Origin: Oscillospiraceae bacterium
Lineage (GTDB): Bacteria; Bacillota; Clostridia; Oscillospirales; CAG-272
Length of the DNA: 44,840 bases
NCBI GenBank assembly: GCA_015063385.1
Contig: SVUG01000015.1
Location: 1 to 44,840, forward strand
Direction of reading: 5' to 3'
Numbering within the stretch: position 1 is the first letter of the stretch; each line of letters begins with the position of its first letter. Both the position numbers and the translations under genes were made by a program. Below, one piece after another: positions 1-44,840 of this stretch. Below the pieces are notes generated by a model. The model was not told the origin of the DNA. It made no database searches and saw nothing but the letters and a program-made list of their open reading frames with translations.

Positions 1-2
1 AT

Positions 3-76
<74 letters not shown>

Positions 77-80
77 AAAT

Positions 81-156
81 GCGCCCTTAGCTCAGTGGAT
101 AGAGTGCCCGGCTACGAACCGGTAGGTCGAAGGTTCGAATCCTCCAGGGCGCGCCA
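81..156 (+). tRNA. tRNA-Arg (anticodon ACG)
   Basis: Acceptor stem GCGCCCT (81-87) pairs with AGGGCGC (146-152), with discriminator G and encoded CCA (154-156). The anticodon loop CTACGAA gives ACG, expected to be deaminated to ICG by TadA (family knowledge). It directly follows tRNA-Gly and is followed by a long hairpin, suggesting a two-tRNA transcript. Confidence 0.97.
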
Positions 157-196
157 CAAAGAGAGAGACATCCCTTGCGGATGTCTCTCTCTTTGT
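156..196 (+). terminator. long hairpin after tRNA-Gly/Arg
   Basis: An 18-bp perfect inverted repeat (156-173 with 179-196, loop of five bases) begins at the last base of tRNA-Arg. It is very stable, but there is no clean T-run after it, only TCTTG. It may act as a terminator or a 3'-end processing/stability element for the tRNA transcript. Confidence 0.55.
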
Positions 197-376
197 CTTG
201 TGGTGCGTCCTGACCGGATACGAGCCTTGCACTTGCCCGCAAGTGCGAAGGTTCGCATACCCCACACGGAGATCGAAAAGCTTGCTTTTCAGGCGTAGTG
301 GGTGGGTATCTTCACAACGTGAATACCCTCCGGATCTTCTCCCATCTTAAATATATCAACCAATTTGCCATATTAA
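197..376. other. non-coding spacer rich in hairpins
   Basis: No credible gene lies here. It contains short inverted repeats at 229-246 (GCACTTG/CAAGTGC), 245-256 (GCGAA/TTCGC), 275-290 (GAAAAGC/GCTTTTC) and 304-328 (GGGTAT...ATACCC with a small bulge). The first part overlaps the tRNA-Arg-like remnant. I cannot assign a function to the rest. Confidence 0.5.
205..270 (+). pseudogene. probable decayed tRNA-Arg(ACG) copy
   Basis: The segment resembles the adjacent functional tRNA-Arg in order. GCGTCCT (205-211) matches the acceptor GCGCCCT. CCGGATACGAGCC matches the anticodon arm CCGGCTACGAACC at 11 of 13 bases. CGAAGGTTCGCATACCCC resembles the T arm. The D arm is missing, a small hairpin (229-246) sits where the variable loop would be, and the 3' acceptor strand is lost. 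I infer a degenerate tandem duplicate; chance similarity is possible. Confidence 0.35.
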
Positions 377-409
377 AAGCGGATATCTCTTTTTCAGAGA
401 TATCCGCTT
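377..409 (-). terminator. terminator of the leuS operon
   Basis: Inverted repeat AAGCGGATATCTCT/AGAGATATCCGCTT with a five-base loop, just past the leuS stop. Reading on the minus strand it is followed by a short TTTT run. A T-run on the plus side as well would let it stop transcription from both directions. Confidence 0.8.
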
Positions 410-415
410 CCTTTT

Positions 416-2833
416 TTACTTTACAACTATGTTAATAATCTTGCCGGGAACGACAATTTCCTTAACTATCGTCTTACCCTCGATTGCCTGGGCAATCTTC
501 TCGTCGGACTTGACTATCTCAAGGATTTCGTCCTTGCTTGCATTCTTGGCAATATTGAGCACGTTTCTGACCTTGCCGTTTACCTGAATGGGCATCTCGA
601 TAACGTCGCTTGCACACTTTGCCTCGTCATATTTTGGCCAGGACTCGTAAGCGATAGACTCGGAGTGACCAAGCACCTGCCAGATTTCCTCGCCAACGTG
701 AGGAGTAATGCATGACATCATCTTAATGAAGCCCTCAGCAAACTCTCTGGGACAAGTGCCACACTTATAAACCTCGTTGATGAATACCATCATCTGTGCA
801 ATAGCGGTATTGAATCCGAGAGTCTCAAAGTCGCCTGTCACCTTCTTAACAGTCTGGTGATAGAGCCTTGTCAGCTTGCCGTCATCGGTCTCTGTAATAT
901 TAGTAGGCTCGGTAAAGAAGTTCCATACACGGTTAATAAACTTTCTCGCGCCTGCAACAGCGGTGGAGCTCCAGGGCTTTGAAACCTCAAGCGGACCCAT
1001 AAACATCTCGTAAAGGCGAAGCGTATCCGCACCGTACTCACGAACGATGTCGCTGGGATTTACAACGAACTCGGGGAAACGCTTACCCATCTTGATACCG
1101 TTCTCACCGAGAATCATACCCTGGTGAACGAGCTTTTTGAAGGGCTCTTTTACGGGAGAGATACCGTTATCGTAGAGGAATCTGTTCCAGATTCTCGCAT
1201 ACATAAGGTGACCTACAGCGTGCTCAGGACCACCGACGTAAAGGTCGACGGGAAGCCAATGCTCAAGGAGCTTGGGGTCGCAAAGAGCTTTGTCGTTGTT
1301 CGGGTCAATATATCGCATAAAGTACCAGGAGGAGCCTGCCGAGCCGGGCATCGTAGAGGTCTCGCGGATACCCTTTATGCCGTTTTTATCATAATGCTTC
1401 CACTCGGTAGCATTCTCAAGAGGTGCTTTGCCGTTCTTGCCCTTGTAATCCTCAAGCTCGGGAAGAATAAGAGGAAGCTCCTCGTCGGGAAGAAATACGG
1501 TTTCGCCGTCCTCGGTGTAAACGCAAGGAACCGGCTCACCCCAATAGCGCTGACGTGCGAAAATCCATTCGCGGAAGTGATAGTTAACCTTTCTTCTGGC
1601 TACGCCCGCCGCCTCAAGCTTAAGAGTTATAGCCTCCTTCGCCTCCTCAACGGTGAGTCCGCTGAATTCCTCGGAATTTATGAGCTTGCAGCCCTTACCG
1701 AGATAATCCTGCTTCTCGAATGCGCACTCGGAGACGTCGCGTCCCTCAATAACCTGAATCATGGGAATGCCGTGTGCTACGGCATACTCAAAGTCACGCT
1801 GATCGTGGCTGGGAACTGCCATAACCGCACCCGTACCGTAGTTGGCAAGAACGAAATCACCGATAAATACAGGAACCTCCTTGCCGTTTACGGGGTTAAT
1901 AGCGTAAACTCCCTTGAGAGGACAGCCGGTCTTGGTCTTATTAAGCTCGGTTCTGTCCATATCGCTCTTTTTAAGTGTCTCGGCAATATAAGCCTGCACC
2001 TCGTCCTTGTTCTCTACTCTGTCAAGAAGCGACTGAGTAATCTTTCCGTCGGGAGCAAGAACCATAAAGGTGATACCGTATATAGTCTCAATACAGGTGG
2101 TGTATATAGAGAAATTACCGCCGCCGACAAGAGAGAAATCAACCTCAACGCCGGTAGATTTGCCTATCCAGTTGCGCTGAATCTCCTTGGTGGATTCGGG
2201 CCAATCAATCTCGTTCAAGCCATCGAGAAGCTTCTCTGCAAATGCAGGCTGATCAATAACCCACTGCATCATCATGCGCTTCTCTACTGGATAACCGCCG
2301 CGCTCCGACTTGCCGTCTATAACCTCATCGTTGGAAAGAACCGTACCGAGCGCCTCACACCAGTTTACAGGCATCTCAATGCGCTTTGCATAGCCCGCCT
2401 CGTAAAGTCTCTTGAAAATCCACTGTGTCCACTTGTAGAACGAGGGGTCGGAGGTTGCAATCACCTTGGACCAGTCGTAATCAAAGCCAAGCTCGCGAAG
2501 CTGCGCGGAGAAGGTCTTAATGTTCTCCTGAGTAAAGCCGTTGGGGTGATTACCCGTGCTTACGGCATACTGCTCTGCAGGCAGACCAAATGAATCGTAT
2601 CCCATGGGATGAAGAACGTTGTAGCCCTGCATACGCTTCATACGCGACATAATATCGGTCGCAGTATATCCCTCGGGATGTCCTGCGTGAAGTCCTACGC
2701 CGGAGGGATACGGGAACATATCCAAGACGTAATACTTCGGCTTTGAGAAATCCCAAACGTCAGTCTTGAAGGTTTCGTTCTCTGCCCAATATTTTTGCCA
2801 CTTGGCTTCAATATTTGAGTGTTCGTAATTCAT
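416..2833 (-). CDS. leuS: leucyl-tRNA synthetase
   Basis: Class Ia leucyl-tRNA synthetase, 805 aa, the usual bacterial size. It charges tRNA-Leu with leucine in the cytoplasm and edits mischarged amino acids. The HIGH motif is HAGHPEGY near residue 48, within the typical PYPSG...GHPEGYTATD region. The editing insertion spans about residues 225-420. The KMSKS loop is unusual: KMGKRFPE at residues 581-588 (DNA 1070-1093), followed by the conserved VVNPSDIV. It is the last gene of the long minus-strand run, 11 bp after rsfS, and is followed by a terminator. The upstream sequence shows no T-box, so it appears to be expressed with the operon. Confidence 0.96.
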   Translation of the reverse strand: MNYEHSNIEAKWQKYWAENETFKTDVWDFSKPKYYVLDMFPYPSGVGLHAGHPEGYTATDIMSRMKRMQGYNVLHPMGYDSFGLPAEQYAVSTGNHPNGFTQENIKTFSAQLRELGFDYDWSKVIATSDPSFYKWTQWIFKRLYEAGYAKRIEMPVNWCEALGTVLSNDEVIDGKSERGGYPVEKRMMMQWVIDQPAFAEKLLDGLNEIDWPESTKEIQRNWIGKSTGVEVDFSLVGGGNFSIYTTCIETIYGITFMVLAPDGKITQSLLDRVENKDEVQAYIAETLKKSDMDRTELNKTKTGCPLKGVYAINPVNGKEVPVFIGDFVLANYGTGAVMAVPSHDQRDFEYAVAHGIPMIQVIEGRDVSECAFEKQDYLGKGCKLINSEEFSGLTVEEAKEAITLKLEAAGVARRKVNYHFREWIFARQRYWGEPVPCVYTEDGETVFLPDEELPLILPELEDYKGKNGKAPLENATEWKHYDKNGIKGIRETSTMPGSAGSSWYFMRYIDPNNDKALCDPKLLEHWLPVDLYVGGPEHAVGHLMYARIWNRFLYDNGISPVKEPFKKLVHQGMILGENGIKMGKRFPEFVVNPSDIVREYGADTLRLYEMFMGPLEVSKPWSSTAVAGARKFINRVWNFFTEPTNITETDDGKLTRLYHQTVKKVTGDFETLGFNTAIAQMMVFINEVYKCGTCPREFAEGFIKMMSCITPHVGEEIWQVLGHSESIAYESWPKYDEAKCASDVIEMPIQVNGKVRNVLNIAKNASKDEILEIVKSDEKIAQAIEGKTIVKEIVVPGKIINIVVK

Positions 2834-2844
2834 TGTCTATGTCC

Positions 2845-3264
2845 TCAATTCTTTTTAATATCAAATTTTTCATCGACCTCTGCCACAAGGTCGCTGATGT
2901 CTACAGCGCTATCCTCGGGCAGATGCTTGTCGAGATGATAAAACTCGCGGGACGCCCTGTCAAAAACGTTAACAATAACGTCACCAAAATCAACGAGAAG
3001 CCAAGCGTTGCCGCTTCTTCCCTCAATGCGAAGCGGACGTCTGCCCTTTTTCTCCATGGCATCCGCTACGTCGTCAGCAAGTGAAGCCACCTGCGTTGAG
3101 GAGCGGCCTGTTGCATTAACATAATAATCGGTCACGCTCGTTTTTTCTCTTACGTCAAAAAGTCTGACGTCAACAGCTTTTTTTTCGAGAAGAAGCTTTA
3201 CCGACTCTCTGGCAAGCGCGCCGGATTCAGCATCCTTAAGCTCGTTAGTAATAATTTCTTCCAT
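2845..3264 (-). CDS. rsfS: ribosome silencing factor RsfS
   Basis: RsfS/DUF143 family (Iojap-like), about 139 aa. It binds ribosomal protein L14 on the 50S subunit and blocks joining with 30S during nutrient limitation (family knowledge). The sequence has the family core VTDYYV, the segment GNAWLLVDFGDVIVNVF and the C-terminal YHLDKHL. I chose the ATG at 3264 because GGAG lies seven bases before it and it follows the yqeK stop by one base. A longer start at 3276 would overlap yqeK by 11 bp. It lies next to yqeK, as in Bacillus. Confidence 0.93.
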   Translation of the reverse strand: MEEIITNELKDAESGALARESVKLLLEKKAVDVRLFDVREKTSVTDYYVNATGRSSTQVASLADDVADAMEKKGRRPLRIEGRSGNAWLLVDFGDVIVNVFDRASREFYHLDKHLPEDSAVDISDLVAEVDEKFDIKKN

Positions 3265-3265
3265 T

Positions 3266-3904
3266 TTATTCTCCATTTACCGTGAGGTGAGATAATATAT
3301 ATTCTCTCGCCTCTTTTGTACGCTCATTTAATATTCTGCCTTGAAATAAAAGCTTGTTTATGGTATTTTCAAGCGATTTCAAGGTAGCCCTGTGAAGTGC
3401 CGACAGCCTTCCAAAATCGTTTGTCGCCGTTTCTAGCCCTGAGAAAAGCATTTCTCTGACCTCCACACAGGCAGGATAAGTCCTGCCATCCTCGACGTAA
3501 TCTGCAATATAAATGACCTCGTCAAAAAGCGACATTCCCGCCGCGGCGGTCGTGTGATTTTTGAGTGAGGAAAGCAGGTTGTCGCTTGCAAATTCAGGAT
3601 AATCCCACTTTACCGCATACGGTGCTGTGAGTGAATGAAGTATTTCTCTACTCTGAATCTGCTCGTCCGTCAAGGTGACGCCTTGCGAATGTGCAAGCGC
3701 AAAATGCTCCTCCAAGGTATACTCCTTGGTAATATCGTGAAGCAACGCTGCGGCTGAAAGCTCACTTGCGTCGAGTGACGGAAAATACTGTGCAATTCTT
3801 TTAGCCGCGCGCTCAACACCAAGAGTATGTGAAAACCGCTTTTCAGAAAGCCGGCTTTTCACACTCTGCCTTAAATTTTCTAACTGTTTTTCACTAAATT
3901 TCAC
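3266..3904 (-). CDS. yqeK: HD-domain diadenosine tetraphosphatase YqeK
   Basis: YqeK family, 212 aa. These HD-domain enzymes hydrolyse symmetrical Ap4A to ADP (family knowledge). The metal-binding motif LLHDITK lies near residue 54, with His residues at RFSHT and in the later LKNHT segment and an Asp in the IADYVEDGR motif. The start is GTG, with GGAG about six bases upstream. In most Bacillota nadD lies immediately before yqeK; here yhbY ends only 21 bp upstream, so nadD is absent from the cluster. Confidence 0.92.
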   Translation of the reverse strand: MKFSEKQLENLRQSVKSRLSEKRFSHTLGVERAAKRIAQYFPSLDASELSAAALLHDITKEYTLEEHFALAHSQGVTLTDEQIQSREILHSLTAPYAVKWDYPEFASDNLLSSLKNHTTAAAGMSLFDEVIYIADYVEDGRTYPACVEVREMLFSGLETATNDFGRLSALHRATLKSLENTINKLLFQGRILNERTKEAREYILSHLTVNGE

Positions 3905-3925
3905 AAAAACGCTCCAATCAAGCGC

Positions 3926-4213
3926 TTATATTTCAATGCGCTTCTTTTTGGTGGATTCCTTGTAAAGCACGAATTTCGAGCCAACACAGGAAACGACGTC
4001 GCATCCGATTGCCTCGGCAATCTCGTTTGCCGCCTCCTTTGCGGTATAACCGCTGTTATCAAGCACGCGCGCCTTGATAAGCTCACGCGCTTCAAGTGCA
4101 TTATAAATCTGATTACAGGTTTCCTCGCTGATACCGCCCTTTCCTATCTGAAAAATGGTATCAAGATTCTGCGAAAGTGAGCGAAGAGTCGCTCTCTGTT
4201 TACTAGTAAGCAT
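3926..4213 (-). CDS. yhbY: CRM/YhbY-family RNA-binding protein
   Basis: Single CRM domain protein of 95 aa, close to the full family length. These basic proteins associate with pre-50S ribosomal particles (family knowledge). The signature loop GKGG sits at about residues 24-27 and the domain ends with the characteristic FVLYKES strand. A short SD (AGGA) precedes the ATG. It lies between ftsY and yqeK in the operon, a common setting among other ribosome assembly genes. Confidence 0.93.
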   Translation of the reverse strand: MLTSKQRATLRSLSQNLDTIFQIGKGGISEETCNQIYNALEARELIKARVLDNSGYTAKEAANEIAEAIGCDVVSCVGSKFVLYKESTKKKRIEI

Positions 4214-4230
4214 ATATTTATCCTATAATT

Positions 4231-5136
4231 TTATTCAAAAAGTGCAGATGCGAATTCTGCGGAATTAAAGGTCTTCATATCGTCAATTTGCTCACCCACA
4301 CCAATAAACTTAACCGGTATGCCAAGCTCCTTGCGGATAGAAATTACGATACCGCCCTTTGCCGTGCCGTCGAGCTTCGTGAGAACGAGTCCGGTAATCT
4401 TGGACGCTTCCTTGAACTCCTTCGCCTGATAAACGGCGTTTTGTCCGGTAGTAGCGTCAAGAACGAGTAGCGTCTCCTTTGCCGCATCAGGAAGCTCACG
4501 CGCGATTACTCTGTCAATCTTGGCAAGCTCATCCATAAGATTCTTCTTATTGTGAAGTCTTCCTGCGGTATCAACTATCAAAACGTCTGCACCGCGGCTC
4601 TTTACTGCATTTATAGCGTCAAACACGACCGACGCAGGATCAGCGCCTGCCGCCTGCTTAATAATATCAACACCTGCTCTCTCGCACCAAACGGTAAGCT
4701 GCTCTGCCGCTGCCGCGCGGAAGGTATCCGCTGCAGCAACCACAACCTTCTTGCCCCGGGACTTAAGCTCCGCTGACATCTTACCGATAGAGGTGGTCTT
4801 ACCAACGCCGTTTACACCGATAACCAGAATTACCGCAGGCTTTGTGGAAAGATTAAGAGGCTCGTGCTCGCCTATCATAGAGCGGAGTATTCTAAAGAGC
4901 TCGCTCTTTACCTCGCTTGGCTCCTTGATTCTCTTCTCTTTTACAGTGTCGCGAAGCTCGTCGAGAATTTCCTCGGTGGTGTTAACGCCGATGTCAGCGG
5001 AAATAAGCAGCTCCTCAAGCTCGTCAAAAAGGTCCTCATCAACCTTGACGAAGCTCTTTAAAAGATTATCAACCTTCTCAACGATAGCACTTTTAGTTTT
5101 GAATAATCCTTGCTTTAATTTGTCAAAGAACCCCAT
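4231..5136 (-). CDS. ftsY: signal recognition particle receptor FtsY
   Basis: SRP receptor GTPase of 301 aa that docks Ffh-ribosome complexes at the membrane. It shows G1 GVNGVGKTT near residue 107, the DTFRAAA motif, G3 VDTAGR and G4 [10 protein letters not shown]. The acidic N-terminal A domain is short, as usual in Gram-positives. I chose ATG at 5136 ([10 protein letters not shown]), preceded by AAGGAG, rather than the in-frame upstream codon at 5169, which adds a non-conserved Lys/Arg-rich tail inside smc. The gene overlaps the smc stop by 14 bp, implying translational coupling. Confidence 0.95.
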
Positions 5137-8100
5137 CGAGCAGCTCCTTTTCCTTTCCTTCAATTTCATTTACGTTAAGCTCAATAGCCTGCGAAATACC
5201 TCTCTGAGGCATCGTTATACCATAGAGTCTGTCACCAATCTCCATAGTACCGCGGCGGTGAGTGATAAGTATAAACTGCGTGCCGTCATCAAACTTCTTG
5301 ATGTACTCGCCAAAGCGGTAAACATTGACCTCGTCAAGCGCCGCCTCAATCTCGTCAAGAATACAGAACGGCGTCGGATTTACCTTGAGTATTGCAAACA
5401 GAAGCGCAATAGCAACGAAGGACTGTTCACCACCCGAAAGAAGCGAGAGGCTCTTGATAATCTTGCCGGGAGGTGCCGCCTTAATCTCTATGCCAGACGT
5501 AAGCACGTCCTCAGGCTCGGTAAGAGAAAGCTCTGCATTACCGCCGCCAAACAGCTCACGGAAGGTGATACCGAAGTTCTTGTTTATCGCCTCAAATGCA
5601 TCGACGAAGCTCGTACGCATCTCAACCTCAAGACGCTCAATAATTCCCGTCAGCTCGTTATACGAAGCGGTAAGGTCGTTGAACTGTGTGCTGAGTGAAT
5701 CGTATCTCGCCTTAACCTCGGCAAACTCCTCGATAGCACCGGGGTTATATCCTCCGAGTGCGCGAAGTCTGGACTTGCAGGAGGACTGAATATGTGCAAC
5801 CTCGTCGCGATTTTCCGCAGTGACTGCAGGATAGCCGAAGCCTATCGCATCCTCGTAGGTAATTTCATAGTCGTCCCAAAGCTGCGAGCCGAGCTTGTCC
5901 TGTCTTTCGGTCAGCTGATTCAAGCGGTTTTCATTCCTTATCATAGCCTCGTAGCAGACCTGACGGCTGGCATTCTTGTCCTTAAGCTTGAGGCGGATAT
6001 TTGCAATCTCGCGCTCGAACTCATCGTTGCCTGCTTCGACCTCTATTCGTTTCTGCCTTAAATTTTCCAGCTCTTTATTAAGATTTTCACATTCCTCGGC
6101 ATTTTCAACACGGAGAGCATCAATGCCCGAGCGCTTATTCTTAAGCTCATCAATACGCGCCGATTGTGCCGCGCGGTCGTCCTTAAGCTCACTGATGCGG
6201 CCGTCAAGCGAGGAAATCATTTCCTCTACGTTCTCAACGTCGCGCTTCTTCTCTGCCGCCCTTACGTTAAGGTCTCCGAGCTTCTGATTTATCTCATCAC
6301 GCTTCTCGTCAAGGACGCCCATCTCCTCGCTTACGCGAATTCTGAACGCCTTGAGCGCCTCGATTCGCTCCAGGTTTGCATTATACTCGCCCGAAAGCGA
6401 TATAAGCTCCTCGTCAGCTCTCGTCTGCTGACCGACGAGACCGGAATAATCAGCCTTTAATTTCTCTATAATTTCAAGATTTGCGTTATACTTAGCCTCG
6501 GCATTGTCAAGGGCTGCAAACTGCGAGCGAGAAAGCGTCAAAAGAAGCTCCTTTTCCTGCTCTGCATCGCGGCCTTGGTCCTTTGCCTCGGTAATTTCCT
6601 TTTCTATAAGGGAAAGCTCGTTTTCGATTTCCTTAATATTGGCGGCAAGCTTTTCTGCTTTTTCTTTAAGCTCTGCTATGGTACTAAGGCGTGAGAGAAT
6701 ACCGCTGTCGCGCTTTGCGCTACCGCCGGTGAAAGCACCGCCCGCGTTAATAACCTGACCGTCAAGTGTGACGATTTTCACCTTATATTTCAGGCGCTTA
6801 GCCGCTTCGGAGGCGTTTTCAATATTATCAAAAACAACCGTACGAAGAAGCAGCCACTCTATAATCGAGCGATACGCCTTATCCGAAGAAACGAGAGTAT
6901 CTGCTCTGCCGACGTAGCCGGTCATTTTTGCGCTATCGCGGATTTCGTCGGTTTCACTTGCAGACCTGATAGCCGAAATCGGATAGAAGGTTGCACGTCC
7001 TGCGTTAGCACTCTTGAGCGCGTAGATTGCCGCCTTGGCGGTTTCCTCGCTCTCAACGACGATATTCTGCAGGCTTGCACCGAGTGCCGTCTCAATAGCG
7101 GTTATGTATTTTTTATCAATGCTTATAAGCGAGGAAAGCGGGCCGTATATCTGTCCCTTACCCGAAATTTTGCCGTCCTTGTATGCGCGCATTACGTATT
7201 TAATGCTCTCGGCATAGCCCTCGAAATGATCATTCATTCGCTGGAGCATCTCCGCACGCTCGGTGGCAGTATTGCGTTCAACTCTCGCCTCTCCGAGCGA
7301 CTGCGCAAGTCTCTCGCGCTTCTCGGTAAGCGAGGACAGCTTTTCCTCAGCCTCGGCAATTATCGCATCCTTTTCGGCAATACTTGCTTTAAAGCCTGCT
7401 GCCGCCTTGTCACAGCGTTCAGCCTCCGCTTTAAGAATGATGCCGTCTGCTTCATATTTTGCAATCTCCGACTCGATGTCATGCGATTTCGTGCCGTCGC
7501 TCACTTTAGAGCTCTTAAGCACGCCAATTCTGACGTTAAGGCTTCCGAGATTTCCCTCCTCGACGGTAAGCTCGTCGAGAGCCTCCTCAAGCTGGCGCTT
7601 TGCCTCGGTTATCCTTGCAATAAGATTCTGCTCCTCGGAAAGAAGCTCAAGCCTTACGTCCATAATAGACTTATACTCGGCCTCAAGCTGCTCTTTACGG
7701 GCAAGATACTCGCTTTTCGTCTTCTCAAGCGAAGCACTACCTGCATCAAGCTGGGAAATTCTTATATTGCAAGCCTCGATAAGCTCTGCGGAGTGCGCAA
7801 AATCAGATTCTGCCACGCGAAGTGCGTTATCAAGCTGATGCATACGGTCCGTGGTAAGTCTGATGCTCTCAAGAAGCTGCTCGGAAACTGCCTTATTGCT
7901 CTGCGCTTTGTTGTAGAGCGTTTCGTTCTGCGCCTCGAGGTCAGAGATAACCTGGTCAACTATCTCAAGGTCGCGGTGTGAGAGCTTCAAAACGTTTTCA
8001 GCCTCTGCTATATCCTCGCGAATCTTCTTGGTGTCAAAGAGCCAAAGAGATACGTCGGCTCTCTTTTTTTCCTCGTAGAGCGCAAGACCTTTTTTCGCCT

Positions 8101-8737
8101 TTTCAGCCTCTTTCTCAAGAGGTCCAACGCGGTTTTCGAGCTCGGTAAGAATATCTCTGACACGGTCGAGGTTATCCTGCGTAGCCTTGAGCTTACGCTC
8201 CGACTCCTCTTTTCTGTGGCGGTACTTGGAAATGCCCGCCGCCTCCTCAAAGATGTTTCTTCTCTCGTCGCTCTTTTTAGAAATAATCTCGGCTATTTTG
8301 CCCTGACCGATAATGGAATATCCCTCACGGCCGACACCCGTGTTCATAAACAGCTCGTAGATGTCACGAAGTCTCCTCGGCTGACGGTTAATGAGATATT
8401 CACTCTCACCCGTACGGTAATAGCGTCTTGTGACTACGACCTCGTCAAACTCCGAGTCAAGACGGTGATTCGGGTCAGAGTTATCAAAGGTGACCGACAC
8501 CTCCGCAAAGCCCATAGGGCGACGGTCGTCAGTACCGCCGAAGATAACGTCCTCCATCTTCGTGCCTCGGATATTACGGCTGGAAAGCTCACCGAGAACC
8601 CAACGCATAGCGTCGGAAATATTGGATTTACCGCTTCCATTAGGTCCGACGATTACGGTAGCACCGCGCTCAAAGGAAAGAACCGTACGGTTCGGGAAGG
8701 ATTTAAATCCGTGAAGTTCGAGTGATTTTAAGTACAT
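5123..8737 (-). CDS. smc: chromosome segregation protein SMC
   Basis: Full-length SMC ATPase, 1204 aa, the core of the ScpAB-SMC condensin complex. The Walker A motif GPNGSGKSN is at residues 31-39. Two long coiled coils flank a hinge at about residues 520-640 (IYGPLSSLI...). The C-terminal head has the signature [11 protein letters not shown] and Walker [13 protein letters not shown]. The signature uses GGEQSFVA rather than the commoner GGERALTA. It lies upstream of and overlaps ftsY, a classic Bacillota pairing. Confidence 0.97.
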
Positions 8738-8752
8738 TTATTTTCTCCAAAT

Positions 8753-9784
8753 TTAATTATCAGATAAGCGGTTTACTTTAACAAGCACATCTCGTCCGAG
8801 TAAATCCGCCGATTCTTTAAAGCAGAGCTTTAGACTCGGGTACTCCTCCGACAAGCGTAGCTTGTTGATTTTTTTCTGTCCCACGGCCTTTGAAAGTGAA
8901 CCACGCGAGACGAGAATATCTATAGCACTATCACCTGACACGTCAGTGTCAGTGAGTAATTTTCTTATTTTTCTGTAGTATAGCTCGTTTTCTATAAGCT
9001 CTCCGAGCGACGGGTGATTCGGGCCTGCGTAGTAGGTATCCTCGGACGAAAGATTTTCATTTGCCGCAAGGCCTATTCTTATAACGTCAACACCCGCTTC
9101 GTCGAATATTTCAAGCACGTTTGCCGAGCGCGAAATCGCCTCACTAATCGAAAGAGGAGTATACTCCCCCTGCTCTGCCATATCGCAAAGCTCGGTCTGT
9201 CTGAATACCACCGTAGGATATATTCTTGCAGCACTAGCACCCGAGGAAACGATGAAATTAGCCGTTAGAGTCTCGGAAGCCGCATCAGCCCCGGGAAGTC
9301 CTATCATCATCTGCCCGACGAGCGAGAATCCGGAGTCTACAATCATTTTACAGGCGCGCTTTTCGGCGCTGAAATCGTGACCGCGTTTAGTCAAGGAAAG
9401 CACCTTATCCGACGCGCTCTGAAGCCCGAGCTCAACGGTTTTCACACCGTATTTCTTGAGAATAGCGAGTATTTCCTCGTCAATATAATCAGGTCTCGTA
9501 GAGCATCTGATAGACTTCACAGCACCGCAAAGGACGTACTCATATGCCGTTTTTAGAAGCGAGCACATAAGCTCGCGGTCAATGCCCGTGAAAGAGCCTC
9601 CAAAAAAGGCAATCTCAACCTCGGCGTCCGACTCAACCGTAGCAAGCGCTTCGTCAATTATCGTCCTTACACGTCCTAAGTCGAACTCCGTGACTCCCGA
9701 AATGGTGCGCTGATTGCAAAAAACGCATTGGTTTGGGCATCCGAGGTGCGGAATAAATATTGGAATATTGACGTGACGGCTCAT
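8753..9784 (-). CDS. radical SAM protein, Elp3-like without acetyltransferase domain
   Basis: Radical SAM protein of 343 aa. The cluster-binding cysteines are C16-x3-C20-x2-C23, followed by a glycine-rich SAM-binding strand (FFGGSFTG). Clostridia commonly carry such a gene between rnc and smc, annotated as Elp3/COG1243-like. The C-terminal part resembles the radical SAM C-terminal extension, but there is no GNAT acetyltransferase domain, so Elp3-type tRNA modification is not established. Its stop codon is 15 bp before smc, and its start overlaps the rnc stop by 4 bp. Substrate unknown. Confidence 0.8.
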   Translation of the reverse strand: MSRHVNIPIFIPHLGCPNQCVFCNQRTISGVTEFDLGRVRTIIDEALATVESDAEVEIAFFGGSFTGIDRELMCSLLKTAYEYVLCGAVKSIRCSTRPDYIDEEILAILKKYGVKTVELGLQSASDKVLSLTKRGHDFSAEKRACKMIVDSGFSLVGQMMIGLPGADAASETLTANFIVSSGASAARIYPTVVFRQTELCDMAEQGEYTPLSISEAISRSANVLEIFDEAGVDVIRIGLAANENLSSEDTYYAGPNHPSLGELIENELYYRKIRKLLTDTDVSGDSAIDILVSRGSLSKAVGQKKINKLRLSEEYPSLKLCFKESADLLGRDVLVKVNRLSDN

Positions 9785-10494
9785 ACTACGACTCCAAAGA
9801 GCTGCAGCGCCATTCTTGCCGCCTGCATCTCGGCATCCTTTTTAGTTTGTGCAGAGCCGCGGCCGACGACGTTATTGTTAATCAACGCCTCAACGGTAAA
9901 TAACTTGTTATGCTCAGGGCCGTCCTCGGATACCACTCTGTATTCAAGAAGCGAGCTACCCTCCTGCTCTGCAAGCTGCTGCAGCATCGTCTTGTAATCC
10001 GTACGCTGATTTTCAGCAGCCTCTATCTCGTCGGCAAAGAGCGAAAGTATAACGCTTTTATAGCCTTCCTCCCCCTTTGCCAGTGAGTCGAGGTAAACAG
10101 CGCCAATGAGTGCCTCAAGTGCATCAGCCAGAACTTTAGGTCTGTGACGCAAATCCGCGCTCTCCTCACCGTTGCCTAGATTCAGATAACTGCCTATATC
10201 AAGCGTATTCGCAATTCGTGCAAGTGTTTTTTCACATACAAGCCGCTGACGCATTTTAGTCAACGCGCCCTCCCTGTATTTAGAAAAGCTTGAATAAAGA
10301 TGCTCTGAAATTACTATTTCGAGCACCGCGTCTCCGAGGAACTCAAGGCGCTCGTTAGAGCTTGCCTTTATTCCTCGCTTACGCATTTCATTGGTATATG
10401 AGGAGTGAGTCAAGGCGGTCTCAAGATACGTAAGGTCGGCAAAGCCGTAGCCGATTTTTGTTGCAAGCTCTATAGCTTCCTTACCAAGTGCCAT
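9781..10494 (-). CDS. rnc: ribonuclease III
   Basis: Double-strand-specific endoribonuclease of 237 aa that processes rRNA precursors and structured mRNAs. The catalytic signature NERLEFLGDAVLE is at residues 47-59 and the second acidic cluster is in LADALEALIGAVYLD. A double-stranded RNA-binding domain covers about residues 160-232 and ends with KKDAEMQAARMAL. acpP, usually located between plsX and rnc, is missing: only 40 bp separate the two genes. Confidence 0.96.
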   Translation of the reverse strand: MALGKEAIELATKIGYGFADLTYLETALTHSSYTNEMRKRGIKASSNERLEFLGDAVLEIVISEHLYSSFSKYREGALTKMRQRLVCEKTLARIANTLDIGSYLNLGNGEESADLRHRPKVLADALEALIGAVYLDSLAKGEEGYKSVILSLFADEIEAAENQRTDYKTMLQQLAEQEGSSLLEYRVVSEDGPEHNKLFTVEALINNNVVGRGSAQTKKDAEMQAARMALQLFGVVV

Positions 10495-10534
10495 TGCCCT
10501 ATTCTCCTCTCTGCCTAAAATTATGTATCAAAAA

Positions 10535-11572
10535 TTAGATATGTCCGTATGTTTTCTCTGCATCTGCGAGGAGCTTTTTCTCATCGTAATCCTCTGCAAA
10601 GATTTCAATTTCATTGTTTACACCCGACTCGACGAAGAATATTGCCTGTCTAACGGCGTTCTTAATAGCCTTACCGTCTGACGAGCCGTGAGCCTTTATA
10701 ACCGGCTTGGAGATGCCAAGCAGGGGCGCACCGCCGTGCTCCGCCGCGTCAAAGCGCTGCTTCATTTCTACGATTTTATCCTTCATAGTGAGTGTGGAAA
10801 CCTTGGTGACAAAATTGGTCGTGAGAACGTCCTTAAGAGTGCCCATAAGGAATTTGCCCATACCCTCGACAGCCTTGAGGAATATATTACCCGAGAAGCC
10901 GTCAGCCACCAAAACGTCACACGCGTCAAACGGAACCTCCTTGGCTTCAACGTTTCCAACGAAGTTAAGACCGCTCTCCGCGAGCATCTGGTAGGATTCT
11001 ATCTGCAAGGGATTTCCCTTGTTATATTCAGCTCCGTTATTAAGCTGACCGATTCTTGGACGGTCGATGCCGTATATCTTTTCCATATACTTTGCGCCCA
11101 TAAACGCAAACTGACAGATATTATCGGAGGTGACGGTAAGATTTGCGCCCGAGTCCATAAGAAGAACGGGACCGCTGAGAGGAAGAATTGATGCTATTGC
11201 CGCACGGTTAATTCCTCTGATACGTCTTACGACGATAGTCGCGCCCGTAATAAGCGCACCTGTATTACCCGCGCTTACAAATGCATCAACCTCACCCTTG
11301 GAAAGACACTTGAGTCCAACGCTCATTGAGGAGTCCTTCTTCTCTCTGACGACAGACAGAGGGCTGTCCTCCATAGTTATAGTAGAGTCGGCGTGAATTA
11401 TTTCCACACCTGCAAGGCTGATTTCGTTTTTAACAGCAACGTCGGATATAATATTCTCGTCACCGACAAGAACAATAGTGTGCTCCTTAAACTCCTTAAG
11501 TGCCATTTCAGCACCGCGAAGTATTTCAAGGGGGGCGTTGTCACCGCTCATTGCATCTATAAGTATTCTCAT
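10535..11572 (-). CDS. plsX: phosphate acyltransferase PlsX
   Basis: PlsX, 345 aa, makes acyl-phosphate from acyl-ACP for the first acylation of glycerol-3-phosphate at the membrane. The N-terminus [14 protein letters not shown] matches the family start, and the central segment [15 protein letters not shown] is conserved. Its start overlaps the trmFO stop by 4 bp. No fapR or acpP lies next to it. Confidence 0.95.
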
Positions 11573-12906
11573 ACGCTTTTGGCGAAAATATCGAAATTCT
11601 TGATTATCTCAAGCGAGCGTACTGCATACGCCTCATTTCGACATTTCTTTCCTCCTTTAATTTTTTTATCAAAAGGTGCTATTATTCCAAAATTTGCGTT
11701 CATCGGCTGGAACGAGGATGAAACTCCACCCTCACTGACGTAGTGTGCAAGCGCGCCGATTTCCGTTTCACGCGGAAAGACAATCGGCTCTCCGTCAAGC
11801 GCGAGCATAGCCGCGTTAACACCTGCAACAAGTCCCGACGACGTTGACTCGACGTATCCCTCAACACCGGTCATTTGTCCGGCAAAGAAGATTCTGCCCT
11901 GATTTTTCACTGAATAAGTTGAGGTTAAGAATCCGGGAGAGTTAATATAAGTGTTTCTGTGCATCACACCGTAGCGGAAAAATTCAGCGTTTTCAAGGCC
12001 CGGAATCAAGCCAAACACACGCTTCTGCTCTGAGAAAGTCAGGTGAGTCTGGAAGCCGACGATGTTATACATCGTGCCCTCCTTGTTTTCACGGCGAAGC
12101 TGAACGGTTGCAAAGGCGTCCTCGCCCGTAGACGGAAGCGGCAGACCGACAGGCTTCATAGGACCAAAGCGAAGAGTGTCATAACCGCGTGATGCCATAA
12201 CCTCAACGGGCATACAGCCCTCAAATACCGTCAAATCCTCCTGCAGCTCCTTGTCAAACGCCTTAAGAGGCGCTGTTTTAGCTGATATAAGCGCATTATA
12301 AAAGACGTCGTACTGCTCCTTTGTCATCGGACAGTTGAGATAGTCCTCGGGTGCGCCCTTGCCATATCTTGACGCGAAAAATGCAACCTCGGTATTCACG
12401 GTTGAAAAATCCACGATAGGTGCTGCGGCATCAAAGAAATGAAGCTCGCTACCACCCGTAAGCGCGGATATTTTTTTTGCAAACGCCTCCGAGGTCAAGG
12501 GACCTGTGGCGATAACCACGATTCCCTCGGGAATCTCAGTCACCTCACCCTCTATAACGGTTATATTCGGGTGATTTTTTATCTTTTCGGTGATATAATC
12601 GCTGAACTCGTCGCGATTAACCGCCAGCGCCGAGCCGGCAGGCACCTCCGTAGCATAGGCGGCTTCCATAATGAGAGAACCAAGAGATTTAAGCTCCTCC
12701 TTAAGAAGCCCCACTGCGTTATTCAACTGATTTGAGCGCAAGGAATTTGAGCAAACGAGCTCTGCAAAGCCAGCCCTATGATGTGCAGGCGAGAACTTGT
12801 GCGGCTTCATCTCGTAAAGCTCAACGTTTACGCCAAGCCTTGCCGCACTCCACGCCGCCTCACAGCCTGCAAGGCCTGCGCCGATTACCTTTACAGTCTG
12901 CATCAT
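11569..12906 (-). CDS. trmFO: methylenetetrahydrofolate-tRNA (uracil-5-)-methyltransferase TrmFO
   Basis: Flavoprotein of 445 aa that makes ribothymidine-54 in the tRNA T loop using methylene-THF and FADH2. It has an N-terminal FAD-binding Rossmann motif [10 protein letters not shown], then YEMKP. Further conserved segments include CSNSLRSN and the C-terminal [13 protein letters not shown]-like motif ([11 protein letters not shown]). Its ATG overlaps the topA TGA as ATGA, indicating coupling. The topA-trmFO order is typical of Bacillota. Confidence 0.96.
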
Positions 12907-15173
12907 TCTATTACCGTCATTTCTTCGTCGCGCTTATACGAGCAGGATTTTTCCTTACAGATAACGCTCTTACGGCTCTTGCGATAATAAAGCATAGCAC
13001 CGCAGTCGGGACACTTCTCGGGGAGCGGCATATCCCAGGAAGAATAATCGCATTCGGGATACCTCTCGCAGCTATAGAAAAGCATTCTGCCCTTGCCGTG
13101 TCTTGCAACGACCTTTGAAGAGCATTTCGGACAAGCAACACCCGTATCGGATACCTTCTGCTTTGTAAAGGTGCAGCTCGGGAAATTAGCGCAGGCGTAG
13201 AACGTGCCGTATCTGCCGTTTCTGACCACCATATCACCACCGCATATCTCGCACTTGAAATCTGCGTATATCGGTGCAGGCGCTGAATTCTCTGCTACGT
13301 TGCCGTTTTTATCAATAGCCTTAGTGCTCTTGCACTCGGGATAGTTCGGGCAAGCAAGGAATTTGCCGAATCTGCCGTTTTTATATACCATTTTAGCGCC
13401 GCACTTATCACAGATAACGTCGCTTTCTTCAGCAGGTATAACAACCTCGGTCTTCTTATCAATCGAAAGAGCTGCCTCAAGGTCACGCTCAAATTTCTCA
13501 TAAAACTCAGAGAGAACGCCGACTATCGTGTTTTCACTCTGCTCTATTGAGTCGAGCTTATCCTCCATCGAAGCGGTAAACTCGTAGTCTACAATCTCCG
13601 GGAAATGCTCCTTCATAAACTTCGTGGTTATCTCACCCAAAGGAGTCGCAACGAGCGACTTGCCGTCACGTTTTACGTACTCGCGCGAGATAATGATTGA
13701 AATAATCGGAGCGTAGGTTGAGGGACGGCCGATGCCGTTCTCCTCCAGGAATTTAATAAGTGAGGCCTCGGTGTATCTTGCAGGCGGCTCGGTAAAGTGC
13801 TGCTGCTTTCTGATTGACACGACCTTAAGCGTCTGATTTTTCTTAATATTCGGGAGTCTTACAAGATTTATCTCGTCTCCCTCCGTGTCGGCAATCTTTT
13901 CATCGGAATTGTCGTATATCGTAAGGTATCCCTTGGATTTTACAACGTATCCGCCCATCTTAAAGGTATATCCGGAGTTCTCAAGCGTTGCCGAAACTGT
14001 GTCAAGCTCTGCAGCCTCCATCTGACTCGCTATAAAGCGTTCCCAGATAAGCTTGTAGAGTCTGTACTGCTCGCTTGTGAGCATCTTGCGCACGAGTCTT
14101 GGGTGCAGTGAAACGCTCGAAGGGCGAATTGCCTCGTGCGCATCCTGCGATGCTGCGGCACTCTTATAGCTTCTTTTGGTCTTAGGAAGAAGCTCTTCGC
14201 CGTAGTTCTCGATTATATATTCTCTGGCCGCATCCTGTGCCACGGTTGAAACTCTCGTCGAGTCGGTACGCATATAGGTGATAAGACCCTGAACACCGCC
14301 GTACTGTGCACCGAGGTTCAAGCCGTCGTAAAGCTCCTGTGCAACCTTCATAATTCTCTGCGACTGGAAGCCAAGCTGCTTTGACGCCTCCTGCTGAAGC
14401 GTAGAGGTCGTAAACGGCGGAGCCGGCTGCTTATATTTTACAGCGTGCTTAACGTAGCTTACCTTGAATTCACCGCTGCTTATTTTGGCTTCTACCGCCT
14501 CTGCCTCCTCCTTTGAGGAAAGCTTCTGCTTACCCTTGCCGCTGCCAAAGAATCTCGCCTCAACGTTTTCTCCGTCCTCAGTAGCAAGAGTTGCCTCAAC
14601 GGTCCAGTATTCCTGCGGAACGAACGCGCGAATTTCTTCCTCACGCTCGGTGACGATTCTCGTAGCAACAGACTGAACTCTGCCGCCTGAAAGTCCGCTT
14701 TTTACATTTTTCCAGAGCACCTCGGAGAGCTTAAAGCCAACCAGACGGTCAAGAATTCTTCTCGCCTGCTGAGAATTTACAAGGTCCTCGTTAATTCTTC
14801 TCGGATTCTTTATAGATTCCTTAACCGCACTCTGCGTAATCTCGTTAAAGGTGATACGGCAGGCCTTATCGGCAGGTATGCCGAGCTGACTCGCAATATG
14901 CCAGGAAATCGCCTCTCCCTCGCGGTCAGGGTCGGTAGCAAGGAAAATCTTGCTTGCAGTCTTTGCTTCTTTTTTGAGCTCCTTAATTACGTCGCCCTTA
15001 CCGCGAATATTGATATAATGCGGCTCAAAGTTGTTATCAACGTCGATTCCGAGCGTACTTTTTGGGAGGTCGCGGATATGTCCCTTGGAAGCTATTACCT
15101 TGTAATTTGAACCAAGATATCCTTTAATGGTATTTGCCTTTGCCGGCGACTCAACTATAACTAAATTTGCCAT
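12903..15173 (-). CDS. topA: DNA topoisomerase I (type IA)
   Basis: TopA, 756 aa, relaxes negative supercoils. The TOPRIM domain is N-terminal (VIVESPAKA, then [10 protein letters not shown]). The catalytic tyrosine is Y300 in TYMRTDS. The C-terminus carries three clear tetracysteine zinc ribbons (starting CDKCG, CEICG and CPKCS) and a fourth, shorter one (CPDCG), as in Clostridia enzymes. It lies 31 bp downstream of dprA. Confidence 0.97.
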
Positions 15174-15204
15174 TTGCTCAAGACGGCGATTTGCCGCACC
15201 TTTC

Positions 15205-16452
15205 TTATTTGGTTTTTCGCGCTACCTTCTCACCCGGTAGCATCATGATAAAGCCGCCCATTTCAAGCTTTAGCAGCAGCTTCATTATCTCGCGAAGATT
15301 ATATTTTTCATCGACGAGCGACTCAATGTCACAGCCGCCCTCGATGGGTATGTTCTTATAAATTTGCAGCGCAGCCTTATCAAAGGTCTCCGGCGGTGTG
15401 TTTATTTCAACCGTTTCGGCAGTCACCTGCTCCACTGTCATCTGCACACGTTTTTTCGGCCTGGGAGGTGAAAAGACGTCGTCACTCTGGCAGAGCGCCG
15501 ATACACCAAACTCCCGTAAAACGCTCATCATATCTACCGCAAGCCTCGATTTCAGCTTAAACGGATTAAGCGCGTGAGGAAACTCGGAAGAAAAACCGTT
15601 TATCACGTCCTCTGCCGCCGTGCAAGGCTTAGCCCCCTGCTTTAGAAGCGCGTTCGGAAGCTCGCTTGTTTTAGCGCCAACGTTTCCGGGCAGCGCGTAA
15701 ACAGCCCTTTTCTGCTCCTTGGCATACCTGGCTGTATATCTCGTGCCGGATTTCTCGTCACCCTCAAAAACTATCGTAGCACGCGAAAGTCCGCTTATTA
15801 TTCTGTTTCTCTTTGGAAAATTATATTTCAGCGGCTTCGTGCCCGGCGCATATTCAGTCATAACGCAACCGCACTTGACAATTTCGCGCGCCAATTTGAG
15901 ATGCTCGGGTGGATAGCAAACGTCAATACCGCTGCCAAGAACAGCAACCGTTCTGCCGCCCGCCGCAAGAGCGCCGGCAGTGCAAATGCCGTCAACACCC
16001 GTTGCCATTCCCGAAACTATCAAAGCTCCTGCACTTGCGAGGTCGTAGCTGATACGAAAAGCAGATTTTCTGCCATAATCCGAAACCGCGCGCGTACCTA
16101 CGCAGGCAACGCCAAACTCGCGGTCAAAATCAGGCAAAGTGCCTCTGTAATAAAGTAAAACGGGAGGTGAGGAAATATCCTTTAAAAGCCGTGGGTAATT
16201 CTCGTCAAAATAGCTGACGATGCCAACCGAATGCTTCTTGCAAAACTCGTATATTTCTATAGCTCTATCAAGACTCTTCTCGGAAAGTGACGCCCTGTCG
16301 GAATTGCGATAACCGACAGCCTTTGATATATCTGAAATCTCGGCATCAAAGATTTCCTTTGGCGTCGTAAATTTTGACAAAAGGCTCGGGAAAGTAGAGC
16401 CACCGGGACTGCAGCAAAGAGATAGCCATATAGCATATACAAGTTTGTCCAT
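15205..16452 (-). CDS. dprA: DNA processing protein DprA
   Basis: DprA/Smf, about 415 aa, loads RecA on incoming single-stranded DNA during transformation (family knowledge). The Rossmann-like core includes GTRAVSDYG, SGMATGVDG and LGSGIDVCYPPEH. A C-terminal winged-helix domain follows a linker at about residues 300-345. I chose ATG at 16452 (MDKLVYAIW), preceded by GGGGGTG, over an in-frame upstream codon inside the methylase gene. Its presence does not prove competence, since the com machinery is not in view. Confidence 0.93.
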   Translation of the reverse strand: MDKLVYAIWLSLCCSPGGSTFPSLLSKFTTPKEIFDAEISDISKAVGYRNSDRASLSEKSLDRAIEIYEFCKKHSVGIVSYFDENYPRLLKDISSPPVLLYYRGTLPDFDREFGVACVGTRAVSDYGRKSAFRISYDLASAGALIVSGMATGVDGICTAGALAAGGRTVAVLGSGIDVCYPPEHLKLAREIVKCGCVMTEYAPGTKPLKYNFPKRNRIISGLSRATIVFEGDEKSGTRYTARYAKEQKRAVYALPGNVGAKTSELPNALLKQGAKPCTAAEDVINGFSSEFPHALNPFKLKSRLAVDMMSVLREFGVSALCQSDDVFSPPRPKKRVQMTVEQVTAETVEINTPPETFDKAALQIYKNIPIEGGCDIESLVDEKYNLREIMKLLLKLEMGGFIMMLPGEKVARKTK

Positions 16453-16469
16453 AAGCACCCCCAAAAAAA

Positions 16470-17303
16470 TTACAGTTTGTTCTGCTCCCACATAAAAACT
16501 GCGGCAGCAACCGAGGCGTTAAGAGACTCGGTCTTATCGGAAATCGGTATATACACGCTGTCGGTACATTTTTCCGAGATTTCAGGTGAAATTCCATGTC
16601 CCTCGTTGCCGATAATGAATATATCGTCAGAAGAAAGCTCAATATTGGAAAGCGATTTTGCACCGTCGGTAAGCTCCGCCGCAAAAACCCGTCTACCGTT
16701 AGCTCTTGCAGCTTCGACAAATGATGCATAATCGCCAACGTAGCTGACCTTTACCTTAAAAAGACTGCCCATGGCCGCGCGAACAGTTTTAGGATTATAA
16801 ATATCCGCGCAATCAGAGGAAAGAACTATATGCTCCACTCCAAAGGCGGTGGCACTTCTGATAACCGCACCGAGATTACCCGGATCGCGTAAAGAATATA
16901 ACGAAAGAACTCTTTCACCCTTTAAAATGAAAAAGTCTTCCTTATATATTATATCCAAATTAGAGAAAAAGTCAAGATATTTTATTACGCTAATTATACC
17001 TTGCGGTGCTTTTTCGGTAGAAATTTTAGAAAAAGCGCTATCAGAAAGCAAAATCACCTCACAGCTCTTGTGGCAATCCGTATTTTGAAACTCAGAAAGC
17101 CTTTCTAAAATCTGCTCCGACTTATCCTCTAAAACGAAAATATGAGTGAGTGGCAATCCCGCCTTAAGCGCCTCAAGAGTGAGCTTTTCTCCCTCGGCAA
17201 TAAAGCATTTGTGCTCGGAGCGTCCCTTTTTCTCAGCCAGGCTTGACGCCCATTTAACCAGCGGATTGTTTCTTGAAGTTATTACTTCTTTACGAAAAAT
17301 CAT
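16470..17303 (-). CDS. SpoU/TrmH-family rRNA 2'-O-methyltransferase (RlmB-like)
   Basis: SPOUT methyltransferase of 277 aa. An N-terminal L30e-like substrate-binding domain (VITSRNNPLVKW...) precedes the SPOUT domain with motif 1 LRDPGNLGAVIRSA, motif 2 IIGNEGHGIS and motif 3 IPISDKTESLNASVA. It resembles YsgA/RlmB, which methylate 23S rRNA, but the target nucleotide cannot be told from sequence. It heads the 13-gene minus run. No strong promoter is visible between it and the rplT terminator. Confidence 0.9.
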   Translation of the reverse strand: MIFRKEVITSRNNPLVKWASSLAEKKGRSEHKCFIAEGEKLTLEALKAGLPLTHIFVLEDKSEQILERLSEFQNTDCHKSCEVILLSDSAFSKISTEKAPQGIISVIKYLDFFSNLDIIYKEDFFILKGERVLSLYSLRDPGNLGAVIRSATAFGVEHIVLSSDCADIYNPKTVRAAMGSLFKVKVSYVGDYASFVEAARANGRRVFAAELTDGAKSLSNIELSSDDIFIIGNEGHGISPEISEKCTDSVYIPISDKTESLNASVAAAVFMWEQNKL

Positions 17304-17350
17304 ATTCTGCCCTGCTTTTTATATGAATTTTTGGAATTTATCAGTTTTAT

Positions 17351-17391
17351 AAAAAACAAACCCGGTTTTGCCATTTTGGAAAAACCGGGTT
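17351..17391 (-). terminator. terminator of infC-rpmI-rplT
   Basis: On the minus strand AACCCGGTTTT pairs with AAAACCGGGTT and is followed by TGTTTTTT. It sits 11 bp after the rplT stop, a standard intrinsic terminator. Read-through may supply the downstream rlmB-like operon. Confidence 0.88.
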
Positions 17392-17401
17392 AATCTTATT
17401 C

Positions 17402-17755
17402 TTAGATAGCAGCCTTAGCCTTTTCGCAAATTGCTGCGAACGCTTCCTTATCGGAAACTGCAAGCTCTGCAAGCATCTTACGGTTGAGGTCAATTCCTGC
17501 AACCTTAAGACCGTGCATAAGAGTGGAATAGTTCATGCCGCAAACCTTAGCCTGTGCGCTGATTCTGGTGATCCAGAGAGAACGGAAGTTTCTCTTCTTC
17601 TGCTTACGGCCTACGAAAGCCTTGTTGCCGCTCTTAAGAACAGCCTGCTTAGCCATCTTGAAATGCTTGGACTTTGCACCCCAATAGCCCTTTGCAGCCT
17701 TGAGAATGCTCTTTCTTCTTTTGCGCGTCATCATAGCGCCCTTAACTCTTGCCAT
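17402..17755 (-). CDS. rplT: 50S ribosomal protein L20
   Basis: L20, 117 aa, full length. It binds 23S rRNA early in 50S assembly and in Bacillota represses its own operon by binding the infC leader (family knowledge). The sequence shows the N-terminal [14 protein letters not shown] and the core [19 protein letters not shown] and LWITRI. It is the last gene of infC-rpmI-rplT. Confidence 0.98.
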
Positions 17756-17791
17756 TTTATATCATCCTCCAAATTTTCTAGTTGTTCCTTA

Positions 17792-17986
17792 TTACTTCTG
17801 AATAAGGGTTCTGTAAGTGGGTGCAAAGCTCTCGCTAAGGATAGCGCCCTTGCGAAGACTTCTCTTGCGCTTAGCGGTCTTGAGACCGAGCTTATGACGG
17901 TGGTTGTTGTGAGACATCTTGATTTTGCCGCTTCCGGTGAGAGAGAATCTCTTAGCAGAAGCCTTATGCGTCTTAATTTTTCCCAT
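17792..17986 (-). CDS. rpmI: 50S ribosomal protein L35
   Basis: L35, 64 aa, basic. It begins MGKIKTHKASAKRF and contains the family segment KMSHNNHRHKLGLK. It lies between infC and rplT, 36 bp before rplT. A small CGGGG/CCCCG hairpin (18006-18019) stands just upstream of its RBS. Confidence 0.97.
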   Translation of the reverse strand: MGKIKTHKASAKRFSLTGSGKIKMSHNNHRHKLGLKTAKRKRSLRKGAILSESFAPTYRTLIQK

Positions 17987-18031
17987 TTTATTTCTCCTTT
18001 TTTGGCGGGGTTATCCCCGATTTTTAATAAC

Positions 18032-18571
18032 TTATTTTTTCTCCGGCTTAACAGGGCTGATTATGATAGACATAAATCTACCGTCAAGCACGGGCTTTTT
18101 CTCGGCAACGCCTGCATCGCGGCATGCCTCCTCAAACCTGGTGATAACTTCTTTACCAAGCTCGGTGTGGGACATTTCTCTACCCTTAAAGCGAATAACA
18201 GCCTTTACCTTATTGCCCTCTGCAAGAAACTTCTTTGCATGGTTTACGCGAGTATCGAAATCGTGCTGCTCAATGCGGCAGGAAAGCTGAATTTCCTTTA
18301 CCTTAACTATAACCTGCTTTTTCTTTGCTTCCTTCTCCCTCTTATCACGCTCAAAGCAGAACTTGCCGTAATCAATAGCACGGCAAACGGGGGGAGTCGC
18401 GTTAGCAACGATAAGCACAAGGTCTACGCCGTTGTTGTACGCATAGCTTCTGGCATCGTCAATCTTCATAATTCCGACCTGCTCGTTGTTAGGTCCGATA
18501 ACTCTGACCTCAGGAACGTTGATTTCCTCATTGATAGGCAAATCTTTACTGTTGTTAGGTTTAATAGCCAT
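18032..18571 (-). CDS. infC: translation initiation factor IF-3
   Basis: IF-3, 179 aa from the ATG at 18571. It prevents 50S joining and checks the start codon. Visible are LPINEEINVPEVRVIGPNNEQVG, the VCRAIDYGKF(C)F segment and the C-terminal MSHTELGKEV. The start is set by TTGGAGG immediately upstream. An in-frame extension back to 18655 would run through the leader hairpins and has no family similarity, so I reject it. Confidence 0.95.
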   Translation of the reverse strand: MAIKPNNSKDLPINEEINVPEVRVIGPNNEQVGIMKIDDARSYAYNNGVDLVLIVANATPPVCRAIDYGKFCFERDKREKEAKKKQVIVKVKEIQLSCRIEQHDFDTRVNHAKKFLAEGNKVKAVIRFKGREMSHTELGKEVITRFEEACRDAGVAEKKPVLDGRFMSIIISPVKPEKK

Positions 18572-18718
18572 ATACCTCCAAGAACAAAAAAATGCATACG
18601 GAGAATCTCCGCACGCATACAAAATTCCTCCTGCGAGGAAAAACGTATTAACCATAACGCACCTTTGTGGTATGGTGAGAACGGAAATTCTGCTTCAAAT
18701 AATAAGTCCTTTGACTTC
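18572..18718 (-). promoter_or_regulatory. infC-rpmI-rplT leader, probable L20-type autoregulatory leader
   Basis: The leader is about 147 nt. On the minus strand it contains a hairpin ACCATA...TATGGT (18651-18676), a hairpin TTCCTC-GCAG-GAGGAA (18625-18640) that includes an AGGAGG, and an intrinsic terminator (18583-18618) directly before the infC RBS. This fits transcription attenuation by L20, as known for Bacillus. ATG at 18618 lies eight bases after AGGAGG and opens a 50-codon frame that crosses the terminator and the infC start in another frame. Confidence 0.75.
18583..18618 (-). terminator. attenuator hairpin in the infC leader
   Basis: The arms at 18592-18604 and 18606-18618 pair over 13 positions with two G-U wobbles (innermost pairs open to make the loop). 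On the minus strand they are followed by TTTTTTT (18585-18591) and then by the infC SD. Its position makes it an attenuator, not an operon end. Confidence 0.82.
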
Positions 18719-18724
18719 TGTGCT

Positions 18725-18753
18725 ATTATATCACTTTCTTTCTGATTTGTCAA
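18725..18753 (-). promoter_or_regulatory. sigma-A promoter of infC-rpmI-rplT
   Basis: Perfect consensus on the minus strand: TTGACA (18748-18753), 17-bp spacer, TATAAT (18725-18730). The predicted start is near 18718. Confidence 0.93.
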
Positions 18754-18836
18754 TAGTTTTTTTAAAAAAGTTTTCTTTTTTGCAAATTCCACTTTTTTTA
18801 CAAACTTTCAAAGCAAAAATTGGTAAATTTACCATC

Positions 18837-18865
18837 TTTACAACCACCCCAAAATAGTGTATAAT
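18837..18865 (+). promoter_or_regulatory. promoter of the small RNA at 18872
   Basis: TTTACA (18837-18842), 17-bp spacer, TATAAT (18860-18865). Predicted start near 18872, which coincides with the first closing-stem base of the structured RNA. Confidence 0.8.
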
Positions 18866-18871
18866 AATCAC

Positions 18872-18995
18872 GCTGCGCAGCTCTCGAAAGATGCATCAAG
18901 CTTATGATGACTATACCGACGCGGGTTGTGGTTATTGGTACATATTGCAGCAAGGAGAACCATCACGTGGGGGCGTGGCGGTTCTTTTTTTATTT
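18872..18995 (+). ncRNA. unassigned structured small RNA (about 120 nt)
   Basis: A separate transcription unit with its own promoter and terminator and no reading frame with an RBS. Helices I can draw are a closing stem GCTGCG/TGCAGC (18872-18877 with 18946-18951), a CGAA-capped hairpin around 18882-18891, a hairpin CATCA/TGATG (18894-18909) and a stem TACC/GGTA (18914-18917 with 18937-18940). A terminator hairpin follows. It does not match the SRP, tmRNA, RNase P or common riboswitch cores I know. It could be a trans-acting sRNA or a riboswitch-like leader for the SPFH operon, although that operon has its own promoter 11 bp after the T-run. Confidence 0.6.
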
Positions 18996-18999
18996 TTTT
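18956..18999 (+). terminator. terminator of the small RNA
   Basis: AGAACC-AT-CACG pairs with CGTG-GC-GGTTCT around a G-rich loop and is followed by TTTTTTATTTTTTT. Confidence 0.85.
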
Positions 19000-19010
19000 A
19001 GCATAAACTA

Positions 19011-19039
19011 TTGACAAGCCCGCATCAATATGATATCAT
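19011..19039 (+). promoter_or_regulatory. promoter of the SPFH/RHH operon
   Basis: TTGACA (19011-19016), 17-bp spacer, TATCAT (19034-19039). The -10 element is embedded in a tandem palindromic repeat. Confidence 0.85.
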
Positions 19040-19049
19040 TATGATATCA
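19029..19049. promoter_or_regulatory. tandem TATGATATCA operator
   Basis: TATGATATCA occurs at 19029-19038 and again at 19040-19049, an 11-bp period or one helical turn. Each copy contains the palindrome TGATATCA. The array covers the -10 element, so a bound protein would block RNA polymerase. The ribbon-helix-helix product of the operon's second gene is the obvious candidate, by inference. Confidence 0.65.
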
Positions 19050-19077
19050 CCAATATTTTCTTGAAAGGACTAAAGAA

Positions 19078-20100
19078 ATGAAAGAAAAAATTCTTACCAC
19101 AAAAAAGAACGGCATGGCTATGATGCTCCTTACAATTCTTCTTATAATCGCTTCATTTGCCGTGCTTATTTACGGTGCAATCCTTAGCGACGATATAGCC
19201 CCCTCACCTCTCCTTTTCGTAGGTCTGGTGCTGGTATGTATCACCTGGATTCCCCTGCTCGGTCTGAAGATTCTTAAGCCTCAGGAGGCGCTCGTTCTTA
19301 CCCTGTTCGGCAAGTACGTCGGTACTATCAAGGGCGACGGCTTCTACTGGGTAAACCCCTTCTGCACAGGCTTCAACCCCGCTGCAAAGACCAAGCTTAA
19401 CCAGAGCGGTGACGTTATGCAGGCGGCTTCTCTGTTCTCCGTCACAGAGAACGGTGGCACGAGCAACGTGACGATCACCACCGAATCCAACAAGATTTCT
19501 CTCAAGGTTATGACTCTCAACAACAGCCGTCAGAAGATTAACGACTGCCTCGGCAACCCCGTGGAAATCGGAATTGCAGTTATCTGGCGTGTCGTTGATA
19601 CCGCGGCAGCAGTATTTAACGTAGACAACTACAAGGAATTCCTTTCCCTGCAGTGTGACAGCGCGCTTCGCAACGTAGTAAGAATTTACCCCTATGACGT
19701 AGCTCCCGGTGTCGATACCACGGGTGACGGCATAGCCGACGAGGGCAGCCTTCGTGGTTCAAGCGAGGTTGTTGCAGCAAGAATTCGTGACGAGATTCAG
19801 TCCAGAGTCAACGAAGCGGGCATAGAAATTATCGAAGCCAGAATCACCTACCTTGCATACGCACCTGAAATTGCAGCCGTAATGCTCCAGCGCCAGCAGG
19901 CATCAGCAATAATCGATGCAAGAAGAATGATCGTTGACGGTGCTGTGGGAATGGTCGAGATGGCTCTTGAGCGTCTTGCCGAAAATGATACCGTCAAGCT
20001 TGACGAGGAAAGAAAAGCGGCTATGGTTTCCAATCTTCTCGTTGTTCTTTGCGGAAATAAGGACGCGCAGCCTGTCGTTAACTCAGGCTCTATATATTGA
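19078..20100 (+). CDS. SPFH/Band 7 domain membrane protein
   Basis: SPFH-superfamily protein of 340 aa. Two N-terminal hydrophobic segments (about residues 13-36 and 42-66) form a membrane anchor. The SPFH domain follows, starting LKPQEALVLTLFGKYVG, with the coiled-coil-prone helix AAVMLQRQQASAIIDARRMIV near residue 265. SPFH proteins form membrane microdomain scaffolds or multimeric cages (family knowledge). The codons favour AAC and TTC, like the ribosomal genes here, suggesting strong expression. An RHH gene follows within 2 bp. The specific role is unknown. Confidence 0.88.
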   Translation: MKEKILTTKKNGMAMMLLTILLIIASFAVLIYGAILSDDIAPSPLLFVGLVLVCITWIPLLGLKILKPQEALVLTLFGKYVGTIKGDGFYWVNPFCTGFNPAAKTKLNQSGDVMQAASLFSVTENGGTSNVTITTESNKISLKVMTLNNSRQKINDCLGNPVEIGIAVIWRVVDTAAAVFNVDNYKEFLSLQCDSALRNVVRIYPYDVAPGVDTTGDGIADEGSLRGSSEVVAARIRDEIQSRVNEAGIEIIEARITYLAYAPEIAAVMLQRQQASAIIDARRMIVDGAVGMVEMALERLAENDTVKLDEERKAAMVSNLLVVLCGNKDAQPVVNSGSIY

Positions 20101-20102
20101 TA

Positions 20103-20291
20103 ATGAAGGATTCGCAGGATAACGCAAAAAAGCAGATTCCGCTGCGCCTATCGGCAAAGCTGTACGCCGCACTTGCAAAATGGGCGGAAGACGATTTCCG
20201 TTCCATAAACGGACAGATAGAATATCTCCTTACCGAGTGCGTCAAGAAGCGCGGTGTCAATCTTGCTGACAAGGAAGATGAATCCAAATAA
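20103..20291 (+). CDS. Arc-like ribbon-helix-helix DNA-binding protein
   Basis: Small protein of 62 aa. The segment KQIPLRLSAKLYAALAKWAEDDFRS, then INGQIEYLLTEC, matches the strand-helix-helix layout of Arc/MetJ-type repressors, which bind as dimers on short tandem palindromes (family knowledge). The ATG at 20103 is two bases after the SPFH stop; a TTG at 20097 overlapping that stop (TTGA) is an alternative start. With no strong SD, translation is probably coupled. It is often found next to SPFH genes. Likely autoregulator through the tandem operator at 19029-19049 (inference). Confidence 0.85.
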   Translation: MKDSQDNAKKQIPLRLSAKLYAALAKWAEDDFRSINGQIEYLLTECVKKRGVNLADKEDESK

Positions 20292-20452
20292 TTACCATTT
20301 TTAAGTATTTATTTTGAGGCAGTATGTTTTTTAACCGATTTAATGCTTAAAAAGATACCTATGCCTAAAGGCGCTGTGACCGCAACTCGTCGCAGCGCCT
20401 TTTTTATTTTATTATAAGTAAATATTTTTTTGATATTTTTTTAAATTTGCTA
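20292..20452 (+). other. spacer after the SPFH/RHH operon
   Basis: AT-rich spacer with no gene. It contains a weak imperfect repeat (TTTTTAAGTATT, then AATGCTTAAAAA) and the operon terminator at 20367-20410. Confidence 0.5.
20367..20410 (+). terminator. terminator of the SPFH/RHH operon
   Basis: AAGGCGCTG pairs with CAGCGCCTT, extended inside by GAC/GTC after one mismatch, followed by TTTTTATTTTA. Confidence 0.88.
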
Positions 20453-20481
20453 TTGACAAACGGTTAAAGTAGTGTTATAAT
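20453..20481 (+). promoter_or_regulatory. promoter of ylxM-ffh-rpsP-khpA
   Basis: Perfect consensus: TTGACA (20453-20458), 17-bp spacer, TATAAT (20476-20481). Confidence 0.93.
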
Positions 20482-20502
20482 TGTAAAGCAATTTACTTTA
20501 CA
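20482..20502. promoter_or_regulatory. inverted repeat at the ylxM transcription start
   Basis: TGTAAAG-7 bp-CTTTACA begins at the base after the -10 element and spans the expected start site. It looks like a repressor operator or a 5'-end hairpin. The binding protein is unknown; YlxM itself is an HTH protein and would be a candidate. Confidence 0.55.
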
Positions 20503-20525
20503 CCATTTTTAAGGCGGAGTTTTTT

Positions 20526-20897
20526 ATGTTTGAAAAGAACATGAGATTTGTATATCTGCTTGATTTTTACGCCGAGCTGCTCGACGAGCACGTAAGAGGC
20601 GTTATGAGAGCTTATTACGAGGACGATCTTTCTCTCGCCGAGATTGCCGAGGACGTTGGTATTTCAAGACAAGGCGTAAGGCATCTTATCAAAAAGGGTG
20701 AGGAGCAGCTTGATTTCTTTGAGGCTAGGCTTGGACTTGCCAAAAGGGATGAGGAGCTCTTTGAAATTTGCAAAACTATAAGGAGCATCAGCGAGCACCT
20801 TGCAAAAAGCGAGGACTTCTCTGCTGACTCAAAGGAGCTTCTGAATATTTCGGAGGCTATAATGAAAGGAAACCAAGATGTTCGGGAATCTAACTGA
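20526..20897 (+). CDS. ylxM: YlxM/p13-family helix-turn-helix protein
   Basis: 123 aa. The N-terminal region resembles a sigma-factor region 4 type HTH (LSLAEIAEDVGISRQGVRHLIKKGE, about residues 37-60). YlxM is encoded before ffh in many Bacillota and has been linked to SRP function or regulation (family knowledge). The gene overlaps the ffh start by 20 bp, implying translational coupling. AAGGCGGAG precedes its ATG. Confidence 0.92.
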   Translation: MFEKNMRFVYLLDFYAELLDEHVRGVMRAYYEDDLSLAEIAEDVGISRQGVRHLIKKGEEQLDFFEARLGLAKRDEELFEICKTIRSISEHLAKSEDFSADSKELLNISEAIMKGNQDVRESN

Positions 20898-22206
20898 AAA
20901 GCTGGCTAACGCTTTCAAGAAATTTCGGAACAAGGGAAAGCTCACCGAGGCTGACGTCAAGGAGGGTATGCGCGAGGTTAAGCTCGCTCTGCTTGAGGCT
21001 GACGTTAACTTTAAGGTAGTTAAGAATTTCGTACAATCGGTCACCGAGCGTGCGGTTGGCTCAGAGGTGCTTGAGAGTCTTCTGCCCGCACAGCAGATAG
21101 TTAAGATAGTCAACGAGGAGCTCATCGCTTTGATGGGCGGCGAAACACCCAAGATAAATATCAGTCCAAAGCCACCGACCGTTATTATGATGGTAGGTCT
21201 GCAGGGTGCAGGTAAAACGACTCACGCGGGTAAAATCGCCAATATGTACAAGCAAAAGAGCAAGAATCCCCTGCTCGTTGCCTGCGACGTATATAGACCT
21301 GCCGCGGTTGACCAGCTGAAAATCGTTGGTGAAACGATTGGAATCCCCGTCTTCTCGATGGGCACGAAGATTTCCCCTGTTGAAATTGCAAAGGCGGGCG
21401 TTGAGCACGCAAAGAAAAACGGTCACGATATGGTTATCGTGGACACCGCAGGCCGTCTCCACATTGACGAGGAGCTGATGGCAGAGCTCGTTAATATCAA
21501 ATCAAGCGTACAGCCCTCGGAGATACTTCTTGTAGTTGACGCTATGACCGGTCAGGACGCGGTAAACGTAGCAAAATCCTTTAACGACCTTCTTGACATC
21601 ACCGGTGTCGTACTTACCAAAATGGACGGTGACACGCGAGGCGGTGCCGCACTCTCTGTAAAATATATTACGGGCAAGCCTATTAAGTTTATCGGTACGG
21701 GCGAGAAGCTTGACGCAATCGAGCTATTCCACCCCGACAGAATGGCATCGAGAATACTTGGTATGGGTGACATTCTCTCGCTTATTGAAAAGGCGGAGGC
21801 GGCATACGACGAAAAGAACGCACGCGAGATGGAGCGCAAAATGCGTGAGCAGACCTTCTCTCTCGAGGACTTCCTCGATCAGCTGCGTCAGCTCAAGAAG
21901 ATGGGTAATCTCGATCAGATACTCGCTATGATGCCCGGTGTTAACGCTGGGTCTCTCAAAAACGCGGAGATTGACGAAAAGCAGATGGCACGCATCGAGG
22001 CAATGATACTCTCGATGACACCCGAGGAGCGCTTGAAGCCCGAAATTATTAACGGCGCAAGGCGCAAAAGAATTGCCAAGGGCAGCGGCTGCACGGTCGA
22101 GGACCTCAACAAGCTACTCAAGCAGTTTGAGCAAATGAAGAAGATGATGAAGCAGCTTACGGGCAAGAATGCGCGCAAGATGTTTGGCAGACGTCTTCCC
22201 TTTTAA
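20878..22206 (+). CDS. ffh: signal recognition particle protein Ffh
   Basis: SRP54 homologue, 442 aa. The NG domain carries G1 GLQGAGKTT (107-115), [21 protein letters not shown] and TKMDGDTRGGA. The methionine-rich M domain begins near residue 325 and contains GSGCTVEDLNKLLKQFEQMKK, the RNA- and signal-binding part. The start at 20878 has AAAGGAAA upstream. It partners with the FtsY encoded at 4231-5136. Confidence 0.97.
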   Translation: MFGNLTEKLANAFKKFRNKGKLTEADVKEGMREVKLALLEADVNFKVVKNFVQSVTERAVGSEVLESLLPAQQIVKIVNEELIALMGGETPKINISPKPPTVIMMVGLQGAGKTTHAGKIANMYKQKSKNPLLVACDVYRPAAVDQLKIVGETIGIPVFSMGTKISPVEIAKAGVEHAKKNGHDMVIVDTAGRLHIDEELMAELVNIKSSVQPSEILLVVDAMTGQDAVNVAKSFNDLLDITGVVLTKMDGDTRGGAALSVKYITGKPIKFIGTGEKLDAIELFHPDRMASRILGMGDILSLIEKAEAAYDEKNAREMERKMREQTFSLEDFLDQLRQLKKMGNLDQILAMMPGVNAGSLKNAEIDEKQMARIEAMILSMTPEERLKPEIINGARRKRIAKGSGCTVEDLNKLLKQFEQMKKMMKQLTGKNARKMFGRRLPF

Positions 22207-22259
22207 TTAGATTTTAAAAACAAAAAAATAAATTATTCAATTTTTGGAGGAAAAAGAAA

Positions 22260-22505
22260 ATGGCAGTTAAAATCAGACTTACCAGAATGGGCAAGAAGAA
22301 GCACCCCTTCTACCGCGTTGTTGTTGCGGATCAGAGAGCTCGTCGTGACGGTGCTCCTATCGAGGAGATCGGCTACTACAACCCCATGACCAACCCTGCT
22401 GAGATCAAGATCGACGCAGAAAAGGCTAACAAGTGGCTTGCTAACGGCGCTCAGCCCACTGATACTGTTAGAGCTCTTCTCAAGAAGAGTGAAATCATTA
22501 AGTAA
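22260..22505 (+). CDS. rpsP: 30S ribosomal protein S16
   Basis: 81 aa, full length. It begins [24 protein letters not shown], the family signature. A strong GGAGG lies upstream. It sits between ffh and khpA, as in most Bacillota. Confidence 0.98.
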
Positions 22506-22528
22506 TTCCAAAAGCACGGGTAACCGAA

Positions 22529-22762
22529 ATGAACTTTAAGGAAATACTTACCAACATCGCTCGCGCTATTGTTGACAATCCTGATGCAGTCGTGGTTGAG
22601 GAAACTATTGACGGCGACGATATTGAGCTCGTGCTCACAGTTGCCGAAGGTGACACCGGTATGGTTATCGGTCGCCACGGAAGAATTGCTAAGGCTATCC
22701 GCCAGATCATGAAGGCGGCAGCAAATACCTGCGGCAAGCACGTTACTGTTGAAATCAGATAA
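22529..22762 (+). CDS. khpA: KH-domain RNA-binding protein KhpA
   Basis: 77 aa, a single KH domain with the GXXG loop as GRHG within MVIGRHGRIAKAIRQ. KhpA pairs with KhpB (Jag) and influences cell division and RNA fate in Gram-positives (family knowledge). It is the last gene of the operon; rimM, trmD and rplS, which usually follow, are absent and a terminator comes directly after. Confidence 0.94.
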   Translation: MNFKEILTNIARAIVDNPDAVVVEETIDGDDIELVLTVAEGDTGMVIGRHGRIAKAIRQIMKAAANTCGKHVTVEIR

Positions 22763-22767
22763 CGATA

Positions 22768-22800
22768 AAAGAGGCTTCTTTTGAGGCCTCTTTTTATTTT
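22768..22800 (+). terminator. terminator of ylxM-ffh-rpsP-khpA
   Basis: AAAGAGGC pairs with GCCTCTTT, followed by TTTATTTTAT, six bases after the khpA stop. Confidence 0.9.
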
Positions 22801-22811
22801 ATAAATGTCAC

Positions 22812-22840
22812 TTGAATTTATTTAATCAATATTGTATAAT
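22812..22840 (+). promoter_or_regulatory. promoter of glpK
   Basis: TTGAAT (22812-22817), 17-bp spacer, TATAAT (22835-22840). No cre-like or GlpP-type antiterminator hairpin is evident in the short leader. Confidence 0.85.
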
Positions 22841-22870
22841 ATAATTAAATAATGATTTAGGAGGCTGCTT

Positions 22871-24358
22871 ATGAAAAAATATATAATGGCGCTCGACCAA
22901 GGTACGACCAGCTCAAGATGTATTATATTTGACAAGGGCGGAAATATCATCAGCGTCGTTCAGCGCGAATTTCCTCAGATATTCCCTCGCGAGGGCTGGG
23001 TTGAGCACGATCCAATGATAATATGGTCTACGCAGATTGCAGCTTGCACCGAGGCGCTTCTTAAAATCGGTGGCTCGTGGGATGAGATATACGGCATAGG
23101 CATCACCAACCAGCGTGAAACAGTCGTTGTCTGGGATAGAGAAAGCGGCGTACCGATTTATAACGCTATCGTTTGGCAGTGCCGCAGAACCGCAGATCGC
23201 TGCCAAGAGCTTTCGGAAATGGGACTTGCTAAAACTATAAAGCAAAAAACCGGACTGCTTCTTGACCCGTACTTCTCTGCCTCAAAGGCTGAATGGATTC
23301 TCAATAACGTCGAGGGTGCAAGAGAAAGGGCAGAGCGCGGCGAGCTTTGCTTTGGTACTATAGACACTTGGCTGATTTACAATCTCACAGGTGGAAAGGT
23401 GCATGCAACCGATTATTCAAACGCATCGAGAACCATGCTCTTTAATATCAATACGCTTGAGTGGGACGACGAGCTTCTCGGTATATTCAATATTCCAAAA
23501 TCCATGCTCCCCGAGGTTCTTCCCTCCTCTCATATATTCGGCTACACCGACAAGGGACTGCTCGGTGCTGAAATCGCCATTGGCGGTGTTGCCGGCGACC
23601 AACAGGCAGCGCTTTTCGGTCAATGCTGCTATAACGAGGGCGAGTTAAAAAACACCTACGGCACGGGTGCATTCCTGCTTATGAATATAGGCGATAAGCC
23701 TAAAATCAACGATTCAGGTCTTATAACCACTATTGCTTGGGGACTCGACGGAAAGGTCACCTACGCCTTTGAGGGCTCGGTGTTCGTCTGCGGTGCTGCT
23801 ATACAGTGGCTTCGTGACGGTATGCGAGTCATCGAATCTGCCGCTGACAGCGAGTATTACGCATCAAAGGTCAAGGATTCGGGCGGAGTTATCGTCGTTC
23901 CTGCCTTCCAGGGACTCGGCGCTCCTTATTGGGACCCCTATGCACGCGGAATGATTATCGGTCTTACGCGTGCTACTAGCAAGTATCACATAATAAGGGC
24001 AACCATTGAATCTATGGCTTATCAGACTGCCGACGTTATCGACCTTATGGAGAAAAACGCGTCAATTAAGGTCAGCGAGCTTGCTGTTGACGGTGGCGCA
24101 TCTGCCAACAATCTCTTGCTTTCATTCCAAGCGGATATACTCGGTATTCCGATTCTTCGCCCCGAATGTATTGAAACGACAGCACTTGGTGCTGCATACC
24201 TCGCAGGACTTGCGACGGGCGCTTATTCCTCTCTTGACGAGGTTAAAAAGAACCGTTCTATTGAGAAAAAGGTATTGCCCGAAAGGGACACCGAGTGGCG
24301 CAATGAAAAGCTCACTCTCTGGCGCAGAGCCGTTGAGAGATGCCTTAACTGGAAATAA
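22871..24358 (+). CDS. glpK: glycerol kinase
   Basis: 495 aa, FGGY carbohydrate kinase family, phosphorylates glycerol to glycerol-3-phosphate with ATP. The N-terminus has LDQGTTSSR (phosphate-binding), then GWVEHDP, and the second ATPase lobe has [15 protein letters not shown] and [10 protein letters not shown]. The start has AGGAGG nine bases upstream. It is a single-gene unit between its own promoter and terminator, without glpF or glpD. Its product is also the acceptor for the PlsX/PlsY route, so it could feed lipid synthesis. Confidence 0.96.
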
Positions 24359-24362
24359 TATT

Positions 24363-24396
24363 AAATGCCGCAGAGCGAATTCTGCGGCATTTTTTC
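24363..24396 (+). terminator. terminator of glpK
   Basis: AAATGCCGCAGA pairs with TCTGCGGCATTT, followed by TTTTC. It lies between the convergent glpK and rsmA genes and may serve both. Confidence 0.9.
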
Positions 24397-24405
24397 TTAG
24401 GTTTT

Positions 24406-25281
24406 TTAGATTTTTGCTGTTTTATTCATTTCAAAAAGTGCATTTGAGAGATTGGCAAAGTCCTCGCACGAAAGGCGCTCGCCTCTTATTTTTGAGTCAA
24501 ATCCGCACCTGCTGATAGCAGCGGCAATCTGCTCCTTTGTAAATTTACCGAGTCCTGCGCAAAGGGCATTCTCAAGCGTTTTTCTTCTCATTTCAAACGC
24601 CGCCCTGATGCAGCCTCTGAAAAGCGTCTCGTCCTTAATATCGTAAGGACACTTGTCGTACAAATCAATTCTCACGACAGCGCTGTCAACCTTCGGTGCG
24701 GGTATAAAGCAGCCGGCAGACACCTTGAAAAGCTTTCTTACACTTCCATAATACGCAAGCACGGCAGTAATAGCACCGTAATCCGAGCTTCCCGGCTTTG
24801 CGGCAAGGCGAGCCGCTACCTCGTTTTGCACCATTACCGTAATCGTCGAGAATTTCACACCCGACTCGAGCAGGTGCATAAGAATTGGCGTAGTGATGTA
24901 ATACGGCAGATTAGCGCAGACAGAGACAGGCATCCCCTCTGAATGCTCTGCTATAAGCGCGGCAATATCCACCTTCATAATATCCTCGTTTATTACTGTG
25001 ATATTGTCAAAATCAGCGAGAGTTTTCGACAGCACGGGAATGAGCCCCTTGTCAATCTCAACTGCCACTACCTTTTTGTAGCGCATAGCAAGCTCCTGCG
25101 TAAGACAGCCAATGCCTGGTCCGATTTCGAGTATCATTCTCTCACTGCTATCCGCGCAATTATCTGCAATATCCTCCGGGATTATTCTGTTCGTCAGGAA
25201 ATTCTGTCCAAAATCCTTGCGGAAGGTGATGCCTGCATCAGCCATAACCGATTTTATAACAGAAAGATTACAAAGATCCAT
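24406..25281 (-). CDS. rsmA: 16S rRNA dimethyladenosine transferase RsmA (KsgA)
   Basis: 291 aa. It dimethylates the two adjacent adenosines of helix 45 of 16S rRNA, a late 30S maturation step. The N-terminal KDFGQNFL motif, SAM-binding LEIGPGIGCLT and catalytic NLPYYITTPI are all present. I chose ATG at 25281, with AAGGAG seven bases upstream; a longer frame to 25308 would run into the tRNA-Thr terminator hairpin. Confidence 0.96.
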   Translation of the reverse strand: MDLCNLSVIKSVMADAGITFRKDFGQNFLTNRIIPEDIADNCADSSERMILEIGPGIGCLTQELAMRYKKVVAVEIDKGLIPVLSKTLADFDNITVINEDIMKVDIAALIAEHSEGMPVSVCANLPYYITTPILMHLLESGVKFSTITVMVQNEVAARLAAKPGSSDYGAITAVLAYYGSVRKLFKVSAGCFIPAPKVDSAVVRIDLYDKCPYDIKDETLFRGCIRAAFEMRRKTLENALCAGLGKFTKEQIAAAISRCGFDSKIRGERLSCEDFANLSNALFEMNKTAKI

Positions 25282-25297
25282 ATAATACTCCTTGAAA

Positions 25298-25327
25298 TAA
25301 AAAAGCACTTCGTCTGAAGTGCTTTTT
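25298..25327 (-). terminator. terminator of tRNA-Thr
   Basis: On the minus strand AAAAAGCACTTC pairs with GAAGTGCTTTTT, followed by more T. It lies between tRNA-Thr and rsmA, so rsmA needs read-through or another promoter. Confidence 0.88.
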
Positions 25328-25329
25328 CG

Positions 25330-25405
25330 TGGAGCTGGTGACCGGACTTGAACCGGTGACCTGTTGATTACGAATCAACTGCTCTACCAACTGAGCCACA
25401 CCAGC
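25330..25405 (-). tRNA. tRNA-Thr (anticodon CGT)
   Basis: Acceptor GCTGGTG pairs with CACCAGC, discriminator T, encoded CCA at 25330-25332. The anticodon stem-loop TTGATTCGTAATCAA gives CGT for threonine. Monocistronic, with its own promoter and terminator. Confidence 0.97.
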
Positions 25406-25417
25406 AATTACCTAGTT

Positions 25418-25446
25418 ATTTTATCATTTTTACAGCTATTTGTCAA
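25418..25446 (-). promoter_or_regulatory. promoter of tRNA-Thr
   Basis: Minus strand TTGACA (25441-25446), 17-bp spacer, TAAAAT (25418-25423), starting a few bases before the tRNA. Confidence 0.88.
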
Positions 25447-25474
25447 TAGGTTTTTGAAAAAACTTAATTGTTTT

Positions 25475-25502
25475 GTCCTGCGCAGCTTAAGTTGCGCAGG
25501 AC
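25475..25502. repeat. 28-bp near-perfect palindrome after the calcium ATPase gene
   Basis: GTCCTGCGCA...TGCGCAGGAC with an AGCTTAAGTT-like centre; 26 of 28 positions are self-complementary. It lies 5 bp past the ATPase stop. It has no adjoining T-run on the minus strand, though a T-run occurs about 17 bases further on, so it may be a weak terminator, an mRNA 3'-stabiliser or a protein site. Confidence 0.55.
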
Positions 25503-25507
25503 TTGCT

Positions 25508-28099
25508 TTATTTCAACTTATATAACAGTCGTCTTAGCATATCAAAAGGAACTACTGTTGCGGCTAAAAGTATTACGAACGTCAATTCGGGTAGATAAAG
25601 AGGAACGCACCGAAACACCTCTCCACCGAAATATATCATACATATCTGTATCATCGAAATCAGAAGCATTATGAAAATAAACGGCTTATTCTTCCCTATA
25701 TTTGAAAGCACCCACAGTCTTTCACATCTCGCAAGAAAGCAATTAAATATTCCTGCGAAAATAAACAGGGCGTAAAACGCCGTGTAAAATCTGTCGGGTG
25801 ACTCGCTTACACGATAAATGCTCCGAACGGTCGGGGCGGTCAGGAAGACGATGCAAAGAATAAGCGTATACGCACCTATAATGAAAATCTGATGCAAAAG
25901 CTCGCGCGATAGTATCGGCTCATCGCGGCGCTTGGGTGGCTCATGCATATAATAATCGAGCGCCGGCTCGCCCGCAAAGGCAAGACCACCCAGTGTGTCC
26001 ATAATTATATTAACCCAAAGCATCTGAATTATGGTTATGGGGGTATCAATGCCGATAAACTGACCGATTAGCGATACTCCGCATGCAGCAAGATTCATAA
26101 TCAGCTGGAAGGTAATGAACTTTCGTATAGATTTAAAAATAGTTCTACCGTAAAGCACCGTCTTGGAAATCGCCGTAAAGCTGTTATCGAGAATTACTAT
26201 ATCAGACGCGCTTTTTGCTATATCCGTACCGCTGCCCATTGCAAATCCAACGTCAGCAAGCTTAAGCGATGGGGCATCGTTTATTCCGTCCCCCGTCATT
26301 CCAACGACAAGGTTTAGTTCTCCCGCTAGCCTAACAAGTCGCGTTTTGTCCTGTGGGAGAGCTCGCGAAACAACGCGTATTTTGGGTAAAACAGCCTTGA
26401 TTTCGGCATCGGTCATTTTGTGCAGCTCATCGCTGGTGACAACTATATGCCCTGCGCGTTCATTGAAAATGCCGCACTCCTTGGCAATAGCCGATGCGGT
26501 CTCCTTGCCGTCTCCCGTTATCATAACCGTCTGAATTCCGGCGCGAGTGACCGCCTTTACCGCATCAGCGACACCAACTCTGATTTTATCCTTCATCACT
26601 ATCAGCGCAATAAAGGTAAGGCTTCCCACCTCGCCCCCTTGTGCAGCGGCAACGCCTATAACTCTCTCGCCCCTGCCGACCGCATTTGAGAACTCCGCAT
26701 ATACGCGTCTCTGGTCAAACAGTACTCTCTCGCCGTTTGCATTTATTGCATACTTCGACGCACCGAGAATCAATTCTGCCGCACCTTTTATCAAGGAAAT
26801 TCCATTTTTAAAGGTGACGGAGGATATTTTTCTCTCACTGCTGAACGGAAGCTTTTCGAGGATTTCAGCCTCCTCGACGCTCTCGCCCATGAAGAACTCA
26901 AATATCGCCCTATCGGTAGCATTTCCACCGCTCAGCTCACCGCCGTCACAGACAACGTCTGTGTTATATTTTGCCGATAGATTTAGTAAATCGTATATCT
27001 TTTTGTTTTTTTTCAGTGCAGATAGGCTTTTATAGCTTTCACCTACGGTGATAATTTTTTCGCATTGTGGTCTGCCGTAAGTAATAGTTCCCGTCTTGTC
27101 GGTGAAAAGAATATTCATAGAGCCCGCGGTTTCTATACCAACCAGCTTTTTAACCAAAATGCTGTCAGATAGCATTCTTTTCATATTCGCGGAAAGCACC
27201 ACGGTAATCATCATAGGCAGCCCCTCGGGCGCTGCAACCACCACCACGGTTATCATAAGAGTCAGTGCCCGAATCAAAATGGAAAATACGTTTTGGGGGT
27301 CACAAAAAGATGCAATTATACGTTCTGCCTCAAAATTATTGTCTAAAATGAAAGAATTGAATAAAAACGTTATACCAACGAAGCCTGCGACAACGTATCC
27401 TATCTTGCTTATCTGCTCCGCCAATTTACCGAGCCTGAGCTTCAAGGGACTCTCGCGCGTTTCTGTTTGAACGTCCTTTGCAACCATACCATAATAGGTC
27501 GCACCGCCGACACGCTCAACCTTCATTATTGCATTTCCGTCTGTTATAAGAGAGCCGCGAAAAACCCTGGAGCTCGACGTTAAATCCCAGCCTGAGTCAT
27601 TACCCGTCGTCTTTATACATTCGGCGCTCTCACCGTTCAGCGCAGATTGGTCAACGCTTATTTTTCCGCTTATTATTCTGCCGTCTGCCTGAATCTTCTC
27701 GCCTGAAAAGAGGTAAATGACGTCGCCTACGACGATTTCACTCGCAGGTATTCGCATTATACTGTCGTTTCTCAAAACGCTGACCTGCGTGCCTCCCACG
27801 TCCGCCTCGATTTTTTCAAATGCTCGCTCGCTTCTGTATTCGGAAGCAGTGGAAACGGTAGTCGATAGCAAAATAGCGGCAATAATACCGCCTATTTCAA
27901 TAAAATTGCAGTGTCCAAAGCTGAATAATATCTGTACCCCCAGTGCAATAAGCAGGATTCTTATTATAGGGTCGCAAAGATTCTCGATAAACCTTTTAAA
28001 AAATCCTTTTTTCTTTTCTTTCTTCAGACTGTTATCTCCGTGAAGCTCCAGCGACCTCTTAGCCTCTTCTGTTGTCAGCCCTTTTATTCTGCTTGTCAT
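25508..28099 (-). CDS. calcium-transporting P-type ATPase, PMCA-like
   Basis: 863 aa, P2-type cation ATPase that would expel calcium from the cytoplasm. The phosphorylated aspartate is D334 in DKTGT. TGES-type motif appears as LNGESAE, the hinge as TGDGINDAP. The M4 motif is PEGLPMMI, and M6 has LWVNIIMDTLGG with the Asn and Asp ligands of plasma-membrane type pumps, arguing for calcium. About ten membrane segments are predictable. It is preceded by AGGAG. It lies downstream of the structured RNA at 28156-28394 and its terminator, so it may be read from there or from an undetected promoter. Confidence 0.9.
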   Translation of the reverse strand: MTSRIKGLTTEEAKRSLELHGDNSLKKEKKKGFFKRFIENLCDPIIRILLIALGVQILFSFGHCNFIEIGGIIAAILLSTTVSTASEYRSERAFEKIEADVGGTQVSVLRNDSIMRIPASEIVVGDVIYLFSGEKIQADGRIISGKISVDQSALNGESAECIKTTGNDSGWDLTSSSRVFRGSLITDGNAIMKVERVGGATYYGMVAKDVQTETRESPLKLRLGKLAEQISKIGYVVAGFVGITFLFNSFILDNNFEAERIIASFCDPQNVFSILIRALTLMITVVVVAAPEGLPMMITVVLSANMKRMLSDSILVKKLVGIETAGSMNILFTDKTGTITYGRPQCEKIITVGESYKSLSALKKNKKIYDLLNLSAKYNTDVVCDGGELSGGNATDRAIFEFFMGESVEEAEILEKLPFSSERKISSVTFKNGISLIKGAAELILGASKYAINANGERVLFDQRRVYAEFSNAVGRGERVIGVAAAQGGEVGSLTFIALIVMKDKIRVGVADAVKAVTRAGIQTVMITGDGKETASAIAKECGIFNERAGHIVVTSDELHKMTDAEIKAVLPKIRVVSRALPQDKTRLVRLAGELNLVVGMTGDGINDAPSLKLADVGFAMGSGTDIAKSASDIVILDNSFTAISKTVLYGRTIFKSIRKFITFQLIMNLAACGVSLIGQFIGIDTPITIIQMLWVNIIMDTLGGLAFAGEPALDYYMHEPPKRRDEPILSRELLHQIFIIGAYTLILCIVFLTAPTVRSIYRVSESPDRFYTAFYALFIFAGIFNCFLARCERLWVLSNIGKNKPFIFIMLLISMIQICMIYFGGEVFRCVPLYLPELTFVILLAATVVPFDMLRRLLYKLK

Positions 28100-28154
28100 T
28101 TTATTCTCCTATCGCACTTTGATATATAAATATATGTTAATGCTCAAGAGAAAA

Positions 28155-28203
28155 TGAAAAAGAACCGCCAAAACGAGCAAAAAGCCGTTTGTAGCAGTTC
28201 TTT
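28155..28203 (-). terminator. terminator of the structured RNA
   Basis: On the minus strand AGAACTGC...ACAAACG pairs with CGTTTTGGCGGTTCT (with small mismatches), followed by TTTTTCATTTT. Confidence 0.82.
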
Positions 28204-28394
28204 CTTGTGAACCCGCGAGGCCGTGTAAAGTAAGCTTTAACCCGGTCTGACCAGGTGGGTGTCCTCTCTGTTTCATTGCGCTTCCAACGTCCGCTTTAGA
28301 GGGGGTCACCATTTAAGGCAAGCGCCCTCGGCGGGAGGCCTGCATCCCGACAACAGAAGTTTATCCGGACTCCCTTGCAATGTGTGTAGGTTCA
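28156..28394 (-). ncRNA. large structured non-coding RNA (raiA-motif-like or 6S-like), identity unresolved
   Basis: A roughly 240-nt minus-strand unit between an extended -10 promoter and a strong terminator. Stems I can draw in transcript order: TGAACC (28389-28394) with GGTTCA downstream, CATTGC with GCAATG, GTCCG with CGGAC, the hairpin CGGGA...TCCCG, GAGGG with CCCTC around CTTGCCTTAAATGG, and CTGGTC with GACCGG. TCTGTT inside the CATTGC/GCAATG domain can pair with AACAGA just outside it, a possible pseudoknot. Size, GC-rich core and dense pairing are far from random spacer. The pseudoknot argues against a rod-like 6S RNA. Confidence 0.65.
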
Positions 28395-28400
28395 AATATC

Positions 28401-28409
28401 ACAATATCA
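28401..28409 (-). promoter_or_regulatory. extended -10 promoter of the structured RNA
   Basis: Minus strand TG-A-TATTGT, an extended -10 element, with only a weak -35 (AATTTT, 28424-28429). The predicted start is near 28394, the first base of the closing stem. Confidence 0.55.
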
Positions 28410-28435
28410 CGCACCACGCAGGAAAAATTTAAATT

Positions 28436-28747
28436 TTATGCGTCGTAGTCAGCCTCACCGAAGAGCAAGTCGTTGAAGTAATCCTCAACCTTATCAAACT
28501 CATCGTCATCGTCAATGCTCTCAAGAATGAGGTCGTCACCGTCCTCGCTCACGCGAAGAATTACGTACTCCTCACACTCCTCGTCTTCAGCAGGAACGAG
28601 CGCAAAATAAAGCACGTCGTCAATCGTCGCTCTCGCGATAAGCTGGAAATCAAGCTCCTCGCCGGTTTCCTCGTCGGTAAGAGTGTAAACGATATCACCA
28701 AGCTCGTCTACTTCTTCCTCGTTAATGTTCTTTTCCATATCGGACAT
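28436..28747 (-). CDS. DUF1292 family protein
   Basis: 103 aa, highly acidic, of the DUF1292/YrzB family, whose function is unknown. Typical features are the start of the domain DIVYTLTDEETGEELDFQLI and a central YFALVPAEDE, YVILRV segment, followed by an Asp/Glu tail. In Bacillus relatives yrzB sits with yrzL and ruvX; here it stands alone with its own promoter, directly upstream of the structured RNA. Confidence 0.9.
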   Translation of the reverse strand: MSDMEKNINEEEVDELGDIVYTLTDEETGEELDFQLIARATIDDVLYFALVPAEDEECEEYVILRVSEDGDDLILESIDDDDEFDKVEDYFNDLLFGEADYDA

Positions 28748-28779
28748 AGTATCAAACTCCTATCTATCGTAGTGATTAT

Positions 28780-28808
28780 ATTTTACCTTATATTTATTTT
28801 ATTGTCAA
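28780..28808 (-). promoter_or_regulatory. promoter of the DUF1292 gene
   Basis: Minus strand TTGACA (28803-28808), 17-bp spacer, TAAAAT (28780-28785). It falls in the short gap after the hemW stop; no terminator for the hemW operon is visible there. Confidence 0.85.
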
Positions 28809-28813
28809 GTATT

Positions 28814-29938
28814 TTATATCAATTCGTTAAGTATGGAATTACTGACGTAAAAACCGCGCTCGGTTAGACAAATACTGTCTTTATCAAGAGTCAGATATCC
28901 AAGCTCGGCAAAGCTCTTTATCTTTTCCTCTCTGCCCGGCAAAAAGTCAGTTCCAAAGCGCGAGCTGTATTCAGAGAGCGAAATTCCCTGCGCCAGCCTC
29001 AATCCGAGCATAACGAACTCGTATGCCAGCGATTCGACCGTCACAGGCTCTTCGTATATAATTATCTCACCCGTGTGGGATAAATATACCTCTCTGTCAG
29101 TCGTGTTTCCGTATCTCTTTCCGTAAAAATAAGAATATGCCGCAAGCCCGACTCCGATATACTCCTCGCACCGCCAATATTTGAGATTGTGGCGGCACTC
29201 GCACCCACGCCTTGCATAGTTAGATATTTCATAATGAGAATATCCCTGCTCTGCAAGAATCCCGGCAGCGAGATAATACATATCGCACTCCTCGTCCTCG
29301 GTGGGCATTCGGTAGCTACCAGCAGACTGATAGAGAGGAGTTCCCTCCTCCAAAATCAAGCCGTAGACCGAAATATGCTCGGGAGAAAGCGCGCTAACCC
29401 TTTTTAGCGTATTAAGAAAGCTTTCACTCGTTTGCTCGGGAATACCGTACATCAAATCCACGTTTATATTCTCAATTCCCATCTCCCTCGCGAGAGTGTA
29501 GGACTCAAGAAACTCCTCGTAGGTATGAATCCTGCCGAGTGCAGAAAGCTCGTTTGCGTTTGCCGACTGCAGTCCGAGGCTGATACGATTAACGCCCTCG
29601 TTCATATATGAGATAAGCTTTTCTCTTGTGAGCGTTTTGGGGTTTGCCTCAACGGTAAGCTCAAGGTCATCAGAAAGGCGAAACGACGAGCGCACGTGGC
29701 TCATAATTTTTGCGAACTCATCGCCCGTAAGAAGCGAGGGCGTTCCACCGCCAAAGAAGATGGAATCAAGCACGGTGCCCCTATCCTTGTAGCTATCTAT
29801 TTCAGCACAAAGAGCATCGATATATTCTGTTTTTTGTGGAAAATCGGCACTTATAAACGAGCAGAAATCACAATATGCACATTTTTTTAGGCAAAAAGGA
29901 ATATGAACGTAAAGTCCTATTGGTTTAGCTTTCATCAT
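28814..29938 (-). CDS. hemW: radical SAM protein HemW (coproporphyrinogen oxidase-like)
   Basis: 374 aa. The radical SAM cysteines are C16, C20 and C23 ([14 protein letters not shown]), with [10 protein letters not shown] next. HemW proteins bind heme and are thought to be heme chaperones, not true HemN oxidases (family knowledge). The extra cysteine C26 after CDF is common in HemW/HemN. The start at ATG 29938 overlaps the lepA stop by 14 bp; a TTG one codon upstream is a weaker choice. lepA-hemW adjacency is common in Bacillota. Confidence 0.93.
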
Positions 29939-31739
29939 CAAGACGAAGAACCGCCATAAACGCCTCGGGCGTCACCTCAACGCTTCCAAGCTTACGCATC
30001 TTCTTCTTACCTTCCTTCTGCTTTTCAAGCAGCTTCTTCTTTCTCGTGATATCGCCGCCGTAGCACTTTGCAAGCACGTCCTTACGCATAGCCTTTACGG
30101 TTTCGCGCGCGATAATCTTAGAGCCTATCGCCGCCTGAATAGGAATCTCAAAGAGCTGGCGCGGAATATTTTCCTTAAGCTTCTCTGCTATCTTTCTCGC
30201 TCTGGCATAGGCTCTATCCTCAAACACGATAAAGGAAAGCGCGTCAACGACCTCGCCGTTAAGCATGAAGTCAAGCTTGACAAGCTTAGAGGGCTTATAT
30301 CCCTTAAGCTCGTAGTCAAGAGATGCATATCCCTTTGAGCGACTCTTGAGCGCATCAAAGAAATCGTAAATAATCTCGTTAAGCGGCAACTCGTAATGCA
30401 ATTCCGCACGCTCGGTATCAATATATTTCATATCAATAAACGTGCCGCGTCTATCCTGACAAAGCTCCATGACACCGCCAATATAATCTGTAGGGGTGAT
30501 AACCGTAGCCTTCATAATAGGCTCAAAGGAGGTTCCTATCTCGTCAGGCGATGGGAATTTCGAGGGGTTATCTATCATTACGGTCTCGCCATTTTTAAGC
30601 TCAACCTTGTAGATAACAGATGGGGCGGTGGTAATCAGGTCAAGATTAAACTCTCGCTCCAGTCGCTCCTCAATTATTTCCATGTGCAAAAGTCCAAGGA
30701 ATCCGCATCTGAAGCCGAAGCCAAGCGCAACGGAGGTTTCGGGTTCGAACACGAGCGATGCATCGTTAAGCTGCAGCTTTTCAAGTGCTTCCCTCAAATC
30801 TCCGTATCTTGCACCGTCCGCAGGATAAATACCCGAATACACCATAGGGTGCACGTCGCGGAATCCGGGGAACGCTTCTGCTGCGGGATTATCGGCGTGG
30901 GTAATCGTATCACCAACTCGAGTGTCACCTACCGTCTTAATGGAAGCGGTAATATATCCAACCTCACCGGGTGTGAGCTCGTCTGCCTTTTTAAGTCCAA
31001 ACGGCTCCATAGTACCAACCTCACAGACCTCGAACTCCGAGCCCTGCGCCATAAGCTTAATTCTATCCCCCGCCCTTACCTTTCCGTCAAGAACGCGTAT
31101 ATATACGACCACTCCAAGATACGGATCGTAATGCGAGTCGAATATAAGAGCCTTGAGAGGCGCGTTAATATCACCGCTTGGCGCAGGGATTTCCGTGACG
31201 ATCTTTTCAAGCACGTCTTCGATATTTATGCCGTTTTTGGCAGATACTGCCGGGCAGTCCTCGGCAGGTATACCGATAATGTCCTCAATCTCGCGCCTTG
31301 CTCCGTCTATATCTGCAGATGCAAGGTCAATTTTGTTGATTACCGGAAGTATTTCAAGATTATTATCAATAGCAAGATATGCATTGGCAAGAGTCTGCGC
31401 CTCAACGCCCTGCGTGGCATCAACTACGAGCAGTGCGCCCTCGCAGGCAGAAAGCGAGCGAGAAACCTCGTAGCCAAAGTCCACGTGACCGGGAGTATCT
31501 ATCAGATTATAGATATACTCCTCACCGTCAGAGGCGGTGTACGAAAGGCGCACAGCGCGCGCCTTAATCGTAATTCCGCGTTCTCTTTCCAAATCCATAT
31601 TGTCAAGAATCTGTTCCTCCATATCCCTGACGGCGACGGTTTTCGTCTTTTCAAGAATACGGTCGGCAAGAGTAGACTTTCCGTGGTCGATATGTGCTAT
31701 TATTGAAAAGTTTCTTATATGCCTTTGTTTTTCGGTCAC
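29925..31739 (-). CDS. lepA: elongation factor 4 (LepA)
   Basis: 604 aa, ribosome-bound translational GTPase. G1 AHIDHGKST is at residues 15-23; DTPGHVDF and NKIDL follow. The LepA-specific C-terminal domain ends with the basic segment [22 protein letters not shown]. Full length. It precedes and overlaps hemW. Confidence 0.97.
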
Positions 31740-31757
31740 TTTTTTGTCCTATGAGGC

Positions 31758-33488
31758 TTAAACCTCAGTCATCTTTCTTGAATCTTTTTCATAAAGCGCA
31801 ACCTTTGCTTCAAGGCTTGCACTGTCATCTCCGTGAGCGAGAACGTAAATCTTAATCTTGGGCTCGGTTCCGGAGGGACGAACGATAATCTTATCGTCGT
31901 TTACGAGCGTGTAGTAAAGCACGTCGGACGAGGGCTGACCGGTAGTACCGATTTCACCGTTAATAAGATTCTTTACACTGCCGTCCTTATAGTCACCGGC
32001 ACTCTTAACCGCAACGCCGCCAATGGAGGTAGGAATATTGTCGCGAAGATTCTGCATAACGCGCTTTCTGTTCGCAATTCCGTCAAGGCCCTCCATATAG
32101 ATATCAATGGTGCGCTCGGAGTAAAGGCCGTAGGTCTTGTAAAGGGCTGCAAGAGCGTCGGAAAGAGTCATGCCGAGCTTCTTGTAGTAAGCAGTCATCT
32201 CAAGAATCATCATAGAGCCCTCAACCGCGTCCTTATCTCTTGCATAAGAGCCGAGAAGATAGCCGTAGCTCTCCTCAAATCCAAGAAGGAAGCCGTCAGC
32301 CTCTCCCCTTGCCTCGTAATTCTTGATAACCTCACCGATAAACTTGAAGCCTGTGAGAACATCGTGAAGCTTTACACCGTTGTCAGTAGCAATCTTATAC
32401 GCCATATCGGTAGAAACAAGGCTCTTTACGCAATATGCGTTTGCAGGAAGAATGCCGAGGTCGCGTCTTGCCTTGATAACGTAATCAAGGAGAAGTGCGC
32501 CCATCTGGTTGCCGCTGATAGTCTTGAACGAGCCGTCCTCTGTTCTGGTCATAACGCCTACTCTATCGGAGTCGGGGTCGGTAGCAATAATAAGGTCAGA
32601 GCCAACCTTGTTGGCAAGCTCGATGCCTATAGAGAAAACTGCCTTGTACTCGGGGTTGGGCTTCTCAACCGTCGGGAAGTTGCCGTCTGGAGTCATCTGC
32701 TCGTCAACGGTATAGAGATATTTAAGACCAACTCTCTTAAATACCTCGGGCACAAGCTTATATCCCGCGCCGTGAAGAGGAGAATATACAACCTTGAGGT
32801 CGTCTGCAACCGACTTAACCGCATCGGGATTTACAGCGGTAGCAAGAACTGCGCCAAGGTAAAGCTCGTCGAAGTCTTCATGAAGCTCAACGATAAGTCC
32901 ACACTTAACGCCCTCGTCATAATCCATAATTCCGCCCATATCAAGAACGTCGAACGCTGCTCTCTCGGCAGAAACCACCTTTGCCTGCTCGGGACTGATC
33001 TGTGCGCCGTCCTCCCAGTATGCCTTATATCCGTTGTACTCCTTGGGGTTGTGAGATGCGGTGATGTTGATACCTGCAAGAGTACCAAGCTGTCTTACCG
33101 CAAAGGAAAGCTCGGGAGTGGGGCGAATATCGTCAAAGATATAGGATTTAACGCCTGCGCCTGCAAGCACGCACGCGCTCACGCGTGCAAATTCGCGAGA
33201 GTTGTTTCTGGAATCATATGCTATTGCAACACCGCGCTTCTCACCGCCCTCAGCCTTAACGAGAGCCGCAATGCCGCGAGTAGTCTGAGCAACGGTAAAT
33301 CTGTTCATACAGCCGATACCCATATACATCGTGGAACGAAGTCCTGCAGTACCGAAATCCATGGGAGCGCTGAAGCGAAGCGCCTTAGCCTCCTCGTCGT
33401 TTGCGATGGAGTTAAGCTCATTCTTCTCCGCATCGGTCAAAACAGCGGAGGAAAGCCACTTTTGATATTCTGCGTTGTAGTTGTTCAT
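31758..33488 (-). CDS. phosphohexomutase (phosphoglucomutase/phosphomannomutase family)
   Basis: 576 aa, alpha-D-phosphohexomutase superfamily. The phosphoserine is S145 in TASHNPKEYNGYKAYW, the metal loop is DPDSDRVGV, and the C-terminal sugar-phosphate loop includes RPSGTEPKIK. The length and N-terminus (FGTAGLR) match the long PgcA/PGM2-type enzymes of Bacillota, which interconvert glucose-1-P and glucose-6-P. Exact sugar preference cannot be told from sequence. Confidence 0.93.
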   Translation of the reverse strand: MNNYNAEYQKWLSSAVLTDAEKNELNSIANDEEAKALRFSAPMDFGTAGLRSTMYMGIGCMNRFTVAQTTRGIAALVKAEGGEKRGVAIAYDSRNNSREFARVSACVLAGAGVKSYIFDDIRPTPELSFAVRQLGTLAGINITASHNPKEYNGYKAYWEDGAQISPEQAKVVSAERAAFDVLDMGGIMDYDEGVKCGLIVELHEDFDELYLGAVLATAVNPDAVKSVADDLKVVYSPLHGAGYKLVPEVFKRVGLKYLYTVDEQMTPDGNFPTVEKPNPEYKAVFSIGIELANKVGSDLIIATDPDSDRVGVMTRTEDGSFKTISGNQMGALLLDYVIKARRDLGILPANAYCVKSLVSTDMAYKIATDNGVKLHDVLTGFKFIGEVIKNYEARGEADGFLLGFEESYGYLLGSYARDKDAVEGSMMILEMTAYYKKLGMTLSDALAALYKTYGLYSERTIDIYMEGLDGIANRKRVMQNLRDNIPTSIGGVAVKSAGDYKDGSVKNLINGEIGTTGQPSSDVLYYTLVNDDKIIVRPSGTEPKIKIYVLAHGDDSASLEAKVALYEKDSRKMTEV

Positions 33489-33516
33489 AATCTTTTCCCC
33501 TTTTATGATTAAATAA

Positions 33517-33768
33517 TTATTTTTCTATCTGTTCAAGTGCTTTGGCAAGCTGGTCGGGACATGACGTGTCCTTAAAGCCACATTTGATGCCCTTGGTTTT
33601 CGCAATAACGTCCTCAACCCTCATACCAACGACGAGCGAGGCTATTCCTTGTGTGTTGCCGGCGCAGCCACCGATAAATTTGCAGGCGGTGACTATTCCG
33701 TCCTCTACGTCGAGGAGTATTGTTCTAGAGCAAGTACCGCGCGTTTTAAATTCAATAGAAGTCTTCAT
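33517..33768 (-). CDS. TSCPD domain protein
   Basis: 83 aa, matching the small stand-alone TSCPD family named for the conserved Thr-Ser-Cys-Pro-Asp, present here near the C-terminus (KDTSCPDQLA). Other conserved cysteines are in GTCSRT and GGCAGN. The domain also occurs at the end of B12-dependent ribonucleotide reductases; the stand-alone role is unknown. It lies 12 bp after the prephenate dehydratase-like gene. Confidence 0.85.
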   Translation of the reverse strand: MKTSIEFKTRGTCSRTILLDVEDGIVTACKFIGGCAGNTQGIASLVVGMRVEDVIAKTKGIKCGFKDTSCPDQLAKALEQIEK

Positions 33769-33780
33769 TTTCCAGTTCCT

Positions 33781-34734
33781 TTATTCAAGATTTTTATATA
33801 TTCCAACCGGTGTATAATCATACACAAAAAGCGTAAGGTAAACAAGAAGCGTGGTAAAGCTCTCCCCCTCGCTGTGAAAAACTATCGAATAAGACGAGCG
33901 CTCGCCCGATTCCGTGTGATAGCTCGCGGTATTAATTCGATATACCCCTATACCGTACGCGTCAGCCACCGATAGAAGCTCTGAAAGCGACGTATCCGAA
34001 TCAGTCGGAAGCCTTATTTCCAAGTATCTGTCATCTTCCTTGGTGTATCTTTGCAGGGTGAACTGCTTGGCAACGAGTGCATATTTCATATCCAGCGAGC
34101 CGTCAAAGCCAAAGACCGGAGTCACAGAAACGATTTTTAAATCCGCGCGGTAAAGCATTTCCTCAATGGTGGGAAGTCGTGCCCCGCGCTCCTCCAGCGG
34201 CAAAAGACAATAACCCGCCTCACCGTCTATAACCGACGAAACGGCTTCTTTCAAACTTGACACGTATCTTACGCGAGGGTTGTCAAAGCCCTGACTGAAA
34301 ACGTCGTACGCCTCATCGGCATAAACGCTTTTTAGATAAACGAAGGTTTCCTCGGGCTCTCCGAGCGGCAAAAGATTGCTCTCATTAATCGAGTAGCCAA
34401 GCCTCATTAATTTATCGGTATAAAGCTGTGAAAACACTGCCTTGTCATTAAGGTTCAGCGTTTTTGAGTATGCGAAAATACGAGGAACATTATCACTTAG
34501 GGCATCAGAGTGAACGTCACTCTCGCCAAAGGTAATGCCGGGAGAAATCAAAGCAAAAGCGTCGTATACTCCCATCCCATCGGACATAACGTTGGCGGAA
34601 AATTTAGCAGCGTCGTCCGCCATCTCGCTTATCTCGCAAATTCTCGCCTCAATAAGCGCGCTTTGCTCGGCAGAAAGCATAGACAGCTCTGAAAGATTTA
34701 CGTCACTTGCAAAAAACTCAAATTCCCCTGCCAT
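33781..34734 (-). CDS. prephenate dehydratase-like protein, probably non-catalytic
   Basis: 317 aa. The centre (about residues 160-215) has SSVIDGEAGYCLLPLEERGARLPTIEEML, reminiscent of the prephenate dehydratase segment with GVLPIENS, and the C-terminal 80 residues could be an ACT-like domain. The catalytic Thr-Arg-Phe motif of true enzymes is not recognisable, and the N-terminus (MAGEFEFFASDVNLSEL) is unassigned. I infer a degenerate or sensory relative, with low certainty. It is the first gene of a five-gene operon and has AGGAGGAG before its ATG. Confidence 0.45.
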   Translation of the reverse strand: MAGEFEFFASDVNLSELSMLSAEQSALIEARICEISEMADDAAKFSANVMSDGMGVYDAFALISPGITFGESDVHSDALSDNVPRIFAYSKTLNLNDKAVFSQLYTDKLMRLGYSINESNLLPLGEPEETFVYLKSVYADEAYDVFSQGFDNPRVRYVSSLKEAVSSVIDGEAGYCLLPLEERGARLPTIEEMLYRADLKIVSVTPVFGFDGSLDMKYALVAKQFTLQRYTKEDDRYLEIRLPTDSDTSLSELLSVADAYGIGVYRINTASYHTESGERSSYSIVFHSEGESFTTLLVYLTLFVYDYTPVGIYKNLE

Positions 34735-34781
34735 GCTCTCCTCCTAAATATTTGATAATTTTTATACACCTATACTACTAT

Positions 34782-34810
34782 ATAATATCATATAAAAAAT
34801 AAAATTACAA
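34782..34810 (-). promoter_or_regulatory. promoter of the operon ending in hemW
   Basis: Minus strand TTGTAA (34805-34810), 17-bp spacer, TATTAT (34782-34787), upstream of the prephenate dehydratase-like gene. Confidence 0.75.
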
Positions 34811-34839
34811 TAGAAAATTATTTTTTTCCGAAAAAGATA

Positions 34840-34868
34840 TTGATTTTTCAAAACCTCTATGCTATAAT
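34840..34868 (+). promoter_or_regulatory. promoter of tRNA-Leu
   Basis: TTGATT (34840-34845), 17-bp spacer, TATAAT (34863-34868). It is divergent from the promoter at 34782-34810. Confidence 0.87.
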
Positions 34869-34900
34869 AGTGTGCGTGACGGGCAATAGTCCTCACATTT

Positions 34901-34987
34901 GCCGGTATGGTGGAATTGGCAGACGCGTCGGACTCAAAATCCGAAGGTAGCAATACCGTGTCGGTTCGACCCCGACTACCGGCACCA
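34901..34987 (+). tRNA. tRNA-Leu (anticodon CAA)
   Basis: Class II tRNA with a long variable arm. Acceptor GCCGGTA (34901-34907) pairs with TACCGGC (34977-34983), discriminator A, encoded CCA (34985-34987). The anticodon loop CTCAAAA gives CAA for leucine UUG codons. Confidence 0.97.
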
Positions 34988-35021
34988 AAAAAACACACAG
35001 GTTTTTCCTGTGTGTTTTTTA
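34988..35021. terminator. bidirectional terminator between tRNA-Leu and the minus-strand operon
   Basis: AAACACACAGG pairs with CCTGTGTGTTT, with a T-run after it on both strands. It ends tRNA-Leu and, from the other side, the operon whose last stop is at 35023. Confidence 0.9.
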
Positions 35022-35022
35022 T

Positions 35023-35505
35023 TTATCTGCCCTTTTCATTAAGCTTAGAAAATGTATTTTTAAAAGCGCGGAAAATATATCTTTTTATAATTTTCTGCTT
35101 TCTAAACTCATCGCGAAACATAAAAATACTGAATATCAGTAGGATTACAGGGACGGGATTAAAGCCACCGAGAGAGATGCATTGATAAATAAAGAGTCCA
35201 AATATAATCGTCAAAATCGCATGATAAATCGGGGCAGTTAATATAATTCCGCGCAAAGCAGTTTTGCCGTCAGACTCGGAAATTTTACCGACGAAATAAG
35301 TCCCCTCAAGAAATCCGTTGTCCTTTGTATTCCTACCGGTAAAGGTGCAGGTTATTTTAATCTTATCACCCTTTTGCTTAATATGTATCTCCGGTACACC
35401 GCGAGAGGTGTCATATTTCTCCTGAGTGACTATAAGGTCGTTTTCTGAAAGCGATGAGAGGAGCTCTTCCCTTTTTGCGTGAATATCGTAATTTACAAAA
35501 AGCAT
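35023..35505 (-). CDS. small membrane protein of unknown function
   Basis: 160 aa, not recognised. The N-terminal 90 residues are soluble and strand-rich (DKIKITCTFTG..., TYFVGKISES). Two hydrophobic segments follow at about residues 94-111 and 115-131, then a basic tail ending near the terminus in KLNEKGR, which suggests both ends in the cytoplasm. It starts 2 bp after the serine hydrolase stop, so the two are surely co-transcribed and likely coupled. The real start could be the ATG at 35505. Confidence 0.7.
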   Translation of the reverse strand: MLFVNYDIHAKREELLSSLSENDLIVTQEKYDTSRGVPEIHIKQKGDKIKITCTFTGRNTKDNGFLEGTYFVGKISESDGKTALRGIILTAPIYHAILTIIFGLFIYQCISLGGFNPVPVILLIFSIFMFRDEFRKQKIIKRYIFRAFKNTFSKLNEKGR

Positions 35506-35507
35506 AT

Positions 35508-36653
35508 TTAATCCTCAATACAAGAATAAATCACGTTCATAAGGCGAGGAATCAAAATGTTATTAACTCCACCCATATGCTCCGCGTGAAAAACGGCAAT
35601 TTTGTTCTTTGGATCGCTGAACGTAAACGAGCCTCTTGCGCCGTCCCAACCAAACGTTCCCTCGGGTATGAGACTGCCCGAGAGCTCGGGGTCTGTGACT
35701 ATTCTGACACCGTAGCCATAACTGTATCCGGGCTTGTCTTTTGTTTGATAATATTCATTCTGCTCCTTATTAAGTAGCGTTTTTGACATTAATTTCACCG
35801 TTGCTTCCGATAAAATACGTGCGCCGTTCTTTCCAACGCCACCGTTTGCAAGCGCGTCTACGAGCAAAATATAATCGTCAACTGTGGAATATAGACCAGC
35901 TCCCGCGCTCTCATATTCTGTACCAAGTCGGTATCTGTTTTCCACCGAGGGAATCTCAATGGGAGATCTGTCTATAGGGTCGTACATATATTGCGTTGCT
36001 ACTCTGTTGCAGCTATTCTCTGAGAGTCGGAAGCCGGTGTCGGTCATACCAAGCGGCTCAAAGATATTTTTGCGCATATACTCGCCAAGAGGCATGCCGC
36101 TGAGCAGCTCAACTATTCCGCCGAGAACGTCATGCGAAAGACCGTAGCAGTAGCGCTCTCCGGGCTCGAAGAGAAGCGGATCATCGGGCAGCGCGCGAAT
36201 AACGTCGAGCGTCGGGCATCTTCCCGCGGTTTCCCTCTTTATTCTTTCGATTGCCGGTCTTTGCAGGTCATAATCAAGTCCTGAGGTCATAGAGAAAAGA
36301 TGCTTAATCAGCATCGTGTTTTTTGCAGGCACAACAGCTACTGTACCGTCATCGAGTATCTTTTTAACTTTTATGTTCTTATACTCGGGTAAATATGTCT
36401 GCACTGCATCAGTCAGAAGCATCTCTCCGCGCTCAATAAGCTGGAGAGCAGCCACCGCGGTAGAAACCTTGGTACATGAATAGAGATTATAAATCAGGTC
36501 ACTCTTTATGGAAATGCGGTCGCGCAGACTGTCAAATCCGCTCTGATGCCTGAAAATCTCCTCGTGGTTTCTGTATATAACGGTATCCGAGCCCGGAACT
36601 CCGAGCATCGGAAGATAATAATCAAGAAAATCTATTAGTCTATCAAACAACAT
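35508..36653 (-). CDS. class C beta-lactamase-fold serine hydrolase
   Basis: 381 aa, beta-lactamase/penicillin-binding-like fold. The catalytic S59-x-x-K62 (YSCTK) is intact. The second motif appears as a tyrosine in CYGLSHDVLGGIV, and the third (usually HxG or KTG) as WDGARGSF. No signal peptide is evident: the protein starts MLFDRLIDFLDYY. Such proteins are usually esterases or peptidases, and resistance should not be inferred. It follows mutS2 by 17 bp and is coupled to the small membrane protein. Confidence 0.85.
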   Translation of the reverse strand: MLFDRLIDFLDYYLPMLGVPGSDTVIYRNHEEIFRHQSGFDSLRDRISIKSDLIYNLYSCTKVSTAVAALQLIERGEMLLTDAVQTYLPEYKNIKVKKILDDGTVAVVPAKNTMLIKHLFSMTSGLDYDLQRPAIERIKRETAGRCPTLDVIRALPDDPLLFEPGERYCYGLSHDVLGGIVELLSGMPLGEYMRKNIFEPLGMTDTGFRLSENSCNRVATQYMYDPIDRSPIEIPSVENRYRLGTEYESAGAGLYSTVDDYILLVDALANGGVGKNGARILSEATVKLMSKTLLNKEQNEYYQTKDKPGYSYGYGVRIVTDPELSGSLIPEGTFGWDGARGSFTFSDPKNKIAVFHAEHMGGVNNILIPRLMNVIYSCIED

Positions 36654-36670
36654 ATTATTTCTCCTTAAAA

Positions 36671-39070
36671 TTATTTACCAAGCGTGACAACCGTCACGCC
36701 TGCATCGCCCTCGCCGTATTCGGCGTGCTTATACGACTTCACGCGCTTATCCGACTTAAAATACTTCCAAAGTGCCGCCTTAAGAGCACCGGTGCCCTTT
36801 CCGTGAATAATTCTGACGGAGGGAATGTTGGCAAGCACCGCGTCGTCAATATATTTATCAACGACAAACCACGCATCGTCGCCTATCATTCCTCGCACGT
36901 CAATTTCCGAGCGGAAGGTAGATACAACGCTCTTTTTAACCTTGCCCTCATTCACGGGCTTCGGCGATTTATCCACGTATTTCACACTGCCGTCAAGCAA
37001 GCGAAGCTTGTCCTCGCTGACCTTTGTTTTCAGAATACCCGACGTCACGGCAATCATTCCCTTTTTGTCAGCAAGTGCCGTCACAACACCCTCCTTGGAT
37101 ATCGTGGTAAGAAACACCTTGTCGCCAACCTTAAGAGGACGCGGAAGCTTATAGTTCTCGTCAAGCGCGATATCTCTTATATCAATACCGCTCATCAGCG
37201 ACTCAGCCTCGCGCATACGCTTGCTCATTTCGGCACGGGCAGACTGCATCATTTCGTTGCGCTTCTCGCGGTCCTCCTGCTTGCGCAGGTCCTCGAGCTG
37301 ACGGAATATAAATTCACTCGAGGCGCGGGCGCTATCTAAAATCTGCCTAGCTTTAAGTGTTTGTTTTTCTATTTCTTCTTCACTTTTTGCTATTTTAGCC
37401 TGAAGCTCGCTCTCGGCTTTTTGCTTGAATTTCTCGTAATCCGAGCGCATTTTTTCTGCTTGTTCGCGAGCCTTTTCCATCTCAATTCTATTAGTATCGA
37501 GCTTCTCAATTACGTCCTCAAAGCGCTTATTATCGCGCTCAATAAGCTTCGTCGCTCTGGCTATTATTTCGTCGGAAATACCAAGCTTTTCTGATATTGC
37601 GAACGCATTTGACTTACCAGGTGTGCCAAGAACTAGTTTATAAGTCGGACGCAAGGTTTCAATATCAAATTCACAGGATGCGTTCTGAACGCCCTCCGTT
37701 TCAAGAGCGTATACCTTCAGCTCGGCGTAATGCGTCGTAGCCGCTGTCAAAGCACCTCTTTGCCTTGTGTTCTCAAGTATTGCCGTTGCAAGAGCAGCGC
37801 CCTCTATGGGGTCCGTACCAGAGCCGAGCTCGTCAAAGAGCACAAGCGAGCCCTCGCCCACCCTTGTAAGAATATCCGCCACGTTTACCATGTGCGAGGA
37901 GAAGGTAGAAAGTGACGCCTCTATGCTCTGCTCGTCTCCTATATCAACGAGCACCTCGCTGAAAACTCCGATTTCGGAGGACTCGAGCGCAGGAATCTGC
38001 AGTCCAGCCTGCGCCATAAGCGCAAATAGACCGAGAGTCTTAAGTGTGACGGTTTTACCGCCGGTATTAGGACCGGTTATAATCAAGGTGTCAAAGCCGT
38101 CGCCCAGCGTCACGTCGATAGGAACGACGCTTTTCGGGTTAATAAGTGGGTGCCTTGCTCTTTTGAGCTTGATTTTTCGCTCCCTTGTGATTATTGGCAT
38201 CTCTGCCTTCATTTGTATCGCAAGAGTCGCGGCAGCAAAATAAAACGCAAGCTCTGTTATATTGTGATAATTCAAGGTAATTATCGTTGACGCTTCTGCA
38301 CATTCTGAGGAAAGCGCAGACAGAATTCGCTCCACCTCGCGCTCCTCTGCCGCGGAAAGACTTTTCAGCTCGTTATTTGCCTCAACCACGCTCATCGGCT
38401 CTACGAAAAGGGTTGCGCCGGAGGAGGAGGTGTCGTGAACGAGACCTTTAATTTCATTTCTGTACTCTGCTTTTACGGGCACGACGTATCTTCCATTTCG
38501 CATGGTGACGAGATTTTCCTGCAAATACTTAAGTCTTGCACCCGTCGCATAGCTTTGCAAAGTATCCTTGATTTTGTTATTTGCCTGCCGTATTTTGCGT
38601 CGTATCTCGGCGAGCTCAGGGCTTGCCTCATCGGCAATCATATCCTCTGAAAGAATCGAGCGTGTTATTCTATCCTCAAGTGCTCGGTTCGTAAGAAGCC
38701 TTGAAAATATCTCGTCAAGACTCGTATCAAACGGCTTGTCGGTATTGAAATAATCAAGCACCGCCCTTGATGAGCGAAGAAGCGAGGCAATTTCAAGCAG
38801 CTCGCTCGGTGAGAGTATCGCGCCTTTGTACGCGCGCTCTGCCGCCGAAACTACGCGCTCCTCTGCAGAAAACGAGGGGTATCCCTTGGTGTTGATAAGC
38901 CTTTTGGCATCGTCACACCTTCTCTGCCTCAAAACCACAGTGTCGAAATCATCTGTAGGCACGAGAGAAAGTGCGCGCGATTTTGCCCCCTGTGTAGCGG
39001 CAGAATCTGCGAGCATCTTTATTATTTTTTCATATTCAAGAGTTGAAAGCGTCTTTGCCGTAAATAACAT
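36671..39070 (-). CDS. mutS2: endonuclease MutS2
   Basis: 799 aa. The MutS-type ATPase has Walker A GPNTGGKT (333-340) and Walker B LVLFDELGSGTDP. A coiled-coil region (about residues 510-620) leads to a KOW-like segment and a C-terminal Smr nuclease domain with IDVRGM and HGKGTGALK. The mismatch-recognition domain of MutS is absent, as in all MutS2. MutS2 acts on recombination intermediates and in Bacillota on collided ribosomes (family knowledge). Confidence 0.95.
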   Translation of the reverse strand: MLFTAKTLSTLEYEKIIKMLADSAATQGAKSRALSLVPTDDFDTVVLRQRRCDDAKRLINTKGYPSFSAEERVVSAAERAYKGAILSPSELLEIASLLRSSRAVLDYFNTDKPFDTSLDEIFSRLLTNRALEDRITRSILSEDMIADEASPELAEIRRKIRQANNKIKDTLQSYATGARLKYLQENLVTMRNGRYVVPVKAEYRNEIKGLVHDTSSSGATLFVEPMSVVEANNELKSLSAAEEREVERILSALSSECAEASTIITLNYHNITELAFYFAAATLAIQMKAEMPIITRERKIKLKRARHPLINPKSVVPIDVTLGDGFDTLIITGPNTGGKTVTLKTLGLFALMAQAGLQIPALESSEIGVFSEVLVDIGDEQSIEASLSTFSSHMVNVADILTRVGEGSLVLFDELGSGTDPIEGAALATAILENTRQRGALTAATTHYAELKVYALETEGVQNASCEFDIETLRPTYKLVLGTPGKSNAFAISEKLGISDEIIARATKLIERDNKRFEDVIEKLDTNRIEMEKAREQAEKMRSDYEKFKQKAESELQAKIAKSEEEIEKQTLKARQILDSARASSEFIFRQLEDLRKQEDREKRNEMMQSARAEMSKRMREAESLMSGIDIRDIALDENYKLPRPLKVGDKVFLTTISKEGVVTALADKKGMIAVTSGILKTKVSEDKLRLLDGSVKYVDKSPKPVNEGKVKKSVVSTFRSEIDVRGMIGDDAWFVVDKYIDDAVLANIPSVRIIHGKGTGALKAALWKYFKSDKRVKSYKHAEYGEGDAGVTVVTLGK

Positions 39071-39096
39071 TGAAAACTCCGTTTCGTAAGCCGTCT

Positions 39097-39873
39097 TTAG
39101 CGTTTTACGCTCTTATAAAATTCAAGCGATTTATACGAGCGTCCAAGCTGATTTAGGATATACTCCTCAGCAGCCTTTGAAAACAGGCGCATATCGTCGC
39201 CTGAAATATTAAATGAAAATATTCTCTCAAGCGGAGAATAAATACAGTATCCGAGTGCAATCTTCGCCCCCTCCGAAAGTATGCATAGAATATGGCTCTC
39301 GTGTGGGTCGGCGTGCTCTATACGAGCCTTCGCACGCTTATCGTGGCAGGCACGGCATTCAATAATGCCGCCCATTATATCGAAGAAGAAGTCGCCGCTC
39401 TTCTCATCACAGATATTACACGAAAGAACGTTCGGCATAAATCCAAGTATGGAAACGGCGCGTATCTCAAACGCTGCCTTTATCTTATCAACATCGTATT
39501 TTCCCGTAGATATTGCATAAAGCGAATTGAGCGAAAGTCGCAAAAGGTCCTTTTCCGACTCCTCAACCGTGACGAACGACAAAACCTCGGCTATGTAATT
39601 GGCTAGCGCCAGCCCCTCGATAGTTGCTCTGATATCAAAGAAGCTCTCGATTAGCTCAGCCTCCTTTACCCAAAGCTTGTCCCCTTGCTTATAAAGGATA
39701 TATTTTCCGTAGCAGAACTGCATAGTTGCAGCAAGCTTTCTGCTTTTAAGCGAGCGAGCGCCCCTGGCAAGTGCGGTTATAGCTCCATACTCCTCGGTGA
39801 AAATCGTCACGAGCCTGTCGGTTTCCTTTATATCAACAGTACGGATAACGAGTCCGCGTACCTCGCTCGTCAT
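39097..39873 (-). CDS. recO: DNA repair protein RecO
   Basis: 258 aa. An N-terminal OB fold (GLVIRTVDIKETDRLVTIFTEEYG) and a C-terminal region with a four-cysteine zinc site (CNICDEKSG and CRACHDK). RecO loads RecA onto SSB-coated DNA in the RecFOR pathway. Its ATG shares one base with the era stop (TAATG), implying coupling. Confidence 0.95.
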   Translation of the reverse strand: MTSEVRGLVIRTVDIKETDRLVTIFTEEYGAITALARGARSLKSRKLAATMQFCYGKYILYKQGDKLWVKEAELIESFFDIRATIEGLALANYIAEVLSFVTVEESEKDLLRLSLNSLYAISTGKYDVDKIKAAFEIRAVSILGFMPNVLSCNICDEKSGDFFFDIMGGIIECRACHDKRAKARIEHADPHESHILCILSEGAKIALGYCIYSPLERIFSFNISGDDMRLFSKAAEEYILNQLGRSYKSLEFYKSVKR

Positions 39874-40760
39874 TATTCCTCTTCCTTAAAGCCGAAATCT
39901 GAAATATTGAAGTTAGAGTCGCGCCAATTCTCCTTTACCCTTACGTAAAGGTCGAGGAATACCCTCGAGTCGAGCATTTTTTCAATATCCTCGCGAGCGT
40001 AAGTACCTATTTTTTTAATCGTTGCACCGTGCTTACCGATGATAATTCCCTTGTGCGACGCCTTTTCGCAATAAATCTCAGCTCTGATTGAAACGAGCTT
40101 CTCGCTCTCCGTCCACTCCTCAATGGTGACCGCAGTGCCGTGAGGAATTTCCTCCTCAAGCATACGAAGAAGCTTCTCGCGTATAATCTCCGCAGCGACC
40201 TGGCGCTCAGGCTGGTCGGTGACAATGTCCTCCGGGAAGAACCAATCGCTCTCCGTAAGGAAATTCTCGCACTCCGAAACCACGGTATCGACGCCCTTTC
40301 CGCTTTTTGCAGCAACGGGAATAACCGCATCAAAATCAAATTCCTTGGCATAGCTCTCTATGGTTTTTGCAATATTTTCAGGACGCACGGTATCTATCTT
40401 GTTGATTACGAGAATAGCCCTCATTCCCTCGGACTTAAAGCGCGAAATAATCTTCGCCTCAATATCGCCAACCGCTTCCCTCGCCTCAACGACGAGTATT
40501 GCACTGTCAACGCCTGCGAGCGTCTGAGAGGTGGTCTTTACCATAAAATCGCCGAGCTTGGTTCTCGGCTTATGCATACCGGGAGTATCAAGGAAAACGA
40601 ACTGATTTTCTCCTACCGTATGAATACCGGTGATTCTGTTTCTGGTGGTCTGGGGCTTTTTGGAAACTATCGCAACCTTTTCGCCAAGAATCGAATTAAG
40701 AAGCGTTGATTTACCAACGTTCGGTCTGCCTACTATAGCTATAAATGCTGTTTTTCTCAT
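39873..40760 (-). CDS. era: GTPase Era
   Basis: 295 aa. G1 GRPNVGKST near residue 10, DTPGMH, NKID, and a C-terminal KH domain with GKHGATIKKIG. Era binds the 3' end of 16S rRNA during 30S maturation. I chose ATG at 40760, preceded by AAAGGA; an in-frame ATG at 40787 would overlap ybeY. It follows ybeY by 16 bp, without the usual dgkA and cdd in between. Confidence 0.96.
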   Translation of the reverse strand: MRKTAFIAIVGRPNVGKSTLLNSILGEKVAIVSKKPQTTRNRITGIHTVGENQFVFLDTPGMHKPRTKLGDFMVKTTSQTLAGVDSAILVVEAREAVGDIEAKIISRFKSEGMRAILVINKIDTVRPENIAKTIESYAKEFDFDAVIPVAAKSGKGVDTVVSECENFLTESDWFFPEDIVTDQPERQVAAEIIREKLLRMLEEEIPHGTAVTIEEWTESEKLVSIRAEIYCEKASHKGIIIGKHGATIKKIGTYAREDIEKMLDSRVFLDLYVRVKENWRDSNFNISDFGFKEEE

Positions 40761-40776
40761 GTTTTCGTCCTTTTCC

Positions 40777-41253
40777 TTAAATCTCAACAGTCTTTACTAT
40801 TTCCTTTTGTGCCTTGCACTGCGCCTCCTCGTCCTCAGGCGAGCGCTCGTGGTCATATCCGAGAAGATGAAGCATTGAGTGTATTACGAGAAAGGCAATT
40901 TCCTGAAGAAATGTGTTTCCTATTTCCTTCGCCTGCTCCTTTGCGCGCTCTATAGATATAACTATATCACCAAGCATCAGAGGCTCGTCCTCGGGAATAT
41001 CCTCGTCCTCGCAAGCAAAATCGTACATCGGGAACGAGAGAACGTCGGTTGCACTATCCTTATTTCTGTGCTGCTTATTAAGCTCTTTTATATATTCGTT
41101 ATCACAGAATGTGACAGACACCTCTGCGTCGTTATTTATATCAAGATATCTGAGCGTTGCACTTACCGCACGTCTTACAACGAGCTTAAAGTAATAATCA
41201 CACTCGGCAAACTCACGCGTTGCCGCAAAGCTTATAAATAATTTATTGTCCAT
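40777..41253 (-). CDS. ybeY: endoribonuclease YbeY
   Basis: 158 aa from ATG 41253. The zinc motif HSMLHLLGYDH (H-x3-H-x5-H) is present near the C-terminus. YbeY takes part in 16S rRNA 3'-end processing and ribosome quality control. The start at 41253 overlaps the phoH stop by 11 bp; the longer in-frame start at 41310 adds a tail without family similarity. pgpH, commonly between phoH and ybeY, is absent. Confidence 0.94.
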   Translation of the reverse strand: MDNKLFISFAATREFAECDYYFKLVVRRAVSATLRYLDINNDAEVSVTFCDNEYIKELNKQHRNKDSATDVLSFPMYDFACEDEDIPEDEPLMLGDIVISIERAKEQAKEIGNTFLQEIAFLVIHSMLHLLGYDHERSPEDEEAQCKAQKEIVKTVEI

Positions 41254-42274
41254 CTTTGCCTCTGCCACTTCCTTTTGCTTCGGTTTTAAATTTATTAGCC
41301 GCGCGCTCACGCTCGTATGAGTCGTACGCGCTTATAATCTTGCGAACGAGATGATGCCTTACCACGTCGCGCTCGGAGAACTCAAATATTCCAATGCCCT
41401 CTATGCCTCCGAGAATTTTAGCGGCTATCGAAAGACCGCTTTTCTTGCCGAAAGGCAGGTCGGTTTGTGAGAGGTCGCCCGTCACGACAGCCTTTGAATT
41501 ATATCCAAGTCTGGTGAGAAACATCTTCATCTGCTCTGGAGTGGTATTCTGCGCCTCGTCAAGAATTATGAAGGAGTCGTCAAGCGTTCTGCCTCGCATA
41601 TATGCAAGCGGCGCAATTTCAATAGTGCCGCGCTCCATATGACGCTGATAATTCTCAGGGCCGAGCATCTCAAAGAGCGCATCGTATAGCGGTCTTAGGT
41701 AAGGGTCAATTTTGCTCTGCAAATCACCCGGCAAGAATCCGAGCCTCTCTCCTGCCTCAACCGCGGGGCGAGTAAGAATAATCCTTGATACGTTCTTGTT
41801 TCTGAGCGCCTCAACCGCCATGGCAACCGCAAGAAAGGTTTTTCCGGTTCCTGCAGGACCAAGCCCCAATATCACAGTATTCTTCTTAATAGTATCAACG
41901 TATTTTCTCTGTCCTACCGTCTTAGCCTTGATAGCCTTGCCTCTGCTGGTAATGCATATGACGTCACGGCTAAGATTCTCGGGGTTCTCGTCGGAATTAT
42001 CCTGTATCAAGCTCACAACGTACTCCGTGCTCAGCTCGCTCACGGTTTCACCGTCGCCGCACATATGCTTCATATATTCGAGCGCGCGCGCAGCCCTTTC
42101 TACGTTTTCGGCCTCGCCCGTCACGGTAATTGCATCGGCATCGGTGCTCGCATGGGTGCTATTGGTTAGACGCACGTCGAAGGCTCGCTCTATTATTTTT
42201 GCATTTACATCGAACGCACCAAATATAGCAGCCGTTGCGTCATTTGAGGCGGTGAAAACAATTTTTTCTGTCAC
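41243..42274 (-). CDS. phoH: PhoH-like ATPase
   Basis: 343 aa. Walker A GPAGTGKT at residues 139-146, and Walker B IILDEAQN. An N-terminal KH-like region (about residues 1-75) precedes the ATPase domain. PhoH-family ATPases are linked to RNA metabolism and in this cluster are coupled with ybeY. It follows yqfD by 19 bp. Confidence 0.94.
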   Translation of the reverse strand: MTEKIVFTASNDATAAIFGAFDVNAKIIERAFDVRLTNSTHASTDADAITVTGEAENVERAARALEYMKHMCGDGETVSELSTEYVVSLIQDNSDENPENLSRDVICITSRGKAIKAKTVGQRKYVDTIKKNTVILGLGPAGTGKTFLAVAMAVEALRNKNVSRIILTRPAVEAGERLGFLPGDLQSKIDPYLRPLYDALFEMLGPENYQRHMERGTIEIAPLAYMRGRTLDDSFIILDEAQNTTPEQMKMFLTRLGYNSKAVVTGDLSQTDLPFGKKSGLSIAAKILGGIEGIGIFEFSERDVVRHHLVRKIISAYDSYERERAANKFKTEAKGSGRGKDGQ

Positions 42275-42293
42275 AGTTAACCCCTTCCATTTA

Positions 42294-43457
42294 TCAATTC
42301 AAGACAATCGGCGAAGCCTCTGCAACCTCTCTTGTCAGCAGAATTTGCGAGCGCATCTGATATCCTTTGTCGGTATATCTTCCATCGGTCTTGATTTTGA
42401 CTAAATCAGCATCTGAAAGCAGTGAGAGCATTTTAACACTCAGACGCTCCGATGCTATTTTAACGATTTGCGTATCATCATAGCTTTCCGGGGTAGAATC
42501 ATATTCCAGCACATAGCTTGTGCTTATGGAGAACGGCAATCTCTTCTCACCGAAAAGCGAAAATACTTTTATATTTTTTATTATATCACAACCGTTTACC
42601 GAATTTCCATATAATTTGAAAATATTTATAGAAAAATTAAAAAAATTTATATTTATTTCGCTGAGTTTTTTTCTTTCAACCCTTCTTACCTCGTGTTCCC
42701 TTTCGACCTCTACCGACACCTCCTCACTCATTCTGCCGATAACGCGTCCCTCTGCATAGCAGAGTCCTCCGCCGGACTCAATAGGCTTCAATCCTAAAAT
42801 CAGGACGTCGCCTTTTTTTACCACGTCCCCTGCCTTTACCTGCGGTGTGCCGGATATGACGGTTATTTCCTCAATTATACAGTCGCAGGATGCAACAAGA
42901 TTTGCATATCCCTCCGGGTGCTCGTTTTCCGTATCATTTTGAGAATTTTTCTCCATCACGCTGACGTAGGCAACCGTTCCCCGTTTGTTTATATTTATCC
43001 AGGAAATCTCGGAGAGATTACGTAAGAAATCCGACTCTATGCGGCTTCTGTCGCAAAGCAGCCATACGTCACCGACAGAAAAATTGGATTCCGAAAGAGC
43101 CTCTGTGATTTGTGCATCAGTCAGACTGTCATTTCCGTCAATCCTTATGTCCCAAACTAAAGACGATGCAAGAAATACGATTATAGCACCTATGAGAGAG
43201 GATATTAGTATTGCTTTTTTATGCTTTAAGCGCTTTATTGCACCGAGAAGTCCGAGCATTTTGCTCTCCTCAAACGATATTCCCGATAAAATCTCTCGTG
43301 CCTTTTTTATATCGCGCTCTCTAACGATAATTTTACCGTCGCCGTCAATAGAGGATATTATTCCTGCGCGGATAAAACGTGAGCTCACGACGGAAATCAT
43401 ATCAGGACTTACACTTATTTTTCTGTATCCAAATATAATCGCGTCAATTCTTACCAT
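42294..43457 (-). CDS. yqfD: sporulation protein YqfD
   Basis: 387 aa, stage IV sporulation membrane protein. One clear transmembrane helix lies at residues 81-102, followed by a POTRA-like segment starting DIRIDGNDSLTDAQI, also seen in SpoIIIA/FtsQ-type proteins. YqfC and YqfD are mother-cell, sigma-E controlled and needed for efficient sporulation in Bacillus (family knowledge). The start overlaps the yqfC stop by 14 bp. Confidence 0.92.
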   Translation of the reverse strand: MVRIDAIIFGYRKISVSPDMISVVSSRFIRAGIISSIDGDGKIIVRERDIKKAREILSGISFEESKMLGLLGAIKRLKHKKAILISSLIGAIIVFLASSLVWDIRIDGNDSLTDAQITEALSESNFSVGDVWLLCDRSRIESDFLRNLSEISWININKRGTVAYVSVMEKNSQNDTENEHPEGYANLVASCDCIIEEITVISGTPQVKAGDVVKKGDVLILGLKPIESGGGLCYAEGRVIGRMSEEVSVEVEREHEVRRVERKKLSEININFFNFSINIFKLYGNSVNGCDIIKNIKVFSLFGEKRLPFSISTSYVLEYDSTPESYDDTQIVKIASERLSVKMLSLLSDADLVKIKTDGRYTDKGYQMRSQILLTREVAEASPIVLN

Positions 43458-43722
43458 ATCCGAACCTCACGTCCTCAACTCTGCCCTTGATTTCAACAGC
43501 TCCATTCTCGTATATCGACAATGAAAGGCGCCTGCCTGATATAAAAACCTTACCCGTATGAGTAAGTATCTCAATACTTTCTCGCGAAAAATCTCTGACT
43601 CCTATAACGCCGCATACCGTCAGAGTCATTCCGAACGCAGAGCGCTCTGCATCAAGATGGAATTTATTAATAATTGCAGGAGCTCTAAGCTCCTTAATAT
43701 TAGGACTGCTTTTATCTGTCAT
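43444..43722 (-). CDS. yqfC: sporulation protein YqfC
   Basis: 92 aa, YabP/YqfC family. The core LTVCGVIGVRDFSRESIEI and LSLSIYENGAVEIKG is characteristic. It heads the operon down to the small membrane protein and is preceded by a sigma-E-like promoter. Leader about 28 nt; the SD is GGGAGCGG. Confidence 0.9.
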   Translation of the reverse strand: MTDKSSPNIKELRAPAIINKFHLDAERSAFGMTLTVCGVIGVRDFSRESIEILTHTGKVFISGRRLSLSIYENGAVEIKGRVEDVRFGYGKN

Positions 43723-43747
43723 TTTCCGCTCCCAAAAATCATAAAAC
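43718..43747 (+). promoter_or_regulatory. sigma-E-like promoter of ylbJ
   Basis: GTCATTTT (43718-43725), 14-bp spacer, CATAAAAC (43740-43747), close to the Bacillus sigma-E pattern GTCATATT/CATACAAT. The -35 lies over the yqfC start codon. Confidence 0.6.
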
Positions 43748-43755
43748 TATACTAA

Positions 43756-43784
43756 AATGTATGAAGGCGGAACAAAAAAATGAC
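43756..43784 (-). promoter_or_regulatory. sigma-E-like promoter of yqfC
   Basis: Minus strand GTCATTTT (43777-43784), 13-bp spacer, CATACATT (43756-43763), a good match to the sigma-E consensus. The -35 covers the ylbJ start codon. Confidence 0.68.
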
Positions 43785-44715
43785 AAAGCAGGAGTTGATA
43801 AAAAGAAAAAAGTCGGCAAGTCCATCCATACTTATGTTTTCTTGTATTACACTTTCGATTATTATGCTGATAATGGGCAAGGAGCTTGAGAGTGCTATTA
43901 TAAAGGGAATGAGTCTTGCAGGATTAAGAATAATACCTACCGTCTTTCCCTTCATGGTTCTATCTGATTTTTGGCTATCGTCTTTAGAGATTAAAGAGGA
44001 GTCGGCAGTGGCGAAAGCATTCGAGCGCGTTTTTAAAATAAACGCTGCTGCACTTATCCCCTTCCTTTCAGGAGCATTGTGCGGCTTCCCGCTGGGAGTA
44101 AAGAGTGCCGTAGGACTGTACGAGCACGGCGCTATTACAAAAGACGAGCTTTCGCGTCTATCTCCGGTAGTGAATTTACCCTCGCCTGCATTTGTTATTT
44201 CCGGAGTTGGCGCAGGGCTTTTGGGCAGTGCGGTAATGGGTGTTTTTTTGTATTTTTCAGTTCTCCTGTCTTCCGTGATAGTCGGAGTGTTTTTCTCTAG
44301 GAACAAATCAAAAAGTAAAAATAACGCCTTTATTACTAGGCAGAATTTTGATTTGATAGCCTCAATCCGCAATGCAGGGTTATCGTCGCTAATTATTGCA
44401 TCATATATAGTTTTCTTCTCAGGAGTTTTGGGACTAGTAAGCGCAATTTTTAAAAACGATGCTTTTAGCACGATACTTTCAACGCTTTTCGAGGTAGGAA
44501 ATGCCACTAGCATGATAGTAAAATCCGGAGCTTTTCCTCATGTATATTTGCTGCCGCTACTAGCATTTTCGCTCGGCTTTTCCGGCATGTCGGTACATAT
44601 GCAGGCGTTCTCGTTTTTGCCGAAAGAGATATCAAAGCGTCGCTATCTTTTAACAAAGCTGCTCATCGGACTTTTATCAGCAGCTATCACCTTCCCCCTT
44701 TCGCTTCTGGCATAA
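43780..44715 (+). CDS. ylbJ: sporulation integral membrane protein YlbJ
   Basis: 311 aa, about seven or eight membrane segments, gate/nucleoside-recognition family with the motif GALCGFPLGVKSAV and the repeat-like AFSLGFSGMSVHMQAF. YlbJ is a sigma-E dependent membrane protein required for spore cortex formation in Bacillus (family knowledge). SD GAAGGCGG lies about ten bases before the ATG. It is transcribed away from yqfC and is the only sporulation gene here on the plus strand. Confidence 0.92.
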   Translation: MTKQELIKRKKSASPSILMFSCITLSIIMLIMGKELESAIIKGMSLAGLRIIPTVFPFMVLSDFWLSSLEIKEESAVAKAFERVFKINAAALIPFLSGALCGFPLGVKSAVGLYEHGAITKDELSRLSPVVNLPSPAFVISGVGAGLLGSAVMGVFLYFSVLLSSVIVGVFFSRNKSKSKNNAFITRQNFDLIASIRNAGLSSLIIASYIVFFSGVLGLVSAIFKNDAFSTILSTLFEVGNATSMIVKSGAFPHVYLLPLLAFSLGFSGMSVHMQAFSFLPKEISKRRYLLTKLLIGLLSAAITFPLSLLA

Positions 44716-44717
44716 AT

Positions 44718-44747
44718 AAATATCCCCCCGTAAAACGGGGGGTATTT
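44718..44747 (+). terminator. terminator of ylbJ
   Basis: AAATA(T)CCCCCCG pairs with CGGGGGGTATTT around a TAAAA loop, with one bulged base. The T-run is short (CATTTT). On the minus strand the same hairpin is followed by ATATTTATTTAT, so it may also end a transcript entering from the right edge. Confidence 0.75.
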
Positions 44748-44840
44748 CATTTTCGGGCATAGCCCTAACCGCTACTGGCGACGCACAAGTGCGTTTCAGA
44801 TTGGCCTGCCAGCCATGCAATCGTTACTTACCACCCATAA
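44748..44840. other. structured sequence at the right edge, truncated
   Basis: The 93 bases contain GGGC-ATA-GCCC (44755-44765), ACGCAC-AA-GTGCGT (44781-44794) and CTGGC...GCCAG (44775-44814). No gene is recognisable, although a minus-strand frame ends with TGA at about 44797-44799. This may be the 3' end of a minus-strand RNA or gene outside the window. Confidence 0.35.

Follow-up and report, generated by a model that had tools for sequence, protein, structure and literature searches.

Between infC and an SPFH/Band 7 gene of an Oscillospiraceae bacterium lies a short region that was predicted, from its letters alone, to hold an independent structured RNA of about 120 nt, either a new small RNA or a riboswitch-like leader. 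Is this element a gene in its own right or a regulatory part of one of its neighbours, and, if it is a gene, what would its product act on? We addressed these questions in the window, the whole analysed stretch of 44,840 nucleotides (contig SVUG01000015.1), and in related genomes of the genus, family, order, class and phylum.

A candidate transcription unit between infC and an SPFH gene

All features of the element lie on the forward strand. It begins with a sigma-70/A-type promoter, TTTACA-N17-TATAAT (18837-18865), in which TTTACA (18837-18842) and TATAAT (18860-18865) are separated by the predicted spacer of 17 nt and match 11 of 12 consensus positions. The promoter was scored in the window, and similar promoters are found at homologues. 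Taken alone, the window promoter is weak evidence, because 1.9 kb contain five promoter-like sites where shuffles average 2.5. An RNA of about 120-125 nt (18872-18996) is predicted, with ends placed from the promoter and the terminator. Its first bases, GCUGC (18872-18876), pair with GCAGC (18947-18951) in a closing helix, P1, which appears both in the fold and in a four-species comparison and closes a domain of 80 nt (18872-18951). A strong intrinsic terminator follows (18952-18998), consisting of a hairpin (18952-18989) and a U tract and supported by the fold and by double changes in the four species. With the terminator, the RNA folds at -42.3 kcal/mol (z -3.18 against shuffles). The closing helix and the separate strong terminator of the original prediction are confirmed.

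Within P1, a tentative helix P2 (5' strand 18879-18886, partner 18920-18927, one mismatch) was placed by manual comparison of relatives; the minimum-energy fold favours another pairing. The hairpin P3, CAUCA-AGCUUA-UGAUG (18894-18909), forms the conserved core, and its loop (18899-18904) fits A-N-Y-U-N-R. Further downstream is a 15-nt segment, GGUUAUUGGUACAUA (18930-18944), a candidate seed that is the same in four species of the window's clade except for one insertion of 1 nt; it is unpaired in the comparative structure and partly paired in the minimum-energy fold. Without the terminator, the RNA folds at z -0.65, and 48 of 200 shuffles fold as well. Folding energy alone therefore leaves the inner helices unproven, and comparative evidence is needed.

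The infC gene of the window, recognized by its IF3 domains, is divergent from the RNA and has its own promoter (18753-18725), and the SPFH gene, downstream of the RNA, has its own promoter-like site (19011-19039). Several observations concern these neighbours themselves. The infC leader (18580-18701, reverse strand) resembles the L20 leader (RF00558) at 41.5 bits, below the gathering score of 58.7. In 15 of 17 genus loci there are likewise matches of 34-53 bits that stay under the threshold; a genuine but divergent L20 leader of the window's genus group thus probably escapes the Rfam model. On the other side, two TGATATCA palindromes (19031-19049, forward strand) lie within the SPFH promoter, and by eye similar repeats precede SPFH in some relatives. 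Immediately behind SPFH lies the gene for a ribbon-helix-helix-like protein (20097-20291; Pfam match below the cut-off), which could repress SPFH.

The element in the genus

Among 98 related genomes, 11 matched the element. The whole element was present in three genomes besides its own (83, 74 and 73% identity), always between infC and SPFH, and the other seven matches were pieces of 19-35 bases. When the four species were aligned, 97.7% of cells paired (2 of 500 shuffles as high), and compensatory cells numbered 6 against 2.4 in shuffles (0 of 500 as high). Two of the seven counted P1 pairs and two of the ten counted terminator pairs change on both sides, while P3 is invariant. The number of pairs with a double change gives weak support (12 of 500 shuffles as high), and the number of pair types, 8 against 8.9 in shuffles with 455 of 500 as high, does not favour the structure.

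We found infC in 49 of 69 genus genomes, and the hairpin with its promoter lies divergently upstream of infC in 18 of these 49. In the other 31 no such RNA was found upstream of infC; two of these had too little flank (296 bases in G056, none in G106). In 22 of the 31 RNA-less loci, lon occupies the place of the RNA, about 300-500 bases from infC. The gene after the RNA is SPFH in the window and in the three nearest relatives, and recG, identified by a RecG wedge domain, in G013. The P3 stem covaries among the 18 genus sequences: 15 cells are double-changed against 4.6 (0 of 500 shuffles as high), and the number of pairs with a double change is 3 against 2.2 (180 of 500 as high).

A model built from these 18 sequences, R1, covers only P3 and its surroundings. 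When run over the genus, it recovered the 18 training sequences, all with E values of 1.9e-6 or lower, and no other match fell below 1e-3. A second R1 match in the window's own genome, at C20:225796, lies inside an ABC-transporter permease gene and was rejected. The pattern TCAADCTHATGA was also searched on both strands of the 69 genus genomes and gave 143 sites against 31 for a reversed control. This excess suggested a multicopy family, an idea that was rejected; the 20 of these 143 sites that were read in context seemed by eye to be coding or to be without the RNA's promoter and stalk.

A compact form with covarying helices across the family

R1 was then applied to 246 genomes sampled from a larger set of the family. 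With an E limit of 0.5, which lets in weak and doubtful matches, 136 of them (54 of 71 genera) matched, and in other genera E values went down to 1.5e-7. The better matches are a compact form of about 70 nt, GCACAAC...GCGGAAUAUCAAUCUUAUGAUAUCA-N-C-N-CGC...GUUGUGC-U6, whose P1 doubles as the terminator hairpin. From 67 family loci outside the window's genus, an alignment of 59 sequences, A4, was prepared. It omits a truncated locus of uncertain position (L100), a locus whose hairpin pattern was unmatched (L157), two coding-like loci (L146 and L156) and four near-duplicates of more than 90% identity. Counts of context and promoter, which are given over 66 loci, omit L100 only.

The RNAalifold consensus of A4 gave P3 only, and P1 and P2 were placed by hand from single-sequence folds and then counted; the A4 structure is thus partly chosen from the same sequences. 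Over the three helices, 84.9% of the cells pair. Compensatory cells number 161 against 55.8 in shuffles (0 of 500 as high), pairs with changes on both sides number 17 of 21 against 14.2 (5 of 500 as high), and the covariation score is 0.37 against about 0.02-0.16 for slid structures. With one sequence per genus (27 genera), the count of compensatory cells is 66, whereas none of 2000 shuffles exceeds 37, and each of P1, P2 and P3 lies above all of its own 500 shuffles; as the shuffles ignore phylogeny, these values mean strong covariation and not a formal probability. Since R1 models only P3 and its surroundings, the way in which members were detected has little bearing on the pairing of P1 and P2 or on the promoter, but the constancy of the P3 loop is in part a selection effect.

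In the family, three covarying helices thus surround P3, and in the four species P1 and the terminator carry double changes. The covariation among homologues supports the inner helices. Covariation had been put forward as one check of the prediction and an Rfam search as another; the homologues do covary, and Rfam returned no family over the RNA. These results indicate that the element is almost certainly a conserved structured RNA. In many members, such as L015, L017, L090, L114 and L120, another hairpin stands 5' of P1, and CCAA- or CAAU-like letters are frequent in its loop; among the members compared, no shared motif or model for this hairpin was established.

Distribution

A second model, R2, was made from the 59 A4 sequences, none of which comes from the window's genus. 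R2 matched 104 of 236 family genomes in 35 of 71 genera (E up to 0.01, training genomes included), with two copies in G568 and one in each other matching genome. In 345 order genomes it gave 14 matches, all within the window's own family, and in 291 class genomes one weak match (L253, E 0.0113), which by eye had no clear promoter or terminator and was left uncounted. The 111 phylum genomes gave 0 matches in a search without a known positive, an empty answer that shows little. The strict filters of these R2 genome searches can lose weak matches, and they missed the window's own genome. Phage records searched with the element gave no match, and an exact-promoter pattern over 394 order genomes proved too strict, finding 5 genomes only.

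A scan of a named genome collection with a 22-base pattern yielded 83 stretches, 80 of which were taken as loci. R2 matches 79 of the 80, several apparently being the same contigs as in training; L186, a Treponema-labelled contig without an R2 match, was set aside. By title, nearly every pattern locus comes from Clostridia, Clostridiales, Oscillospiraceae or uncultured Ruminococcus MAGs, and many carry isolate names that refer to the ruminant gut.

Applied to the 18 genus loci, R2 placed the RNA site at the 11 best of 66 matches, and the other seven scored at most 17.2 bits. The genus relatives L056 and L037 reached E values of 2.6e-9 and 8.7e-9. In the window, R2 hit the right place at 16.7 bits (E 0.19), fifth of 29 window matches. 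The window RNA would accordingly be classed as a divergent member, and its membership rests on the genus intermediates, the shared position and the hairpin. Two further loci concern cotJ-type genes. Near the centre of L082 (G456, same family), a promoter, a CCAAUCUUAUGG hairpin and a terminator lie, by eye, beside a gene that reads like spore-coat cotJ; this may be a member that has diverged strongly. In another genus, the member L135 adjoins cotJA.

The conserved hairpin and its candidate partners

The loop A-N-Y-U-N-A is present in 59 of 59 A4 sequences and 18 of 18 genus sequences (77 of 77 together), a constancy that is partly search-guided. Beneath it in A4 is the stem UCA/UGA, with U48, C49, A50, U57 and G58 in 59 of 59 and A59 in 56, and outside this stem G42-C72 (58 G and 54 C of 59) and A44 (54 of 59) are fixed. 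Loop position 2 alternates between U (30 of 59) and G (26 of 59), while U, C and A all occur at position 5. The apical loop contains a YUNR motif in every sequence of both sets. According to PMC6562991, YUNR loops can form a U-turn that favours rapid RNA-RNA contact and serve as a scaffold.

An antisense-type small RNA, in which the YUNR loop would start kissing or seed pairing with target mRNAs, is one partner type that the hairpin suggests. It is consistent with the constancy of the loop, with the scaffold role described in PMC6562991 and with the conserved 15-nt segment of the window's clade, which is unpaired in the comparative structure. However, loop positions 2 and 5 vary, and no single base pairs with both U and G at position 2, which makes a fixed complementary target unlikely. 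Moreover, complementarity barely exceeds that of non-cognate pairs, being slightly higher for the neighbouring infC leader (z -1.75, n=32) and for the start of lon (z -1.93, n=38), and relatedness could explain both values. We consider antisense pairing the main alternative to a protein partner, though a rather unlikely one.

Because the switching between U and G at position 2 argues against a fixed target, a protein partner is favoured by inference. That this partner is a conserved protein bound by the P3 hairpin is a tentative reading to which we give slightly less than even weight. A search for Hfq gave no match in any of the 69 genus genomes, many of them incomplete, nor in any of the 22 good ones, with a control that detects it in 5 of 14 known genomes; the RNA is accordingly not placed among the Hfq-dependent small RNAs, whose hosts encode Hfq. 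CsrA-sponge RNAs of the CsrB type carry several GGA motifs in hairpin loops. The RNA described here has one GGA or GAA motif, as read from alignment columns, and it is in an internal loop.

Genomic context and autonomy of the predicted RNA gene

If the RNA were a leader, its position and orientation relative to one gene should be constant. Over the 66 family loci, 21 have divergent infC and co-directional lon, 17 have lon only and 7 have divergent infC only. In 7 loci from four genera (L098, L101, L109, L113, L115, L138 and L142) the RNA is reversed relative to lon and/or infC, and in 14 neither gene is within the flank, two of these (L146 and L156) being probable false matches. The RNA is most commonly located between infC and lon, and neighbours away from this place include, by their domains, an HflX-like GTPase, argG and cotJA. 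The predicted location between infC and SPFH is therefore true of the window as a local arrangement, but elsewhere in the family its usual site is the infC-lon interval or a place next to either gene, and sometimes it is found in another position altogether. The reversals suggest repeated flipping or re-insertion of what would be a tiny RNA gene.

The exact TTTACA-N17-TATAAT that was predicted in the window is found upstream in 53 of 66 family loci. Promoter scores reach 11 or more at 56 of the 66, whereas shuffled windows do so in 0.4% of cases and 660 other upstream windows in 0.3%.

Control of lon in cis (of SPFH in the window) by an attenuator or riboswitch, with a ligand that would stabilise or melt the P1 terminator, would account for the 38 of 66 loci where the RNA is upstream of lon in the same direction and for P1 doubling as terminator. 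It does not account for the 7 reversed loci or the 14 without either gene within reach, and 22 of the 31 RNA-less genus loci keep lon beside infC. In addition, a -10-like hexamer lies between the RNA and lon in 38 of 38 loci, by a permissive pattern without a control, and SPFH in the window has the promoter-like site noted above. No antiterminator came to notice. We therefore regard this explanation as improbable. The riboswitch-like leader of the original prediction is likewise disfavoured, as the RNA ends at its own terminator, its neighbours vary and its orientation is reversed in some members, whereas a new small RNA is supported by the lack of an Rfam match, the strong covariation and the RNA's own promoter and terminator.

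The reversed and other positions indicate an autonomous gene, not a leader or riboswitch, and since the variety of contexts together with the conserved promoter speaks against a leader of a single gene, a trans-acting RNA is the natural reading. Comparison of the sequences has shown a predicted promoter and terminator, covarying helices, a conserved loop and autonomy from the neighbours. From these we infer transcription and action in trans, and the element is probably an autonomous, trans-acting small RNA, whatever its partner.

It was also considered that the AUG in the P3 loop might open a short ORF, which would make the RNA a tiny mRNA or a mimic of an initiation site. The AUG is present in all 59 A4 rows, no stop precedes the end of the terminator in 53 of 65, and GGA or GAA lies about 11-12 nt upstream. 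However, the peptides diverge past the first residues, where they follow the covarying stem, and no conserved peptide emerges; by eye there is no good ribosome-binding site, and the conserved segment of the window's clade is read in different frames. This explanation is very improbable. A coincidental terminator-like hairpin without function, with which ordinary folding in the absence of the terminator and the many relatives lacking the RNA would agree, is hardly credible beside three helices covarying over 27 genera, a strong promoter, varied positions and a loop whose conservation is in part a selection effect.

A proposed mode of action

Our preferred reading of the element as a trans-acting small RNA leads to the following proposal. 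Transcription from a strong housekeeping-type promoter would end at the RNA's own terminator and yield a short product. The long stalk of P1 and P2, whose sequence appears to change freely while pairing is kept, would contain an asymmetric internal loop and display a single hairpin that hardly varies, with a stem NNNUCA/UGANNN and an A-N-Y-U-N-A loop of U-turn type. This displayed hairpin may be the working part, acting in trans without Hfq, and a conserved protein would bind it, so that the RNA sequesters or escorts that protein.

The U-turn hairpin holds an AUG that starts two bases after the turn U and has a GRA purine motif beneath its stem. More speculatively, the RNA might serve as a decoy that captures a conserved RNA-binding protein, perhaps one from the translation-initiation machinery that the adjacent infC encodes, and so act as a widespread, Hfq-independent, global regulator in the way that 6S RNA acts on RNA polymerase; we think this unlikely.

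Relation to known RNAs

No Rfam 15 family reached or approached its gathering score over the RNA, in the window at gathering and relaxed thresholds or in 17 + 16 homologous loci. The L20 leader (RF00558) is likewise a structured RNA beside infC-rpmI-rplT, but its model matches on the infC strand, whereas the RNA described here is on the other strand, is not matched by that model, is not a leader and is sometimes away from infC. 6S RNA is an autonomous long-hairpin small RNA that needs no Hfq. Our RNA resembles it as an autonomous long hairpin, but is shorter and without an Rfam match, and a separate 6S RNA (RF00013, 61.1 bits) is present in the window at 28206-28427 on the reverse strand.

Orphan structured RNAs such as raiA and OLE came from comparative genomics. 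PMC8040213 reports thousands of orphan structured RNA candidates from the same approach, and the RNA described here resembles such RNAs in its covariation, its occurrence in uncultured gut bacteria and its orphan function, but matches no Rfam 15 family. With hok/Sok, pIP501 RNAII/III and bsrE/SR5, which are named in PMC6562991, it shares an apical loop that fits YUNR. Unlike those U-turn antisense systems, it has no opposite-strand target that we could see, the loop base beside the motif varies, and it is a single chromosomal gene across a taxonomic family. In the literature, no title or beginning of an abstract dealing with this RNA was found. The word 'infC' is absent from the main texts of PMC8040213 and PMC7247131. 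The element is best filed as a new family of small structured RNAs, apparently uncatalogued as judged from Rfam 15 and these main texts, although it could coincide with one of the PMC8040213 candidates.

The family adds a well-supported structured RNA without an Rfam 15 match to a large group of mostly uncultured Clostridia of the gut and rumen. Hfq was not found in the window's genus, and small-RNA regulation there would have to work otherwise. The difference between a nearly invariant hairpin and a freely covarying stalk shows which nucleotides to test, which allows a direct search for a partner. With the covariance models, the RNA could be annotated in metagenomes and metatranscriptomes.
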